Positions 1-64,000 of a DNA stretch of 64,000 nt are shown here, piece after piece. The stretch is from the NCBI RefSeq assembly GCF_000313755.1, contig NZ_AMZB01000138.1, forward strand, positions 62,001-126,000. The letters run 5' to 3'. The notes under the pieces are model-generated. The model was not told the origin of the DNA and did no database searches. It saw only the letters and a program-made list of their open reading frames with translations. The stretch's first letter is position 1. The number at the start of each line of letters is the position of its first letter. The DNA is from Pseudomonas nitroreducens TX1 (GTDB lineage Bacteria > Pseudomonadota > Gammaproteobacteria > Pseudomonadales > Pseudomonadaceae). Both the position numbers and the translations under genes were made by a program.

Positions 1-373
1 TGCCGAAACTGCCGTACTCGCGGGCGATGTCCAGGACGAACTGGGCATTGCGCGGCACGCTCTTGAGCTTGCCCAGATGACGGATCAGCCGGGTGTCCTG
101 CATCAGGTTTTCCAGACGTTCGCCGCCCATCAGCACGACCTTCTCCGGGTCGAAGCCGAAGAAGACCTCCTCGAAGGCCGGCCACTTGGCGTCCACCAGG
201 CTGTGCTTGAGCCCGGCACGGAAGATGCGCAGGCTGATCAGCGACAGGTAGCGATCATCGCCAACCGCCGCCAGATTGGCCGGCGACTTGGGCTGCGGCA
301 GGCGGGCTTCCAGCGCTTCGACCGAGCCGAAGCGATTCAGGCAGTACTCGTATAGCCACGGGTAATCGCGCAT
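1..373 (-). CDS. DNA-3-methyladenine glycosylase I-like protein (Tag family), N-terminal part
   Basis: Reading leftwards from an ATG at 373, an open frame of 124 codons runs off the window edge, so the C-terminal part is missing. It starts MRDYPWLYEYC and contains ISLRIFRAGLKHS and a later LIRHLGKLKSVPRNA stretch. I recognise this as the Tag-type glycosylase found beside ttcA in pseudomonads. The family removes 3-methyladenine from alkylated DNA in the cytoplasm (base excision repair). An AAGGA Shine-Dalgarno lies about 9 nt before the ATG. The gene starts 19 nt after the ttcA stop codon, so the two are probably co-transcribed. The family call rests on recognition of the N-terminus; the later zinc-binding residues cannot be checked here. 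Confidence 0.75.
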   Translation of the reverse strand, partial: MRDYPWLYEYCLNRFGSVEALEARLPQPKSPANLAAVGDDRYLSLISLRIFRAGLKHSLVDAKWPAFEEVFFGFDPEKVVLMGGERLENLMQDTRLIRHLGKLKSVPRNAQFVLDIAREYGSFG

Positions 374-392
374 CGGGCGTCCTTGCGAGTTC

Positions 393-1220
393 TTACAGGT
401 TCATCACGTCCAGGAAGCGCGGGGTGGCGGTCTCGTCGATGCGCAGGCTGTTGAAGTCGAACAGGTTACGGTCGGCCAGTTGCGACGGCACCACGTTCTG
501 TAGCGCGCGGAACATGATCTCGGTACGGCCCGGCGACTTGCGCTCCCAGTCCAGCAGCATTTCCTTGACCACCTGGCGCTGCAGGTTTTCCTGGGAACCA
601 CACAGGTTGCACGGGATGATCGGGAATTCCTTGAGCACCGAGTAGGCCTCGATGTCCTTCTCGTTGCAGTACGCCAGCGGACGGATCACCACGTTGCGGC
701 CGTCGTCGGAAAGCAACTTGGGCGGCATGGCCTTGAGGGTGCCGCCGTAGAACATATTAAGGAAGAAGGTTTCCAGGATGTCGTCGCGGTGGTGACCCAG
801 CGCCATCTTGGTCGCGCCGATTTCGTCGGCATAGGTGTAGAGGGTGCCACGGCGCAGGCGCGAGCACAGCGAGCAGGTGGTCTTGCCCTCCGGGATCTTC
901 TCCTTCACCACCGAGTAGGTGTCCTTCTCGATGATGTGGTACTGCACGCCGATGGATTCCAGGTAGGCCGGCAGCACATGCTCGGGGAAGCCGGGCTGCT
1001 TCTGGTCCATGTTCACCGCGACGATCTCGAACTGGATCGGCGCCACCTTCTGCAGGTACAGCAGGATGTCCAGCAGGGTGTAGCTGTCCTTGCCACCGGA
1101 CAGGCAGACCATCACCTTGTCGCCGTCCTCGATCATGTTGAAGTCGGTGACCGCTTCGCCAACCTGGCGGCGCAGGCGTTTCTGCAGTTTGTTCTGGTTG
1201 ACCGAAAGGGTGCTGGCCAT
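393..1220 (-). CDS. ttcA: tRNA 2-thiocytidine biosynthesis protein TtcA
   Basis: TtcA is a cytoplasmic Fe-S enzyme that thiolates cytidine 32 of certain tRNAs, using ATP to activate the base. The 275-residue product has the PP-loop SGGKDS at about residues 41-46, a CSLC pair at 116-119 and a CNLC pair at 204-207; these cysteines supply the cluster ligands of the family. I chose the ATG at 1220 (MASTLSVNQ), which matches the start of known Pseudomonas TtcA. An upstream in-frame TTG at 1244 would add eight residues. The gene is divergent from the J-domain gene at 1322 and leads into the Tag-like gene. Length and motifs are normal for the family. Confidence 0.96.
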
Positions 1221-1321
1221 GGTGCTCGGGAATCCAAAGGGCAAGACGAAAAGCCGGTCATTTTACGCGCAAAGCGACGCATACCCCAGCCCCTCCATCG
1301 GGCTACTGCTAATCTGACAGC

Positions 1322-1918
1322 ATGACGCCCGATCTCGCCCCTTCCCTCGACCTGACGGACCAGCTCCTGCAGTTGCTGCAGGAAGCGACTGAAGGAATCT
1401 CCGAATTCCAGCTGATCCAGCATTTGAAGGCTCGGCACTCGACCCACGTGCCCAACCTGCCGCTGACTGACAAGCTGGTGCTGTTCCGCACCCATTTCCT
1501 GGTGTTCAACGCGCTGTATCGCCTGCGCGACCGGCTGTGGGAGGAGAACGCCGCACACCTGGAGATCGGCCCATTGTCGATCCGTCTCTGTCCCTATATG
1601 AGCGGGGTGCAGGCACTCGGCGAGCAGGACGCCTTGCGCGCCTACTACCTCGACGAGAAGCATCTGAGGGAAACCACCGAACACGACGTGGAAAAGCTGC
1701 TGGAGAGCTTCTGGACGCGCATGCAGGGGAATGAGGAAAAGGCCGCCGCGCTGGCGCTCTTCGAGCTGGAAGACGGGCCGGTGGACTACGCACTGATCAA
1801 GCTGCGCTATCGCCAGTTGGTGAGCCAGCACCACCCCGACCGTGGTGGCAGTAACACGCGCCTTCAGTCGATCAATAAAGCCATGGAAATTCTGGAGCGC
1901 TATTACAGCCGCCCGTGA
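1322..1918 (+). CDS. DnaJ-related protein with C-terminal J domain
   Basis: The 198-residue protein carries an N-terminal DnaJ-related domain and a short C-terminal J domain. The J domain has the invariant HPD tripeptide (QHHPDRGG, near residue 171), which in the family contacts Hsp70/DnaK and stimulates its ATPase. There is no zinc finger or Gly/Phe region, so this is a specialised co-chaperone rather than DnaJ itself. No signal peptide or membrane segment is seen, so it is probably cytoplasmic. It is divergent from ttcA with about 100 bp between the starts. Its client is unknown. Confidence 0.85.
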   Translation: MTPDLAPSLDLTDQLLQLLQEATEGISEFQLIQHLKARHSTHVPNLPLTDKLVLFRTHFLVFNALYRLRDRLWEENAAHLEIGPLSIRLCPYMSGVQALGEQDALRAYYLDEKHLRETTEHDVEKLLESFWTRMQGNEEKAAALALFELEDGPVDYALIKLRYRQLVSQHHPDRGGSNTRLQSINKAMEILERYYSRP

Positions 1919-2078
1919 AACTTCCATTTGCTCTAACCCCACGGACGACGTGGTCTGCAGCCATTCCTATACTGCGACTTAAGGTCGCATAGGTCGGCCG
2001 GGCACCGGATGACGCTGGCTACGCGTATTCGGCGCCTCGCTGGGGGGCGACCTTCTATAAGAAGAGGAGAATGCTGAC

Positions 2079-2675
2079 ATGATCCATCATGTGTGGGGGC
2101 TCTTCACCCATCCCGATCAGGAATGGCAGGAAATCCGTGGCGAGGAAGAAACCATCAGCCACATGTACCTGACCCACGTCCTGATCCTCGCTGCCATTCC
2201 AGTCATTTCGGCCTATATCGGCACCACGCAGGTCGGTTGGGTGCTGGGCAGTGCGGGACCGGTCAAGCTGACAGCCGCCAGCGCCATCCAGTTGACCATC
2301 ATGACCTACATCGCCATGCTCGCCGGCGTCGCCATCATGGGCGCTTTCATCCACTGGATGGCCCGCACCTATGACGCGTCGCCATCGCTGACCCAATGCA
2401 TCGTATTCGCTGCGTACACCGCAACTCCGCTTTTCATCGGCGGCCTCGCGGCGCTTTACCCGCACCTGTGGCTGGGCATGATCATCGGCACAGCAGCGAT
2501 CTGCTACACCGTATACCTGCTCTATGTCGGCATCCCGACCTTCATGAACATCCACAAGGATGAAGGTTTCCTGTTCTCAAGCTCGGTGCTGGCGGTAGGA
2601 CTGGTGGTGCTGGTGGCGATGATGGCCCTGTCGGTCATCCTCTGGGGCAGCGGTGTGGGCCCGGAATACACCTGA
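2079..2675 (+). CDS. Yip1 family inner-membrane protein
   Basis: The 198-residue protein begins MIHHVWGLFTHPDQEW and has about five hydrophobic segments, the pattern of bacterial Yip1-domain (YohC-like) inner-membrane proteins of unknown function. The ATG at 2079 is preceded by a GAGGAG Shine-Dalgarno at about 2064-2069. Another ATG at 2071 opens only a three-codon frame whose stop overlaps this start. The gene stands alone and is followed by a strong terminator. A specific role cannot be assigned. Confidence 0.85.
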   Translation: MIHHVWGLFTHPDQEWQEIRGEEETISHMYLTHVLILAAIPVISAYIGTTQVGWVLGSAGPVKLTAASAIQLTIMTYIAMLAGVAIMGAFIHWMARTYDASPSLTQCIVFAAYTATPLFIGGLAALYPHLWLGMIIGTAAICYTVYLLYVGIPTFMNIHKDEGFLFSSSVLAVGLVVLVAMMALSVILWGSGVGPEYT

Positions 2676-2690
2676 TCCGTCCTCTACAAA

Positions 2691-2724
2691 GGAAACCGGG
2701 CCCTTCGTGGCCCGGTTTCCTTTC
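2691..2724 (+). terminator. Rho-independent terminator after the Yip1 gene
   Basis: A 12-bp GC-rich stem (GGAAACCGGGCC pairing with GGCCCGGTTTCC) with a CTTCGT loop is followed by TTT. It lies 15 nt after the Yip1 stop codon. Confidence 0.88.
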
Positions 2725-2840
2725 GCTTGCCTAAACGCCCTACGGCTTGCCTGAACCTGCACCCCGGACGAGCGGCCGCGAGAAATCCTCCACCGGCGCT
2801 TCGACTGCGGCATAATCTGCCCCCGTCGGAGAACCACTGT

Positions 2841-3338
2841 ATGCCTGAACAGCTCAACGCTCGCGTCGAAGCCTGCTACCAGCAGGCCGAAGCCTTCTTC
2901 CAGCGGCGCTTTCCCCGCCCGGAAGTGAGCTTCCGGCTACGCGGCCAGAAGGCCGGCGTCGCCCACCTGGATGAAAACCTGCTGCGCTTCAACCCGCAGC
3001 TGTACCGGGAAAACCACGAACACTTCCTAAAGCAGACCGTGGCCCATGAGGTGGCGCACCTGATCGCCCACCAGATGTTCGGCCCGCGCATCCGCCCCCA
3101 TGGCGAGGAGTGGCAGCTGATCATGCGCGGCATCTACGGCCTGCCGCCCGATCGCTGCCACACCTACGAGATCAAGCGCCGCCGCTCTACCCGCTACCTG
3201 TATCGCTGCCACTGCGGCGAAGGCAATGAATTCCCCTTTTCGTCCCAGCGCCACAACCTGGTCGCACAGGGCCGGCGCTACTACTGCCGGCGCTGCCGCG
3301 CAACGCTGATCTTCACCGGCGAAATCCGCCGCGAATGA
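2841..3338 (+). CDS. sprT: SprT family zinc metalloprotease-like protein
   Basis: The 165-residue protein has the metalloprotease motif HEVAH at residues 69-73, with a downstream HQMFG, and a C-terminal zinc-ribbon-like region with cysteine pairs (YRCHCGEG and YYCRRC). This is the SprT arrangement, related to the SPRTN/Spartan DNA-protein crosslink proteases of eukaryotes; the bacterial role is poorly defined. The ATG at 2841 is chosen because the family signature starts right after it (MPEQLNARVEACY). The frame is open further upstream to 2727 but that part looks non-coding. Its neighbour on the other strand converges on it, with the stops only a few bases apart. Confidence 0.88.
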   Translation: MPEQLNARVEACYQQAEAFFQRRFPRPEVSFRLRGQKAGVAHLDENLLRFNPQLYRENHEHFLKQTVAHEVAHLIAHQMFGPRIRPHGEEWQLIMRGIYGLPPDRCHTYEIKRRRSTRYLYRCHCGEGNEFPFSSQRHNLVAQGRRYYCRRCRATLIFTGEIRRE

Positions 3339-3344
3339 TGCGAA

Positions 3345-4526
3345 TCAGGCGATGACCTTCGCCGCTTTCAACGCCTCGACCTGCTCGGCCGAATAGCCCA
3401 GCTCCGCCATCACCTCAGCCGTGTGTGCGCCCAGAGCGGCGCCGATGTGACGCGGCTCCGGGAGACCGGCGGAGAAGCGAATCGGACAGGCCATCTGCCG
3501 CTGCTCACCGCCTTTGCCATTGGGCACCTGGGTAACCGCGCCGCGCTCCACAAATTGCGGGTGCTCCACCGCCTCGGCCATCGACAGCATCGGCTCGACG
3601 CAGGCATCCAGCGCGGCGAAGCGCTTCTGCCAATGGCTGAAGTCATGTTTCTCGAACTCGATGGAAATTTCTCGCTTGAGCGCCTGCTGGTCCTCCGGCT
3701 TGGGCGACAACCCACGCGCGGCCAGCTCCGGGCGTCCGATGGCGGCGCAGAATTGCTGCATGAACTGCGGCTCCAGGCTGCCCACCGAGAACCAGCGACC
3801 ATCGCGAGTACGGTAGTAGTCGTAGAAGCTGCCGCCGTTGAGCGCGAGACCTTCCATCTCCGGCTCCACGCCCGCCGCGAGATAGCCCGCGCCGGCCATG
3901 CCGTGCAGGCTGAAGGCGCAGTCGGTCATGCTCACGTCGACCTGTTGCCCCTCCCCCGTCTGCTGCCGGTGGATGACCGCCGCCAGCAGGCCCATCACGC
4001 CATGCAGCGAACCGCCACCGATGTCCGCCAGTTGCACGCCCAGAGGCAACGGGCCGCTCTCGCGGCGGCCGGTGTAGCTGGCGACGCCGGCCAGCGCCAG
4101 GTAGTTGATGTCGTGTCCGGCGCGGTCACGGAACGGGCCGGTCTGGCCATAGCCGGTGATCGAGACGTAGATCAGCTTCGGGTTGATCGCCTTGAGCGCC
4201 TCGTAGCCCACGCCGAGCTTGTCCATCACGCCGGGGCGGAACTGCTCCAGCACGATGTCGTACTCCTGCACCAGTTGCTTCACCACCTCCACTGCCTCGG
4301 CCTGCTTCAGGTCCAGCGCGATGCAGCGCTTGTTGCGGTTGAGATAGGCGTGGCTGGCGGAGGTCCCGTCTACATGCGGCGGCAGCACGCGCACCAGGTC
4401 CATGCGCGTGGGCGATTCCACTCGCAGCACCTGGGCACCCATGTCGGCCAGCAGCAGCGAGGCGAAGGGTCCCGGCAGCAGGGTGGAGAAATCGAGGATT
4501 TTCAGGGAGGCGAGCGGGCCGTTCAT
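3345..4526 (-). CDS. CaiB/BaiF family (class III) CoA transferase
   Basis: The 393-residue protein opens MNGPLASLKILDFSTLLPGP and contains LNRNKRCIALDLK and QLADIGGGSL. The aspartate of the last motif aligns with the catalytic Asp of class III CoA transferases and alpha-methylacyl-CoA racemase. The family moves CoA between carboxylic acids or racemises 2-methylacyl-CoAs, and the sequence alone does not separate these. The ATG at 4526 has an AGGAG about 4-5 nt upstream; an ATG seven codons earlier (4547) is less likely. It follows an acyl-CoA dehydrogenase gene by 42 nt, so the two probably act on one branched or unusual acyl-CoA in an operon. Confidence 0.88.
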   Translation of the reverse strand: MNGPLASLKILDFSTLLPGPFASLLLADMGAQVLRVESPTRMDLVRVLPPHVDGTSASHAYLNRNKRCIALDLKQAEAVEVVKQLVQEYDIVLEQFRPGVMDKLGVGYEALKAINPKLIYVSITGYGQTGPFRDRAGHDINYLALAGVASYTGRRESGPLPLGVQLADIGGGSLHGVMGLLAAVIHRQQTGEGQQVDVSMTDCAFSLHGMAGAGYLAAGVEPEMEGLALNGGSFYDYYRTRDGRWFSVGSLEPQFMQQFCAAIGRPELAARGLSPKPEDQQALKREISIEFEKHDFSHWQKRFAALDACVEPMLSMAEAVEHPQFVERGAVTQVPNGKGGEQRQMACPIRFSAGLPEPRHIGAALGAHTAEVMAELGYSAEQVEALKAAKVIA

Positions 4527-4568
4527 GGGCACTCCTGTTTCGCTCAATCGATGCGTGGGCGCCGCGCC

Positions 4569-5708
4569 TCAGAGCTTCATGCCGCGGCTGATGATCTCTT
4601 TCATGATCTCCGAGGTGCCGGCGAAAATACGCTGGATGCGCGCGTTCGCGTACATCTTGCAGATCGGATACTCCCACATGTAACCCCAGCCGCCATGCAG
4701 TTGCACACCCTCGTCGACCACCTTGCACAGCAGTTCGGTGGTGAACAGCTTGGCCTCGGCGGCCACCTCGGGGGTGAGCTTCTTCTGGTTGTGGTCCATC
4801 ACGCAGCGGTCGGTGAAGACCTGCGCTACGTCGATCTGCGTGCGCATCTCGGCGAGCTTGAAGCGGGTGTTCTGGAAATGCGCCACCGGGCGGTCGAAGG
4901 CCTTGCGCTCCTTCACGTAGTCGACAGTCGCGCTCAGCGCAGCCTCGGCGCCGGCCACCGCGCCGCAGGCGTTGGTCAGGCGCTCCTGCGCCAGCATGTT
5001 CACCAGGTAGAAGAAGCCACCCTTGGCGTCGCCGAGCAGATTTTCCTTAGGCACCTTCACGTTGTTGAAGAACAGCTCGGCGGTGTCCTGGCTCTTCATG
5101 CCCAGCTTCTTCAGGTTGCGCCCACGCTCGAAGCCTTCCATGCCGCGCTCCACCACGAACAGCCCCATGGCGTGCTTGTTCGCCGGGTCGGTCTTGGCCG
5201 CGACTATCACCAGGTCCGCCAGCAGGCCGTTGGAGATGAAGACCTTGGAACCGTTGAGGACGAAGTGATCGCCCTTGTCCACCGCCGTGGTGCGCATGCC
5301 GGCAAGGTCCGAGCCCGCCGAAGGCTCGGTCATGGCCACCGCCAGAATGCTCTCGCCACGGATGATCCCCGGCAGCCAGCGAGCCTTCTGCTCGGCGTTG
5401 CCGTATTCGGCGATGTAAGGACCGCACAGCGCCGAGTGCAGCGGGATCATGAAGCCCGGCTCGTTGATGGCGGCCAATTCCTCACACATGATCTGTTCGT
5501 AGCGGAAATCCTTCAGAGCGGTTCCGCCGTACTCTTCTTCCGCCCAGGGCAGCAGGAAGCCCATTTCCCCCGCCTTGCGCCAGACACTGCGGTCCACCAC
5601 GCCGGCTTCCTCCCACTCCTCCTGATGAGGCACCACTTCCTTGTTGAGGAAGGTTCGGAACGCATCGCGGAACAGGTTGTGCTCGGTCTCGAAGTGATTG
5701 CGCAGCAT
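4569..5708 (-). CDS. acyl-CoA dehydrogenase (long-chain/isovaleryl-type)
   Basis: This is a FAD enzyme that makes the alpha,beta double bond in an acyl-CoA and passes electrons to ETF. The 379-residue protein shows the family landmarks AMTEPSAGSDLAG, VFISNGLLADLVIV, YVKERKAFDRPVAHFQ and a C-terminal FAGTSEIMKEIISR. The last motif has alanine where short- and medium-chain enzymes carry the catalytic Glu (YEGTSE). This is usual in long-chain and isovaleryl-type members, where the base lies elsewhere. The start at 5708 (MLRNHFETEHNLF) has a GGGAG before it; the frame stays open to 5999 but that extension is not acyl-CoA-dehydrogenase-like. It is the first gene of an operon with the CoA transferase. 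Confidence 0.93.
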   Translation of the reverse strand: MLRNHFETEHNLFRDAFRTFLNKEVVPHQEEWEEAGVVDRSVWRKAGEMGFLLPWAEEEYGGTALKDFRYEQIMCEELAAINEPGFMIPLHSALCGPYIAEYGNAEQKARWLPGIIRGESILAVAMTEPSAGSDLAGMRTTAVDKGDHFVLNGSKVFISNGLLADLVIVAAKTDPANKHAMGLFVVERGMEGFERGRNLKKLGMKSQDTAELFFNNVKVPKENLLGDAKGGFFYLVNMLAQERLTNACGAVAGAEAALSATVDYVKERKAFDRPVAHFQNTRFKLAEMRTQIDVAQVFTDRCVMDHNQKKLTPEVAAEAKLFTTELLCKVVDEGVQLHGGWGYMWEYPICKMYANARIQRIFAGTSEIMKEIISRGMKL

Positions 5709-5853
5709 GGTCGACTCCCGGTGGGTTGAGTGCCCGCAGGGTAGGTGCTGGCCGCGCGTGGCCTCAATGACGCGAGCGCTCAGGGTCGATTGACGCAATC
5801 GCCCAGCAGGTGCGAGTGTGAAACTTTCTAAAGCTGCACCGGAGAGCGCCCGC

Positions 5854-6318
5854 ATGCAGATTCGCCCTTTCCAGCCGGAGGACATTCCACTGTACGAAAG
5901 CTGGTTCGACGACCCGCTGCTCGACGCGCAACTGGGCCCGATGGATCGGTACTGGCTGGAACAGGTGCTGAAGGATTCGGACAAGGCCCAGTACAGCATC
6001 CTGCGTGGCAGCCTGCTGGTCGCGGTGGTGGGGGTTTGCCTGCCCAGCCCGGAGCGTCCGTACTACTTCGTTACCGACCTCGCCGTGCGCCCGGCATTGC
6101 GCAGGTCGGGCATAGGGCGCGCGGTGATGACGCTGGTGATGAGCCGGCCGGAACTGCAGAGCAGCCCCTTGTGGCGGGCCAGCGTGAAGCCGGACAACCC
6201 GGCGGCGCTGGCTTTCCTTATCAAGCTGGGTTGGACGCGACTGGAAATGGGCAATCCATTCGATGAGTTGCTCGAGTTCGAATTCCGCCGACGGCCGGCG
6301 GGCCCCAGTTTTCGCTGA
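5854..6318 (+). CDS. GNAT family N-acetyltransferase
   Basis: The 154-residue protein starts MQIRPFQPEDIPLYESW, the usual first strand of a GNAT fold. It contains the acetyl-CoA-binding region around DLAVRPALRRSGIGRAVM, matching the R/Q-x-x-G-x-G/A signature. GNAT enzymes transfer an acetyl group from acetyl-CoA to an amine; the acceptor here cannot be predicted. The ATG at 5854 has GGAG about 9 nt upstream. The frame also contains a GTG at 5818, which I judge not to be used. It stands alone, followed by a REP pair. Confidence 0.85.
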   Translation: MQIRPFQPEDIPLYESWFDDPLLDAQLGPMDRYWLEQVLKDSDKAQYSILRGSLLVAVVGVCLPSPERPYYFVTDLAVRPALRRSGIGRAVMTLVMSRPELQSSPLWRASVKPDNPAALAFLIKLGWTRLEMGNPFDELLEFEFRRRPAGPSFR

Positions 6319-6327
6319 GGCAAACCA

Positions 6328-6407
6328 TGTAGGAGCGAGCTTGCTCGCGAACGAAGTTTCCTGCGAATTCCCAGTGCAGCAGATTCGCGAGCAAGCTCGC
6401 TCCTACA
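6328..6407. repeat. REP pair, inverted (copy 1)
   Basis: Two REP-like palindromic units in inverted orientation. The left unit begins TGTAGGAGCGAGCTTGCTCG and the right unit is its reverse complement ending CTCGCTCCTACA, separated by about 30 bp. The same unit recurs at 18522-18601, 39864-39929, 60210-60285 and 63974-64000. Such elements lie between genes in many pseudomonads and are moved by RAYT-type transposases, none of which is in this window. Confidence 0.93.
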
Positions 6408-6435
6408 AAGAACGTTCGCTTCTTTGCTGACGCGT

Positions 6436-6464
6436 ATAAAAAAACCCCCGCCGAGGCAGGGGTT
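6436..6464 (-). terminator. terminator of the porin gene
   Basis: On the minus strand a stem CCCCTGC/GCGGGGG with a CTCG loop is followed by seven T residues, about 35 nt past the porin stop codon. Confidence 0.88.
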
Positions 6465-6498
6465 CACACAAAGGAGTCAAACGGTAGAGCGGTCGTTC

Positions 6499-7815
6499 TT
6501 AGAACACGTACTGCAGACGAGTCACGACACCGTTGCCGTCGTCGTCGCCGTTGGCGTTGCGAATGCCGTCGGTGCTGACGTGAACGTAGTCCAGGGACAC
6601 TTTCACGGCTTCGTTGGCGTACCAGTTCACACCGATGGTGTTGGTGCTGGCCTTGGTGTCGCCCACGTCGCGGGTGGCGGTGGCCACGACCACGTTCGGG
6701 TCATCGACCTTGATGTGGTCGTAACGGTAGAAGACTTCCCAGGCACCGATTTCCTTGTTGGAAGGCTTGATGGTGTCGAACTTGGCGCCATCGAGCTTGT
6801 ACACGCGGGATTCACCGGTGATGGTGTAGGCCAGTTGACCGTAGTAGCCGTCAGCCTTGATGTCTTCGTAAGCGTCGGCATCAGCCTTCAGCTTGCGCTT
6901 CAGGTATTCGGCCTGGGCCGAGAACGGGCCGATGGCGTAGGCAAATTCTGCGCCCCAGGTGGAATCGTCCTTGTAGGAACCGGCCGGGCTCAGGGTGGCG
7001 CCGCCGAAGGTCGCGCGGTTGCCGTTGTCGCCGGCGTCGTTACCGCCGTTGGTGGCGATGCCACGCATGCCCAGACGGGGACGGATGCGGGAGTCGAAGG
7101 CGGTGTCGTCCAGATCACGGTAGGCGTAGTCCACGCCAACGTGCAGCACGTTGCCGTCGGTGTTCATCGGAGCGAATACACCGCGGAAGTTGAACTGCTT
7201 GACGCTGTCGCCGTCGGTGTCATCGGCGTCCTTGGCGAATACGCCAGCGTCCAGGTAAGCCATGTTGGCGACGACGCCGCCGACCTGGGCGCCCATGCCA
7301 TCCTGGTGGGTGTTGATCCAGTCAGCCAGTTCGTACGCGGAGGTACGCTCGGTGGCGGTCACCCACTTGGAGCTGGTGGCTTTTTCCAGGCCGAAGTCCG
7401 GGTCGAAGCGGCCGAACTTCAGGGTAACCGGGCTGAAACCGGTGTAGCTGAAAGAAGCTTCATCGAAGTAACCGTTGTCAGAGTTACCGGAGTTGTGGGA
7501 CATGTCGTAGTTGATCTGGTATTTCCAGTCCTTGTAGACGACGCCGCCCAGCTCCAGGTACGCACGGCGGAAGTAGGCGCCGTCACCGTTGTTGCCGTTC
7601 TTGGTGTAGAAACCATCGAAGCGGCTGTAATCCGCTTGCAGACGGCCACCGAGCTTGAAGCTGAATTCTTTGTCGGTAGTGCCGACTTCAAGACCGCCCT
7701 TGGTCTTGATAACGATATCGGCGCCATCGGTGGTGACTGTGCCTGCGAAAGCCTGGGCGGAAACGGCCAGTGCCAGGGCAGTGGCGGCGTAACCGGCGAA
7801 GTGCTTACGGATCAT
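6499..7815 (-). CDS. OprO/OprP family phosphate/polyphosphate-selective-type porin
   Basis: An outer-membrane porin of the Porin O/P family, whose best-known members are the phosphate and pyrophosphate channels OprP and OprO of P. aeruginosa. The 438-residue precursor has a signal peptide ([18 protein letters not shown], cleaved near AFA-G). Its body alternates aromatic and polar residues as in beta-barrels, and it ends in YVF, the terminal phenylalanine used by the BAM machinery. [15 protein letters not shown] near the N-terminus is typical of the family. AAGGGGA precedes the ATG. I see no convincing Pho box upstream, so phosphate regulation is not supported and the substrate may differ. It ends in a strong terminator. 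Confidence 0.88.
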
Positions 7816-8113
7816 CGAAGATTCCCCTTAATGGTATTTGCGTTGAACACGCCGAGTGCCTGGCTGCTGCGCGCCCCCCAAGGACTCGCACAGGCCGTTC
7901 TGGCGGCCCCCGTTTGTGTTGCTGGGAATCTTGGCGAGGGGTTATTTCAGATCAGTTGCTCGTAGATAAAACTTTTATTACAAAGGAACTTTTGATTTCT
8001 TTATGGCATAAAGGTCCTAAGCCGCTTCCCACTAGGCTTTCAGACACTTTCTGAAGTCCACTTTGCCGGTATGCTGACGCCCTCCTGAAAGACCTTCCCG
8101 CTCAGGCTTCGCC
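7816..8113. other. divergent intergenic region, porin / DedA fusion
   Basis: 298 bp between two divergent starts. The part near the porin is GC-rich and would give it a leader of over 100 nt. The middle (about 7960-8020) is AT-rich for this genome and should hold the promoters. It contains the 15-bp palindrome at 7999-8013. No ORF, Pho box or terminator is evident. Confidence 0.6.
7999..8013. promoter_or_regulatory. AT-rich palindrome, candidate operator
   Basis: CTTTATGGCATAAAG is a perfect 7-bp inverted repeat around one central base, inside the only AT-rich stretch between the divergent porin and DedA genes. No regulator is assigned. It could control either gene. Confidence 0.35.
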
Positions 8114-9049
8114 ATGCACGAACTGCAACCCCTGATCCAGCAGCACGGCCTCACCCTGCTGTTCTTCAACGTCCTGCTCGAGCAGTTAGGCCTGCCGATT
8201 CCGGCCTACCCTGCGCTGATCGTCGCGGGTGCCCTGGCGCTGCAAGGCAGCGGCGTGCCGCTGGGACAGGCTCTGGCGGTGGCCGTGTGCGCGTGCCTGA
8301 TTGCCGACCTGATCTGGTTCTGCGCCGGGCGGCACTATGGGGGCTTCATGCTGCGCAGCGTGTGCAAGGTTTCGCTGTCGCCGGACAGCTGCATTCGCCA
8401 GAGCCAGAGTCTTTACCTGCGCATCGGCCCGCGTGCCTTGCTGATTTCGCGCTTCCTCCCCGGCGCCAGCGCGCTCACCACCACCATGGCCGGCATGACC
8501 GGCACGCCGCTGTCGCGCTTCCTTGCCTACGACTTCGCCGGCGCGGCGCTGTGGGCTGGCTCCGCGCTGATGCTCGGAAGCATCTTCAGCAACGCGGTGG
8601 ACCGCCTCCTCGGCTGGCTCACCGAGTACGCCAGCGTCGGCGTCGCGGCGTTGCTCGGTGCCTTCGCGCTGTTCATCGCCTGGAAGCTCTGGCAGCGCTA
8701 CAGCCTGCTCAAGCGCACCGCGCGGATTCCACGCATCAGCGTGGGCGAGCTACGAGCGCGCCTGGATGCTGGCGAGCCGCCGCTGATCCTCGATGTGCGG
8801 GCACAGTTCGATGACGAGGCGATTCCCGGGTCCATCGCCTTCAGCCTGGACGGCGCGCTGGACGAGTTGCGCGGCAGCTTGGAGGACGACAAGGACGTGG
8901 TGATCTACTGCGCCTGCCCCCACGAGCTTTCCGCGGCGATGCTGGCCGAGCGGCTGCAGGCCTTCGGGCACCCGCGTACGTGGGCGCTGTCGGGTGGGTT
9001 GGATGCGTGGCGGGCGCAAGCACCTGCGCCGGTGGTGAATCCAACGTAG
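8114..9049 (+). CDS. DedA-family membrane protein fused to a C-terminal rhodanese domain
   Basis: Residues 1 to about 200 form a DedA/SNARE-associated (VTT) membrane domain with several hydrophobic helices and the family motif FLPGASALTTTMAGMTG; DedA proteins are linked to lipid-carrier flipping and envelope homeostasis. Residues 212-305 form a rhodanese domain (ISVGELRARL, LILDVRAQFDD, ALSGGLDAW) with the presumed active cysteine at about 266 (YCACPHE). Rhodanese domains transfer sulfane sulfur or bind oxyanions, and this one should face the cytoplasm. The 311-residue length agrees with a two-domain protein. The stop codon TAG lies within the first bases of a dispersed repeat that follows. 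Confidence 0.88.
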   Translation: MHELQPLIQQHGLTLLFFNVLLEQLGLPIPAYPALIVAGALALQGSGVPLGQALAVAVCACLIADLIWFCAGRHYGGFMLRSVCKVSLSPDSCIRQSQSLYLRIGPRALLISRFLPGASALTTTMAGMTGTPLSRFLAYDFAGAALWAGSALMLGSIFSNAVDRLLGWLTEYASVGVAALLGAFALFIAWKLWQRYSLLKRTARIPRISVGELRARLDAGEPPLILDVRAQFDDEAIPGSIAFSLDGALDELRGSLEDDKDVVIYCACPHELSAAMLAERLQAFGHPRTWALSGGLDAWRAQAPAPVVNPT

Positions 9050-9261
9050 AAGCGGACTCCGTCCGCGGGTGTCTGCAGCGAAAAATCAGGATAAATCCGC
9101 TCTTGCCTCGATATCGCGCTGAGGGCATGCCCTCTCCCCCCGCCCTGGCTGCGCGCCCCGCTCCGAAGGGAGAGGGCGCTATCCGTGCCGGCTGAAGCCA
9201 CTGTTTCAGCCGACGCCGAATCAGTCCCCTCTCCCTTCAGGGGGAGGGTTAGGGAGAGGGA
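9046..9261. repeat. composite dispersed repeat, copy A
   Basis: A 5' module (AAGCGGACTCCGTCCGCG) resembles a REP variant. It is followed by 47 bp at 9130-9176, beginning CCCTCTCCCCCCGCCCTGG and ending GAAGGGAGAGGG, that is identical to 39640-39686. A degenerate tail contains CAGTCCCCTCTCCCTTCAGG, with a near copy at about 39733-39750. The stem CCCTCTCCC/GGGAGAGGG gives the 47-bp core dyad symmetry. It fills the 278-bp gap between the DedA fusion and the anti-sigma gene; no ORF is seen there. Confidence 0.85.
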
Positions 9262-9327
9262 AATCACCGGTACGGTGTTTCAGACAACTCTCCTTCACCA
9301 ATCCCCAATACAGAAGCGATCTGCCCT

Positions 9328-9567
9328 TCAGCGCCGCGCGCTGTCCCGGCGAAGTTCGGCGAGATGGTCGGCCAGGCGCTCTGCATCAGGACGCGGCGGT
9401 TCTGGTAGCAGGCGCAAGGTCGCCTGGGCCAGGCGCATCTGCCGCAGGTAGCGCCGACAATGACGGCAAAGCAGCAGATGCCGGCGCAGCGCAAGCTTCT
9501 CGCGCCAGCCCAGTTGTTCGTCCAGCAGGTCGCTGGAGCGTGCCACCAGTTCCTTGCAGGTCAGCAT
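9328..9567 (-). CDS. small zinc-finger anti-sigma factor
   Basis: The 79-residue protein has HLLLCRHC near residues 29-36, the H-x3-C-x2-C zinc motif of ZAS-type anti-sigma factors. The family binds its partner ECF sigma factor in the cytoplasm and often responds to redox change at the zinc site. There is no transmembrane segment, so it should be soluble. Its ATG overlaps the end of the sigma-factor gene (ATGCTGA), suggesting translational coupling at matched stoichiometry. It is the last gene of the KAS III / sigma / anti-sigma operon. Confidence 0.82.
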   Translation of the reverse strand: MLTCKELVARSSDLLDEQLGWREKLALRRHLLLCRHCRRYLRQMRLAQATLRLLPEPPRPDAERLADHLAELRRDSARR

Positions 9568-10169
9568 TCCCCGGTCTCCTCGAAGTGTTCGACGCTGGCG
9601 AACACCTTCAGCCGCGCGCGATGCAGCAGCACCCTGACATTGGAGAGCGAAACCTCCAGCAGATTACAGATTTCCTCCAGCTCCAGCCCCTGTCGTTCAC
9701 GCAGCAGCAACACGCTGCGCTGCAGTTCGGAAAGGCTGAGCAGGGTGTTTTCCAGGCATTGGCGCAGTTCGTCTTCGGCCAGCAGGGCTTCCGGCGAATC
9801 CTCGTGCCAGGCCAGCGGCGCCGGGCTCCAGTGGCCGTCGGCGGCGAAGCGGGAGTCATCGATGCTGCCGTGGGGCGCGGGCAGTTCGTCCAGCGAAACG
9901 TCGCGGCGAACCTTGCGCAGACGGGATTTGGCGGTATTGGCGGTGATGGTCAGCAGCCAGGTCTTGAGGCTGGAGCGCCCCTGGAAGCCATCCAGGTTGC
10001 GCACGGCGGCGAGCCAGGCATCCTGCACCACTTCATCGGCATGGGCTGCGCCGACGATGGCAATGGCCACGGCGCGCATCGCACCCTGGAAGGTGGCTAC
10101 CAGGGTGCGGAAGGCCTGCTGGTCACCGGCCAGCAGGCGTGACAACAGCTCGCTGTCGTCGGCGGACAC
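9561..10169 (-). CDS. ECF-type RNA polymerase sigma factor
   Basis: The 202-residue protein has sigma region 2 (DEVVQDAWLAAVRNLDGFQG then LKTWLLTITANTAKSRLRK) and region 4 (LSELQRSVLLL then LEEICNLLEVSLSNVRVLLH), the two-domain layout of ECF factors. It directs RNA polymerase to a specific promoter set. The start is GTG at 10169, two bases after the upstream KAS III stop codon. The downstream overlapping anti-sigma gene is its likely inhibitor. As I recall, this corresponds to PA3285 of P. aeruginosa. Its target genes are unknown, but the operon may be self-controlled. Confidence 0.9.
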   Translation of the reverse strand: MSADDSELLSRLLAGDQQAFRTLVATFQGAMRAVAIAIVGAAHADEVVQDAWLAAVRNLDGFQGRSSLKTWLLTITANTAKSRLRKVRRDVSLDELPAPHGSIDDSRFAADGHWSPAPLAWHEDSPEALLAEDELRQCLENTLLSLSELQRSVLLLRERQGLELEEICNLLEVSLSNVRVLLHRARLKVFASVEHFEETGEC

Positions 10170-10171
10170 GA

Positions 10172-11293
10172 TCAGCGCTTGCGCAGGATCACGCTGCCGA
10201 TGGAGTAACCGGCGCCGAAGGAGCTCAGCACGCCGATGGAGCCGGCGGGCAGGTCGTCCTGGTACTTGTGCAGGGCAATGACCGAGCCGGCGGAGCTGGT
10301 GTTGGCGTAGGTATCGAGGATCACCGGCGCTTCGTGGGCCTCGGCATCGCGGCCGAGCAGCTTGCGGGTAATCAGCAGGTTCATGTTCAGGTTGGCCTGG
10401 TGCAGCCAGAAGCGTTTCACGTCGCTGACCGGGATATCGTTCTGCGCCAGGTGCTCGCCGATCAGCTCGGCCACCATCGGGCAGACGTCCTTGAACACCT
10501 TGCGGCCTTCCTGCACGAACAGCTTGTCGCGGCTGCCGATGCCCTCCTCCGCCGCGCGGTTGAGGAAGCCGAAGTTGTTGCGGATATTGTTGGAGAACTG
10601 GGTCAGCAGCTTGGTGCTCACCACCTCGAACTGGTGTTCGCTGGTGGCCTGATCGGCGCGCTCGATGACCACGGCGGTGGCGGCGTCACCAAAGATGAAG
10701 TGGCTGTCGCGGTCACGGAAGTTCAGGTGGCCGGTGCAGATTTCCGGGTTGACCATCAGGATCGCGCGGGCTTGGCCCAACTGCACACTGTTCACCGCGG
10801 CCTGGATGCCGAAGGTGGCCGAGGAGCAGGCGACGTTCATGTCGTAGCCGAAGCCCTGGATGCCAAGGGCGGCCTGCACTTCGATGGCCACCGCCGGATA
10901 GGCGCGCTGCAGGTTGGAGCAGGCGACGATCACCCCGTCGATGTCTTCGGGAGTACGGCCGGCGCGCTGCAGGGCCTGTTGCGCGGCGGCGGTCGCCATC
11001 TCGCAGAGGATGCCCCAGTCTTCGTTGGAACGCTCCGGAATGCGCGGCGCCATGCGCTGCGGATCGAGGATGCCTTCCTTGTTCACCACGAAGCGACTCT
11101 TGATGCCGGAGGCCTTCTCGATGAAGGCGGAGCTGGATTCGGACAGCGCCTCGATCTCGCCCTTGGCGATGGCTTCGGCATTCTGCTCATTGTGACTGCG
11201 GACGTAGCTGTTGAAGGATTCCACCAGTTCATCGTTGGAGATGCTGAACGGCGGGGTATACAGGCCGGTTCCGCTGATCACGACTTTATGCAC
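10172..11293 (-). CDS. beta-ketoacyl-ACP synthase III-like enzyme (PA3286 type)
   Basis: The 373-residue protein is a FabH-like condensing enzyme with the catalytic triad visible: Cys156 in NVACSSATFG, His298 in FWLHQANLN and Asn331 in YANTSSAGS. The P. aeruginosa homologue (PA3286, as I recall) shunts octanoyl-CoA from beta-oxidation into fatty-acid synthesis by condensing it with malonyl-ACP; the same job here is inference. I chose GTG at 11293 (MHKVVISGTGLYTPP) because AGAGGA lies about 7 nt before it. An in-frame TTG at 11311 is also possible. It heads the operon with the ECF sigma and anti-sigma genes. Confidence 0.88.
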   Translation of the reverse strand: MHKVVISGTGLYTPPFSISNDELVESFNSYVRSHNEQNAEAIAKGEIEALSESSSAFIEKASGIKSRFVVNKEGILDPQRMAPRIPERSNEDWGILCEMATAAAQQALQRAGRTPEDIDGVIVACSNLQRAYPAVAIEVQAALGIQGFGYDMNVACSSATFGIQAAVNSVQLGQARAILMVNPEICTGHLNFRDRDSHFIFGDAATAVVIERADQATSEHQFEVVSTKLLTQFSNNIRNNFGFLNRAAEEGIGSRDKLFVQEGRKVFKDVCPMVAELIGEHLAQNDIPVSDVKRFWLHQANLNMNLLITRKLLGRDAEAHEAPVILDTYANTSSAGSVIALHKYQDDLPAGSIGVLSSFGAGYSIGSVILRKR

Positions 11294-11717
11294 GGTCAAT
11301 CCTCTTCTCAATCTGCGCCGCCGGGCCGGGCGGCAAGGTTAGGCATCAAGGTGCCCGCCCATCGGCCGGCACTGGATATTCGTCGCTCCGCGTCCTGGCG
11401 CGAAGGCTTCGGGATGGCGATCCCCGCAACAGGGCAGTGTGCCACTCCCACCGGCGGTGGGCACCTTTGCCCGCCCGGCGGTTTGCGGTTTCACCCAGGG
11501 TGCAACCGCTGATCGCTGATTATGCTGCAATTTTCGCCGAAAAGTCGCAGTGCGGGGGCGGCATTTACGCAAGATCATGGACATAAATCACGCCACGCCT
11601 GTGCTGGAACAACGGATTGAAAATTTCCACCGACACCATAGACAGAGTGTTGGCGCGCCCCGGCGCGCTAGTCCTTATCCTTCAGTGCATTCCCGAATTT
11701 GCCAAGGAGACTTCAGG
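11294..11717. other. divergent intergenic region, KAS III operon / ankyrin gene
   Basis: 424 bp without a supportable gene. It must hold the promoters of both divergent units. A short perfect palindrome (CCCACCGGCGGTGGG) lies at about 11448-11462, and a small AT-richer patch (GATTATGCTGCAATTTT) near 11518-11534. No ECF-type promoter is convincing by eye. Confidence 0.55.
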
Positions 11718-12230
11718 ATGAGTGCAGAAAGCCGCCCGGAAATGGACGAACAGACCCTGGAATTCGCCAACCAGGTGATCGACCTTGCTCGCCAGGGGGA
11801 TACCCCGCGTCTGAAGGAACTGTTGCAGCAGGGCCTGCCGGCCAATCTGCGCAACCACAAGGGTGACAGCCTGCTGATGCTGGCAAGCTACTACGGCCAC
11901 CACGATACCGTGGGCGTACTGCTCGACCATGGCGCCGATCCGGATCTGCGCAACAACGCCGGGCAGACGCCCCTTGCCGGCGCCGCTTTCAAGGGTGATC
12001 TGGAGATGGTGCGACTGCTCCTCAGCCGTGGCGCCGAAGTAGAAGGCGCCTCCCCCGACGGCAAGACCGCGCTGATGATGGCGGCCATGTTCAATCGTCC
12101 GGACATCGTCCGCTGCCTGCTGGAGCATGGCGCCGACCGCGAGGCCCGCGACGCCAGCGGCCTGACGGCCATGGCCGCGGCGAAGATGATGGGCGCGGCC
12201 GATACCCTGTCGCTGCTCGAAACCGCCTGA
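11718..12230 (+). CDS. ankyrin-repeat protein
   Basis: The 170-residue protein contains about four ankyrin repeats from residue 20 to the end (for example GDSLLMLASYYGHHDTVGVL, then GQTPLAGAAFKGDLEMVRLL, then GKTALMMAAMFNRPDIVRCL). These stack into a protein-binding surface. There is no signal peptide, so it is probably cytoplasmic. The ATG at 11718 has AAGGAGA upstream; the frame is open to 11550 but the repeat domain and ribosome site favour the later start. It is divergent from the KAS III operon, an arrangement I recall for PA3287 next to PA3286. Its partner protein is unknown. Confidence 0.9.
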   Translation: MSAESRPEMDEQTLEFANQVIDLARQGDTPRLKELLQQGLPANLRNHKGDSLLMLASYYGHHDTVGVLLDHGADPDLRNNAGQTPLAGAAFKGDLEMVRLLLSRGAEVEGASPDGKTALMMAAMFNRPDIVRCLLEHGADREARDASGLTAMAAAKMMGAADTLSLLETA

Positions 12231-12231
12231 A

Positions 12232-13134
12232 TCAATCGATGCGCACATGCTCGGCGAGAAAATCGAGCACCGCGCGCACCCGAGCGGGCAGGTGCCCTGG
12301 TTTGCCGAGGTAGAGCGCATGCATCGGCTTGCGGTCGCCGGGGTTGAAGGCTTCCAGCACCGCGACCAGTCGCCCGGTGAGCAGGTCGTCGCGCACCTGG
12401 AATTCCGCCAGCCGCGCCAGCCCTAATCCCGCCAACGCCAGATGGCGCACGCTGTCGCCGTCGCTGGCCAATAGGTTGCCGCTGGGCTCCGGGGCGCCTG
12501 CCTGCGCGCCGAGGAAAGGCCAATCCGGTTCGATGCGCCGGTAACTGAAGCCCAGGCAATTGTGTTCGGCCAACTCGCGCGGATGCTGCGGCGCTCCGCG
12601 GCACGCGATGTAAGCCGGCGCGGCGACGATACGGTGTCCCGACTCGCCCAGCGAGCGCGCCACCAGTCGCGAGTCCCGCAACGGCCCGCTGCGGATGGCA
12701 ACGTCGGCGCGCACTTCCAGCAGGTCCACCACCTCATCCGTCAGTTGCAGGTCGAGGTTCACGCCGGGGTAGCGCTCGAAGAACAGCGGCAGCGCGGGAA
12801 TCAGGAACTGCCGCCCCACCGGCAGGTTGCAGCTGATCCGCACCCGCCCCTGCGGCTCGGCGCTGGCCGAGGCTTCGCGTTCGGCTTCATCGAGATCCGC
12901 GAGGATGCGCAGGCTGCGCTCATAGAAGCCGGCGCCCTCGGCCGTGAGCTGCTGGCGCCGCGTGGAGCGGTTGAACAGTCGCGCACCGAGGCGATCCTCC
13001 AGGCGCGCCACCAGTTTGCTCACCGCAGAGGGCGTCATGCCGCATTGCTGCGCGGCGGCTGTAAAACCGCCGGTTTCCACCACGCGGATGAACACTTCCA
13101 TTTCGCCGAAGCGGTTGACGTCGGGTCGGGCCAT
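12232..13134 (-). CDS. LysR family transcriptional regulator
   Basis: The 300-residue protein has an N-terminal winged helix-turn-helix (FIRVVETGGFTAAAQQCGMT then PSAVSKLVARLEDRLGARLF) and a C-terminal periplasmic-binding-like effector domain, the standard LysR layout. It is divergent from the MFS gene at 13239 with about 100 bp between the starts, so it most likely controls that exporter and itself. A perfect palindrome TTGAATTCAA lies at 13136-13145 just before its start codon. No clear Shine-Dalgarno is seen. The effector is unknown. Confidence 0.92.
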   Translation of the reverse strand: MARPDVNRFGEMEVFIRVVETGGFTAAAQQCGMTPSAVSKLVARLEDRLGARLFNRSTRRQQLTAEGAGFYERSLRILADLDEAEREASASAEPQGRVRISCNLPVGRQFLIPALPLFFERYPGVNLDLQLTDEVVDLLEVRADVAIRSGPLRDSRLVARSLGESGHRIVAAPAYIACRGAPQHPRELAEHNCLGFSYRRIEPDWPFLGAQAGAPEPSGNLLASDGDSVRHLALAGLGLARLAEFQVRDDLLTGRLVAVLEAFNPGDRKPMHALYLGKPGHLPARVRAVLDFLAEHVRID

Positions 13135-13238
13135 CTTGAATTCAATTCACAGGTGATTTGCTCCGAGGCAGTCTATATCAGCAATTCGCGCGGGGATAAG
13201 GTGGCGCCCATTCTTCGAACCCTTTCGGGAGAGCCACC

Positions 13239-14423
13239 GTGCCCATTGCCTTGTACGCCTTGACCGCCGGTGCCTTTGGCATCGGCGTTACCGAATTCGT
13301 GATCATGGGATTGCTGCTGGAGGTCGGCCAGGATTTCGGCGTGTCCATCTCCGCCGCCGGCCTGCTGATCTCCGGCTACGCGCTGGGCGTGGTGCTCGGC
13401 GCCCCCTTGCTCACCGCCCTCACCGCGCGCTGGCCGCAACGCCGGACCCTGCTCGGATTGATGGTGATCTTCACCCTCGGCAACCTCGCCTGCGCCCTGG
13501 CGCCGGACTACACCACACTGATGGCGGCGCGCGTGCTGACCTCCTTCGCCCATGGCACCTTCTTCGGCGTCGGCTCGGTGGTCGCCACCAGCCTGGTCCC
13601 GGCGGAACGCCGCGCCTCGGCCATCGCCCTGATGTTCACCGGCCTAACCGTCGCCACCATCCTCGGCGTACCGCTGGGCACCTGGCTTGGCCAACTCTAT
13701 GGCTGGCGCGCGGCCTTCTGGGTGGTGACCGGCATCGGCCTGCTGGCCCTGGCGATCCTGGCTGTGTATTTACCGCGCAACAGTGCTCCGCCCATCGCCG
13801 GTAATTTGCGCGACGACTTCCGCGTGCTCAAGCGCCCCGCCGTGCTGCTCGGCCTGCTGACCACCGTGCTCGGCTTCGGCGGTGTGTTCACCGTATTCAG
13901 CTATGTGTCGCCGCTGCTGACCCGCCTGGCCGGCTTCTCCGAAGGCGCGGTGTCGCCGGTGCTGCTGGTGTTCGGCGGCGGGCTGGTGCTGGGCAACCTG
14001 TTGGGCGGCAAGCTGGCGGACCGCCGGCTGGTGCCCGCGCTGCTCGGCAGTCTGGTGGCACTGGCGGTGGTCATGGGCCTGATGAGCTTCGCACTGGAGA
14101 ATCAGGTTGCCGTTGTCATTTTCATCGCCCTGCTCGGCGCCGCCGGTTTCGCCACTGTGCCACCGCTGCAGATGTGGGTGCTGGAGAAGGCTCACGGCGC
14201 CGGCCAGAGTGTCGCGGCGAGCTTCAACATCGCCGCTTTCAACCTGGGCAACGCGCTGGGTGCCTGGCTCGGCGGCCTGACCATCGACCACGGCCCGGGC
14301 CTGGCGGCATTGCCCTGGGTGGGCGCGTTGCTGCCGATCGCGGCCATCGCCACCGCGCTGCTGTGCCTGCGCCTGGAGCGTGAACCGGCCATGGCCGCGG
14401 CGACCGTCCAGCAGGCCCGGTGA
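13239..14423 (+). CDS. MFS transporter, DHA1/AraJ-like drug or sugar efflux family
   Basis: The 394-residue protein has about 12 hydrophobic segments. It carries the MFS loop-2/3 signature region (GAPLLTALTARWPQRRTLL) and TM4 RVLTSFAHGTFFGVGSVVA, typical of DHA1 proton-driven exporters of the AraJ/YdhP group. It acts in the inner membrane; the substrate is not predictable. The start is GTG at 13239 with GGGAG about 8 nt upstream. The divergent LysR gene is its likely regulator, and a strong terminator follows. Confidence 0.9.
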   Translation: MPIALYALTAGAFGIGVTEFVIMGLLLEVGQDFGVSISAAGLLISGYALGVVLGAPLLTALTARWPQRRTLLGLMVIFTLGNLACALAPDYTTLMAARVLTSFAHGTFFGVGSVVATSLVPAERRASAIALMFTGLTVATILGVPLGTWLGQLYGWRAAFWVVTGIGLLALAILAVYLPRNSAPPIAGNLRDDFRVLKRPAVLLGLLTTVLGFGGVFTVFSYVSPLLTRLAGFSEGAVSPVLLVFGGGLVLGNLLGGKLADRRLVPALLGSLVALAVVMGLMSFALENQVAVVIFIALLGAAGFATVPPLQMWVLEKAHGAGQSVAASFNIAAFNLGNALGAWLGGLTIDHGPGLAALPWVGALLPIAAIATALLCLRLEREPAMAAATVQQAR

Positions 14424-14449
14424 ACGATCGGCGGAACCCTACTGTCGAG

Positions 14450-14483
14450 GAAAGGGGCGCGCCTTGTCGCGCCCCTTTCTTTT
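14450..14483 (+). terminator. terminator after the MFS gene
   Basis: A 12-bp stem GAAAGGGGCGCG/CGCGCCCCTTTC with a CCTTGT loop is followed by TTTT. The next gene on the same strand starts 27 nt later, so that gene should have its own promoter or depend on read-through. Confidence 0.88.
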
Positions 14484-14510
14484 ATCCACCGACGGAGGAC
14501 TCGCCCACCC

Positions 14511-15554
14511 ATGCTGGTTTCGCTTCAGGCACTGCGGGCACTGGCCGCCTGGCTGGTGGTGTTCCATCACTTCATGCAGGTGTTCTTCGATTTCCGCGCC
14601 GACAGCCTCGGCGGCAAGCTCCTCTCCACCCGCGGCCAGGTCGGGGTGGATATTTTCTTCGTCCTCAGCGGCTTCGTGATCCACCTCTCCAGCGCCGGCC
14701 GGCCGATGTCGCCGCTGGCTTTCCTGGTGCAGCGCCTGGCCCGTGTCGCTCCGGCCTACTGGCTGTACACGGCGATCACCGCGCTGATCATCCATGCCTT
14801 CGCCGACGTGATGCCGATCTACGGCGTCGGCGGCAAATCGCTGCTGCTCTCGCTGCTGTTCATCCCCAGCGAAAACCCCGGCGGCTTCGGCCTTTACCCG
14901 GTGCTGCCGGTGGGCTGGACGCTGAACTTCGAGATGCTCTTCTACGGCCTGTTCGCCCTCTCCTTCCTGGTCGCCGAGCGCTGGCGTCCCTGGCTGGTGA
15001 CCGCGCTGGTGCTGCTGGTGGCGCAAGTGCTGGCGCGCGAGCCATGGATCAGCAACTTCTACCGCAACCCGATCATCTTCGAGTTCGTCCTCGGCCTTGG
15101 CCTGGCGGCACTGTACCGACGCGGCTGGTTGAACCTGCCCCGGCCGCTGGCCCTGCTGACGGTGGTGATGTCAGTGACGACCATCGCGCTGTTCCCCGCC
15201 GACCATCCCTGGCGCCTGCTGACCTGGGGCCTGCCCGCCGCCGCGCTGCTGGCCGCGTGCGTTGCGCTGGAGCCGCTGTTCGAGCGCAGCCGGGTGCTGC
15301 ACGCGCTGGGCGACTGGTCCTATTCGGTGTACCTGCTGCACGTCATCGTGCTCTGGCTAGCAGCCTACTGGCTGCACGAACGATTGGGCCTGACGCCGTA
15401 TCAGACACTGGGCCTCAGCGTCCCGGCGATCCTGCTGCTGTCCTGGCTGAGCTACGAATGGGTGGAACGGAAGATGGCACGTCAGCTGCGCGCTGCCTAT
15501 GCGCGCATCGCCGAGCCGCTGGCGGCGAAGCGCGCTCAGGCGGGATCGCTGTAG
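14511..15554 (+). CDS. acyltransferase 3 family membrane protein (OafA/YrhL-like)
   Basis: The 347-residue protein starts LQALRALAAWLVVFHHF and carries GVDIFFVLSGFVI and RLARVAPAYW, all hallmarks of the acyltransferase-3 family; the His pair in FHHF is the usual catalytic region. About ten membrane helices are expected. The family O-acylates cell-surface carbohydrates such as lipopolysaccharide O-antigen or exopolysaccharide. A GGAGG lies upstream of the ATG at 14511. Its 3' end overlaps the convergent diguanylate cyclase gene by 19 nt. The acceptor is unknown, and no polysaccharide cluster is nearby. Confidence 0.9.
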   Translation: MLVSLQALRALAAWLVVFHHFMQVFFDFRADSLGGKLLSTRGQVGVDIFFVLSGFVIHLSSAGRPMSPLAFLVQRLARVAPAYWLYTAITALIIHAFADVMPIYGVGGKSLLLSLLFIPSENPGGFGLYPVLPVGWTLNFEMLFYGLFALSFLVAERWRPWLVTALVLLVAQVLAREPWISNFYRNPIIFEFVLGLGLAALYRRGWLNLPRPLALLTVVMSVTTIALFPADHPWRLLTWGLPAAALLAACVALEPLFERSRVLHALGDWSYSVYLLHVIVLWLAAYWLHERLGLTPYQTLGLSVPAILLLSWLSYEWVERKMARQLRAAYARIAEPLAAKRAQAGSL

Positions 15555-16600
15555 ACCAGGCGGTTACGCCCTTCGGCCTTGCCGCGATACAGACGGCGGT
15601 CGGTGCAGCGATAGAGTTCGTCGGCATCCAGGCCGTCCCCCGGCCATTCGGCGAGGCCGAAGGTGGCGGAAATCTCGATGCGCTCACCGTGGTACACCAG
15701 CGGCGCCTCGTCGATGTCCCGGCGCAGGGACTCCACCAGCGGCTTGGCATCGAAGCGGTCGGTGAAAGGCAGCAGCAGTCCGAACTCCTCGCCCCCCAGC
15801 CGGCCGATCAGATCAGTGGCGCGCAGACGGTAACGCAGGCGGTTGCACAGGTGTTGCAGCGCCTTGTCGCCGGCATCGTGGCCCCACTGGTCGTTGATGT
15901 TCTTGAAGTGGTCGACGTCCAGCACCACCAGCACCAGCCGCGTCTCATAGCGCGCCGCCTCCTGGATGCAGCGCCGCAACGTGCGCTGGAAGCTCTCGCG
16001 ACTGGCCACGCCGGTCAACGCATCGGTCAGCGCCAGGTGCCGCAGCTGCTTGTAGGCGGCGGCGCGACGCTCTTCATAGACGTGCATGAAAGCAATCACC
16101 AGTACGCCGCAGAAGATGCCGTTGCCGATGTCGATCAGCCCCGGGGCATCCAGGCGCAGGCGGTTGGCGTGCAGGTACATGAGCGTGGCGGCCAGCATGA
16201 ACGGCACGGCGAGCAGGAAGCCGCGCCACTTGCCCAGCAGCAGGTAGGCCATCACCGGCATCAGGTAGACCCAGACGAAGGCCGTGGCCGAGGCATTGGG
16301 CATGACGATGATGTAGAGGATGAAGCAGAAGGTCGGCAACAGGTAGGCAATGATCCAGGGCACCAGCCGGCTGACCCGCTTGAGCCGATGGGCTGCCCAC
16401 AGCAGCAAGCCGCAGGTCGCAAGCTCCGCGCCGGACAGCCACAGGTTGCCGGCGAGATACTGCAGGATCGAGAACACCCCCAGGGTCACCCCGGTGCAGG
16501 CGAAGATCAGCCGCATCAACAGGCGATGGTCCGCCTCTTCCAGCCCGGTGGGTCCGGTGTTGGACTCGAACAGGTGGTCGGGATCGCTGTTGCGGTGCAT
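15536..16600 (-). CDS. membrane-bound diguanylate cyclase (GGDEF)
   Basis: The 354-residue protein has about six hydrophobic segments between residues 27 and 175, then a GGDEF domain. The active-site motif is GGEEF at 269-273, and RATD at 260-263 lies exactly five residues before it, which is the product-inhibition I-site (RxxD). It should make cyclic-di-GMP from two GTP and be feedback-inhibited. There is no EAL domain. The start at 16600 (MHRNSDPDHL) has AAGGAG 8 nt upstream; the frame extends to 16651 but lacks a better site. The stops of this gene and the acyltransferase gene overlap tail to tail. Confidence 0.93.
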   Translation of the reverse strand: MHRNSDPDHLFESNTGPTGLEEADHRLLMRLIFACTGVTLGVFSILQYLAGNLWLSGAELATCGLLLWAAHRLKRVSRLVPWIIAYLLPTFCFILYIIVMPNASATAFVWVYLMPVMAYLLLGKWRGFLLAVPFMLAATLMYLHANRLRLDAPGLIDIGNGIFCGVLVIAFMHVYEERRAAAYKQLRHLALTDALTGVASRESFQRTLRRCIQEAARYETRLVLVVLDVDHFKNINDQWGHDAGDKALQHLCNRLRYRLRATDLIGRLGGEEFGLLLPFTDRFDAKPLVESLRRDIDEAPLVYHGERIEISATFGLAEWPGDGLDADELYRCTDRRLYRGKAEGRNRLVYSDPA

Positions 16601-16774
16601 CGGCCCTGCTCCTTGGCTCGACCGCCCGCGGGTCGGCCGAAATGGCGGCATCCGGGCGCTCCAGCCCGATTCACGTCATCAGAAGACTACTCCAATTTCC
16701 CACAACGCGTAGCCAAGCCGACGGAAACCGGGCGGATGGGCTAGCCTAGGCTGCATTGTCCATGGAGGAAGTCT

Positions 16775-17194
16775 ATGCGTTCGATCCTTGCCGTCCTGTC
16801 CCTGCTTGCGCTTTCCGGCTGTGCTTCGTACCAGACCGATGAAGTCCACCCCGTCCCCACCGACCGCCTGCTGGCCTACCAGCAACCGGGCAAGGACAGC
16901 GTCAAGGTCGACGTCACCCGCGACGTAGGCTACATCGGCGGCGGCTGCTACGTCGCCCTCACCATCGACCACCAGGTGGCCGCGCGCATCGGCAAGGGCG
17001 AGTCGGCCAGCTTCCACGTACCGGTGGGCAAGCACGTGGTCGGCATCATCGGCGACAAGGACGGCGAAGGCCTCTGCAGCAAGGCCATGCTGCGCCGTGA
17101 ACTGCTGGTACCGCTGGAGCCGGGCGGCAATAACGCCTTCCGCATCGTCAGCGACAACCGCACCGGTTTCGACATCAAGCCGGCGGTCGAGTAA
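16775..17194 (+). CDS. small lipoprotein of unknown function
   Basis: The 139-residue precursor has a short signal peptide ending in the lipobox LSGC (MRSILAVLSLLALSGC), so Cys16 should be lipidated. The mature part (YQTDEVHPVPTDRLLAYQQ then VDVTRDVGYIGGGCYVAL) is a small beta-rich domain with further cysteines near residues 52 and 94. Residue +2 is alanine, which favours sorting to the outer membrane. GGAGG precedes the ATG. Similar lipoproteins occur in other pseudomonads as far as I recall, but no function is known. It converges on the HIT gene. Confidence 0.8.
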   Translation: MRSILAVLSLLALSGCASYQTDEVHPVPTDRLLAYQQPGKDSVKVDVTRDVGYIGGGCYVALTIDHQVAARIGKGESASFHVPVGKHVVGIIGDKDGEGLCSKAMLRRELLVPLEPGGNNAFRIVSDNRTGFDIKPAVE

Positions 17195-17213
17195 CCGCCG
17201 TCGCGGGCGCGCC

Positions 17214-17651
17214 TCAGCCGTTCAGACGGGCAACCAGGCGCGCCTGCAGCTTCTCCAGCTCCCCCGCATCGGCCTTGTTCGCCGCGTGGATGCCCAAGCC
17301 CTCGCCGGCATAGCGCGGGACGATGTGCACGTGGATGTGGAACACCGTCTGACCGGCCGGCGCACCGTTGAACTGGGCAATCTGCACGCCATCGGGGTTG
17401 AGCTCTTCGACGATCACGCCGGTCAGGCGCTGCACCACGCGCATCACCTTGGCCAGCGCATCGGGGTCGACCTCGAGGATGTTGCGCGCCGGGGAATTCT
17501 TCGGAATCACCAGGGCATGGCCGTAGGACTGCGGGAACAGGTCGAGGAAGGCGAGCACGTCGTCGTCCTCGTACAGCTTGTAGCAGGGAGCCTCGCCACG
17601 AATGATCTGGGCGAAGATGTTCTGTGGATCGTAGGTGCCTTGCAGGCTCAT
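17214..17651 (-). CDS. HIT (histidine triad) family nucleotide hydrolase
   Basis: The 145-residue protein carries the triad FHIHVHIVP with histidines at 105, 107 and 109, and an N-terminal DPQNIFAQIIRGEAPCYKL typical of HINT-like proteins. The family hydrolyses nucleotide phosphoramidates or related AMP conjugates in the cytoplasm through a covalent His-AMP. The ATG at 17651 is chosen because the family starts there and AAGGA lies upstream; the frame is open to 17729. It is convergent with the lipoprotein gene with 19 bp between the stops. Confidence 0.92.
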   Translation of the reverse strand: MSLQGTYDPQNIFAQIIRGEAPCYKLYEDDDVLAFLDLFPQSYGHALVIPKNSPARNILEVDPDALAKVMRVVQRLTGVIVEELNPDGVQIAQFNGAPAGQTVFHIHVHIVPRYAGEGLGIHAANKADAGELEKLQARLVARLNG

Positions 17652-17804
17652 GCTGGGTTCCTTGTCTGTTGGCCGCATCGGGGCCGGTTGATTGTCTATG
17701 GGCCCGCACCATACCGGTTTGTCGCGCACGGGTCATGACCGGTGGCGCGCGGAGGTCTATCCTGAGGACCGACTCAAGATCCCGCTCACCTGACCGGAGT
17801 ATGC

Positions 17805-18509
17805 ATGTCAGACCTTTCCGCGTTCCCCATCACCCGCAAATGGCCCGCCGAACACCCCGACCGCCTGCAGCTGTACTCGCTGCCCACGCCCAACGGCGTG
17901 AAGGTGTCGATCATGCTGGAAGAGCTCGGCCTGCCCTACGAGCCGCACCTGGTCAGCTTCGAGCGCAACGACCAGATGTCCCCGGAGTTCCTCTCGCTGA
18001 ACCCGAACAACAAGATCCCGGCAATCCTTGATCCCAACGGTCCGGACGGCAAGCCACTGGCGCTGTTCGAGTCCGGTGCGATCCTGGTCTATCTCGCCGA
18101 CAAGACCGACTCGCTGATCGCCCCCGGTGCCAGCGGCCGCTATGAAACGCTGCAGTGGCTGATGTTCCAGATGGGTGGGATCGGCCCGATGTTCGGCCAG
18201 ATCGGCTTCTTCAACAAATTCGCCGGCAAGGACTACGAGGACAAGCGCCCGCTGCAGCGCTACGTGGACGAGGCCAGGCGCCTGCTGGCCGTGCTCGACC
18301 GCCACCTGGAAGGACGCGACTGGATCATGGGCGAGCGCTACACCATCGCCGACATCGCCACCTTCCCGTGGATTCGCAACCTCATTGGTTTCTATGAGGC
18401 GGGTGAGTTGGTGGGGTTCGAGAAATTCACCAATGTGAAGCGCGTGCTGGAACGATTCCTGGAGCGGCCGGCGGTGCAGCGCGGGCTGAATATCCCGAAG
18501 CGGGATTGA
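17805..18509 (+). CDS. Nu-class glutathione S-transferase (YfcG-like disulfide reductase)
   Basis: The 234-residue protein has an N-terminal thioredoxin-like domain (LQLYSLPTPNGVKVSIML) and a helical C-terminal GST domain (ERYTIADIATFPWIRN). T28 and N30 in TPNG match the Thr and Asn that position glutathione in E. coli YfcG, whose family reduces disulfides with two bound glutathiones. NPNNKIPAI with its cis-proline is also present. A CGGAG lies about 8 nt before the ATG. It stands alone between a divergent HIT gene and a REP pair. Confidence 0.9.
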   Translation: MSDLSAFPITRKWPAEHPDRLQLYSLPTPNGVKVSIMLEELGLPYEPHLVSFERNDQMSPEFLSLNPNNKIPAILDPNGPDGKPLALFESGAILVYLADKTDSLIAPGASGRYETLQWLMFQMGGIGPMFGQIGFFNKFAGKDYEDKRPLQRYVDEARRLLAVLDRHLEGRDWIMGERYTIADIATFPWIRNLIGFYEAGELVGFEKFTNVKRVLERFLERPAVQRGLNIPKRD

Positions 18510-18521
18510 GGATTCACACCC

Positions 18522-18601
18522 TGTAGGAGCGAGCTTGCTCGCGAACGGATTCCCCGACAGCCCAGGGGCTGGACGGGCTCGCGAGCAAGCTCGCTCCTAC
18601 A
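18522..18601. repeat. REP pair, inverted (copy 2)
   Basis: Two units of the same 24-bp REP as copy 1 in inverted head-to-head orientation, about 30 bp apart. They lie between the convergent GST and hrpA 3' ends, where they may act as a bidirectional transcription barrier. No other terminator is seen here. Confidence 0.93.
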
Positions 18602-18614
18602 AGGGAATCCAGCG

Positions 18615-21600
18615 TCAGGCTTCGACCTGGCTCCACTGCTTGGACAGACGCTTGTCCGACACCGGCAACTTGGTCCCCAGTTGCTGGGCAAACAGCGAGA
18701 CGCGGTACTCCTCCAGCATCCAGCGGTACATCATCAGTTCCGGGTCGCGCTTGCCTTCCTGGGCATGCTTGGCCAGGCGCGCCGAGTACTGCTCCCAGTA
18801 GCCGGCCATCTCGCCGCTCCACACGCGGTCGCGCTGGACTTGGCCTGCGACCTTGTCCAGGCGCTGCTCGACCGCCTTCATGTAGCGCGGGTATTCCTTG
18901 AGCCATTCCAGCGGCGTGTCGCGCACGAAGCCGGGGTAAACCAGCTGGGCCAACTGCCCCTTCACGTCGTTGAGCGGCACCGTCATGGCCAGGTCGACCT
19001 TGCCCTTGAAGCGCTTCTGCAGGCCGTGCCAGAGCTTGAGGATTTCCAGGGTCAGGCGGGCAATGCGTTCGGCGTGCTCGGTCCAGGCGCCGCGCTTCTT
19101 CTCGGCCAGTGACGCAAGCCCGGCACCGTCGCGGGGCAGGTTGGCTTCGCCGTCCAGAATGGCGCTGTCCAGGCTGGCCAGCAGGATGTCTTCCACCAGC
19201 GACTCGACCCGGCCCAGTTCGCGGTAGAGCAGGCCCATGTCGGTCTGCCCCGGCAGCTTGCTGCGCAGGAACTTGGCCGGCTCGGCCAGCTGTTGCAGCA
19301 ACAGCCGCTGCAGGGCGCGGCGGTGCTGGTAGTCGGCCTCGGCCTGGGTGGGGAAGCGGTTCTCCTTCACCACGCCGGCCTCTTCCACCAGCGCCGGGTA
19401 GACCGTCATCGACAGCCCGGCGACCTTCTGCTGGACCTTCTCCGCCACCTCGCCAAAGCCCTTGGCTTCCACCGGTTTTTGCGGCTTGTCCGCCTGCGGG
19501 ATCGCCAGCGCGGCCTGGCTGGCCTCGGCAAAGCGCGCGGTGAGTTCGGCCAGGTCGCGGCCTTCGCCGAGGAACTTGCCCCGGGCGTCGACCACCTCGA
19601 TGTTCATCCGCAGGTGGCTTTCCACCTGGGTCTGGGCCTCTGCCCAGGCCTCTTCCGGCACGCGGCTGCCGGTCATGCGCTGCAACTCACGGCCGAGGGA
19701 TTCGGACAACGCCCCCTCGGCGAAGACCATCTTGCCCAACGCGGCACTGACGAAGTCCGGCACCGGCACGAAATTCTTGCGGATCGCCTTGGGCAGGCTG
19801 CGCACCAGCTCGATGCACTTGGCTTCCAACAGCCCCGGCACCAGCCACTCCAGGCGTTCGGCGGGCAGCTGCGGCAGCAAAGGCGCCGGGACGCGCACAG
19901 TCACGCCGTCACGCACGTGGCCCGGCTCGAAGTGATAGGTGAGCGGCAACTGCAAGTCGCCCAGGCGCAGGCGATCCGGGTACAGGCCGGCAGTCACTTC
20001 ACTGGCGTCACGGGCGAGGACGTCCTCCTCGCGCATGATCAGCAGGTCCGGTTTTGCCTTGTGCTCGCGCTCGTACCACTTCTCGAAGCTGGCGGACTGG
20101 TAGATGTCCGCCGGCAAGCGTTCGTCGTAGTAGGCGAACAGGGTTTCCTCGTCGGCGAGGATGTCGCGCCGACGCGCCTTGGCTTCCAGCTCGTCGAGCC
20201 TCTCCAGCAACTGGCGATTGGCCGACAGGCACTTGGCGCGGCTGTTGATCTCGCCGCGCACCAGCGCCTCGCGGATGAACATCTCGCGGGACACCGGCGC
20301 ATCGATGGGGCCGTAGTTAACCGGGCGGCGACCGATGATGATCAGGCCGTAGAGGGTGACCTGTTCATAGGCCACCACCTGGCCACGGCGTTTTTCCCAG
20401 TGCGGCTCCAGGTAATTCTTCTTCACCAGGTGCCCGGCCAACGGCTCCAGCCAGTCCGGCTCGATCTTCGCGACCATGCGGGCGAACAGCTTGGTGGTCT
20501 CCACCAGCTCGGCGGCCATGATCCACTGCGGCTTCTTGCGACCGATCACGCTGGAGGGGTGAATCCAGAAGCGCCGCTGGCGCGCGCCGAGGTAGTCACC
20601 CTCCTCTGCTTTCTGCCCGATCTGGCTCAGCAGGCCGGAGAGGATCGCCTTGTGCACGGCGGCGTAGTCGATGTCGCGGGCCTTCGGTTCATCCGCCTTG
20701 GCGAGCGGTTGGCGGCCACGATTGTCGTGCGGCTTGGCCTGCTCGCGGGCGGGCTCGTTCTTGCGCTGGGTACCCTCAGGCTTGGCGCCGAAGGGCAACT
20801 GCAATTCCTTGCAGATCAGCGTCAGCTGGCGGTGCGCGTCGCGCCACTCGCGCAGGCGCAGGTAATTCAGGAAATTCTTCCGGCACCAGGTGCGCAGCGG
20901 GTTGGAGCCCAGCGCCTGGCGCTGCTCCTCGAAGCCGCGCCAGAGATTGATCAGCGCGGCGAAGTCCGAGTCCGGGTCCTTCCACTGGGCGTGAGCCTGG
21001 TCGGCGGCCTGCTGGCGATCCATCGGCCGCTCCCGCGGGTCCTGCACGGACAGCGCGCTGGCCACCGTGAGCACTTCCGGCAGGCTGCCCAATTGCGCCG
21101 CCTCCAGCAGCATGCGGCCCAGGCGCGGGTCAATGGGCAGGCGCGCGAGCTGGCGCCCCAGCGGCGTCAGCTGGCCCTCGCGGTTCACTGCCGAAAGTTC
21201 CTGCAGCAGGGTGAAGCCGTCGTTGATCGCCTTGCCGTCCGGCGGCTCGATGAAGGGGAAGGCCTCGATGTCGCCCAGGCGCAGGTGCAGCATCTGCAGG
21301 ATCACCGCCGCCAGGTTGGTGCGCAGGATCTCCGGATCGGTGAAGGCCGGGCGGCCGTTGAAGTCTTCCTCGCTGTAAAGGCGCACGCAGATGCCCGGTT
21401 CGACCCGGCCGCAACGGCCCTTGCGCTGGTTGGCGCTGGCTTGGGAGACGGCCTCGATGGGCAGCCGCTGGACCTTGGCGCGGTAGCTGTAGCGGCTGAT
21501 GCGCGCGGTGCCGCTGTCGATCACGTAGCGGATGCCCGGCACCGTCAGCGAGGTCTCGGCGACGTTGGTGGCGAGCACGATCTTGCGCCCCGGCATGGGC

Positions 21601-22634
21601 GCGAAGATCTTCTGCTGTTCGGCCGGCGTCAGGCGCGCATACAGCGGCAACACTTCGGTGTGGCGCAGGTTGGCCTTGCGCAGCATGTCGGCGGCGTCGC
21701 GAATCTCGCGCTCGCCGGGGAGGAACACCAGCACGTCGCCGGGGCGCTTGCCCACCTCGCGCTCGTGGGCGGCAATCTCGTCCAGCGCGCGGAGAATGCC
21801 CTGGTCCACGGAGAGGTCGTCGAACAGCGCTTCGCCGTCCTCGTCCACTTCCGCCGCCAGCGGGCGGTACCAGGTTTCCACCGGATAGGTGCGGCCGGAC
21901 ACCTCGACGATGGGCGCATCGCCGAAATGTTTCGAAAACCGCTCCAGATCGATGGTGGCCGAGGTGATGATCAGTTTGAGGTCGGGCCGACGCGGCAGCA
22001 GCGTCTTGAGGAAGCCCAGCAGGAAGTCGATGTTCAGGCTGCGTTCGTGGGCTTCGTCGACGATGATCGTGTCGTAGCGTTCCAGATAACGGTCGTGCTG
22101 GGTTTCAGCCAGCAGGATGCCGTCGGTCATCAGCTTGATCAGCGTGCTTTCATCGCTCTGGTCCTCGAAGCGCACCTGGTAGCCGACCAGCGAACCCAGC
22201 GGTGTTCCGATTTCCTCGGCAACGCGGGTGGCCACGCTACGCGCAGCCAGCCGGCGCGGCTGGGTGTGGCCGATCATGCCGTGGGTACCGCGCCCCAGCT
22301 CCAGGCAGATCTTCGGCAGTTGGGTCGTCTTGCCCGAGCCGGTCTCGCCGGCGATCACCACCACCTGGCTCTTTTCCAGCGCGGCCTTGATCTCGTCGCG
22401 CTTGGCGGCAATCGGCAGGCTGTCGTCATAGCGGATCTTCGGAATGCTCCCGCGGCGCGCCTCGACCTTGGCGCAGGAGGCCTGGAGGCGCTCTGCCCAC
22501 TGGGCGAGCTTGGCGTCGTCCGGGTGCTTGCGCAGCTCGTGGAGCTGCCGGCGCAGGCGATGGCGGTCGCGGATCATCGCGTGGTCCATGCGCTGCAGGA
22601 GCTGTTCGGGGGTCGGCGTACTGTCTGTGGTCAT
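18615..22634 (-). CDS. hrpA: ATP-dependent RNA helicase HrpA (DEAH box)
   Basis: The product of about 1339 residues has helicase motif I GETGSGKT at about 96-103, motif II DEAH at 193-196, motif III SATID and motif VI near QRKGRCGRVEPG. After these come the helicase-associated and OB-fold domains and a long C-terminal domain (DUF3418). This is the full HrpA layout; in E. coli HrpA helps rescue stalled or collided ribosomes. The start is uncertain: ATG at 22634 (MTTDSTPTPEQLLQ) is used, with ATG at 22649 as an alternative; neither has a strong Shine-Dalgarno. Long open frames on the opposite strand here are shadows of high third-position GC. Confidence 0.93.
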   Translation of the reverse strand: MTTDSTPTPEQLLQRMDHAMIRDRHRLRRQLHELRKHPDDAKLAQWAERLQASCAKVEARRGSIPKIRYDDSLPIAAKRDEIKAALEKSQVVVIAGETGSGKTTQLPKICLELGRGTHGMIGHTQPRRLAARSVATRVAEEIGTPLGSLVGYQVRFEDQSDESTLIKLMTDGILLAETQHDRYLERYDTIIVDEAHERSLNIDFLLGFLKTLLPRRPDLKLIITSATIDLERFSKHFGDAPIVEVSGRTYPVETWYRPLAAEVDEDGEALFDDLSVDQGILRALDEIAAHEREVGKRPGDVLVFLPGEREIRDAADMLRKANLRHTEVLPLYARLTPAEQQKIFAPMPGRKIVLATNVAETSLTVPGIRYVIDSGTARISRYSYRAKVQRLPIEAVSQASANQRKGRCGRVEPGICVRLYSEEDFNGRPAFTDPEILRTNLAAVILQMLHLRLGDIEAFPFIEPPDGKAINDGFTLLQELSAVNREGQLTPLGRQLARLPIDPRLGRMLLEAAQLGSLPEVLTVASALSVQDPRERPMDRQQAADQAHAQWKDPDSDFAALINLWRGFEEQRQALGSNPLRTWCRKNFLNYLRLREWRDAHRQLTLICKELQLPFGAKPEGTQRKNEPAREQAKPHDNRGRQPLAKADEPKARDIDYAAVHKAILSGLLSQIGQKAEEGDYLGARQRRFWIHPSSVIGRKKPQWIMAAELVETTKLFARMVAKIEPDWLEPLAGHLVKKNYLEPHWEKRRGQVVAYEQVTLYGLIIIGRRPVNYGPIDAPVSREMFIREALVRGEINSRAKCLSANRQLLERLDELEAKARRRDILADEETLFAYYDERLPADIYQSASFEKWYEREHKAKPDLLIMREEDVLARDASEVTAGLYPDRLRLGDLQLPLTYHFEPGHVRDGVTVRVPAPLLPQLPAERLEWLVPGLLEAKCIELVRSLPKAIRKNFVPVPDFVSAALGKMVFAEGALSESLGRELQRMTGSRVPEEAWAEAQTQVESHLRMNIEVVDARGKFLGEGRDLAELTARFAEASQAALAIPQADKPQKPVEAKGFGEVAEKVQQKVAGLSMTVYPALVEEAGVVKENRFPTQAEADYQHRRALQRLLLQQLAEPAKFLRSKLPGQTDMGLLYRELGRVESLVEDILLASLDSAILDGEANLPRDGAGLASLAEKKRGAWTEHAERIARLTLEILKLWHGLQKRFKGKVDLAMTVPLNDVKGQLAQLVYPGFVRDTPLEWLKEYPRYMKAVEQRLDKVAGQVQRDRVWSGEMAGYWEQYSARLAKHAQEGKRDPELMMYRWMLEEYRVSLFAQQLGTKLPVSDKRLSKQWSQVEA

Positions 22635-22797
22635 CGGCTTCGCGGGCATCAGGCGGGAGCGGCGCGAGCGGGTGCGGAGCCGGTCCCTGGAATGGGCTGT
22701 CATGGCGACAATCCGGGAATTGTCGCAAAAGACCGGCATGGGCCGCCATGCCGATTGCCTGGCGACCCGGATTGGCGGGGCATTGCGCCCCGCCGGA

Positions 22798-24492
22798 TCA
22801 GATGCGGAACTGGCCTACCAGCTGGCGCAGGCGCTCGCCCAGCCCATTGAGTTCGGTCGCGGTACGCGCGCCCTTGGCCGCGTCGTCGGCCACGCTGTCC
22901 ACGCCACCGGCGATCTGGTGCACGCTGCGGTTGATCTCCTCGGCCACGGCGGTCTGCTCCTCGGCGGCACTGGCGATCTGCGCGTTCATCGAGTTGATGG
23001 TGCCGATCAACTGGGCGATGGCATCCAGCGATTGACCGGCCTGGTTGGCCTGGCCGCGAGTGCGTTCGGCCATGTCGCTGGCGCGCTGCATGGCGCTCAC
23101 CGAGCCTTCCGTGGTGCCGCGCAGGCGGTCGATCATCTGCTGGATTTCCCCGGTACTCTGCTGGGTGCGGCTGGCCAGGGCACGGACTTCGTCGGCGACC
23201 ACGGCAAAGCCACGCCCGGCCTCGCCGGCGCGTGCGGCCTCGATGGCGGCGTTGAGCGCCAGCAGGTTGGTCTGTTCGGCGATGGAACGGATCACTTCAA
23301 GCACGCCGACGATGCCCTGCACGTCCTGGCGCAGGGTGTCGAGGGAGTCGCTGCTGCTGCGTACCTCACCCACCAGATCATTGATCTGCGAGACGCACAG
23401 GTCCACCTCGCGCTTGGCCGCCTGGCCCTCACGGTCGGTCTGTTGTGCGGCATCGGCGGCCTGTTGCGCGCTGCGTGCCACTTCCTGGGCGGCCGCGGTC
23501 ATTTCGTTGATGGCAGTGGCGACCTGGTCGGTCTCGTGGCGCTGCCCATCCATTGCACGCTCGGAGCGCTGCGCCTGCTGGGCGACGTCGCCCACCAGCC
23601 CGGACAACTGGTTCGTGGTGCCGGCCACCTGCTGTACCAGCACGTGGATCTTCTCGACGAAGCGATTGAAGGAGCCGGCCAGTTCGCCCAGTTCGTCGTG
23701 GCGGCCGAGGTTCAGGCGATGGGTCAGGTTGCCGTCGCCGGCGGCCATGTCGTCGAGGTTGTCGCGCACCTGGACGATGGGCTGGACGATGGTGCGGCTG
23801 AACAATCCGGCAAGCAGACCGATCACGACCAGCAGCGCCAGCGCCGCGCCGCCCATGAGCAGCAGCAGGTTGTCGATCTTGGCGTCGAAGGCCGCTCCGG
23901 CTTCCTTCACCTCGCGCTCGACGTCGTCGAGGTTCAGCGAGGTGCCGAACACCAGGTTCCACTTGGGTAGGAAGTGGGCGTAGCCGATCTTCGGCACGAT
24001 GGCGTTGCCGCCGGGCAGGGTGAAGCTGTAGCGCACGTAGTGCTGGCCGCTCTGCCCCGCCGCCACCAGTTCGCGGATGGCATAGACGCCATTGGGGTCG
24101 CGATACCCGCTGAAGTCCTCGCCCAGGCGCTCGTCGCTGGTGCCCTGGAAGACGCGTACGGAGCGGGTGTCGTAGCCCCAGAAGTAGCCGCCCTTGCCGT
24201 ATTCGAGACGCTTGAGGATCGCGATGCCCTGCTCGCGCGCCTGGGCATCGCCCTGGGAGGCTGCCTGGTAGACCGGGCCGACGGCGGCCAGCGCGACGTC
24301 GACAAAGTTCTTCAGCTGGGCTTCGCGGTCCTGGGTGAGGTTCTCGCGGATCTGCGCTTCCTGCTGGGTCGCCAACTGTTTCAATGCAACAGTGGAAATG
24401 GCGCACAGCAGCAGGGTGAGGATCAGGATCGGGACGATGGCCAGGAGCAGGACCTTGGCGCGCAAACGGAGGGCAGTGTTCAAGGCGTTCAC
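22798..24492 (-). CDS. methyl-accepting chemotaxis protein with single Cache domain
   Basis: A transmembrane chemoreceptor of about 564 residues: TM1 near the N-terminus ([20 protein letters not shown]), a periplasmic Cache-type sensor domain ([26 protein letters not shown]), TM2, a HAMP domain ([20 protein letters not shown]), and a cytoplasmic signalling hairpin with the conserved tip [19 protein letters not shown]. It relays ligand binding to CheA/CheW; the ligand is unknown, though Cache receptors of this type often bind small carboxylates. I prefer GTG at 24492 because upstream in-frame ATGs at 24531/24528 lie inside the fadD1 terminator. A FliA-type promoter lies at 24560-24587. Confidence 0.88.
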
Positions 24493-24529
24493 CTCAAGCG
24501 GATAAGGGACATGGCTTCCTTGCCCCATC

Positions 24530-24554
24530 AAAAAACCCGCCTTGCGGCGGGTTT
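24530..24554 (-). terminator. fadD1 terminator, also 5' hairpin of the chemoreceptor mRNA
   Basis: On the minus strand AAACCCGCC, loop GCAA, GGCGGGTTTTTT: a GC-rich stem with six T residues, 13 nt after the fadD1 stop codon. It lies between the candidate FliA promoter and the chemoreceptor start, so it would also form the extreme 5' end of that mRNA. Confidence 0.85.
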
Positions 24555-24559
24555 CCTGT

Positions 24560-24587
24560 ATATCGGCTTAAGCCCTGATCTTCTTGA
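24560..24587 (-). promoter_or_regulatory. FliA (sigma-28) type promoter of the chemoreceptor gene
   Basis: The minus strand reads TCAAG (24587-24583), 15 nt, then GCCGATAT (24567-24560). The FliA consensus in pseudomonads is TCAAG-type, 15-16 nt, GCCGATAA, so only the last base differs. The -35 part lies inside the last codons of fadD1 and the -10 part spans the bases just after its stop codon. The expected start of transcription is near 24552-24554. A FliA promoter fits the chemoreceptor gene downstream. Confidence 0.72.
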
Positions 24588-26253
24588 GCTCTTCGTCGCG
24601 CAATTCGCGGCGCAGGATCTTGCCGACGTTGGTGGTCGGCAGGCTGTCGCGGAATTCCACGGACTTGGGACGCTTGTAGCCAGTGAGGTTGTCGTGCATG
24701 TGCTGCATGACCTGCTCCTTGGTCAGCGTTACACCCGGCTTGGACACCACGAAGACCTTGATCGCCTCGCCGGACTTCTCGTCCGGGATGCCGATGGCGG
24801 CGCATTGCAGCACGCCCGGCAGGGTGGCGAGCACGTCTTCCAGCTCGTTGGGGTACACGTTGAAGCCCGACACCAGGATCATGTCCTTCTTGCGGTCGAC
24901 GATACGCATGTAGCCGTCTTCCTGGATGATCGCGATGTCGCCGGTACGCAGCCAGCCATCCTTGTCGAGGATCTCGTCGGTGGCTTCCTGGCGCTGCCAG
25001 TAGCCCTTCATCACCTGCGGGCCCTTGACGCACAGTTCGCCACGCTCGCCCAGCGGCAGGTCCTGGCCGTCATCGCTGATGACCTTGCACTGGGTCGACG
25101 GCACCGGAATGCCGATGGTGCCGATCTGGATGTTCTGGAACGGGTTCACCGACACCACCGGGCTGGTTTCGGTCATGCCGTAGCCTTCGCAGATGGCGCA
25201 GCCGGTGACGTCCTTCCAGCGCTCGGCAGCGGCCTGTTGCAGGGCCATGCCGCCGGAGAGGGTCAGCTTCAGCGCGGAGAAGTCCAGCTTGCGGAAGCCT
25301 TCGTTGTTGCACAGGCCGACGAACAGCGTGTTCAGGCCGACGAAGCCAGTGAACTTCCACTGCGACAGTTCCTTGACCATGCTGGCCAGGTCGCGCGGGT
25401 TGGTCACCAGGATATTGTGGTTGCCGGTGAGCATCATCGCCATGCAATGGAAGGTGAAGGCGTAGATGTGGTACAGCGGCAGCGGGGTGATGAGGATCTC
25501 GCAACCTTCGTTGAGGTTGGCGCCCATCAGTGCCTTGCACTGCAGCATGTTGGCGACCAGGTTGCGGTGGGTCAGCATCGCGCCCTTGGCCACGCCGGTG
25601 GTGCCGCCGGTGTACTGCAGCACGGCGACGTCGTCGTTGTGCGGCGAGACTTCCTTCACCGCCTTGCCACGGCCCTTGGCCAGGACGTCGGTGAGCTTCT
25701 GCGCATTGGGGATGTTGTAGGCCGGCACCATCTTCTTGATGTTGCGGACCACGAAGTTGACGATGAAGCGCTTGAGCGGCGGCAGCATGTCACCCACTTC
25801 GGTGACGATGACGTTGCGGATGCCGGTCTTGGGCAGCACTTCCTCGGCCAGGTGGGCCATGTTCGCCAGGCACACCAGCGCCTTGGCGCCGGAGTCGTTG
25901 AACTGGTGCTCCATTTCCCGCGCGGTATACAGCGGGTTGGTGTTGACCACGATGAGGCCAGCGCGCATGGCGCCGAAGACCACGATCGGATACTGGAGCA
26001 CGTTGGGCAGTTGCACGGCGATGCGATCGCCGGGCTTGAGATCGGTGTTCTGTTGCAGGTAGGCGGCGAAGTCCCCGGAGAGCTTGTACATCTCGCCGTA
26101 GGTCAGGGTCTTGCCCAGGTTGCTGAAGGCAGGCTTGTCTGCAAAACGTTGGCAGGATTCTTTGAGTACCGCGAGGATGTTCGGGTACTGGTCAGCGTTG
26201 ATCTCGGCAGCGATCCCCACTGGGTATTTGTCCTTCCAGAAATTGTCGGTCAT
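24568..26253 (-). CDS. fadD1: long-chain fatty acid-CoA ligase FadD1
   Basis: The 561-residue protein activates fatty acids to acyl-CoA through an acyl-AMP. It shows the AMP-binding P-loop YTGGTTGVAKGAMLTHRN, the GYGMTETSPVVS motif, and the FACS region GWLRTGDIAIIQEDGYMRIV then DRKKDMILVSGFNVYPNE. AGGAG precedes the ATG at 26253. A paralogue (fadD2) lies 0.75 kb upstream on the same strand, separated by the ydcH-like gene; P. aeruginosa has the same fadD1/fadD2 pair (PA3299/PA3300). Acting at the inner membrane, it feeds beta-oxidation. A candidate PsrA-like box lies upstream at 26387. Confidence 0.95.
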   Translation of the reverse strand: MTDNFWKDKYPVGIAAEINADQYPNILAVLKESCQRFADKPAFSNLGKTLTYGEMYKLSGDFAAYLQQNTDLKPGDRIAVQLPNVLQYPIVVFGAMRAGLIVVNTNPLYTAREMEHQFNDSGAKALVCLANMAHLAEEVLPKTGIRNVIVTEVGDMLPPLKRFIVNFVVRNIKKMVPAYNIPNAQKLTDVLAKGRGKAVKEVSPHNDDVAVLQYTGGTTGVAKGAMLTHRNLVANMLQCKALMGANLNEGCEILITPLPLYHIYAFTFHCMAMMLTGNHNILVTNPRDLASMVKELSQWKFTGFVGLNTLFVGLCNNEGFRKLDFSALKLTLSGGMALQQAAAERWKDVTGCAICEGYGMTETSPVVSVNPFQNIQIGTIGIPVPSTQCKVISDDGQDLPLGERGELCVKGPQVMKGYWQRQEATDEILDKDGWLRTGDIAIIQEDGYMRIVDRKKDMILVSGFNVYPNELEDVLATLPGVLQCAAIGIPDEKSGEAIKVFVVSKPGVTLTKEQVMQHMHDNLTGYKRPKSVEFRDSLPTTNVGKILRRELRDEELKKIRA

Positions 26254-26698
26254 GGAAGCCCACTCCTAAGCAACAGCTCATCTTTACCGCGTTCGCGGTT
26301 CTTTGTTGTGTTTATGTCGCTTTCCCCAGGCTCGGGGAGCGAAAAGCGGGCCGAGATTATCAGCTTTGAGAAACAGCGACCAGCACCAAACACAGGCTTG
26401 TCCGTAAGAAAAATGACCAGAGACAGGCTTTCCGGTCACCAACGCTCCGCTCGTCGGAAAAGCCCGTCCCAGAAGGCTCGCAGCCTTGTTGGATTGTCCG
26501 ACAAAGTGGATTTCGGAGAAATGAAACCGGCAAAAAGAACGGGAAAGGGGCGTCAGGCCATTCCCCGTGGCAGGGTAGATCGTCAGGGTTCGATACGACG
26601 ATTTCGTCCCTCTCCACCCGGCGCCTTCAATGATCTACCTCAACACTCTCCGGAACGGTATCTCGCAAAGTGCTCCTGCACTCTCCTGGAGAACCCTC
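26254..26698. other. intergenic region upstream of fadD1
   Basis: 445 bp between the divergent fadD1 and ydcH-like genes. It holds a candidate fatty-acid-regulator box at 26387-26400 and a short dyad CCGCGTTCGCGG near 26287-26298. Minus-strand open frames in it have no recognisable domain or good ribosome site, so I see no supportable gene. Confidence 0.55.
26387..26400. promoter_or_regulatory. candidate PsrA-like box upstream of fadD1
   Basis: CAAACACAGGCTTG fits the PsrA dyad CAAAC-N4-GTTTG with one mismatch in the right arm. PsrA is the long-chain-fatty-acid-responsive repressor of beta-oxidation genes in P. aeruginosa. The site is about 135 bp before the fadD1 start, so promoter overlap is possible but not shown. 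Confidence 0.35.
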
Positions 26699-26935
26699 AT
26701 GTTTCCCGAATACCGCGAAAAGATTACCCGTCTGAAAGCCGAAGATCCGCATTTCGCCAAGCTCTTCCATAGCCACAACGATCTCGACCAGGAGATCAAG
26801 AACATGGAAGCCGGCATCACCCCCGCCTCCCACGACACCATCGAGGCGCTGAAGAAGCAGAAGCTGCAGCTCAAGGACGATCTCTACGAAATCCTGCGCA
26901 AGAAGGAAGGCTGCTGCGGCGGCTGTGGTGGTTGA
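26699..26935 (+). CDS. YdcH (DUF465) family small protein with cysteine-rich tail
   Basis: The 78-residue protein opens MFPEYREKITRLKAEDPHFAKL and is largely helical and charged (LFHSHNDLDQEIKNMEAG, EALKKQKLQLKDDLYEILRKK), the DUF465/YdcH pattern of short coiled-coil proteins. It ends in GCCGGCGG, with three cysteines among glycines, which could bind metal. GGAG lies about 9 nt before the ATG at 26699. It is transcribed opposite to fadD1 and fadD2, between them, and shares a bidirectional terminator with fadD2. Function is unknown. Confidence 0.85.
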   Translation: MFPEYREKITRLKAEDPHFAKLFHSHNDLDQEIKNMEAGITPASHDTIEALKKQKLQLKDDLYEILRKKEGCCGGCGG

Positions 26936-26963
26936 TCGGCCCTGGCCGACAATCCGCCAAAAA

Positions 26964-26997
26964 TAAAAAGGGGCTGATCCAGGATCAGCCCCTTTTT
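26964..26997. terminator. bidirectional terminator, ydcH-like / fadD2
   Basis: AAAAAGGGGCTGATCC and its complement GGATCAGCCCCTTTTT make a long perfect stem with A and T tracts on both sides, between convergent stop codons. Confidence 0.92.
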
Positions 26998-27011
26998 CAT
27001 TCACGCTGGCC

Positions 27012-28700
27012 TCAGGCGGTTTCGCGCAGCTCCCGGCGCAGGATCTTGCCCACCGGTGTCATCGGCAGGGCGTCCTTGAGCACGATGTGCTTGGGCACCT
27101 TGTAGCCGGTGAAGTTTTCCTTGCAGTAGGCCTTGAGCTCCTCGACGGTCACACCGCCCTCGCGGGCCACCACGAACAGCTTCACCGCCTCGCCGGACTT
27201 CTCGTCCGGCACGCCGACGGCCGCGCAGTTGGCGACTTTCGGGTGGGCCATGACCACGTCCTCGATCTCATTGGGGTAGACGTTGAAGCCCGAGACGATG
27301 ATCAGGTCCTTCTTGCGGTCGACGATGCGGGTGAAGCCGTCCGGGTCGATCACCGCGATATCACCGGTGCGCAGCCAGCCTTCGGCGTCCAGCACCTCGG
27401 CGGTGGCGTCCGGGCGCTGCCAGTAGCCTTTCATGACCTGCGGGCCCTTCACGCACAACTCGCCACGCTCGCCCAGGCCGACCTCATTGCCGTCATCGTC
27501 GATGACCTTGAGCGCAGTGCCAGGTACCGGAATGCCGACCGTGCCCAGGCGCGCCTGGTCGCCGTAAGGGTTGGTGCTGACCACCGGGGACGTCTCGGTG
27601 AGCCCGTAGCCTTCCACCACGGTGCAGCCGGTCACGGCCTTCCAGCGCTCGGCAGTAGCGGTGACCAGCGCAGTGCCGCCGGAGTTGGTGACCTTCAGGT
27701 TGGAGAAGTCCAGTTCCTTGAACTCGGGGCGATCCATCAGGGCGACGAACAGGGTATTGAGGCCCAGCAGCGCGGAGAAACGCCACTTCTTCAGCTCCTT
27801 GATGAAGCCGGGGATGTCACGCGGGTTGCTGATCAGCACGTTATGGTTGCCGTTGACCATCATGCACATGCAGTTCGCGGTGAAGGCATAGATGTGATAC
27901 AGCGGCAGCGGCGCGATCATCACCTCGTTGCCGACCTGCATCAGCGGCTTGCCGTCCGGGCCGTGCTGCTGCAGGCAAGCGTGCACCTGCTGCATGTTCG
28001 CCACGAGGTTGCCGTGGGTGAGCATGGCGCCCTTGGCCACGCCGGTGGTGCCACCGGTGTACTGCAGCACCGCGATGTCTTCCAGGCCGACCTTGACCGG
28101 CTGCAGACCATGGCCACGGCCCTGGCGCAGCGCAGCCTTGAAGGAGACGGCCTGGGGCAGGTTGTACTCCGGCACCATCTTCTTCACATGCTTGACCACG
28201 GTGTTGACCAGCAGGCCCTTGAGCGCGGGCTGCAGGTCGCCCATCTGAGCCTCGATCAGGTATTCGATGCCGGTATCGGGCAGCACTTCCTGCACCAGCT
28301 TGCCGAACAGGTTCACGTAGACCAGCGCACGCGCGCCGGAATCCTTGAACTGGTGGCGCATTTCGCGAGCGGTGTAGAGCGGGTTGGTGTTGACCACGAT
28401 GAGTCCGGCGCGCAGGGCGCCGAACACGGCGATAGGGTATTGCAGGACGTTCGGCATCTGCACGGCGATACGGTCGCCGGGCTTGAGGTCGGTGTGCTTC
28501 TGCAGGTAGGCGCCGAAGGCGGCGGACAGGCGGTCCAGCTCGGCGTAGGTCAGGGTCACGCCCATGTTGCTGAACGCCGGACGGTCGGCGAATTTCTTGC
28601 AGGAGCGCTCGAAGACTTCGACCACCGATTTGTAGGCGGTCAGGTCAATGTCGCTGGGCACGCCGGCCGGGCGTTTGTCGTTCCAGAAATCAGGTTGCAT
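27012..28700 (-). CDS. fadD2: long-chain fatty acid-CoA ligase FadD2
   Basis: The 562-residue paralogue of FadD1 has the same landmarks: YTGGTTGVAKGAMLTHGN, GYGLTETSPVVS, GWLRTGDIAVIDPDGFTRIV and DRKKDLIIVSGFNVYPNE. It activates fatty acids as acyl-CoA at the inner membrane. In P. aeruginosa FadD2 prefers shorter chains than FadD1; the same split here is inference. GAGGAC lies upstream of the ATG at 28700. It is divergent from the lipase/phaJ1 operon and has its own promoter region and terminator. Confidence 0.95.
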   Translation of the reverse strand: MQPDFWNDKRPAGVPSDIDLTAYKSVVEVFERSCKKFADRPAFSNMGVTLTYAELDRLSAAFGAYLQKHTDLKPGDRIAVQMPNVLQYPIAVFGALRAGLIVVNTNPLYTAREMRHQFKDSGARALVYVNLFGKLVQEVLPDTGIEYLIEAQMGDLQPALKGLLVNTVVKHVKKMVPEYNLPQAVSFKAALRQGRGHGLQPVKVGLEDIAVLQYTGGTTGVAKGAMLTHGNLVANMQQVHACLQQHGPDGKPLMQVGNEVMIAPLPLYHIYAFTANCMCMMVNGNHNVLISNPRDIPGFIKELKKWRFSALLGLNTLFVALMDRPEFKELDFSNLKVTNSGGTALVTATAERWKAVTGCTVVEGYGLTETSPVVSTNPYGDQARLGTVGIPVPGTALKVIDDDGNEVGLGERGELCVKGPQVMKGYWQRPDATAEVLDAEGWLRTGDIAVIDPDGFTRIVDRKKDLIIVSGFNVYPNEIEDVVMAHPKVANCAAVGVPDEKSGEAVKLFVVAREGGVTVEELKAYCKENFTGYKVPKHIVLKDALPMTPVGKILRRELRETA

Positions 28701-29006
28701 TTATTCTTGTCCTCATACCTGAGCGAAACCGAACCGTCATTGCGGTCATTCAACGGAAGCTAGCAGTTCCTTTGGTCATCGCAAAGACTCCAGGCGGCGT
28801 CATAGACTGCGTGAATCTTGCGCCACCATCCCGGCATCGCGCGGGATAGAGCCGACCGCCGCCCAGGACAAGGCCCACAGAATGCCAGACAGACGCAGCG
28901 GGCAATCCATACAGAAAATGTCCCGGCGTGGCAGAATCGCCCCGTCCGGCCCGCTCCATGGCCCCATTCCAATAAGAATCGACGAACAAGAAACAGGATG
29001 GACCCC
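28701..29006. other. divergent intergenic region, fadD2 / alpha-beta hydrolase
   Basis: 306 bp between divergent starts. It must carry both promoters. I see no stable hairpin, no good PsrA-type dyad and no supportable ORF in it. Confidence 0.55.
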
Positions 29007-29960
29007 ATGCCCTACGCCGCCTACTGGCTCCCCGCCAGCGACGAGACACCGCTCTACACCCGCCACTGGGCGCCCGAAGGCCCGTCCCGCGGCGCTCTGA
29101 TGCTGTCCCACGGCATGGCCGAGCACGCTGGCCGCTACGAACGCCTGGGGCTGGCCCTGAACGCCGCCGGCTACCACCTCTATGCCATCGACCAGCGCGG
29201 ACACGGGCGCACCGCCGAGAACGGCGAACTGGGCCACTACGCCGACCGAGGCGGCTGGGGCAAGGTGATCGGCGACCTGTACACGCTGAACCAGCATGTG
29301 CGCGAGGAGCACCCGGACCTGCCGATCATCCTGCTCGGCCACAGCATGGGCAGCTACATCGGCAGCGCCTACCTGATGCAGCACAGCACCAGCGTGAAGG
29401 CGGCGGTGCTGTCCGGCTCCAACTACCAGCCCGTGGCGCTGTACAAGAGCGCTCGCGTCATCGCCCGGTTCGAACGTTGGCGCCAGGGCCCGCTGGGGCG
29501 CAGCGCGCTGATCGACCTCCTGTCCTTCGGCTCGTTCAACAAGCCCTTCAAACCCAACCGCAGCGCCTTCGACTGGCTCAGCCGCGACCCGGTCGAAGTC
29601 GACAAATACGTCGCCGATCCGCTCTGCGGCTTCCGCTGCAGCAACCAGCTGTGGATCGACCTGCTCGGCGGCCTGGCCGACATCACCCCCGTGGAGCACC
29701 TGTCGAGCATCCGCGCCGACCTGCCGGTGATGGTCATCGGCGGCGAGCGCGACCCGGTCAGCCAGGGCAAACGCCTGCGCGACCTGGCTCAGGCGATGAC
29801 CCGGGCCGGGGTTCGCGACGTCCAACTGAAGATTTATCCCGACGCTCGCCACGAGTTGTTCAACGAGAGCAACCGCGACGAGGTCACCCGCAACCTGATC
29901 GACTGGCTGGCGGCGCACTGCCCCGTTCCCCAGGTCGAGAAATCCGAGGAGCCCCTATGA
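29007..29960 (+). CDS. alpha/beta hydrolase, lysophospholipase / monoacylglycerol lipase-like
   Basis: The 317-residue serine hydrolase has the nucleophile elbow GHSMGSY (Ser at about 113), an oxyanion region LSHGMAEHAGRY, a candidate Asp in GGERDPVS and a C-terminal His in DARHELFNE: the full catalytic triad of the PldB/monoglyceride-lipase group. It should release fatty acids from lysophospholipids or monoglycerides, providing substrate for the FadD enzymes next door. There is no signal peptide. ATG at 29007 is preferred over 28998 because AGGA is well spaced from it. Its stop overlaps the phaJ1 start (ATGA). Confidence 0.88.
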   Translation: MPYAAYWLPASDETPLYTRHWAPEGPSRGALMLSHGMAEHAGRYERLGLALNAAGYHLYAIDQRGHGRTAENGELGHYADRGGWGKVIGDLYTLNQHVREEHPDLPIILLGHSMGSYIGSAYLMQHSTSVKAAVLSGSNYQPVALYKSARVIARFERWRQGPLGRSALIDLLSFGSFNKPFKPNRSAFDWLSRDPVEVDKYVADPLCGFRCSNQLWIDLLGGLADITPVEHLSSIRADLPVMVIGGERDPVSQGKRLRDLAQAMTRAGVRDVQLKIYPDARHELFNESNRDEVTRNLIDWLAAHCPVPQVEKSEEPL

Positions 29961-30427
29961 CTTCCGTGCAAAACGTCCCCTACGAAGAACTCGAAGTCGG
30001 CCAGAAGGCCAACTTCCAGCGCAGCGTCACCGAGCGCGACATCCAGCTGTTCGCCGAAGTCTCCGGCGACCGCAACCCGGTGCACCTGGACGCCGACTAC
30101 GCCGCCACTACCCAGTTCAAGGAACGCATCGCCCACGGCATGCTCACCGGCGCGCTGATCAGCGCGGCGATCGCCACCACCCTGCCCGGCCCGGGCACCA
30201 TCTACCTCGGCCAGAACCTGAGCTTTACCCGCCCGGTGAAGCTCGGTGACCAACTGACGGTGGAGCTGGAAGTGCTGGAGAAGCTGCCGAAGAACCGCGT
30301 GCGCATCGGCACCGTGGTGCTCAACCAGGACGGCAAGGCCGTGGTCAAGGGCGAGGCCGAAGTCATGGCGCCGACCGAGAAACTCGACGTCGAACTGCCC
30401 GCGCTGCCGCCGATCACGGTCGGCTGA
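29957..30427 (+). CDS. phaJ1: MaoC-type (R)-specific enoyl-CoA hydratase, PhaJ1-like
   Basis: The 156-residue hot-dog-fold protein has the hydratase-2 motif FAEVSGDRNPVHLDADYA, with catalytic Asp38 and His43. PhaJ enzymes turn trans-2-enoyl-CoA from beta-oxidation into (R)-3-hydroxyacyl-CoA, the monomer for polyhydroxyalkanoate. The length matches PhaJ1 of P. aeruginosa (156 residues; PA3302 as I recall). Translation is coupled to the lipase gene by a 4-nt ATGA overlap. Without the PHA synthase nearby, the link to storage polymer is inference. Confidence 0.88.
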   Translation: MTSVQNVPYEELEVGQKANFQRSVTERDIQLFAEVSGDRNPVHLDADYAATTQFKERIAHGMLTGALISAAIATTLPGPGTIYLGQNLSFTRPVKLGDQLTVELEVLEKLPKNRVRIGTVVLNQDGKAVVKGEAEVMAPTEKLDVELPALPPITVG

Positions 30428-30569
30428 TCCACGTTCCGGGGTCGGCCAGCCGGCTCCGGAAACTTGTATACAGTTTCTCGCTCGACTACCCTGCCCTCGT
30501 CATTTCACATCTACCAGGGATAACCGAAGGCTGCGTGCCCGAAACCCCTCACCGGGAATCGGAGCCGCC

Positions 30570-31745
30570 ATGGACCTTCGACTGCTGTTGCTGTCCCTTT
30601 GCACCTTCGCCGCAGGCGTTGCCGAAGCCATCCTCACCGGCATCCTGCCGTCCCTTGCCGATGACCTGCAGGTTTCCCTCAGCCTCGCCGGACAGCTCAC
30701 CAGCCTGTTTTCCCTGAGCTTCGCCATCGCCGCGCCTTTGCTCGGCTGGCTTACCCGTGGCGCCGACTGTCGCCGGCTGCTGGTCATCACGCTGCTGGTA
30801 TTCGCCGCGTTCAACGCCGGCGCCGCGCTGAGTCCCGGTTACGTTTCGCTGCTGCTGATGCGCATCGGCATGGCCGCCTGTTGCGGGCTGTTGATCATGC
30901 AGGCCAGTCTGCTGGCGGTGGAGCTGGCGCCGCCGGCCCAGCGCGGGCGCGCCATCGGCCTGATCTTCATGGGCATCAGCGGCTCGCTGGTGTTCGGCGT
31001 GCCGGCCGGTGTGCTGGTCAACGACTGGCTCGGCTGGCGCTGGATCTTCGCCGCCATCGCCCTTTACTCCCTGCCGCTGGCTGCCCTGCTGCGGATAGCC
31101 CTGCCCCGCCGCAAGCTGGACAGCCCAGCCAATGGCGCGGCTTACAGGCGCCAGCTGCGCAGCCCGTCGCTGAGCCTGGCACAGCTGGTGTCGATCCTGC
31201 TGCTGGGCGGCCATTTCACCTTGTTCGCCTACATCACGCCGTGGTTCCAGCAGGTCGCCGGGATCGCCGATAGCCAGGGCATTGCCCTCACGCTGCTGCT
31301 GATCGGCCTGGCGGCCATCGGTGGCGGATACCTGGGCGGCTGGCTGAGCGACCACATCGGCCATCGCCGAGCACTGCTGGTGGTGCCGGTGCTGTTCGGC
31401 CTGGCGATGCTGGCGATTCCGCTGAGCCTCGGCCACCCCTGGCTACTGCTCGGCGCGCTGATGGTCTGGAGCACCATCAGCTGGATGATTTCCCCAGCGG
31501 TGCAGAGCTACCTGCTGGCCAGCGACCCGGCCAGCGGCAGCGCCGGGGTGGCGCTGAACACCTCGGCGATGCACCTGGGCGTGGCCCTCGGCGCGGCACT
31601 GGGGGGCGCGGTGATCAGCCTGGCCGGCATCGGCTGGACACCCTGGGTGGGCGTCTCGCTGGTTGCCGCATCGATCTTCTGCGCGGCCTTGTCCTGCTGG
31701 CTTCAACGCGACCGTGCAGACGTTCCGCTCACTGTTTTACGGTAA
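30570..31745 (+). CDS. MFS transporter (DHA1 family)
   Basis: The 391-residue inner-membrane protein has about 12 hydrophobic segments. It begins MDLRLLLLSLCTFAAGVAEA and carries a loop-2/3 motif PLLGWLTRGADCRRLLVI and TM4-5 region RIGMAACCGLLIMQASLLA, as in proton-driven drug or metabolite exporters. CGGAG precedes the ATG. It follows the lipase/phaJ1 pair by 142 bp, as PA3303 follows PA3302 in my recollection. The 3' end overlaps the convergent HlyD-type gene by 17 nt. The substrate is unknown. Confidence 0.9.
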   Translation: MDLRLLLLSLCTFAAGVAEAILTGILPSLADDLQVSLSLAGQLTSLFSLSFAIAAPLLGWLTRGADCRRLLVITLLVFAAFNAGAALSPGYVSLLLMRIGMAACCGLLIMQASLLAVELAPPAQRGRAIGLIFMGISGSLVFGVPAGVLVNDWLGWRWIFAAIALYSLPLAALLRIALPRRKLDSPANGAAYRRQLRSPSLSLAQLVSILLLGGHFTLFAYITPWFQQVAGIADSQGIALTLLLIGLAAIGGGYLGGWLSDHIGHRRALLVVPVLFGLAMLAIPLSLGHPWLLLGALMVWSTISWMISPAVQSYLLASDPASGSAGVALNTSAMHLGVALGAALGGAVISLAGIGWTPWVGVSLVAASIFCAALSCWLQRDRADVPLTVLR

Positions 31746-32583
31746 CGCTGGCAGTCATCCCGGCGCTCAGGTGCACGCCTTCAGGCACCTTGTTCAGACG
31801 GATGCGCACCGGGATGCGCTGCGCCAGGCGCACCCAGTTGAAGGTCGGCTCGACGTTGGCCAGCAACTGGCTGTCGGGGATGGCGTTGCGGTCGGTGATG
31901 CCGCTGCTGATGCTTTCCACGGTGCCATCGATGGCGATATCGCCGCTCATCAGGACCACCTGGGCCGGCTGGCCAACGCGGATGCCGGGCAGCTTGGTTT
32001 CCTCGAAATAGGCGGTGACGTAGAAGGACTTCTGGTCCACCAGTGCCATCATCGCCTGGCCGGCCTGGGCATAATTGCCCTGGGCCAGGCGCAGGTTGGT
32101 GACCTGGCCGTCGCGCGGGGCGCGCATCTCGCTGCGGGTCAGGTTGAGCTGGGCCAGGCGCACCTGGGCCTGCGCCTCGTCGTACTCGCTCTTGGCGATG
32201 GCGGCGTTGATCTGCGCGGTTTCCTTGTCCTCGGCGCTGATCGCGGCGATACCGAGCTTACTGCGCCGCGACGCCTCGCTCACACGCAACAGGTATTGCT
32301 GGTGCCGGGTCTCGGCCAGGGCCTTGGCTTGCTCCAGGTTCGCCGCGTAGCGCTCGTGGTCGATGCGCATGATCAGGTCGCCGGCCTTGACCTGCTGGTT
32401 GTCCTGCACGGCAAGGTCGGTGACCCAGCCGGAAACGTCCGGGGCGATCACCACCACATCGGCGCGCACCCGCGCATCGCGGGTCCAGGGCGACAGCATG
32501 TAGTAACGCCACAGCCAGGTGCCGGCCAGGACGGCGGCGATGACCAGGACGATGGTGACGGTTACGCGAAGGTATCCGCGCAT
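31729..32583 (-). CDS. HlyD/EmrA-type periplasmic adaptor protein (AaeA-like)
   Basis: The 284-residue protein has one N-terminal membrane anchor (VTIVLVIAAVLAGTWLWRYY), a lipoyl-like barrel half (VVVIAPDVSGWVTDLAVQDN), a helical hairpin (residues about 75-150) and a second half ending KVPEGVHLSAGMTASVTV. This is the membrane-fusion adaptor of a FUSC-type efflux pump. It is the third gene of the FUSC/DUF1656/adaptor operon and should bridge the inner-membrane pump to an outer-membrane channel, which is not encoded here. Confidence 0.92.
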   Translation of the reverse strand: MRGYLRVTVTIVLVIAAVLAGTWLWRYYMLSPWTRDARVRADVVVIAPDVSGWVTDLAVQDNQQVKAGDLIMRIDHERYAANLEQAKALAETRHQQYLLRVSEASRRSKLGIAAISAEDKETAQINAAIAKSEYDEAQAQVRLAQLNLTRSEMRAPRDGQVTNLRLAQGNYAQAGQAMMALVDQKSFYVTAYFEETKLPGIRVGQPAQVVLMSGDIAIDGTVESISSGITDRNAIPDSQLLANVEPTFNWVRLAQRIPVRIRLNKVPEGVHLSAGMTASVTVKQ

Positions 32584-32596
32584 ACAGCTTCTCCTC

Positions 32597-32806
32597 TCAA
32601 GGCGCAGCGCTGAGCGCCCAGGTGATGGCGCTCAGGATCAGCACGAACAGGGCGCAGTCGAACAGCGCCTCGTGCCAGATCCAGCGCCCGAAGGGTGTGG
32701 CCTGCAGCAGCAGGCGCAGTACGACTGTCAAGCCGAGGGCGAGCACCGCATAGATGAACAGCGGGCTCAGGAATACACCGCCCCAGCCGAATTCATGCAG
32801 TCCCAT
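32597..32806 (-). CDS. DUF1656 (AaeX-like) small membrane protein
   Basis: The 69-residue protein (MGLHEFGWGGVFLSPLF then IYAVLALGLTVVLRLLL) has two hydrophobic helices and the DUF1656 pattern seen between FUSC pumps and their adaptors (AaeX in E. coli). Its role is unknown. The ATG at 32806 has a GGAGGA site 6 nt upstream, inside the 3' end of the FUSC gene, which it overlaps by 14 nt. It lies 13 nt before the adaptor gene. Confidence 0.88.
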   Translation of the reverse strand: MGLHEFGWGGVFLSPLFIYAVLALGLTVVLRLLLQATPFGRWIWHEALFDCALFVLILSAITWALSAAP

Positions 32807-34781
32807 GGGCGTCCTCCAGACGGCACCACTGGCGCCAGGTATGGCGCAATTGCGCCAGCGCGGCACGGGCCAGGCGGTTGGGTTCGTTGTCGCCCTGCAC
32901 GTCGTGCGCCAGGGCTTGCTCCAGCGGCGGGCACAGGCTTTCCAGACGCTGCTCGCGTCCCACGCCGGGGCCCTTCTCCAGGACGCCGCCCAGGGCGCCG
33001 AGGAACTGGTCACGACGCTTGCCCAGTTGCCCCTGGGAACCGCTGAGGCAGGCGCGCAGGTGGATCAGCTCGTTGCCCAGATCGAGGGCAAACAGCCCGT
33101 CCTGCCAGCGCCGCTGTTCTTCCTTGGGCAACAAGGTGTAGTGGCGCGCCAGTCGGATCAGACGGTCGGCCATGCGCCCGCCGAACCAGCTTTCGGCTTC
33201 GGCCAGCGGGCGCCGGGTCAGGCGGCCGAGGTCTTCGCAGGTGGCCTGGATCAACCGGCGGTTAAGCCAGTTCGCCGGTAGCGTGAGCAGACGGAACACG
33301 AGCACGGCGAAGCCCACGCCAATCACGATGCCCTGGGCCGAATTGAGCAGGTTGGCAAGGTCGTACTTCATCACGTTGCTCGGCGCGACCAGGGTGATGA
33401 AGTGGATCGAGAAGGACGTCGCGGTGCCGGCCAGCGCCGGCGTGGCCATTCCCAGCAGGGCGAAGAACAACGGTACTCCCAGTGCCAGGCAGAGCAGCGG
33501 AAAGCCGTTCCACTGCGGTAGCAGCCACTGGGTTACCACTGCGGCGGCGGGCACCGCATAGAGAATGCCGCGCAGGAAGCCCAGGCCAATGGTCACGGCG
33601 TTGTCGCGATTGGCGAACAGGCTGCAGATCACCGCCGCCAGCAACATTCCGCCGGTAGCCGCAGGCCAGGCCGTGGCCATCCAGAAGGCCGACATGCCCA
33701 GCAGCGCCAGCGCACTGCGCAGGCCGTAGAACAACGCCATCAGCCAGTCACGGTGCCAGGACAGCGTGCCGGTGGCGACATCGTCCACCCGCCCGTCCGC
33801 CACGGCGCGCATGGTCTTCTCCGAGTCCAGCGCTTTGAGCAGCAGCAGGGCGCAGCGGGTCAGGCAATAGCGCAGGTCGTTGGAGTAGCGCTCATCCAGA
33901 CCTGCAGCTTGCAGGCGCTCCTGCAGCGAACGCATGGCTTCGACCTGCGGGTCCTCCAGGGTGGCGCGCAGTTCCTCGAACCAGGGTTGCAGGCGCGCGC
34001 GGTCCTCGGCATCCAGCACGCTGCGTTGCCGGGCCACACCACGGGCGGTACGCAGCAGGCTGAGCAAGTCGCGGGAGAGAATCCGCAGCGCGCGCGAACG
34101 CATCCGCCCGCGGTACCCCTCGAACCAGGCGTGGTCGCGTTGCACGTCCACTTCGACGATCTTGCCCAGCGCCTGCAGCAGGCCCTTGATCTGCCGGGCG
34201 TCTGCATCGATCTCGCTACGCGCGGCCTGCATGCCGGTGAGCCAGGTGGCGTGGGCCTGCCTGCCCAGGTTGGCCTCGACACGGCGCGGCCAGAGGATGG
34301 CACTGATGGCCGACGCGCAGAGGATGCCCAGGCAGATTTCGGTACTGCGTGCGACGGCCTGGTCGAAGACGCCCAGCGGATGGCTGATCGCCGGCAGGCC
34401 GATGATCGCCACGGTATACCCGGACAGCACGAAGGCGTAGGAAACATGGTTACGCAGGGTCGTCGAGGCGGCCGTGCAGAGGCCGAGCCAGAGCGAGACA
34501 GCCAACAGGAACAACCAGGGCGTCTGGGCGAACAGCGCGATCATCACCACCGACATCACGGTGCCAACCACGGTGCCGATCAAGCGGAATATGCCCTTGG
34601 CCACCACCATGCCCGACAGCGGCTGGGACACGATGAACACCGTCATCAGCGCCCATTGCGGCTGTTCCAGGTCGAAACGGAAGGCGCACCAGAGCGCCAG
34701 GCCGCCGGCCAGGAGGGTCTTGATCGCAAATTTCAGCGCCAGCGTATCCGGCGCCAGGAATGCCTGTAGCGAAGGTCGCAC
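32793..34781 (-). CDS. FUSC family transporter (AaeB / fusaric-acid-resistance type)
   Basis: The 662-residue inner-membrane protein has the two-block FUSC layout: about five helices in residues 15-165, a cytoplasmic region (165-350), then a second block of helices (355-510) and a cytoplasmic C-terminal tail. PQWALMTVFIVSQPLSGMV is the family signature. Related pumps export aromatic acids such as p-hydroxybenzoate or fusaric acid. The start is GTG at 34781 with a weak GAGAG site. No LysR regulator or outer-membrane channel gene lies beside it. Confidence 0.92.
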   Translation of the reverse strand: MRPSLQAFLAPDTLALKFAIKTLLAGGLALWCAFRFDLEQPQWALMTVFIVSQPLSGMVVAKGIFRLIGTVVGTVMSVVMIALFAQTPWLFLLAVSLWLGLCTAASTTLRNHVSYAFVLSGYTVAIIGLPAISHPLGVFDQAVARSTEICLGILCASAISAILWPRRVEANLGRQAHATWLTGMQAARSEIDADARQIKGLLQALGKIVEVDVQRDHAWFEGYRGRMRSRALRILSRDLLSLLRTARGVARQRSVLDAEDRARLQPWFEELRATLEDPQVEAMRSLQERLQAAGLDERYSNDLRYCLTRCALLLLKALDSEKTMRAVADGRVDDVATGTLSWHRDWLMALFYGLRSALALLGMSAFWMATAWPAATGGMLLAAVICSLFANRDNAVTIGLGFLRGILYAVPAAAVVTQWLLPQWNGFPLLCLALGVPLFFALLGMATPALAGTATSFSIHFITLVAPSNVMKYDLANLLNSAQGIVIGVGFAVLVFRLLTLPANWLNRRLIQATCEDLGRLTRRPLAEAESWFGGRMADRLIRLARHYTLLPKEEQRRWQDGLFALDLGNELIHLRACLSGSQGQLGKRRDQFLGALGGVLEKGPGVGREQRLESLCPPLEQALAHDVQGDNEPNRLARAALAQLRHTWRQWCRLEDAHGTA

Positions 34782-34902
34782 GCGGTCTCTCGAAAGGAAT
34801 ACCGGTCTGTCGGGTTAAAGATAGCCGGCATGGGGAACAACTGAATCGTTGCTTGAAATATTATTAGCAAGCTAACAACTTGTCATCCTGACTTTCGTCG
34901 AG

Positions 34903-34931
34903 GCAAAAAAACGGGCGACCTAAGTCGCCCG
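34903..34931 (-). terminator. terminator of the PhrS-like transcript
   Basis: On the minus strand CGGGCGAC, loop TTAG, GTCGCCCG, then seven T residues. It marks the 3' end of the transcript that carries the 36-residue ORF. Confidence 0.9.
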
Positions 34932-34964
34932 AAGTGCCTTGCGTGCTCTGTGAATCTGTAAGGA

Positions 34965-35075
34965 TCAGCTCTTCTTGTGGCTGTCCTTCCAGATGAAAAT
35001 TCCGACCCCACCGAAGAACAGAACCATGAGACCAACGGTAAGGACGCCTGCGAGAACCACTTCGTCGATGAACAT
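34965..35075 (-). CDS. ccoM: 36-residue single-helix membrane peptide, CcoM-like (cbb3 oxidase subunit)
   Basis: The ATG at 35075 has a strong AGGAGG 9 nt upstream. The product begins MFIDEVVLAGVLTVGLMVLF and continues FGGVGIFIWKDSHKKS: a short N-terminal segment, one membrane helix and a basic C-terminal tail. This closely resembles CcoM, the small subunit found in the cbb3-type cytochrome c oxidase of P. stutzeri, as I remember that sequence. The frame is inside the PhrS-like transcript under an Anr-type promoter, which suits a low-oxygen oxidase subunit. It is too short for usual gene-calling limits. The frame, ribosome site and helix are seen directly; the CcoM function is inferred. Confidence 0.8.
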   Translation of the reverse strand: MFIDEVVLAGVLTVGLMVLFFGGVGIFIWKDSHKKS

Positions 35076-35117
35076 GATGCTGGCCTCCTGTTGCCTACAT
35101 CGTCTGGGGATGTGTGC

Positions 35118-35158
35118 AGATTACCGGCGACCGGGCGGCGCAAATTGACCTGGGTCAA
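35118..35158 (-). promoter_or_regulatory. Anr/Dnr-type promoter of the PhrS-like locus
   Basis: TTGACCTGGGTCAA at 35145-35158 is a perfect FNR-family dyad (TTGAC-N4-GTCAA). On the minus strand 21 nt separate it from a -10-like TAATCT (35123-35118). With transcription starting near 35110-35111, the box centre is at about -41, the class II activator position. Confidence 0.82.
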
Positions 35159-35277
35159 TGGTCGACAAAGCGCTTTCCGGGGAGGGCCGCAGCACTGACG
35201 CAGGTCAAGTTTCCGGAGGGGTGCGGTGCGGCGGGAAGCCGCGCAGAGCGGGGCCTTGCGGCCCTGGGAGGGGGAAA

Positions 35278-35439
35278 TCAGCGTTTCTTCGGCTTGCTTT
35301 TGCCCTTCTTGCTCGGCTTGCCCAGCGGCAGCGCCTGCTCGAAGGCCTTGCGCACGTCCTGCAGACGCTTTTCGTGCACGTCATGGATGCGCTTGTCGCG
35401 CTCGGCGGTGAAGTCGATCAGCTTGTCGTCGTTGCTCAT
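35278..35439 (-). CDS. small basic hypothetical protein downstream of alkB
   Basis: The 53-residue protein (MSNDDKLIDFTAERDKRIHD then VHEKRLQDVRKAFEQAL) is charged and helical and ends in a lysine-rich tail (GKPSKKGKSKPKKR). No domain is recognised; the basic tail suggests nucleic-acid contact, which is only a guess. Its ATG overlaps the alkB stop codon (ATGA), so it is translationally coupled to it. The frame is open further upstream inside alkB, but the overlap start is the natural one. Confidence 0.7.
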   Translation of the reverse strand: MSNDDKLIDFTAERDKRIHDVHEKRLQDVRKAFEQALPLGKPSKKGKSKPKKR

Positions 35440-36035
35440 GACAGGGCATGCACCAGGCGGAAAGTCAGGTTCAGGCGCGAAGCAACCGGACGGCGTGTCT
35501 TCGCGACCTGATGCTGCCAATAATGCTGTGTCGCGCCAGACATGACCAGCAGCGAACCGCCAGGCAGCTCGATGGAATGTTCGATTGTGTTTCGCCCCTT
35601 GCGCCGCAGGTCGAAGCGCCGCGTACCGCCCAGGTTCAGCGAGGCCACCACCGGGTTGCGCCCGAGTTCAGGCTCGTCGTCGCTGTGCCAGCCCATGGAG
35701 TCCTGGCCGTCGCGATAGTAGTTGAGCAGCACGCCGTTGAAGCGCTGGCCGGCGGCCTGCTCCACCGCCGAGCGGATTTCCGCCAGCAGCGGCGTCCAGG
35801 GCAGCGGCGCGTGGGTCTGGCCGGAATAGGTATAGAAAGCCGCGGGATCGCCATACCAGTTGACCAGGCGCGGCACCGGGTAATCGCGCCCATGCAGGTG
35901 CACGACGGTCTGCTCCCAGGGCGTCTCGGCAACCAGTTGCTGCAGCCAGCGCTCGGCGCGCTCGGGTGGGCACCAATCGGGAATCAGGCGCAGTTCGGCA
36001 TCGGGCAGCAGGATGGGGGCGTCGTCGAACAGCAT
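35436..36035 (-). CDS. AlkB-like 2-oxoglutarate/Fe(II) dioxygenase
   Basis: The 199-residue protein has the iron-binding HxD at 117-119 (GWHSDDE), a distal His at about 175 (YWQHQVAK) and the 2-oxoglutarate-binding arginines at 187 and 193 (SRLNLTFR). NYYRDGQDSMGWHSD is typical of the ALKBH2/3-like group, which reverses 1-methyladenine and 3-methylcytosine damage in nucleic acids by oxidation. It follows a small acidic/basic protein gene and is coupled to the 53-residue gene, forming a three-gene operon. As I recall, PA3306 is the P. aeruginosa counterpart. Confidence 0.9.
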   Translation of the reverse strand: MLFDDAPILLPDAELRLIPDWCPPERAERWLQQLVAETPWEQTVVHLHGRDYPVPRLVNWYGDPAAFYTYSGQTHAPLPWTPLLAEIRSAVEQAAGQRFNGVLLNYYRDGQDSMGWHSDDEPELGRNPVVASLNLGGTRRFDLRRKGRNTIEHSIELPGGSLLVMSGATQHYWQHQVAKTRRPVASRLNLTFRLVHALS

Positions 36036-36080
36036 GGCAAGTTCGGGGAATCAGCAATGCGAAGAGTCTACCTCGACACT

Positions 36081-36386
36081 TCAGACCTCGACATCGATCC
36101 ACAACCCCTTGCGGGGGGCCGGCTGCACTTCGTCGCCCAGTTCCTCCACTTCCTCCAGTTCTTCCAGCGCCTCGCCTTCGGGGGTGCCGTCGGCCAGTTG
36201 GCGACGCTTGCGTCGGCGCTGGTATTCCTCGCGCAGCGCCTCCTCATCCGGGCGACGCTCCAGTTCCACGCCGGCATTCCCCGCGCTGGGCGCAGGCGGA
36301 GTCACCGGAGCGACATCCGGTCGCGGCTTGGGCACGTCCTGCTGGGCAGTGACAGGCGCCAGACTATGGGGAATGGGCGGCAGCAT
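36081..36386 (-). CDS. conserved hypothetical protein with proline-rich start and acidic tail
   Basis: The 101-residue protein begins MLPPIPHSLAPVTAQQDVP, is rich in proline to residue 40, has a highly charged helical middle (EEALREEYQRRRKRRQL) and an acidic segment (EALEELEEVEELGDEV), and ends KGLWIDVEV. It looks largely disordered or coiled. I recognise no domain. ATG at 36386 is chosen because the upstream extension does not resemble protein. It is the first gene of the operon with alkB, 45 nt upstream of it. Some pseudomonads carry a similar gene here (PA3307 position). Confidence 0.65.
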   Translation of the reverse strand: MLPPIPHSLAPVTAQQDVPKPRPDVAPVTPPAPSAGNAGVELERRPDEEALREEYQRRRKRRQLADGTPEGEALEELEEVEELGDEVQPAPRKGLWIDVEV

Positions 36387-36611
36387 GGTGCGGTCCTGGG
36401 CTGTGCGGCAAGCCCTGTGTGGAGGTCCTCTGGTCAGGCTATCGGCGTAGCGGCTACAGACTTGAGGGCGTCTCGCTACACTTTCCACGATGTGCGATGA
36501 GTGCGTATTCCGGACTGGTTCCCCCACAAATCAGTCGACCGGAGGCGCTGATGGCCATCGCTGAAAGCTGCGCGTTCCGGTACCATAGCCGGCTTTTTTT
36601 GGGAGGTGTCC

Positions 36612-39458
36612 ATGGCGCAGTATCAACCCGGTCAACGCTGGATCAGCGACAGTGAAGCGGAACTCGGCCTGGGGACCATCCTGGCGCTGGACGGCCGCAT
36701 GCTCACGGTGCTCTATCCCGCCACCGGTGATACCCGCCAGTACGCCGAGCGCAATGCGCCGCTGACCCGCGTGCGCTTCGCTCCCGGCGACGAGATCACC
36801 CATTTCGAAGGCTGGAAGATGACCGTCCGCGAAGTGGACGAGGTCGACGGCCTGCTGATCTACCACGGCCTCACCGCGCAGAACGACCAGCGCACCGTGC
36901 CGGAAACCCAGCTGTCGAACTTCATCCAGTTCCGCCTGGCCAGCGACCGCCTGTTCGCCGGGCAGATCGACCCGATGTCCTGGTTCGGTCTGCGCTACCA
37001 CTCCCTGGAACACCGCACCCGCCTACTGCAGTCCTCGCTCTGGGGCCTGGGCGGCGCGCGCGCGCAACCCATCGCCCACCAGTTGCATATCGCCCGCGAA
37101 GTCGCCGACCGCATGGCACCGCGCGTCCTGCTGGCCGACGAGGTGGGTCTGGGCAAGACCATCGAAGCGGGCCTGGTGATCCATCGCCAAATTCTTTCCG
37201 GCCGCGCCAGCCGCGTGCTCATCCTGGTTCCGGAGAACCTGCAGCACCAGTGGCTGGTGGAAATGCGCCGGCGCTTCAACCTGGAAGTCGCCCTCTTCGA
37301 CCGCGAGCGTTTCGTCGAGAGCGATGCCAGCAACCCCTTCGAAGACACCCAGCTGGCCCTGGTGGCGCTGGAGTGGCTGCGCGAGGACGAGAAGGCACAG
37401 GACGCGTTGTTTGCCGCCGAGTGGGACCTGCTGGTGGTCGACGAAGCCCACCACCTCGTGTGGCACCCGGAGCAGGCCAGCGCTGAGTACCAACTCGTGG
37501 AGCAACTTTCCCAGGTGATCCCCGGCGTGCTGCTGCTCACCGCAACCCCGGAACAGCTCGGCCTGGATAGCCACTTCGCCCGTCTGCGCCTGCTCGACCC
37601 GGACCGTTTCCATGATCTGGAAGCCTTCCGTGCCGAAAGCACCCAGTACCGCCCGGTTGCCGAAGCGGTGCAGGAACTGATCGACCAGGGCAGCCTCTCC
37701 CCCGCCGCGCGCCAGGCCATCCATGGCTTCCTCGGTAGCGAGGGCGACGAACTGCTGACCAGCGTCGAGGGCGGCAATGAAGAAGCCCGCGCCCGCCTGG
37801 TGCGCGAGTTGCTGGACCGCCACGGCACCGGCCGCGTGCTGTTCCGCAACACCCGCGCCGCCGTGCAGGGCTTCCCCGAGCGCCAACTGCACCCGTACGT
37901 GCTGCCCAACCCGATCGAGTACATGGAGCTGCCGCTGGGCGAGCACCCGGACCTCTATCCGGAAGTCAGCTTCCAGGCCCAGGCCGACGACGGTGACGAG
38001 AATAACCGCTGGTGGCGCTTCGACCCGCGTGTCGAGTGGCTGATCGACACCCTGAAGATGCTCAAGCAGTACAAGGTGCTGGTGATCTGCGCCCACGCCG
38101 AGACCGCGATGGACCTCGGCGACGCCCTGCGCTTGAAGTCCGGCATCCCGGCCACCGTGTTCCACGAAGGCATGAGCATTCTTGAGCGCGACCGCGCCGC
38201 CGCCTACTTCGCCGATGAAGAGTTCGGCGCCCAGGTGCTGATCTGCTCGGAAATCGGCAGCGAAGGCCGCAACTTCCAGTTCGCCCACCATCTGGTGCTG
38301 TTCGACCTGCCGGCCCACCCGGACCAACTGGAACAGCGCATCGGCCGTCTGGACCGGATCGGCCAGAAGCACACCATCCAGATCCACGTGCCACACCTGG
38401 AGAACAGCCCGCAGGAACGCCTGTTCCAGTGGTACCACCAGGCGCTGAACGCCTTCCTCAACACCTGCCCCACCGGCAACGCCCTGCAGCACCGCTTCGG
38501 CCCGCGCCTGGTGGAACTGCTGGACGGCGGCGACGACGACGCCTTCGAGGCGCTGCTGGCCGAAGGCACCGCCGCCCGCGAGGCGCTGGAAGCCGAGATG
38601 CACAACGGCCGCGACCGCCTGCTGGAGCTGAACTCCGGCGGTGCCGGCGAAGGCGAGGCGCTGGTGGCCGAGATCGAGGAACAGGACGACCAGTTCGCCC
38701 TGCCGATCTACATGGAGCGACTGTTCGACACCTACGGCATCGACAGCGAGGACCACTCCGAAAATGCGCTGATCCTGCGCCCGAGCGAGAAGATGCTCGA
38801 CGCCAGCTTCCCGCTGGGCGACGACGAAGGCGTGACCGTCACCTACGACCGCGCCCAGGCCCTCGCCCGCGAGGACATGCAGTTCCTCACCTGGGAACAC
38901 CCCATGGTGCAGGGTGGCATGGACCTGGTGCTGTCCGGCTCGCTGGGCAACACCTCGGTGGCGCTGATCAAGAACAAGGCGCTCAAGCCCGGCACCGTGC
39001 TGCTGGAGCTGCTGTTCGTCAGCGAAGCCGTGGCGCCGCGCAAGCTGCAGCTGGGCCGCTTCCTGCCTCCGGTGGCGCTGCGTTGCCTGATGGACGCCAA
39101 CGGCAACGACCTGTCCTCGCGCGTATCCTTCGAGACCCTGAACGACCAGCTGGAAAGCGTGCCGCGCGCCAGCGCCAACAAGTTCGTGCAGGCGCAGCGT
39201 GACGCACTGGCCAAGCAGTTCGCCCAAGCCGAGACCAAGATCACCCCGCGCCATGCCGAGCGCGTCGAGGCTGCGCGCCAGCAGTTGAAGGCGACCCTGG
39301 ACGAGGAGCTGGCGCGCCTGACCGCGCTCAAGGCCGTCAACCCCAGCGTGCGCGACAGCGAGCTGGATGCCCTGCGCAAGCAGCGCGACGACAGCCTGGC
39401 AATGCTGGACAAGGCCTCGCTGCGCCTGGAGGCGATCCGCGTGCTGGTCGCCGGCTGA
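36612..39458 (+). CDS. rapA: RNA polymerase-associated ATPase RapA (HepA)
   Basis: The 948-residue Swi2/Snf2 ATPase recycles RNA polymerase from post-termination complexes. It has an N-terminal Tudor-like region ([17 protein letters not shown]), Walker [10 protein letters not shown] at about 175-183, DEAH at 277-280, motif IV-VI region with HQ-type IGRLDRIGQ, and a long C-terminal domain. The length is close to the 968 residues of E. coli. ATG at 36612 follows GGGAGG; a GTG two codons upstream is too close to the ribosome site. It has its own terminator and is divergent from the alkB operon. Confidence 0.96.
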
Positions 39459-39479
39459 TTCAGTCAGGGGCTTCAAGCA

Positions 39480-39513
39480 AAGCCGCCAGCGGGCATCCGC
39501 TGGCGGCTTTTTT
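39480..39513 (+). terminator. rapA terminator
   Basis: AAGCCGCCAGCGG, loop GCAT, CCGCTGGCGGCTT, then TTTT: a 13-bp perfect stem about 20 nt past the rapA stop codon. Confidence 0.92.
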
Positions 39514-39538
39514 CATGGGCGCCGTTCCCACCGGCTGC

Positions 39539-39760
39539 GTAGGAGCGGACTCTGTCCGCGATGTCTAATCGGCGGCTCCCTGGGTGGATCTGGCGTGCGG
39601 ATGAGTCCGCTCCTGCGTGAAACACCGTGCCGAGGCACGCCCTCTCCCCCCGCCCTGGCTGCGCGCCCCGCTCCGAAGGGAGAGGGAGCTATCTGAGCCG
39701 GCTGACACTGTGGTTTCAGCCGGCACCCAACCAGTCCCCTCTCCCTTCAGGGAGAGGGAG
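39539..39760. repeat. composite dispersed repeat, copy B
   Basis: It begins GTAGGAGCGGACTCTGTCCG and has a partial inverted unit (GAGTCCGCTCCTGCG) about 45 bp later. It shares the exact 47-bp core at 39640-39686 with copy A (9130-9176) and ends in CCCTCTCCCTTCAGGGAGAGGG-like dyad (arms CCCTCTCCC and GGGAGAGGG). Same orientation and module order as copy A. Confidence 0.85.
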
Positions 39761-39863
39761 CCATCCGGTGCTCTCGGATAGTGCAGAACCAGGACCCGGA
39801 ACGGGTTATCCGCCAATTGCCCCGCTACGGATAACGCTGACGCGTCATGCGCCCTACCATCTG

Positions 39864-39929
39864 TTCGCGAGCAAGCTCGCTCCTACAAGAGCGGCAGGTA
39901 ATCCCTGTAGGAGCGAGCTTGCTCGCGAA
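39864..39929. repeat. REP pair, opposite arrangement (copy 3)
   Basis: The same REP unit occurs twice, but in reversed order: the left unit is TTCGCGAGCAAGCTCGCTCC-type and the right is GTAGGAGCGAGCTTGCTCGC-type, only 18 bp apart. This is the opposite of copies 1, 2 and 4. Confidence 0.92.
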
Positions 39930-40000
39930 CCCGCACGGGCACCTGTCCGTCCACGGGGACACCGCTCTATTCCCGGCACATTCGGACATTCCGACTACCA

Positions 40001-40014
40001 TTGACGCTGCGCAA
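40001..40014 (+). promoter_or_regulatory. partial Anr-like box before uspA
   Basis: TTGACGCTGCGCAA keeps a perfect left half-site (TTGAC) with a weaker right half. A -10-like TAGAGT lies at 40037-40042. A start near 40049 would place the box at about -41.5. The P. aeruginosa counterpart PA3309 is known to be Anr-dependent. Confidence 0.45.
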
Positions 40015-40076
40015 GGGATTCTCGCCCGTGGGGGGATAGAGTTTTCCTACCAAGCCACTCATTGAGGGAACACATC

Positions 40077-40529
40077 ATGTACGAGCGCATTCTGGTAGCG
40101 GTGGACGGCAGCCCGGTATCCGACCGTGCCCTGGTCGAAGCAGCCAAGCTGGCCCAACTGAGCGGTGGCGAGCTGCGTGTCATCACCATTGTCGACAGCC
40201 CGCTGCGCCATCTGCCCGACTACGCCGTGTACTACAACCCGGAGCCGCTGCGCGAAGCCGCGCTGAAGGCCGCCGACGACATCCTCGGCAAGGCGAAGGA
40301 AAAGATCGCCGAGTTCCCGGTGAAAACCAGCTTCGAGCGAGTCTGCCAGGAACGCGCCAGTGAAGAGATCGCCGAGCGCATCGAGATCGAGGCCGAAGCG
40401 TCCAAGTCCGACATCATTGTCATGGGCACCCACGGCCGCCGCGGCGTCCGCCGCCTGATGCTGGGCAGTGTGGCCGAAGGCCTGCTGCGCGTCAGCAACC
40501 GCCCCGTGCTGCTGGTTCGCGAGAAGTAA
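40077..40529 (+). CDS. universal stress protein UspA family
   Basis: The 150-residue protein begins MYERILVAVDGSPVSDRALV and has the ATP-binding-type motif GTHGRRGVRRLMLGSVAEGLL, the G-x2-G-x9-G-S pattern of nucleotide-binding Usp proteins. It is cytoplasmic and forms dimers in the family. The P. aeruginosa homologue at this position (PA3309, UspK as I recall) supports survival during anaerobic pyruvate fermentation; a similar role is inference supported by the partial Anr box upstream. The ATG at 40077 has GAGGGA upstream; an in-frame ATG at 40062 lies within that ribosome site region. Confidence 0.92.
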   Translation: MYERILVAVDGSPVSDRALVEAAKLAQLSGGELRVITIVDSPLRHLPDYAVYYNPEPLREAALKAADDILGKAKEKIAEFPVKTSFERVCQERASEEIAERIEIEAEASKSDIIVMGTHGRRGVRRLMLGSVAEGLLRVSNRPVLLVREK

Positions 40530-40545
40530 TTAACCCGGAAAGACA

Positions 40546-40580
40546 AAAAGGCCCTGCGGCGTGAGCCGCAGGGCCTTTTT
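40546..40580. terminator. bidirectional terminator, uspA / eptA
   Basis: AAAAAGGCCCTGCGGC, loop GTGA, GCCGCAGGGCCTTTTT: a perfect stem flanked by A and T runs between convergent stops. Confidence 0.94.
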
Positions 40581-40597
40581 CATGGCCGCCGCCCAGG

Positions 40598-42256
40598 TCA
40601 CTGCGCAGCGGTCATGTCGCGCCTGCAGGAGTGGAAGATATCCAGTTCCGGCTGGTACAGGCTGGTCTGTACGCCGTACAGGCCAAGCACCGAATGGAAC
40701 AGGTTGTCGTGGCTCAACTCGTCGCTGGCCGCCTTTTTCTCCAGGCAAGCCCGGTCCACGCCCATGCCGCCGAGGGCACCGGCGCCGAACCACATCACCA
40801 TGGGCACATGGGTCTGCGCTTTCGGTGCGATGGCATAGGGCGCGGCGTGCAGGTAGACGCCATTCTCGCCCAGCGATTCGCCGTGGTCGGAGACGTAGAC
40901 CATCGAGGCGTCGAAGCGCTCCTGGTTCTGCTTGAGCAGCTCCACCACCTTGGACAGGAAGAAGTCGGTGTAGAGGATGGTGTTGTCGTAGACATTCACC
41001 AGCTCCTCACTGCTGCAACTGCCCAGCTGGTTGGTTCGGCACACCGGGGTGAAGCGCTCCAGCGACTTGGGATAGCGCTCGTAGTATTCCGGACCGTGGC
41101 TGCCGTCGGCGTGCAGGACGATGATCGCGTTGTCCTTCAGGCCGTCGATGTAGGCCTGCAGGTTCTGCAGCAGGGCTTCGTCCAGGCAGTTCCTGCCATC
41201 GCAGAACGGGCCGGGCTGGTCCTTGGGAATGTCGCGGTTGGGCACGCGCAGGCAGGTGCCCTTGCAGTCGCTGTTGTTGTCCAGCCAGAGCACCGACACG
41301 CCGACGCGCTGGAGGATATCCAGCAGGCCCTGATTGGTCTTGCCCTTCTTGTCGCTGTAGTCCTCGCGAGGGAACTTGGAGAACATGCAGGGCACCGACA
41401 CCGCAGTGGACGTCCCGCAGGAGCTGACGTTGGCGAAGTTGACGATATCGAGCTTCTTCAGCTCCGGGTTGGTGTCGCGGGCGTAGCCGTTGAGGGAGAA
41501 GTGGTCCGCGCGTGCGGTTTCACCGACCACGAAGATCATCAACGACTTGCGGCCATCGGCGCTCACCTTGCGCGGCATCACCGCATCCTCGCCGATGGGC
41601 TGCACCACCAGGTTTTCCTTGATGCCCAGGCGCTGCTTGGTGAACTTGCTCACCGCATAGATGTAGTTGGTCGGGTTGATGAAGTGAGTCAGCTTCTCTT
41701 CCTGGCGGAACACCGGGGCGTAGGTGGAATAGAACGCCCCCACGCAGACGGCAACCACCACCAGGCAACCGAAGATCACCAATACCTTGGTCAGCAGGCC
41801 ACGGAAGAACGGGCTGTAGCGCACCGGCGTCAGCCAGATGATCACCGCCGGCAGCACGCCGAGCACCAGCAGGTAGCCGAACATGCGCGCGCTGAACAGC
41901 GCTGTGGCTTCGCCGGGGTTGGTCTCGACGACGTTCTGCACCATCACGGTATCGATCACGACACCGTAGGAGTTCATGAAGTACGCCGCGGCCGCGGACA
42001 CCAGCGCCACCAGGGTCAGCGCCGGCTTGAGCAGCGGGCGGAAGGACACCAGGGTCAGCAGCAGGGTGAAGGCCGCCCACAGGAACAAGCCGAAGGAGGC
42101 GAAGAAAGCCACGCCCCACAGGCCTTCCATGGGAACCAGGCTGTTCAGTGCCCGCCAGGTGGCGAAGTTGTAGAACAGCACCAGTGCCAGCGAGAACAGC
42201 AGGACCAGCCGCGCGGGGCTGACCTGAGGGAAGAGGCGGCGCTTGCCCTCGGACAT
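40598..42256 (-). CDS. eptA: phosphoethanolamine-lipid A transferase EptA
   Basis: The 552-residue inner-membrane enzyme adds phosphoethanolamine to lipid A, lowering the charge that polymyxins bind. About five N-terminal helices (residues 12-180) precede a periplasmic alkaline-phosphatase-like domain. Active-site landmarks are GETARADHFSLNGY (Glu at about 246), SCGTSTAVSVPCMFS with the nucleophilic Thr at about 282, and YVSDHGESLGE. Conserved cysteines fit periplasmic disulfides. ATG at 42256 has AAGGAG 8 nt upstream. I see no PmrA-type box by eye. It is divergent from nbdA with 295 bp between. Confidence 0.93.
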   Translation of the reverse strand: MSEGKRRLFPQVSPARLVLLFSLALVLFYNFATWRALNSLVPMEGLWGVAFFASFGLFLWAAFTLLLTLVSFRPLLKPALTLVALVSAAAAYFMNSYGVVIDTVMVQNVVETNPGEATALFSARMFGYLLVLGVLPAVIIWLTPVRYSPFFRGLLTKVLVIFGCLVVVAVCVGAFYSTYAPVFRQEEKLTHFINPTNYIYAVSKFTKQRLGIKENLVVQPIGEDAVMPRKVSADGRKSLMIFVVGETARADHFSLNGYARDTNPELKKLDIVNFANVSSCGTSTAVSVPCMFSKFPREDYSDKKGKTNQGLLDILQRVGVSVLWLDNNSDCKGTCLRVPNRDIPKDQPGPFCDGRNCLDEALLQNLQAYIDGLKDNAIIVLHADGSHGPEYYERYPKSLERFTPVCRTNQLGSCSSEELVNVYDNTILYTDFFLSKVVELLKQNQERFDASMVYVSDHGESLGENGVYLHAAPYAIAPKAQTHVPMVMWFGAGALGGMGVDRACLEKKAASDELSHDNLFHSVLGLYGVQTSLYQPELDIFHSCRRDMTAAQ

Positions 42257-42551
42257 CGAGCGCACTCCTTACATCGATAGTCGGATAGGAAATGAAATAG
42301 CCGACCCTGCCGGCCGGCGGCGCAACTCTAGCGGGCAGTTAGTCAAAAAAGTGTCAAGTTGGCTACACGCTTTCGGCCAGTGGTCGGAACAATGATCGAA
42401 CCGGTACTTGGTACTACCGTACGTCGCGCGCTCCATGGCCTTGCAGCGAAATAGCAACCGTCCGCTTGCAGCGTGTTGGCGACTTTCTAGACTCAACACA
42501 AAAGTGATATCAATCTGCCTTCGCACCCTCGACATCCGGAGCATCCCGCCC
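42257..42551. other. divergent intergenic region, eptA / nbdA
   Basis: 295 bp between divergent starts, AT-richer than average near 42330-42420 (TTAGTCAAAAAAGTGTCAAG). It should hold both promoters. On the minus strand CTTGACAC gives a good -35-like hexamer for eptA but no matching -10 at normal spacing. No ORF or hairpin of note. Confidence 0.5.
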
Positions 42552-44714
42552 ATGGACTGGCACCAGGACGCCTTACCCGATGCTGTGCTGCTGGAGTGTT
42601 CCCATAACCCCTGGCTGGTTCTGCTGGCCATCTTCATCGCCTGCGTCGCCAGCTTCGTCGCCCTGAGCATCGCCGCGCGAATGGTCCGCGCGCCGCAACA
42701 CGCCCACCGCTGGCAGTGGGTCGGCGGCATTTGCCTGGGCAGCGGCATCTGGTCGATGCACTTCGTTTCGATGCAGGCCTTCCACGCCTCGGTGCCGCTG
42801 CATTTCTCCGGCGGCCTGACATTGCTTTCGCTGCTCATCGCCATCGGCATCTGTGTGGTCGCCATGCGCCTGCTGGCCCATGCCGGGCTGAGCCCGCTGC
42901 AGTACCTGCTGGCCGCCTGCTGCATCGGCGCCAGCATCGCCGGCATGCATTACACCGGCATGGCCGCCATCCAGACGCCGCCCATGCAGCATTACGACCC
43001 GTTGCTGGTCACCCTGTCAGTGTTGCTCGCCGTTCTGGTCGCCTTCGTCGCCCTGGTCCTGGCCCCGGTGCTCAACCGCCAACCGGCGAATCTCCAGCGG
43101 ATCTACCAGATCGCCGCCAGCCTGCTGCTGGGTGGTGCCATCTCCAGCATGCACTTCACCGGCATGGCCGCACTGACCCTGACCCTGCCCAGTTGGGTAG
43201 CGCCGGTGGCGGACCTGGGCCGCAACAACGCCATCCAGCTCGGACTGATGGTCGGCCTGCTGGCCCTCGCCGTGGTACTGGCCGGGCTCTGGGCGGCCTG
43301 GATCGAGGACAGCCTGGAAAGCAAGGAAAGCGAGCTGAGCCGGGTCAACGCCCTGCTCAGCCAGTTGGACAATGCCAACGCCTCGCTGCAGAAACTGGCG
43401 CGCTTCGATGGGCTCACCGGTCTGCATAATCGCAACGCCCTCAACGACGAGTTCGAGGCGCGCCTGCAACGCAACCGCCAGAAGGGCCAGGGCATGGCGG
43501 TGATCCTGCTGGACCTGGACCACTTCAAGCGGGTCAACGATTCCCTTGGCCACGCGGCCGGCGACGAGTTGCTGTGCATCGTTTCCGAGCGCATCCGCAG
43601 CGCGCTGCGCGGCACCGACCTGCTGGCACGCTTTGGCGGCGACGAGTTCTGCATCCTCGCCGACCTCGGTGAGGACCATGAAGCGCGCATCCTCGCCCAG
43701 CGCCTGATGCAGCGCATGAAGGAGCCGATCAGCATCGCCGGGCGCAGCCTGGTGATGACCCTGAGCGTTGGCATCAGCCTGTTCCCCAACGACAGCGAGG
43801 TGCCCGAGGAGTTGCTCAAGCACGCCGATCTCGCGCTGTACCAGTCCAAGGGCAACGGCCGCAATGCCACCCATTTCTTCAGCCCGCACCTGAAGACCAA
43901 GGCCACCCAGGAACTGCAACTGGAAGAAGAGTTGCGCAAGGCGCTGTGGGACGACGAACTGGTGCTCTACTACCAGCCGATCCTGCGCATCGACCATGGC
44001 GAAGTGGCGCAGCTCGAAGCGCTGGTGCGCTGGAAGCACCCCACCCACGGACTGCTGGCGCCGGACCGCTTCATCGGCCTGGCCACCGCCAATGGCCTGA
44101 TCGGCGCGCTCGATGCCTGGGTGCTGCGCCGTGCCTGCCAGGACCTGCGCCGCCTGCACGAGCTGGGTTACGACAGCCTGCGTGTGGCGGTGAACTGCTG
44201 CGCCAGCAACCTGGGGCGTGAGAGCCTGGTCGACGAAGTCCAGCGAACCCTGGAAGAGACCGGTCTGGCGGCCCGCTACCTGGAAATGGAGGTCACCGAG
44301 AATGCCGTGATGTCCAACATCAACCAGACCATCCCGCTGCTCAACCGTCTGCGCGACCTGGGCGTCAGCCTGTCCATCGACGACTTCGGCACCGGCTACT
44401 CGTCGCTGTCCTACCTGCGCCAGTTGCCACTGGACGCGCTGAAGGTGGACCGCTCATTCATCCGTGACGTACCGCAATCACGCCGCGACAGCGAGATTGC
44501 CCAGGCGATCATCGCCATGGCGCAGAAGCTGCACCTGAAGGTGATCGCCGAGGGCGTGGAGCACGCACAGCAACTGGCCTTTCTGCGCGATAACCATTGC
44601 GAATTGGCCCAGGGCTACCTGTTCAGCCGGCCCCTGCCCTTGAGCGCGCTGGTGGAGTTTCTCGAGGCCTACCGCGAGGACAGCGATCCGGCGCTGCTGC
44701 GCAACCAGGCCTGA
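42552..44714 (+). CDS. nbdA: MHYT-GGDEF-EAL membrane protein NbdA
   Basis: The 720-residue protein has a seven-helix MHYT sensor with motifs MHFV (69-72), MHYT (132-135) and MHFT (200-203), proposed to bind a metal and sense NO, O2 or CO. Then comes a GGDEF domain (GGDEF at 362-366, I-site RGTD at 353-356) and an EAL domain (EAL at 489-491, later DDFGTGYSSLSYL). NbdA of P. aeruginosa (PA3311) is an NO-linked cyclic-di-GMP phosphodiesterase with a degenerate AGDEF motif; here the GGDEF motif is intact, so cyclase activity is possible. CCGGAG lies upstream of the ATG at 42552. Confidence 0.93.
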   Translation: MDWHQDALPDAVLLECSHNPWLVLLAIFIACVASFVALSIAARMVRAPQHAHRWQWVGGICLGSGIWSMHFVSMQAFHASVPLHFSGGLTLLSLLIAIGICVVAMRLLAHAGLSPLQYLLAACCIGASIAGMHYTGMAAIQTPPMQHYDPLLVTLSVLLAVLVAFVALVLAPVLNRQPANLQRIYQIAASLLLGGAISSMHFTGMAALTLTLPSWVAPVADLGRNNAIQLGLMVGLLALAVVLAGLWAAWIEDSLESKESELSRVNALLSQLDNANASLQKLARFDGLTGLHNRNALNDEFEARLQRNRQKGQGMAVILLDLDHFKRVNDSLGHAAGDELLCIVSERIRSALRGTDLLARFGGDEFCILADLGEDHEARILAQRLMQRMKEPISIAGRSLVMTLSVGISLFPNDSEVPEELLKHADLALYQSKGNGRNATHFFSPHLKTKATQELQLEEELRKALWDDELVLYYQPILRIDHGEVAQLEALVRWKHPTHGLLAPDRFIGLATANGLIGALDAWVLRRACQDLRRLHELGYDSLRVAVNCCASNLGRESLVDEVQRTLEETGLAARYLEMEVTENAVMSNINQTIPLLNRLRDLGVSLSIDDFGTGYSSLSYLRQLPLDALKVDRSFIRDVPQSRRDSEIAQAIIAMAQKLHLKVIAEGVEHAQQLAFLRDNHCELAQGYLFSRPLPLSALVEFLEAYREDSDPALLRNQA

Positions 44715-44730
44715 GGCCGGTGGTCCCGGC

Positions 44731-45522
44731 TCAGAAGTCGAACTTGCCGGCGCGCCAGCGCGGCAGCCAGCGCAGGGAATCGGCGGTAGTGCCGGTAGGA
44801 CGGTACTCGGCCCCCAGCCAGCCATCGTAGCCCACGTCGTCGAGCACCTGCAGCGGCACTTCGAACTCCATCTCGCCCGAGCCGGGTTCGCCGCGCTCGG
44901 GGTAATCGGCGAACTGCACATGGCCGATCTGACCCATCAGCGCGTAGATGCAATCCACCAGCTCCAGGCCCATGCGCGCCATGTGGTAGAGGTCCAGCTG
45001 CGCGCGCAGGTTTTCCCGCGCCACGCGTTCGAGCATGTCCTGCAGGTGCTCGGGGGTATTGAGCAGGAAGTCCTTCATGTCGTGGCAATTGATGGCTTCC
45101 ATCAGCACATCGGTGCCGCTGCCGGCAAAGGCATCACAGGTGGCGCGCAGGCGCTCGGCAAGGGTCTGCAGCGAGACCTCGCGCTCCTGCCCCTCGACCA
45201 GCCGCCCGGCCAGCACGTTGATGTGCTGCGGCTTGACGATGCGCGCATAGTCCAGCGCCTTGGCCAACGCGGCTTCGAATTCGGCAGCGCGCTCCGGAAC
45301 GGCGGCGATGCCCGGGCCGCCCTGCATCAGGTCACCGGCTGGCAGGTTGATCAGCACCAGCGGCAAGCCGGCTTCGTCCAGCGCGGCTTTCAGGTCCTGC
45401 GCGGGGACGTCGTAGGGGAACTGGATCTCCACGCCCTCGAAACCGGCCTTGGCGGCGGCGTCGATACGCTGCAGCAGCGGAACTTCGGTGAACAGCAGGG
45501 ACAGGTTGGCGCAGAGCTTCAT
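44731..45522 (-). CDS. hyi: hydroxypyruvate isomerase-like TIM-barrel protein
   Basis: The 263-residue protein has the xylose-isomerase-like TIM-barrel pattern of Hyi: MKLCANLSLLFTEVPLLQR, EINCHD-like MEAINCHDM, LDLYHMARMG, HVQFADYPERGEPGSGE and a final GAEYRPTG. It should interconvert hydroxypyruvate and tartronate semialdehyde in glyoxylate use. Its ATG overlaps the stop of the upstream reductase gene by ATGA, so the two are coupled. The glyoxylate carboligase gene (gcl) that normally accompanies them is absent here, so the pathway role is less certain. Confidence 0.87.
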   Translation of the reverse strand: MKLCANLSLLFTEVPLLQRIDAAAKAGFEGVEIQFPYDVPAQDLKAALDEAGLPLVLINLPAGDLMQGGPGIAAVPERAAEFEAALAKALDYARIVKPQHINVLAGRLVEGQEREVSLQTLAERLRATCDAFAGSGTDVLMEAINCHDMKDFLLNTPEHLQDMLERVARENLRAQLDLYHMARMGLELVDCIYALMGQIGHVQFADYPERGEPGSGEMEFEVPLQVLDDVGYDGWLGAEYRPTGTTADSLRWLPRWRAGKFDF

Positions 45523-46418
45523 GCGGGGAATTCCTTCGTTTGACGGTATTGCTCGACCAGGGTAGACGGGTCGCGTTCGAGATTGCCCTGGCTGCCATGC
45601 AGGCGCATCAGTTGCGCGGCGAGGCCGCTCATGGGCGTGGCCGAACCCTCCTCGCGGGAAAGCTTCACGGCGGTGTCCAGGTCCTTGAGCAGTGTGCGCA
45701 CGTGCCACTTCACCGGTTCGAAGCGACTCTCGGCCATCTGCGGGGCCAGGATCTGCAGGGGTTTGGAATCGGCGAAACCGCCGGCCAGGGCCGGGGCGAT
45801 CAGGCTCGCATCGACGCCCGCCTTCTCTGCCAGCGCCACCACCTCGGCGATCACCAGCGCGTTGCAGGCGACGATCATCTGGTTGCAGACCTTGGTCACC
45901 TGCCCCGCGCCGACATCCCCCATACGCGTCAGGCGCTGGCCGAGATGGGCGAGGATCGGCCGCACACGCTCGATGTCCTCGACACGGCCGCCGGCCATGA
46001 TCGCCAGGGTGCCGGCTTCGGCGCCCGGTGTACCGCCGGAAACCGGCGCGTCGATCCAGCGCATGCCGGTACGCGCTTCCAGCTCGGCGGCCATCTCACG
46101 GGTCGCGGCCGGCTCAAGGCTGGAGAAGTCCACCAGCACCTGGCCGGCGCGGCCGCTCTCGACGATGCCGCCCGCGCCGAACACCACTTCGCGCACGGCG
46201 GCGGTATCGGCCAGGCAGAGCATCACCACCTCGGCGTCGGCGCACAGCTGTGCGGGCGTCTCCACAGCCTGGGCACCTTCAGCGGCCAGCAGCTCACGCT
46301 TACCGGCGGAGCGGTTCCATACGGACAGTGGGTAGCCGGCGGCAAGCAGGCGGCGCGTCATGGGTACCCCCATCAAACCGAGACCGGCAAAAGCGAGGGA
46401 TGGCAAAGGGGACGACAT
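45519..46418 (-). CDS. 2-hydroxy-3-oxopropionate reductase / 3-hydroxyisobutyrate dehydrogenase family
   Basis: The 299-residue dehydrogenase has an N-terminal NAD(P) fold with AGLGLMGVPM at about 11-20, the substrate motif DAPVSGGTPGAEAG at 123-136 and the catalytic Lys at about 176 (GQVTKVCNQ). Beta-hydroxyacid dehydrogenases of this type reduce tartronate semialdehyde to glycerate (GlxR) or oxidise 3-hydroxyisobutyrate. Coupling to the Hyi-like gene favours the first. ATG at 46418 has GGAG upstream; the frame stays open to 46724 without resembling the family. It is divergent from the ABC transporter operon. Confidence 0.9.
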   Translation of the reverse strand: MSSPLPSLAFAGLGLMGVPMTRRLLAAGYPLSVWNRSAGKRELLAAEGAQAVETPAQLCADAEVVMLCLADTAAVREVVFGAGGIVESGRAGQVLVDFSSLEPAATREMAAELEARTGMRWIDAPVSGGTPGAEAGTLAIMAGGRVEDIERVRPILAHLGQRLTRMGDVGAGQVTKVCNQMIVACNALVIAEVVALAEKAGVDASLIAPALAGGFADSKPLQILAPQMAESRFEPVKWHVRTLLKDLDTAVKLSREEGSATPMSGLAAQLMRLHGSQGNLERDPSTLVEQYRQTKEFPA

Positions 46419-46584
46419 GGGATGATCTCCAGTTCGACAGCAGGACGGGCACGGGGAGCGGGATTCTAGCAGGCGCGAAGTTGACCGGCCGGCATTGCTT
46501 TCGCTAGCGGGACGGCTGCCAAACAGACGCGCCGCCACTATAATCCCGGAGTTTTTTCCGCCATTGAACCGGAGAACTCTCCCC

Positions 46585-47442
46585 ATGCTGAAACGCTCCC
46601 TGGCGCTCGCCGCCGGTTTTGCCCTGTCCCTGTCCGCCGTTTTCACCCACGCCGATACCCCGAAAGAACTGAAAGTCTCGGCCATTCCCGATGAAGCCCC
46701 TACCGAGCTGCTGCGCAAGTTCAAGCCGCTGGGCGCCTATCTGGAAGAACAGCTGGGCATGCCGGTGAAGTTCATCCCGGTGTCCGACTATGCCGGCGTG
46801 GTCGAGGCCCTGGCTTCGGATCGCCTGGACATGGCCTGGCTGGGCGGTTTCACCTTCGTCCAGGCGCGGCTGAAGACCGGAAATGCCATCCCGTTGGTAC
46901 AGCGCGAGCAGGATCAGCAATTCACCAGCAAATTCATCACCGCCGACCCGAAGGTGAAATCGATCCAGGACCTCAAGGGCAAGACCTTCGCCTTCGGTTC
47001 CGTGTCGTCCACTTCCGGGAGCCTGATGCCGCGCTACTTCATGCAAAAGGACGGCGTGGTGCCCGAGCAGTTCTTCTCCCGCGTGGCCTACTCCGGCGCC
47101 CACGACGCCACCGTCGCCTGGGTCCAGGCCGGCAAGGTCGACGCTGGCGTGCTGAACGCCTCCGTCTGGCAGAAGCTGGTGGACAGCGGCAAGGTCGACA
47201 CCAACAAGGTGAAGGTCTTCGCCACCACCCCGACCTACTACGACTACAACTGGACCGTGCGCGGCAACCTCGATCCGGCCCTGGCCGAGAAGATCAAGAA
47301 GGCCTTCCTCGCCCTCGACCCGAGCAAACCGCGCGACAAGGAAATCCTCGATCTGCAGGCGGCCAGCCGCTTCATCGAAACCCAGCCTGACAACTACAAG
47401 GGCATCGAGGAATCGGCGCGCGCCGCCGGCCTCTTGAAGTGA
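46585..47442 (+). CDS. ABC transporter substrate-binding protein, phosphonate/selenate-type
   Basis: The 285-residue precursor has a Sec signal peptide ([17 protein letters not shown], cleaved near THA) and the PhnD-like fold landmarks [33 protein letters not shown] and [15 protein letters not shown]. Proteins of this subgroup are often labelled as putative selenate-binding. A phosphonate, phosphite or another oxyanion is equally possible from sequence. CGGAGAA precedes the ATG. It is the first gene of a four-gene ABC operon whose genes all overlap, so the transporter is made as one unit. Confidence 0.88.
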
Positions 47443-48245
47443 CGCTGAAACTGACCGGCGTGGAACACATCCACGCCAACGGCCAGCGCTCGCTCGCCGG
47501 CATCGACCTCAGCGTCGCTGCCGGTGAACGGGTGGCGATCATCGGCCCGTCGGGCGCCGGCAAGACGACCTTGCTGCGCATCCTCGCCACCGCACTGAAA
47601 CCCGCTTCCGGCAGCATCGACCTGCTCGGCGCCCAGCCCTGGGCGCTGAGCGGCTCCGCACGCCAGCGCCTGCGTTCGCGCATCGCCCTGGTGCACCAGG
47701 CTCCGCCGCTGCCACCGCGCCAGCGGGTGGTCACCGCCGTGCTCGCCGGCCGTCTCGGCCAGTGGCCGCTGTGGAAAAGCCTGGCCAGCCTGCTCTACCC
47801 CGTCGACAGCACCGGCGCGCGCAGCGAGCTGCAACGCCTGGACCTGGGCGACAAACTCTTCGAGCGCTGCGACCAGCTTTCCGGCGGCCAGTTGCAACGC
47901 GTCGGCATCGCCCGCGCGCTGTACCAGCAGGCCGAGGTGCTGCTGGCGGATGAACCGGTCTCGGCCATGGACCCGGTGCTCGCCGGCCACACCCTGGGCG
48001 TGCTCACCCGCGAAGCGCAGAACCGTGGCGTGACGCTGATCGCCAGCCTGCACGCAGTGGACCTGGCGCTGGAGCACTTCCCACGCATCGTCGGCGTGCG
48101 CGACGGCAGGATCGCCTTCGACAAGCCGGCGGAAAACGTCACGCCCGAGGACCTGCGCGCCCTCTACGCCAACGAGCAACTCGGCCAGCAGGAAGCCGCC
48201 TCGCCGGTGGGCAAACCCGTGGTGGTGCAGATTCCACGATGCTGA
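47439..48245 (+). CDS. ABC transporter ATPase (PhnC-like)
   Basis: The 268-residue ATPase has Walker [10 protein letters not shown] at about 32-40, signature [15 protein letters not shown] and Walker [14 protein letters not shown]. It powers uptake by the overlapping permease genes. The start is GTG overlapping the stop of the binding-protein gene (GTGA), and the stop overlaps the next gene by 7 nt. This is the layout of phosphonate-type importers (PhnC). Length is normal. Confidence 0.92.
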
Positions 48246-49081
48246 ATCCCGCCCTCCCGCAAAGCCCGCCCCGCGATCCGGCGGCGCTGCCGCGCCTGCT
48301 GCTTACCCTGCTCGCCCTGGCCTTGCTGTGGCCGGGGCTGCGCCTGTCCGAGCTGGATATCGCCGGCCTGTTCAGCGGCGACAACGCGCGGACCATGGCC
48401 AACTTCCTCGGCGGTTTCTGGCCGCCGGCCCACGACCAGGCATTCATCGCCCTGCTCGGCCGCGCCACCCTGGAAACCCTGGCCATCGCCACGGCCGGCA
48501 TGGCACTGGCCTGGCTGATCGCCTTCCCCGCCGCGCTGCTGGCCACCCGTGCGCTGTCGATCTCCGCCCTGCCCCGCGGCGGACTGCCAGCCTGGTGGGC
48601 ACGCGCCCTGCGCTGGCCGGTGCGCGGCCTGCTGATCGTACTGCGCAGCGTGCCGGAAATCGTCTGGGCACTGCTGTTCGTCCGCGCCGTGGGCCTGGGC
48701 CCCACCGCCGGCGTGCTGGCCATCGCCATCACCTACGGCGGCATGCTCGGCAAGGTCTACGCGGAAATCTTCGAATCGGTGGACCCGCGACCGACCCGCG
48801 CCCTGCTGCTGGGCGGCAGTTCGCGGTTGCAGGCCTTCGCCTACGGCGTGCTGCCCTCGGCGGCGGCGGAACTGATTTCCTACACCGTCTACCGCTGGGA
48901 ATGCGCGATTCGCGCCTCGGTGGTGATGGGCTTCGTCGGCGCCGGCGGCCTCGGCCAGCAGATCGACCTGTCGCTGCGCATGTTCGCCGGCGGCGAGGTG
49001 GCAAGCATTCTGCTGACGTTCCTGCTACTGGTGCTGGGCGCCGACCTGCTCAGCCGCGTCCTGCGCGGGAGGCTCGAATGA
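48239..49081 (+). CDS. ABC transporter permease 1 (PhnE-like)
   Basis: The 280-residue inner-membrane protein has several helices and the permease motif region [20 protein letters not shown] then [24 protein letters not shown], typical of the PhnE/binding-protein-dependent family. Its ATG overlaps the ATPase gene by 7 nt and its stop overlaps the next permease by ATGA. It forms a heterodimer with the second permease in the likely transporter. Confidence 0.92.
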
Positions 49082-49848
49082 CCGGCCTGTTGCGTACCCT
49101 GGGCTGGCTGCTGCTGGTCCTGCTCGCGATCGGCGCGTCATTCGCCTTCCTGGAAATGGACACCGGCGGGCTGTTCGACGCACGTGGCCTCGGCCAGATG
49201 CTCGATTACGGTCGCGACTTCCTTTCACCGGACCTGAGTGCCCCGCACGTCGCGGCAGTCGGTCGCGGCGCCCTGGAAACCCTGGCCATGTCCGCCATCG
49301 GCACCCTGCTGGCGGCGCTGCTGGGCCTGCTACTGGCGCTGCCGGCGGCGGGGCGCTTCGGGCGCATCGCGCAGAGCCTGTCCCGGCTGCTGCTCAATGC
49401 CCTGCGCGCGGTTCCGGAGCTGGTCTGGGGCGCGCTGATGGTACTGGCCGCCGGGCTCGGGCCGAATGCCGGCACGCTGGCCCTCGCTCTGCATACCGGC
49501 GGAGTGCTCGGCCGGCTGTTCGCCGAAGCGTTGGAGAACACCCCAACCACCCCGGCCGAAGCCGTACGCCTGGCCGGTGGCGGACGCGTCGCCGCCTTCG
49601 CCTACGGCACCCTGCCGGCGGTCTGGCCGCAGTTGGTGGCGTACGTGCTCTATCGCTGGGAGAACAATATCCGCATGGCCAGCGTGCTCGGCTTCGTCGG
49701 TGCCGGAGGGCTGGGGCAGATGCTGTATTTCAGCCTCAGCCTGTTCCAGCAGGCCCAGGCGGCCACGGTTATCCTTGCCATGCTGTTCCTGGTGCTGTGC
49801 GTCGACAGCCTGAGCGCCTGGGCACGGCAGCGCTGGGTGAGCCACTGA
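49078..49848 (+). CDS. ABC transporter permease 2 (PhnE-like)
   Basis: The 256-residue permease parallels the first: LRAVPELVWGALMVLAAGLG and [23 protein letters not shown] match [19 protein letters not shown] and [23 protein letters not shown] of permease 1, so the two look like products of a tandem duplication. It ends the operon, 43 nt before a bidirectional terminator. The pair of permeases plus one ATPase and one binding protein completes an importer. Confidence 0.92.
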   Translation: MTGLLRTLGWLLLVLLAIGASFAFLEMDTGGLFDARGLGQMLDYGRDFLSPDLSAPHVAAVGRGALETLAMSAIGTLLAALLGLLLALPAAGRFGRIAQSLSRLLLNALRAVPELVWGALMVLAAGLGPNAGTLALALHTGGVLGRLFAEALENTPTTPAEAVRLAGGGRVAAFAYGTLPAVWPQLVAYVLYRWENNIRMASVLGFVGAGGLGQMLYFSLSLFQQAQAATVILAMLFLVLCVDSLSAWARQRWVSH

Positions 49849-49891
49849 CCGCCAGCGCGCTCCTACACAGAGTGGCGTTGGCGTCACAGGC

Positions 49892-49926
49892 AATAAAAAG
49901 CCCGGCACTTGACCGGGCTTTTTATT
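49892..49926. terminator. bidirectional terminator, ABC operon / DUF5064 gene
   Basis: AATAAAAAGCCCGG, loop CACTTGA, CCGGGCTTTTTATT between convergent stop codons. Confidence 0.9.
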
Positions 49927-49937
49927 GGATTCGGATC

Positions 49938-50303
49938 TTACGAATCGCCGTGGATCACCTTGTCCAGGTCGATGGGGTCGCCAGGCTGGGTCCCGAGCTT
50001 CTGACGGATGTCCTCGAACATCGCGTCGTACTCTTTATGGTTGCGCACCATCGAGCCGAACCGCGGGTGCAGGCCATGCTTCTGCGCGATACGGGTGGCA
50101 TCGCTGGCAAAGTTGAAAGCCTGCTCCTTGGGCATGTCCCATTCTTCGGTAAAGGAATTGCCGTCGATCTCGCCCTTCATGACGAAGTGGACAAGGGTGC
50201 CTTTTTCCACATCCTTGCGGACTTCATAGTTGATGTGAGCGTCGATCTCCTGCTGCCCCAGCCCCGGCAGAGACTGAAGATGCAGATGGCCCGGTTCGAA
50301 CAT
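49938..50303 (-). CDS. DUF5064 family protein
   Basis: The 121-residue protein begins MFEPGHLHLQSLPGLGQQEI and contains YEVRKDVEKGTLVHFVMKGE and EEWDMPKEQAFNFASDATRI, the pattern I recognise as DUF5064 of pseudomonads. Function is unknown. No signal peptide or membrane segment is seen. AGGAGA lies upstream of the ATG. The gene is followed at once by the bidirectional terminator. Confidence 0.8.
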   Translation of the reverse strand: MFEPGHLHLQSLPGLGQQEIDAHINYEVRKDVEKGTLVHFVMKGEIDGNSFTEEWDMPKEQAFNFASDATRIAQKHGLHPRFGSMVRNHKEYDAMFEDIRQKLGTQPGDPIDLDKVIHGDS

Positions 50304-50369
50304 GGCGAATCTCCTTCTATGGAATCCCGACAGTCTAGCCGGCCTTTGCGAATTGGAAATCGCCCCGGG

Positions 50370-50687
50370 TCAGTGCAGAGACTCTTTTCGAACTCTTTCT
50401 TGCACCAGCACCCAGGGTGCGACCACCACCGCCCAGAGTTCCGGATCACGGTCGTGGAAGTCCTGCGCCAGTTTCTCGTCAACCCTGTGCAGATCACCAC
50501 CGGCCAGCCAGGCGGCGACCTTCGCCTTGTCGTCCTCGGCCACGCCCATAGCGACCTCCACCAGGTCAGCGGAACCCGCGACCTTGAGCAGGTTGCCGCG
50601 GGCGAAGAACGGCGCGAGCTCCTGCCAGGAAATCTTCGCGGTTTCGCCAAGCAACTTGGCATAGAGGGTGCTAGCTTCTTCAGTCAT
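50370..50687 (-). CDS. DUF2288 family protein
   Basis: The 105-residue protein (MTEEASTLYAKLLGETAKIS then WQELAPFFARGNLLKV) matches the DUF2288 pattern of small conserved proteins of unknown function. ELWAVVVAPWVLVQE near its end is typical. It is cytoplasmic by appearance. It starts at 50687 with AGGTGAG upstream and lies 66 nt before the DUF5064 gene on the same strand. It is divergent from braC. Confidence 0.8.
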   Translation of the reverse strand: MTEEASTLYAKLLGETAKISWQELAPFFARGNLLKVAGSADLVEVAMGVAEDDKAKVAAWLAGGDLHRVDEKLAQDFHDRDPELWAVVVAPWVLVQERVRKESLH

Positions 50688-50995
50688 GGATCTCACCTGG
50701 TAAACGAACGGCGCAATGATAGCGCCGGGACCACGCCAGGCAAGGTTCGGACGACGTTTTCGCTGATGATGGAAAACCCACGGGGATAAGTCAGACAGCG
50801 CCGTTTTTCTGTACGTTTGTGTCAATCTTGCGACATGCCCACAATCGGCTGCCCGCCCCCTGCTTTTCAAGCGGTCCGGCGGCACTCTACACTGTACCGG
50901 TACAGTTGCCGGTGGGTCTGTCCGGGGCAATCCCGGTCCTGAAGCCTTCGGCAACCAGGACTACAAAAACGAAAACACAAGAAGAGTGGAGCACT
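50688..50995. other. braC promoter region
   Basis: 308 bp between divergent DUF2288 and braC starts. It contains the 16-bp perfect palindrome at 50891-50906, about 90 bp before braC. No terminator or ORF. The GC-rich stretch 50845-50890 and the A-rich stretch 50960-50985 flank it. Confidence 0.55.
50891..50906. promoter_or_regulatory. perfect 16-bp palindrome, candidate operator of braC
   Basis: ACTGTACCGGTACAGT is self-complementary over all 16 bases. It resembles a LexA box (CTGT...ACAG) but the gap is 2 bp too short. Its place about 90 bp before braC suits a regulator of the bra operon. Confidence 0.45.
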
Positions 50996-52117
50996 ATGAA
51001 AAAGGGTACTCAGCGTCTTTCCCAGCTGTTCACCGCCATGGCCCTGGCCGGCGTTGCCAGCTTCTCCATGGCCGCCGACACCATCAAGATCGCTCTGGCG
51101 GGCCCTGTGACCGGCGCGGTCGCCCAGTATGGGGAGATGCAGTTCATTGGCGCCAAGATGGCCATTGAGCAGATCAACAAGGCTGGCGGCGTCGATGGCA
51201 AGCAACTCGAAGGCGTGGTCTACGACGACGCTTGCGATCCGAAACAAGCCGTGGCCGTTGCCAACAAGATCGTCAACGATGGCGTGAAGTTCGTCGTTGG
51301 CCACCTGTGCTCCAGCTCCACTCAACCGGCTTCGGACATCTACGAAGACGAAGGCGTGCTGATGATCACCGCCGCCTCCACCAGCCCGGACATCACCTCC
51401 CGCGGCTACAAGCTGATCTTCCGCACCATCGGTCTGGACAGCCTGCAGGGCCCGACCGCCGGCAAGTTCATCGCCGAGCACGTCAAGCCCAAGACCGTGG
51501 CCGTGATCCACGACAAGCAGCAGTACGGCGAAGGCATCGCCACTGCCGTGAAGAAGACCCTGGAAGACGCTGGCGTCAAGGTCGCCCTGTTCGAAGGCAT
51601 CAACGCCGGCGACAAGGACTTCTCCGCGATGATCGCCAAGCTCAAGCAGGCCAAGGTCGACTTCGTCTACTACGGCGGCTACCACCCGGAGCTGGGCCTG
51701 ATCCTGCGCCAGGCTTCCGAGAAAGGCCTGAAAGTCGGCTTCATGGGCCCGGAAGGCGTGGGTAACAAAGAGATCTCCGCCATCGCCGGCCCGGCTTCCG
51801 AAGGCCTGTACGTGACCCTGCCGAAGTCCTTCGACCAGGATCCGAAGAACCAGGCCCTGGTTGACGCCTTCAAGGCCAAGAACGAAGACCCGAGCGGTCC
51901 GTTCGTGTTCCCGGCCTACGCGGCCGTCCAGGTCATCGCCGAAGGCATCAAGAAAGCCGGTGGCGAAGAGACCGACAAGGTGGCAGCAGCGCTGCGCTCC
52001 AACAACTTCGAGACTCCGACCGGTACCCTGGCCTTCGACGAGAAGGGCGACCTGAAGAACTTCAACTTCGTGGTCTACCAGTGGCACAAGGACGGCAGCA
52101 AGACCGAAGCCAAGTAA
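50996..52117 (+). CDS. braC: branched-chain amino acid-binding protein BraC
   Basis: The 373-residue periplasmic binding protein has a signal peptide ending near SMA-ADTIKIA and the LIVAT-family landmarks LAGPVTGAVAQYGEMQFIGA, VVYDDACDPKQAV, VVGHLCSSSTQPASDIYE and YYGGYHPELGLILRQ. The two cysteines match the disulfide of P. aeruginosa BraC. It delivers leucine, isoleucine and valine (also alanine and threonine) to BraDEFG. GGAG precedes the ATG at 50996. A terminator-like hairpin after it should leave braC more strongly expressed than the rest. Confidence 0.95.
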   Translation: MKKGTQRLSQLFTAMALAGVASFSMAADTIKIALAGPVTGAVAQYGEMQFIGAKMAIEQINKAGGVDGKQLEGVVYDDACDPKQAVAVANKIVNDGVKFVVGHLCSSSTQPASDIYEDEGVLMITAASTSPDITSRGYKLIFRTIGLDSLQGPTAGKFIAEHVKPKTVAVIHDKQQYGEGIATAVKKTLEDAGVKVALFEGINAGDKDFSAMIAKLKQAKVDFVYYGGYHPELGLILRQASEKGLKVGFMGPEGVGNKEISAIAGPASEGLYVTLPKSFDQDPKNQALVDAFKAKNEDPSGPFVFPAYAAVQVIAEGIKKAGGEETDKVAAALRSNNFETPTGTLAFDEKGDLKNFNFVVYQWHKDGSKTEAK

Positions 52118-52134
52118 GCCACCCGCCGCCACAC

Positions 52135-52164
52135 AAAGCCCACTGCAGCCGCAGTGGGCTTTGT
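52135..52164 (+). terminator. hairpin between braC and braD
   Basis: AAAGCCCACTGC, loop AGCC, GCAGTGGGCTTT, then GTTT. The T tract is interrupted by a G, so it may terminate only part of the transcripts, allowing braDEFG read-through and an excess of binding protein. Confidence 0.75.
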
Positions 52165-52233
52165 TTATCCGAGTATTCCGGGGGTCCGTCGCGCCACAAG
52201 CGCCGCTTCACGCGACGCCCGAGGAGTTAGGTA

Positions 52234-54406
<2,173 letters not shown>

Positions 54407-54410
<4 letters not shown>

Positions 54411-55174
54411 GCCGACCGATTCTTGAAGTAGCCGGCCTCACCATGCGCTTCGGCGGGTTGCTGGCCGTCAACAACGTGGCCCTGAAGGTCCAGGAAAAAC
54501 AGGTGATCTCGATGATCGGCCCCAACGGCGCCGGCAAGACCACCGTGTTCAACTGCCTGACCGGCTTCTATGCGCCCACCGGCGGCGAAATCCTGCTGCG
54601 CGGCGAGCCCATCCAGGGCCTGCCGGGCCACAAGATCGCCCACAAGGGCGTGGTGCGGACCTTCCAGAACGTGCGCCTGTTCAAGGAGATGACCGCGGTG
54701 GAGAACCTGCTGGTGGCGCAACACCGGCACATCAACACCAACTTCCTTGCCGGCCTGCTCAAGACCCCGGCCTTCCGCCGCGCGGAAGCCGAGGCACTGG
54801 ACTACGCCTCGCACTGGCTGGAAATCGTCAACCTCAAGGACATCGCCAACCGCCCGGCGGGCACCCTGGCCTACGGCCAGCAACGCCGCCTGGAGATTGC
54901 CCGCTGCATGATGACCCGTCCGCAGCTGCTGATGCTGGACGAGCCGGCGGCCGGCCTGAACCCGCGGGAAACCGAGGACCTCAAGGCGCTGATCGCCATG
55001 CTGCGCTCCGAGCACGGCGTGACCGTACTGCTCATCGAGCACGACATGAAGCTGGTGATGAGCATTTCCGACCATATCTACGTGATCAACCAGGGCACGC
55101 CCCTGGCCGACGGCACCCCGGAAGAGATCCGCGGCAACCCGGATGTGATCAAAGCCTATCTGGGGGAGGCCTGA
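54407..55174 (+). CDS. braF: branched-chain amino acid ABC ATPase BraF
   Basis: The 255-residue ATPase (LivG family) has Walker [13 protein letters not shown], the [19 protein letters not shown] region, signature [16 protein letters not shown] (YGQQR in place of the usual SGGQ, normal for LivG) and Walker [14 protein letters not shown]. It energises transport with BraG. Translation is coupled to braE by overlap. Confidence 0.95.
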
Positions 55175-55177
55175 GTC

Positions 55178-55879
55178 ATGCTGAAGTTCGACAAGGTTTC
55201 CACCTTCTACGGCAAGATCCAGGCGCTGCACGACGTCAGCATGGAAGTCCAGCAGGGCGAGATCGTCACCCTGATCGGCGCCAACGGCGCCGGCAAGTCG
55301 ACCCTGTTGATGACCCTGTGCGGTTCGCCGCGCGCCGCCTCGGGCAGCATCACCTACATGGGCGAAGAGTTGGTCGGCAAGGAATCCTCGGTGATCATGC
55401 GCAAGAGCATCGCCGTCGTGCCGGAAGGCCGTCGCGTGTTCGCCCGCCTGACCGTGGAGGAGAACCTGGCCATGGGCGGTTTCTTCACCAGCAAGGGTGA
55501 TTACCAGGAGCAGATGGACAAGGTCCTGGCGCTCTTCCCGCGCCTGAAGGAGCGCTTCAACCAGCGCGGCGGCACCATGTCCGGCGGCGAACAGCAGATG
55601 CTCGCCATCGGCCGTGCGCTGATGAGCAAGCCCAAGCTGCTGCTGCTCGACGAGCCGTCACTGGGCCTGGCGCCGATCATCATCCAGCAGATCTTCGACA
55701 TCGTCGAACAGCTGCGCCAGGAAGGCGTAACCGTGTTCCTCGTCGAGCAAAACGCCAACCAGGCGCTCAAGCTCGCCGACCGCGGCTATGTGCTGGAGAA
55801 CGGCCGCATCGTCATGCAGGACACCGGCGCCAACCTGCTGGTGAACCCCAAGGTGCGCGACGCGTACCTCGGCGGCTGA
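55178..55879 (+). CDS. braG: branched-chain amino acid ABC ATPase BraG
   Basis: The 233-residue ATPase (LivF family) has Walker A GANGAGKSTLL, signature TMSGGEQQMLAIGRALM and Walker B LLLLDEPSLGLAP. It pairs with BraF. It is the last gene of the operon, three bases after the braF stop, and is followed by a strong terminator. Confidence 0.95.
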   Translation: MLKFDKVSTFYGKIQALHDVSMEVQQGEIVTLIGANGAGKSTLLMTLCGSPRAASGSITYMGEELVGKESSVIMRKSIAVVPEGRRVFARLTVEENLAMGGFFTSKGDYQEQMDKVLALFPRLKERFNQRGGTMSGGEQQMLAIGRALMSKPKLLLLDEPSLGLAPIIIQQIFDIVEQLRQEGVTVFLVEQNANQALKLADRGYVLENGRIVMQDTGANLLVNPKVRDAYLGG

Positions 55880-55894
55880 TCCGCAGCGCTGCAA

Positions 55895-55922
55895 TAAAAA
55901 ACGGCCCTTCGGGGCCGTTTTT
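55895..55922. terminator. bra operon terminator
   Basis: AAAAAACGGCCC, loop TTCG, GGGCCGTTTTT; the stable UUCG-type tetraloop and runs on both sides could serve both strands. Confidence 0.92.
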
Positions 55923-55937
55923 CATTTCTGACGCACA

Positions 55938-55967
55938 AACAAGAACGCCGCCTGTTGGGCGGCGTTC
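55938..55967 (-). terminator. terminator of the DUF3509 gene
   Basis: On the minus strand GAACGCCGCC, loop CAAC-type, GGCGGCGTTCTTGTTT. It lies about 15 nt past the DUF3509 stop codon and just before the bra terminator. Confidence 0.8.
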
Positions 55968-55982
55968 TCACATCCGGGCGGA

Positions 55983-56264
55983 TCAGGTCCCGTAGCTCAG
56001 CACCTGCGCACGCTGGCGCAACTGGGAGACGACATCGTCCTCCATACGGCCTTCGGAGATCAGCAGGTCGCGGCGGATGGTCTGCACCGCTTCCTCGCTC
56101 TGCCCATGGTCGGCCAGGTGCTGGCCTTCGATGACACGCCGCAGCACCACGTCTCCATCGTCGTTGGTGAGGGTCAGAATACGGCCGCCGTCGGGGCGTG
56201 CCGGGCCCAGGGAGGGAGCGTAGGGAGCGAAGGTCTCGGTCAGCAGGGCGCTCAGCCGGTCCAT
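55983..56264 (-). CDS. DUF3509 family protein
   Basis: The 93-residue protein begins MDRLSALLTETFAPYAPSLG and contains PDGGRILTLTNDDGDVVLRR and IRRDLLISEGRMEDDVVSQL, the DUF3509 pattern seen in pseudomonads. No function is known. AGGAGATA lies about 5 nt before the ATG. It has its own terminator. Confidence 0.82.
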   Translation of the reverse strand: MDRLSALLTETFAPYAPSLGPARPDGGRILTLTNDDGDVVLRRVIEGQHLADHGQSEEAVQTIRRDLLISEGRMEDDVVSQLRQRAQVLSYGT

Positions 56265-56385
56265 GCGTATCTCCTTGTTGCGAAATGAAAAACACGCAGA
56301 AGAAGACCGCACGTTCGGCGATAAAGTTCGCCATTCTCAGTACCGCTGGTCATGGCGCGATATTTCACGACCCGTTTCGCGGGCA

Positions 56386-56416
56386 AGAAAAAGCCCGCCA
56401 TTGGGCGGGCTTTTCG
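56386..56416 (-). terminator. hom-thrC operon terminator
   Basis: On the minus strand AAAAGCCCGCC, loop CAAT, GGCGGGCTTTTTC, about 17 nt past the thrC stop codon. Confidence 0.9.
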
Positions 56417-56432
56417 ATCGGCGATGCGCGCT

Positions 56433-57842
56433 TTAGAGCGGCTTGCCACGGTTGCCGTGGGCGCTGACGAAAGCCTGGACCTTGGCCAGTTCGTTCGGCA
56501 GCACCGTGCAACGCTCTTCACGCTGGAACAGGTCGGTCAAGTGCGCCGGCAGTGCCGGAACGGCCTCGATACCCGCCTTTTCCACGGCCTCCGGGAACTT
56601 GACCGGATGCGCGGTGCCCAGGGTGACCATGGGCACGGCCAGGCTGCGGCGGCATTCGCGGGCGGCGCGCACGCCGATGGCGGTGTGCGGGTCCAGCAGT
56701 TCGCCACATTCGGCGTAGACCTGGGCGATGGTCTCACAGGTCTTCTCGTCGCTGACCGCCAGCGAATCGAACAGGCGGCGGGCTTCGGTCCAGCGGTCGT
56801 CTTCGACGGCCAGCTTGCCGGTGGCCTTGAAGTTGTCCATCAGCTCGGCGACAGCCTTGCCGTTGCGGCCGTGCAGGTCGAACAGCAGGCGCTCGAAGTT
56901 GGACGAGACCATGATGTCCATGGACGGCGACAGCGACGCGTGCAGGGTGTCCTTGTCGTAGCGGTTGCCGGACATGAAGCGGTGCAGGATGTCGTTGCGG
57001 TTGGTCGCGACGATCAGCTGACTGACCGGCAGGCCCATGTTGCGCGCCAGGTAGCCGGCGAAGATGTCGCCGAAGTTACCGGTGGGCACCGAGAAGGCCA
57101 CGGAACGGGCCGGGGCGCCGAGCTGGATGGCGGCGTGGAAGTAGTAGACGATCTGGGCCATGATCCGCGCCCAGTTGATCGAGTTCACCGCTACCAGGCG
57201 GGTGCCCTTCAGGAAGCCCTGGTCGGCGAAGCTGGCCTTGACCATTTCCTGGCAGTCGTCGAAGTTGCCTTCGATGGCGATATTGTGGATGTTCTCGCCG
57301 AGGATGGTGGTCATCTGACGGCGCTGCACCTCGGACACACGGTTGTGCGGGTGCATGATGAAGATGTCGACGTTCTCGCAGGCCTTGCAGCCTTCGATGG
57401 CGGCCGAACCGGTGTCGCCGGAGGTGGCGCCCATGATCACCACGCGCTCGCCACGCTTGCTCAGCACGTGGTCGAGCAGGCGACCGAGCAGCTGCAGGGC
57501 GAAGTCCTTGAAGGCCAGGGTCGGGCCGTGGAACAGCTCCAGCACCCACTCGTTGCCGTTCAACTGGCGCAGCGGCGCCACGGCGTTGTGGGCGAAGACA
57601 CCGTAGGTCTCTTCGAGGATCTTCTTGAAGTCGGCGTCGGAGATACTGCCGGCAACGAACGGGCGCATCACGCGGAAGGCCAGCTCGTGGTAAGGCAGGC
57701 CGGCCCAGGAGGCGATCTCTTCGACGGTGAAGCGCGGCAGGTTTTCCGGCACGTAGAGGCCGCCGTCGCTGGCCAGGCCGGCGAGCAGCACGTCTTCGAA
57801 GTTCAACGCGGGCGCCTGGCCGCGGGTACTGATGTAACGCAT
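56433..57842 (-). CDS. thrC: threonine synthase ThrC
   Basis: The 469-residue PLP enzyme converts O-phosphohomoserine to threonine. The PLP lysine lies at about 112 in GPTLAFKDFALQ, and MGATSGDTGSAAIEG is the phosphate-binding loop. It starts MRYISTRGQAPALNFEDVLL as in other ThrC proteins. It follows hom by 51 nt, forming the threonine branch operon; no thrB homoserine kinase is present, as is usual in Pseudomonas where it lies elsewhere. Confidence 0.97.
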   Translation of the reverse strand: MRYISTRGQAPALNFEDVLLAGLASDGGLYVPENLPRFTVEEIASWAGLPYHELAFRVMRPFVAGSISDADFKKILEETYGVFAHNAVAPLRQLNGNEWVLELFHGPTLAFKDFALQLLGRLLDHVLSKRGERVVIMGATSGDTGSAAIEGCKACENVDIFIMHPHNRVSEVQRRQMTTILGENIHNIAIEGNFDDCQEMVKASFADQGFLKGTRLVAVNSINWARIMAQIVYYFHAAIQLGAPARSVAFSVPTGNFGDIFAGYLARNMGLPVSQLIVATNRNDILHRFMSGNRYDKDTLHASLSPSMDIMVSSNFERLLFDLHGRNGKAVAELMDNFKATGKLAVEDDRWTEARRLFDSLAVSDEKTCETIAQVYAECGELLDPHTAIGVRAARECRRSLAVPMVTLGTAHPVKFPEAVEKAGIEAVPALPAHLTDLFQREERCTVLPNELAKVQAFVSAHGNRGKPL

Positions 57843-57893
57843 GGTGTGAAACCTTCGGGTGGGCGACGGCGCGCAGGCGCCGCCGCGTTCGAT

Positions 57894-59198
57894 TCAGTTC
57901 AGTTGTTCGACGCGGATGCGTACGACATTGCCGACGACGTCATCCAGCGCTTCCAGCGCGGCGATGGCTTCGATGATGCGGGACTCGAGCACGCGGTGGG
58001 TAACCAGGATCATCGGCACCAGACCGTCATGCTCTTCGACTTCCATCTGCATGATCGATTCGATGTTGATGCCGCGCTCGGAGAGGATGGTCGCCACCTG
58101 GGCCAGTACGCCCGGATGGTCCTTGGCCTGGATGCGCAGGTAGTAGGCGCTTTCGCAGGCGTCGATCGGCAGGATCGGGTGGTCGGAGAGCGAGTCCGGC
58201 TGGAAGGCCAGGTGCGGCACGCGGTTCTCCGGGTCGGCGGTCGTGGCGCGAACCACATCCACCAGGTCGGCGACCACCGAGGAAGCGGTGGGCTCCATAC
58301 CGGCGCCCGCGCCATAGAACAGCGTGGAGCCGGCGGCATCGCCGTTGACCATGACGGCGTTCATCACGCCGTTGACGTTGGCGATCAGGCGGTCGGCCGG
58401 GATCAGGGTCGGGTGCACGCGCAGCTCGATACCTTTATCGGTGCGGCGAGCGACGCCCAGGTGCTTGATGCGATAACCCAGCGCCTCGGCGTAGTTCACG
58501 TCGGCAGTGGTCAGCTGGGTGATGCCTTCGGTGTAGGCCTTGTCGAACTGCAGCGGGATGCCGAAGGCGATGGACGCCAGGATGGTCAGCTTGTGCGCGG
58601 CGTCGATGCCTTCCACGTCGAAGGTCGGGTCGGCTTCGGCGTAGCCCAGCGCCTGCGCTTCCTTGAGCACGTCGGCAAAGGCGCGGCCCTTCTCGCGCAT
58701 CTCGGTGAGGATGAAGTTGCCGGTGCCGTTGATGATGCCGGCCAGCCAGTTGATGCGGTTGGCGGCCAGGCCCTCGCGGATCGCCTTGATCACCGGGATG
58801 CCACCGGCCACGGCGGCTTCGAAGGCGACGATGACGCCCTTCTCGCGGGCCTTGGCGAAGATCTCGTTGCCGTGCACGGCGATCAGCGCCTTGTTCGCGG
58901 TGACGACGTGCTTGCCGTTCTCGATGGCCTTGAGCACCAACTCGTGGGCCAGGGTGTAGCCACCAATCAGCTCGATGACCACGTCGATTTCCGGGTTGTT
59001 CGCCACCTCGAAGATGTCGGCAGTAATGGGGGTACTGCCGGTATCACACTTCGGATTGGGGCGACGGGCGGCAATCTGCGCAACCTCGATGCCACGCCCG
59101 GCACGGCGGGCAATCTCCTCGGCGTTGCGTTTGAGTACATTGAAGGTACCGCCACCGACGGTCCCCAACCCACAGATTCCCACTTTCACCGGATTCAC
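57894..59198 (-). CDS. hom: homoserine dehydrogenase
   Basis: The 434-residue enzyme reduces aspartate semialdehyde to homoserine. It has the NAD(P) motif GICGLGTVGGG at about 7-17, the catalytic region EAAVAGGIPVIKAIREGL, GIINGTGNFIL and a C-terminal ACT domain (KDHPGVLAQVATILSERGIN) that binds threonine for feedback. I chose GTG at 59198 because GGGGAG lies 7 nt upstream and the length then equals that of P. aeruginosa Hom; ATG at 59213 is the alternative. Operon with thrC. Confidence 0.95.
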   Translation of the reverse strand: MNPVKVGICGLGTVGGGTFNVLKRNAEEIARRAGRGIEVAQIAARRPNPKCDTGSTPITADIFEVANNPEIDVVIELIGGYTLAHELVLKAIENGKHVVTANKALIAVHGNEIFAKAREKGVIVAFEAAVAGGIPVIKAIREGLAANRINWLAGIINGTGNFILTEMREKGRAFADVLKEAQALGYAEADPTFDVEGIDAAHKLTILASIAFGIPLQFDKAYTEGITQLTTADVNYAEALGYRIKHLGVARRTDKGIELRVHPTLIPADRLIANVNGVMNAVMVNGDAAGSTLFYGAGAGMEPTASSVVADLVDVVRATTADPENRVPHLAFQPDSLSDHPILPIDACESAYYLRIQAKDHPGVLAQVATILSERGINIESIMQMEVEEHDGLVPMILVTHRVLESRIIEAIAALEALDDVVGNVVRIRVEQLN

Positions 59199-59315
59199 GC
59201 TGAAACTCCCCATGATTACAGCATCGGGGCGCCTGGCACACCGATGCCCGCAACGAGGCGGGCATCGGGGCGGCACCAAGTCAGAACAGGCGAGGCGCCT
59301 GCTCCCTAGTCAAAA

Positions 59316-59341
59316 GGAACCGAACATTACGAAGCGGTTCC
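59316..59341. promoter_or_regulatory. inverted repeat upstream of hom
   Basis: GGAACCG, 12 bp, CGGTTCC, about 120 bp before the hom start and just past the dsbC stop. It could be an operator or a weak dsbC terminator stem (no T run). No regulator is assigned. Confidence 0.35.
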
Positions 59342-59371
59342 GCATTAGTCAATCAGAGCGCAAGCCGCGGC

Positions 59372-60100
59372 TTACTTGGCCTCCAGGGCCAGCTTGGCGA
59401 TCTGGCCGGCCGGCTGGTAGCCCGGCAGCATGGTGCCGTCGGCGAGGATCACTGCCGGGGTGCCCTGCACACCGACCATCTGGCCCAGGGCGAACTGCGC
59501 ATCCACCGGGTTTTCGCACTTGGCAGCCTTCACTTCCTTTTCATGGAACATGTCGGTCATCGCCGCCTGGCGGTCCTTGGAGCACCACACGGCCTGGAGC
59601 TGCTGGTCGCCCGGCGAGTTCGGGCCCTGGCGCGGGAAGGCCAGGTAGCGCACTTCAATGCCGCGCTTCTGCAGCTCCGGCACCTCGGCGTGCATCTTCT
59701 GGCAATAAGGGCAGGTGGTGTCGGTGAAGACGGTGATGTGCGCCTTGGTCTCGCCCTTGGCCGGGAACACCACCATGTCCTTGGCGGGAATGGCGTTGAT
59801 GGTCTTGGCCACACCGGCGCTCTCGGCCTTTTCGGTCAGGTTGGTCGGCTTGCCGTCCTTCACCTGGTAGATGTTGCCCTGGACGACGAACTGGCCGTCA
59901 GCGCTGGCATAGAGCACACGACCGCCCTTGAGCTGCACCTGGTAGATGCCTTCCAGGGGGCCCTTGGTGATGTTCTCGATGGGCAGGTCAGGCTGCAGGG
60001 ACTGCAGGGTGGCGCGGATCGCCTGGTCCGGCTCGGCGGCCAGTGCAAGGGTGCTGACGAGGCCGAGGGCCGCGGCAGTCAGAAGTCGGGACAAACGCAT
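59372..60100 (-). CDS. dsbC: thiol:disulfide interchange protein DsbC
   Basis: The 242-residue precursor has a Sec signal peptide (MRLSRLLTAAALGLVSTLAL), an N-terminal dimerisation domain and a thioredoxin-like domain with active-site CPYC at 130-133. DsbC isomerises wrong disulfides in the periplasm and is kept reduced by DsbD. A second cysteine pair (WCSKDR, AKCENPV) fits the structural disulfide of the family. AGGAG precedes the ATG. It lies between xerD and hom, the order I recall from P. aeruginosa (PA3738-PA3736). Confidence 0.95.
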   Translation of the reverse strand: MRLSRLLTAAALGLVSTLALAAEPDQAIRATLQSLQPDLPIENITKGPLEGIYQVQLKGGRVLYASADGQFVVQGNIYQVKDGKPTNLTEKAESAGVAKTINAIPAKDMVVFPAKGETKAHITVFTDTTCPYCQKMHAEVPELQKRGIEVRYLAFPRQGPNSPGDQQLQAVWCSKDRQAAMTDMFHEKEVKAAKCENPVDAQFALGQMVGVQGTPAVILADGTMLPGYQPAGQIAKLALEAK

Positions 60101-60209
60101 GGAAAGCTCCTGATGTCAGTCGGCGAAGACTACCACACCGGGGCGGCAAGACCGAGCCAAAGGCTGTAGCCGGAAGCTTCCAGGTATTTTTCGGCTTCCG
60201 CGGCCGTTC

Positions 60210-60285
60210 TGCAGGAGCGAGCTTGCTCGCGAACCACTGGATACCGCTGCGTCCAGACGGGTTCGCGAGCAAGCTCGCTCCTACA
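60210..60285. repeat. REP pair, inverted (copy 4)
   Basis: Two inverted REP units in the xerD-dsbC gap; the left unit has one change (TGCAGGAGC for TGTAGGAGC). Orientation as in copies 1 and 2. It sits inside what may be a xerD-dsbC transcription unit. Confidence 0.92.
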
Positions 60286-60349
60286 AGATCACACCGAATA
60301 TTGGCGTGAAGCCGCACAATTCGAAGGATGTCTAGCGGTGCAGCGAAGC

Positions 60350-61246
60350 TCACCCGCGGGGGTGATGCTGCGCATGCAGGTCCTGCAGCCGCGCACGGGC
60401 GATATGCGTGTAGATCTGCGTGGTAGAGAGATCGCTATGCCCCAGCAGCATCTGTACCACGCGCAGGTCGGCGCCGTGGTTGAGCAGATGAGTGGCGAAG
60501 GCGTGGCGCAGTGTGTGTGGCGACAGGCTCTTGCCAATGCCGGCCACTTTCGCATGGAGCTTGATGCGGTGCCAGAACGTCTGGCGGGTCATCTGCTCGC
60601 CGCGCAGGCTGGGAAACAGCACATCGCTCGGCCGCCCCGCCAGCAGGTCACCACGGGCCTCGCGCACGTAGCGCTCGATCCAGCGGATCGCCTCTTCGCC
60701 CAGCGGCACCAGGCGTTCCTTGCTGCCCTTGCCGAGCACGCGGACCACGCCCTGGCGCAGATTGACCTGCTCCAGGGTCAGCCCGACCAACTCGCTCACC
60801 CGCAACCCGCAAGCGTAGAGCACCTCGAGCATGGTGCGGTCGCGCAGGCCGAGCGGATCATCCGTTTCCGGCGCCGCCAACAGCGCTTCCACATCCGACT
60901 CGGATAGCGACTTGGGCAGCGGCTTACCCAATTGCGGCAACTCCACCAGCAAGGTCGGGTCCTCGGCGATCAGCCCTTCGCGCAGGCAGTAGCGGTAGAA
61001 GCCCCGCAATCCGGACAGGAATCGCGCCGTGGAGCGTGCCTTGTAGCCCTCCCCCAGACGCCAGGCCAGGTGATCGAGGATCACATCGCGGCCGGCGGAC
61101 TCCAGCGCAACACTGCGCTCGTCGAGCCAGCCATTGAATAGCGCAAGGTCGCTGCCATAGGCACTGCGGGTGTTGTCGGAAAGGCCCTTCTCCAGCCAGA
61201 GGGCATCGAGAAAGCGATCGATCAGGAAATGCGGAACCGGGGTCAT
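60350..61246 (-). CDS. xerD: site-specific tyrosine recombinase XerD
   Basis: The 298-residue recombinase works with XerC at dif to resolve chromosome dimers. Catalytic residues are visible: R149 (ACGLRVSE), K173 (GKGSK), H244 and R247 (SPHTLRHAF), H270 (LLGHSDLS) and Tyr279 (TTQIYTHI). The N-terminal SAM-like core-binding domain precedes them. ATG at 61246 (MTPVPHFLIDRFLDAL) gives the 298-residue family length; a TTG at 61261 would add five residues. It is divergent from the antiporter gene. Confidence 0.96.
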   Translation of the reverse strand: MTPVPHFLIDRFLDALWLEKGLSDNTRSAYGSDLALFNGWLDERSVALESAGRDVILDHLAWRLGEGYKARSTARFLSGLRGFYRYCLREGLIAEDPTLLVELPQLGKPLPKSLSESDVEALLAAPETDDPLGLRDRTMLEVLYACGLRVSELVGLTLEQVNLRQGVVRVLGKGSKERLVPLGEEAIRWIERYVREARGDLLAGRPSDVLFPSLRGEQMTRQTFWHRIKLHAKVAGIGKSLSPHTLRHAFATHLLNHGADLRVVQMLLGHSDLSTTQIYTHIARARLQDLHAQHHPRG

Positions 61247-61334
61247 CTGTAGCCATGGCAAAGGACAATGTGTCGCCAGTAGTCTTTCATAGACACCATC
61301 CCCTCACCACTGCCGCACAACCCTCGGACAGTCC

Positions 61335-63179
61335 ATGGACGAACACAACACCTACTACGCCTTCGCCGGCATCGGCATCGCCGCGCTCCTCAGCCAATGG
61401 CTGGCCTGGCGCCTGCGCCTGCCGGCGATTCTCTTCCTGCTGTTGAGCGGCATCCTGGTCGGCCCGGTCCTGCACGTACTGTCACCCGAAGCCCTGTTCG
61501 GGCCGCTGTTGTTTCCAGTGGTTTCCCTGGCGGTAGCGCTGGTGCTGTTCGAGGGCAGCCTGACACTGCACCTGGACGAGTGGAAGGAAATCGGCACCGT
61601 GGTGCGCCGCATGGTGACCATCGGTGCGCTGGTCACCTGGGGGGTGATCGCTCTGGCGACCCACTACCTGCTGGACTTCACCTGGGAAATGGCGCTGCTG
61701 TTCGGCACACTGACCCTGGTCACCGGCCCCACGGTAATCGTGCCGATGCTGCGCGTGGTGCGCCCCAACGCCACCATCGCCAATATCCTGCGCTGGGAAG
61801 GCATCGTCATCGATCCCATCGGCGCCATCCTCGCCGTGGTGGTCTACACCTTCATCGCCGCCAGCGACGCAGGCTCGGGCTGGACGGACAGCCTGCTGAC
61901 CTTCATCAGCGTGATCGGCTGCGGCATCCTCTTCGGCCTGCTCGGCGGGCAGGCACTGGGGGTCGCGCTGCGCCGCCACTGGCTGCCGGACTACCTGCAC
62001 AATCTGGCCTCCCTGTCGGTCGTTCTCGGCGTGTTCGTGCTGTCCAACACCGTGATGTCGGAGTCAGGCCTGCTCGCCGTCACCGTGATGGGCCTGCGCA
62101 TGGCCAACATGCAGGGCGTCGATGTGCGGCACATCCTGCACTTCAAGGAGAACCTCAGCGTCCTGCTGATTTCCGGCCTGTTCGTGCTGCTTGCCGCACG
62201 CCTGGACTTGCCGGCCCTGCTCGGCCTGGGGCCGATCGCCCTGCTGGTGCTGGCGTTGATTCAGTTCGTCGCGCGGCCGCTGAACGTCGTGATCGCCACC
62301 GCCGGCTCCTCGCTGAGCTGGCGCGAGCGGGCGCTGCTGAGCTGGATCGCGCCACGGGGTATCGTTGCCGCGGCGGTCTCAGCGATCTTTGCCATCCGCC
62401 TGCAGGAGGCCGGCCACGCCCAGGCCGGCGTGCTCGTGCCGCTGACCTTCCTGGTGATCATCGGCACCGTGATCCTGCAGAGCGCCACGGCGCGGCCGCT
62501 GGCGCGCCTGCTGAAGGTGGCCGAGCCGGTGCCTACCGGATTCCTGATCATCGGCGCCAACCCGGTCGCCCGCGCCATCGGCACCGGCCTGCAGAACGCC
62601 GGAGTGGAGGTATTGCTCACCGATTCGAGCTGGGAGAACACCCGCGCCGCACGCATGGACAATCTGCCCACCTACTTCGGCAACCCAGCCTCGCAGCACG
62701 CCGAGGCGCACCTGGACCTGATCGGCCTGGGACACCTTCTGGCCCTGTCGCCCAACGCCGAACTGAACGCACTGATGTGCATGAGCTTCCGTCACGAGTT
62801 CAACCCGCGACAGCGCTTCATCCTGCCCAGCAGCCAGGACAGCCGCCGCAGCGAGAAGCATCGGGTCAGCGACCGTCATCGCGGCAGCCCGCTGGGCCAG
62901 TCGCCGGTCACTTATCCGCAGATGGCCGGGCTGATCGCACGTGGCGCGGAGATGCGCTCGACGCTGCTCAGCGAGAACTTCGGCTGGGAGGACTACCAGG
63001 CCCTGCACGAAGGCCGAGCGCTACTGCTGTTCGCCAAGGACCCCAATGGTCGCCTGCGCGTCGCTACCCCCGAACGCCCGCTGGCACCTGACACGGGCTG
63101 GACGGTGATTTCGCTCATCGAGGAAGCCCCGGCAAACGCGGCGAGTACCAACGAAACGGCGCAGGCCGCAACAACCTGA
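61335..63179 (+). CDS. CPA1-type sodium(cation)/proton antiporter with cytoplasmic nucleotide-binding-like domain
   Basis: The 614-residue inner-membrane protein has about 12-13 helices in residues 5-395, including GTLTLVTGPTVIVPMLR and LRWEGIVIDPIGAILAV, the Asp region that carries ions in CPA1 exchangers. A cytoplasmic domain follows (GFLIIGANPVARAIGTGLQN) resembling a TrkA-N/Rossmann regulatory fold, then a tail. It should exchange Na+ or K+ for protons in pH and salt homeostasis; the ion is not predictable. Divergent from xerD with 88 bp between. Confidence 0.9.
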   Translation: MDEHNTYYAFAGIGIAALLSQWLAWRLRLPAILFLLLSGILVGPVLHVLSPEALFGPLLFPVVSLAVALVLFEGSLTLHLDEWKEIGTVVRRMVTIGALVTWGVIALATHYLLDFTWEMALLFGTLTLVTGPTVIVPMLRVVRPNATIANILRWEGIVIDPIGAILAVVVYTFIAASDAGSGWTDSLLTFISVIGCGILFGLLGGQALGVALRRHWLPDYLHNLASLSVVLGVFVLSNTVMSESGLLAVTVMGLRMANMQGVDVRHILHFKENLSVLLISGLFVLLAARLDLPALLGLGPIALLVLALIQFVARPLNVVIATAGSSLSWRERALLSWIAPRGIVAAAVSAIFAIRLQEAGHAQAGVLVPLTFLVIIGTVILQSATARPLARLLKVAEPVPTGFLIIGANPVARAIGTGLQNAGVEVLLTDSSWENTRAARMDNLPTYFGNPASQHAEAHLDLIGLGHLLALSPNAELNALMCMSFRHEFNPRQRFILPSSQDSRRSEKHRVSDRHRGSPLGQSPVTYPQMAGLIARGAEMRSTLLSENFGWEDYQALHEGRALLLFAKDPNGRLRVATPERPLAPDTGWTVISLIEEAPANAASTNETAQAATT

Positions 63180-63277
63180 CGACCGGGCATGTCTGCCTAT
63201 CTTTAGGCTGGTGACAGGAAACTTCTGAAAGACGATGATTTCACCACGCCATCATAGCGCCCCACGAAGCCCACGCC

Positions 63278-63955
63278 ATGCCCAGTCAACAGAACTCCCG
63301 CCTCGGCCAGATCCTTGTCAGCAAGGGCCTGATCACTTCCCACCAGTTGGATAAGGCCATCCAGCTCCAGCTCACCAACGGATTGCGCCTGGGCGAAACC
63401 CTGATCCAGCAGGGCTGGATCAGCGAGCGCCAACTCGGCCGCGCGCTGAAGAAGCAGAACAACCTGCGCCTCGCGGCGACACTGGTCGCCGCCCTGCTCA
63501 GCCCGTTCCAACTGGCCAGCGCCGACGTGCAGCGCCAGGCGCCGACGAGCATCACCCGCCACGAAGCGCCAAAGGGTCTGAAGCCGCTGAGCGACCGCGA
63601 GATGAGCGACGTCAGCGCCCAGGGTTTCGATGACACCCTGCAGGGCCTGCTGGTCAGCGCCGAGAGCGGCGATGGCGTTGGCGCCATCAAGCAACTGTCG
63701 CGGCTGGTGATGCCGGTGGTCGACAGCCTCGATGCCGAGACCTCGCTGCATGACGTGCAGTACGACACTGCGCACGCCTCCTCATCCCTGAATCCGGATG
63801 GCTCGATCAACGTCCGCCTGCCCAGCTCCATCGGCGAGGTGCGATTCGACAACATCCGTGTCGCCGGAGCGCCGAAGACCCAGAGCATGGGCAGTCTGAG
63901 CCTGCAGAACATCGACCTGTCCCAGGCCTCGCTGAAAATCAGCCTGCGCCACTGA
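63278..63955 (+). CDS. predicted c-di-GMP-binding (MshEN) membrane protein of unknown function
   Basis: The 225-residue protein opens with two 24-residue MshEN units, residues 8-31 (RLGQILVSKGLITSHQ, then LDKAIQLQ) and 37-60 (RLGETLIQQGWISERQ, then LGRALKKQ), spaced by five residues. This matches the c-di-GMP motif RLGxxLxxxGLxxxxxLxxxLxxQ in tandem. A hydrophobic stretch (about 63-82) follows, like a membrane anchor. Then comes LSDREMSDVSAQGF (98-112 region), a motif seen in exported Pseudomonas proteins, and a C-terminal domain I do not recognise. There is no ATPase domain, unlike MshE or PilB. It is a single gene between the antiporter and a REP. The tandem motif is seen directly; ligand binding and topology are inferred. 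Confidence 0.75.
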   Translation: MPSQQNSRLGQILVSKGLITSHQLDKAIQLQLTNGLRLGETLIQQGWISERQLGRALKKQNNLRLAATLVAALLSPFQLASADVQRQAPTSITRHEAPKGLKPLSDREMSDVSAQGFDDTLQGLLVSAESGDGVGAIKQLSRLVMPVVDSLDAETSLHDVQYDTAHASSSLNPDGSINVRLPSSIGEVRFDNIRVAGAPKTQSMGSLSLQNIDLSQASLKISLRH

Positions 63956-63973
63956 AACCGATGGATGGATATC

Positions 63974-64000
63974 TGTAGGAGCGAGCTTGCTCGCGAACCG
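63974..64000 (+). repeat. REP unit at the window end (copy 5)
   Basis: One REP unit beginning TGTAGGAGCGAGCTTGCTCG, 18 nt after the preceding stop codon; any partner unit lies beyond the window. Confidence 0.9.

Follow-up and report, generated by a model that had tools for sequence, protein, structure and literature searches.

We identified on the minus strand of the window (the whole stretch of 64,000 nucleotides of Pseudomonas nitroreducens TX1 analysed here) a locus that is an intact and ordinary member of two known families, PhrS and CcoM. Sequence comparison indicates that the peptide encoded within PhrS is CcoM, a subunit of the cbb3 cytochrome c oxidase, and that one and the same gene gives PhrS and CcoM. 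The unusual point is that the two are a single RNA, each half of which is found separately in some lineages. We consider it very probable that this one Anr-driven RNA of the PhrS family has two separable functions, as the mRNA of an oxidase subunit and as an old base-pairing sRNA whose ancestral targets would have been other than pqsR.

The features of the locus are listed in Table 1. The original prediction had described a PhrS-like RNA carrying a CcoM-like peptide under an Anr box, and every element that it named (the dyad, the TAATCT hexamer, the AGGAGG, the 36-codon ORF, and the terminator) is present in the sequence. From the spacing to the Anr box, the RNA probably starts near position 35111, which gives a predicted length of 208 nt down to 34904, where about 209 nt had been proposed. 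The 5' end of the Rfam PhrS match overlaps the -10-like hexamer. A covariance-model search, which had been suggested as the check on the PhrS name, upheld it with a full-length match to RF01673 (177.1 bits for a gathering score of 37). Genome G121 gave the highest PhrS score of our survey (204.1 bits). Its PqsR match, 100% over residues 1-232, marks this genome as P. aeruginosa-type, and the 37-codon frame that had been named for P. aeruginosa PhrS was found in its PhrS locus. The alkB neighbor had also been named correctly, with an AlkB-like gene at 35436-36035. Among the fetched loci, an AlkB-like neighbor was present in 8 of 18 genera, and the small gene that separates it from PhrS in 13 of 18. 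A chance or antisense ORF was excluded by the Rfam and NCBIfam scores and by the wide conservation. Of note, the window also contains the Rfam sRNAs P18 (32648-32782, 80.3 bits) and P17 (9307-9557, minus strand, 76 bits).

Table 1. Features of the phrS-ccoM locus, in window coordinates
Feature	Position	Strand	Basis
Second, upstream Anr-like dyad TTGACCTGCGTCAG	35195-35208	minus	50 bp from first box
Anr/FNR-type box TTGACCCAGGTCAA	35145-35158	minus	TTGAY-N4-RTCAA pattern match
-10-like hexamer TAATCT	35118-35123	minus	spacing to box
PhrS RNA (Rfam RF01673)	34904-35121	minus	177.1 bits, model 1-212 of 212
Likely PhrS transcript	about 34904-35111	minus	start inferred from Anr spacing
Shine-Dalgarno AGGAGG of ccoM	35084-35089	minus	read directly
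ccoM, 36 aa, predicted cbb3 cytochrome c oxidase subunit	34965-35075	minus	NCBIfam, PDB 5djq_N, pN/pS
Putative creg seed GCACGCAAGGCA, 12 nt	34935-34946	minus	exact 12-mer, conservation across genera
Intrinsic terminator	34905-34931	minus	stem 34912-34931, T run 34905-34911

The resemblance of the peptide to CcoM, noticed in the original prediction, proved to be strong. The NCBIfam model NF041600 (cyt_ox_CcoM) matched the 36 residues with 74.1 bits, against an equivalog cut-off of 40, while a Pfam search with the same peptide returned no match. Among solved structures, the match was chain N of 5djq (E=9.6e-14), which has the same length, is identical at 26 of 36 residues, and is labeled in the PDB only as 'Putative uncharacterized protein'. 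We take 5djq to be the structure of the P. stutzeri cbb3 oxidase. We then searched 56 genomes of genus g15, taken as a P. stutzeri-like genus by its similarity to 5djq_N; a match was found in 55 of them and the exact 5djq_N protein in three. These three ORFs sit inside Rfam PhrS matches (157.7, 158.9, and 157.7 bits), and their loci have the seed and the terminator in addition to two Anr-type dyads. The PhrS ORF of G121 (37 residues) encodes the same protein, with 30 of its first 33 residues as in the window. The location of the 5djq_N genes inside PhrS matches, together with the NF041600 match, therefore identifies the PhrS peptide as CcoM at the sequence level. The window genome (G000) also contains ccoN (best E 3.6e-221), so that a cbb3 oxidase is encoded alongside CcoM. 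That the frame is conserved in related genomes, as the coding claim had demanded, is supported by a pN/pS of 0.20 (822 within-genus pairs, codons 2-30; 0.06 to 0.51 per genus) and by variation mostly at third positions (identities of 0.72, 0.79, and 0.46 at codon positions 1, 2, and 3 in representatives of 13 exact-seed genera). These values indicate that ccoM is under purifying selection.

To describe the distribution of both parts, we used a survey of 148 Pseudomonadaceae genomes and a wider set of 321 genomes drawn from the class. RF01673 was detected in 143 of the 148 genomes at E<=0.001, with 129 over the cut-off and several of the rest being tail-only matches. CcoM was found in 125 (124 over the cut-off) and PqsR in three at E<=1e-30. 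In the class set, CcoM exceeded its cut-off in two genomes, both Pseudomonadaceae, and the same two were those with the seed-terminator pattern; outside the family, there were two weak CcoM matches (22.6 and 21.8 bits). Both parts thus look confined to Pseudomonadaceae at this sampling.

The promoter pattern extended across the family. A TTGAY-N4-RTCAA box was present at -71 to -101 of the ATG in all 125 ccoM loci, compared with 0.000 of base shuffles, and is therefore not due to chance. A TANNNT hexamer followed the box by 21-22 nt in at least 114 of the 125 loci and was absent in eight, in agreement with the box and correctly spaced -10-like hexamer of the original prediction and forming an Anr-type promoter pattern. 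A second dyad (>=7/10 positions) was located 49-51 bp upstream in 81 of the 125 loci, against 0.6 on average for other spacings. Sites near -41.5 and -91.5 resemble those of E. coli promoters that are tuned to low, not zero, oxygen. The second dyad may make expression respond to low oxygen instead of anoxia.

Downstream of the ORF, the 12-mer GCACGCAAGGCA was exact in all ccoM loci of 13 of the 16 ccoM-bearing genera. The exceptions were g5, g7, and g19, for which 16 of the 22 fetched loci retained the core GCAAGG with changed flanks. In representatives of the 13 genera, which were chosen for the exact seed so that their seed identity reflects this choice, identity was 0.43 over the 12 nt that precede the seed and 0.36 over the final 30 nt ahead of the ATG. 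The seed-terminator pattern occurred once each in 118 of the 148 genomes, and the reversed control gave 0. A review places creg, 12 nt long, at positions 169-182 downstream of the ORF, in passages that do not spell out its letters (PMC9308961). The same 12-mer lies at nt 171-182 of the G121 PhrS match; we therefore take GCACGCAAGGCA as creg, by position.

We compared the presence of each part with that of ccoN in 147 genomes, leaving out G039 for its ambiguous match and counting as lacking ccoN six genomes with only E values of 3e-8 to 2e-6, which we took for other oxidases. CcoM and ccoN were both present in 122 genomes and both absent in 18, with CcoM only in two and ccoN only in five (Fisher p=1e-16, without correction for kinship). 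For the strict tail pattern, the comparison with ccoN gave p=0.56. CcoM presence therefore appears to follow ccoN, whereas the creg seed with its terminator appears not to. Indeed, the strict tail was found in 15 of the 23 genomes without CcoM, and another of these, G027, had an exact seed with an altered stem. Conversely, ccoN occurred without CcoM in five of the 147 scored genomes and in all four P. syringae-group genomes tested, and CcoM must therefore be dispensable for some cbb3 oxidases. These four genomes (P. caricapapayae, P. alliivorans, P. viridiflava, and P. avellanae, which we take to be of the P. syringae group) came from the tail scan itself, so that their tail is by selection. 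All four had an Anr-like box and ccoN, and CcoM was not found in them (best E about 0.9).

The clearest separation was seen in g6 (P. oryzihabitans, P. rhizoryzae, and relatives), in which the tail was present in 13 of 13 genomes and no ccoN match was better than 2.8e-8. P. oryzihabitans and P. syringae are oxidase-negative. In ten g6 loci ccoM was absent, yet an Anr box (0-1 mismatch) started 76-81 nt before the seed in all ten, and the RNA predicted there is about 75 nt long with two hairpins, its parts being a hairpin at the 5' end, the seed, and a terminator. The downstream FUSC-type gene was the same as in the window in all ten, which supports the orthology of these short loci with the window locus. 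The remaining three g6 genomes keep AlkB-side neighbors; a diverged CcoM-like ORF is present in two of them, and the third (G091) retains a decayed, 16-codon frame. Diverged CcoM-like ORFs without ccoN were present in G099 and G113, with a pN/pS of 0.20 for this one pair only; their peptide may be decaying or may have a role in another oxidase. P. matsuisoli (G013) had the box and the tail and lacked ccoM and ccoN. The g10 genomes G010 and G027 encode PhrS-like RNAs with a shortened, 22-residue CcoM-like helix as ORF, and G010 carries two such units in tandem. On the other side, ccoM was present in all 18 g5 genomes, of which 12 had the variant seed GCTCGCAAGGC and six had no recognizable tail within the 250 nt of search. 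Four g12 genomes (one 77% complete) lacked CcoM, ccoN, and the tail. The coding and sRNA halves thus appear separable, each being found without the other in some lineages, and comparative sequence alone gives independent evidence for a coding and a regulatory part, as expected of a dual-function RNA. Since both modules are family-wide and each has been lost alone, the data make neither simply derived from the other.

The suggestion that this species may lack the PQS system agrees with a PqsR search of its genome, which gave no match at E<=1e-30. With PqsR in only three of the 148 genomes, the sRNA half would need targets other than pqsR in nearly all sampled carriers. Even where pqsR exists, the longest exact seed complement in its leader was 7 nt in G121, a length reached by 5.8% of shuffles, and 5 nt in G001 and G019. 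When G121 PhrS was scanned for duplexes with the pqsR leader, the eight best scores came from ORF stretches, not from creg. The published pqsR pairing thus receives weak support from our predictions and, if it occurs, would seem to be particular to the P. aeruginosa line. One of the eight was the 3' end of the G121 PhrS ORF, which has a predicted 11-nt pairing with the pqsR leader at the site of the creg 7-mer (-26.8 kcal/mol). The G121 pqsR match falls into two frames, with the break near residue 232.

According to the relevant part of a review, PhrS lowers cyoAB (PMC12101431). As a universal ancestral target, cyoA was not supported, since no consistent seed match was present in the seven leaders placed (from 30 loci fetched, 16 were over the CyoA cut-off and the ORF was placed in 7). 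One 7-mer match each was seen in two leaders (G121 and G000, both from the window's genus), for which rough arithmetic gives a chance of about one leader in ten; the other five had none. Several PhrS-carrying genera had no CyoA match over the cut-off among the 30 loci. An 11-nt seed complement had 178 matches in 30 genomes compared with 31 for the reversed control, a count that is uninformative because it includes the PhrS loci themselves and because the 11-mer can read as Ala-Leu-Arg codons. The rarity of PqsR and the short complements in its leaders would fit an RNA that is only the ccoM mRNA, with a tail that stabilizes the message or loads Hfq and with base pairing that arose later, in P. 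aeruginosa alone. We hold this to be unlikely, given that the seed and an Anr-type box persist without ccoM in the P. oryzihabitans group, P. syringae-group genomes, and P. matsuisoli, and that one 12-mer exact across 13 genera is unexpected for a mere 3' end.

The predicted accessibility of the seed was moderate, which speaks against pairing to some degree: across 102 full RNAs the median unpaired probability was 0.54, with only 0.39 in the window RNA; six of the short g6 RNAs had 0.60-0.67. An alignment of 10 related genomes (A1) showed the 5' hairpin, with 3 of 22 pairs overall changed on both sides and some hairpin pairs broken in one or two sequences. Folding of a MAFFT alignment in which differing terminators were mixed (A2) gave no usable structure. 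This moderate accessibility, together with an exact 12-nt conservation that seems to exceed what pairing with many targets would normally require, could suggest that creg binds an RNA-binding protein, or acts as a decoy for one, instead of being a pairing seed. This is very unlikely in view of the P. aeruginosa creg and CRISPR-leader mutants, which fit pairing in the account given in the relevant passages of PMC6700203, and of the GCAAGG core, which stays while its flanks change in the 16 g5, g7, and g19 loci. Finally, the idea of a regulatory RNA only, with its ORF untranslated or its peptide unused, is hardly tenable: although the P. aeruginosa ORF alone had no action on CRISPR (PMC6700203, in part) and lineages without the ORF exist, the frame has a pN/pS of 0.20 and varies mainly at third positions, a solved structure contains the same protein as one of its chains, and ccoM presence tracks ccoN.

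We therefore return to one RNA with two functions. When oxygen falls, Anr would bind at about -41.5, and perhaps also at the second dyad near -91.5, and an RNA of roughly 208 nt would be started. The first part of this RNA would serve as the message for CcoM, a cbb3 oxidase subunit with a single helix, and the last part, the creg seed with the terminator, would act as a base-pairing sRNA. In the window species, with no detectable pqsR, the seed would act on other mRNAs. More broadly, and with less assurance, we favor the idea that PhrS is at root not a quorum-sensing RNA but an old, family-wide low-oxygen RNA that supplies a subunit of a high-affinity oxidase and resets other mRNAs through a near-invariant seed. 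Oxidase-less lineages would have stripped the coding part and kept an sRNA of about 75 nt, PQS and CRISPR control in P. aeruginosa would be later additions, and phrS-deletion phenotypes may partly be those of ccoM deletions.

In print, PhrS is handled as an sRNA in the passages available (PMC12101431, PMC6794450, PMC8545117) and its product is called an unnamed protein (PMC5521070). In P. aeruginosa, creg had an effect on CRISPR and the 37-aa ORF had none, according to the corresponding passages of PMC6700203. CcoM is presented as a 36-aa cbb3 subunit in a paper whose accessible text does not contain the word PhrS (PMC10433244). At the level of titles and the beginnings of abstracts, we found none that equates CcoM with PhrS. 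Annotation contains the link at least implicitly, because NCBI's CcoM model matches the PhrS ORF. A 2023 Hfq interactome paper reportedly described PhrS as a hub with many targets. Our analysis assigns, by sequence, a function to the PhrS peptide, which a 2022 review stated in its passage on PhrS remains to be elucidated (PMC9308961). If this is true, phrS knockouts remove both an oxidase subunit and an sRNA, and their low-oxygen phenotypes need separating. The genomes with the coding half only, the sRNA half only, or both offer a natural experiment.

Compared with known systems, the window locus shares with PhrS of P. aeruginosa a full-length match, an Anr-type box, an internal ORF, a terminator, and creg at the same place downstream of the ORF, and the neighboring genes there are as in most sampled genomes of the window's genus. 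It differs in that the window genome has no detectable pqsR, the best-described target, and in that the peptide has 37 residues in P. aeruginosa and 36 in the window. With P. stutzeri CcoM (NF041600; 5djq chain N), it shares 26 of 36 residues, the same length, and a gene inside a PhrS RNA, but the P. stutzeri protein is a chain in a solved structure, whereas the window CcoM is known from sequence. As in the dual-function RNAs SgrS/SgrT and RNAIII, covered in a section of PMC5521070, and VcdRP, as introduced in PMC8672173, one transcript would both code for a small protein and regulate. Unlike in these systems, the small protein here would have a structural role as a subunit of a respiratory enzyme, and some lineages carry only one half or only the other.
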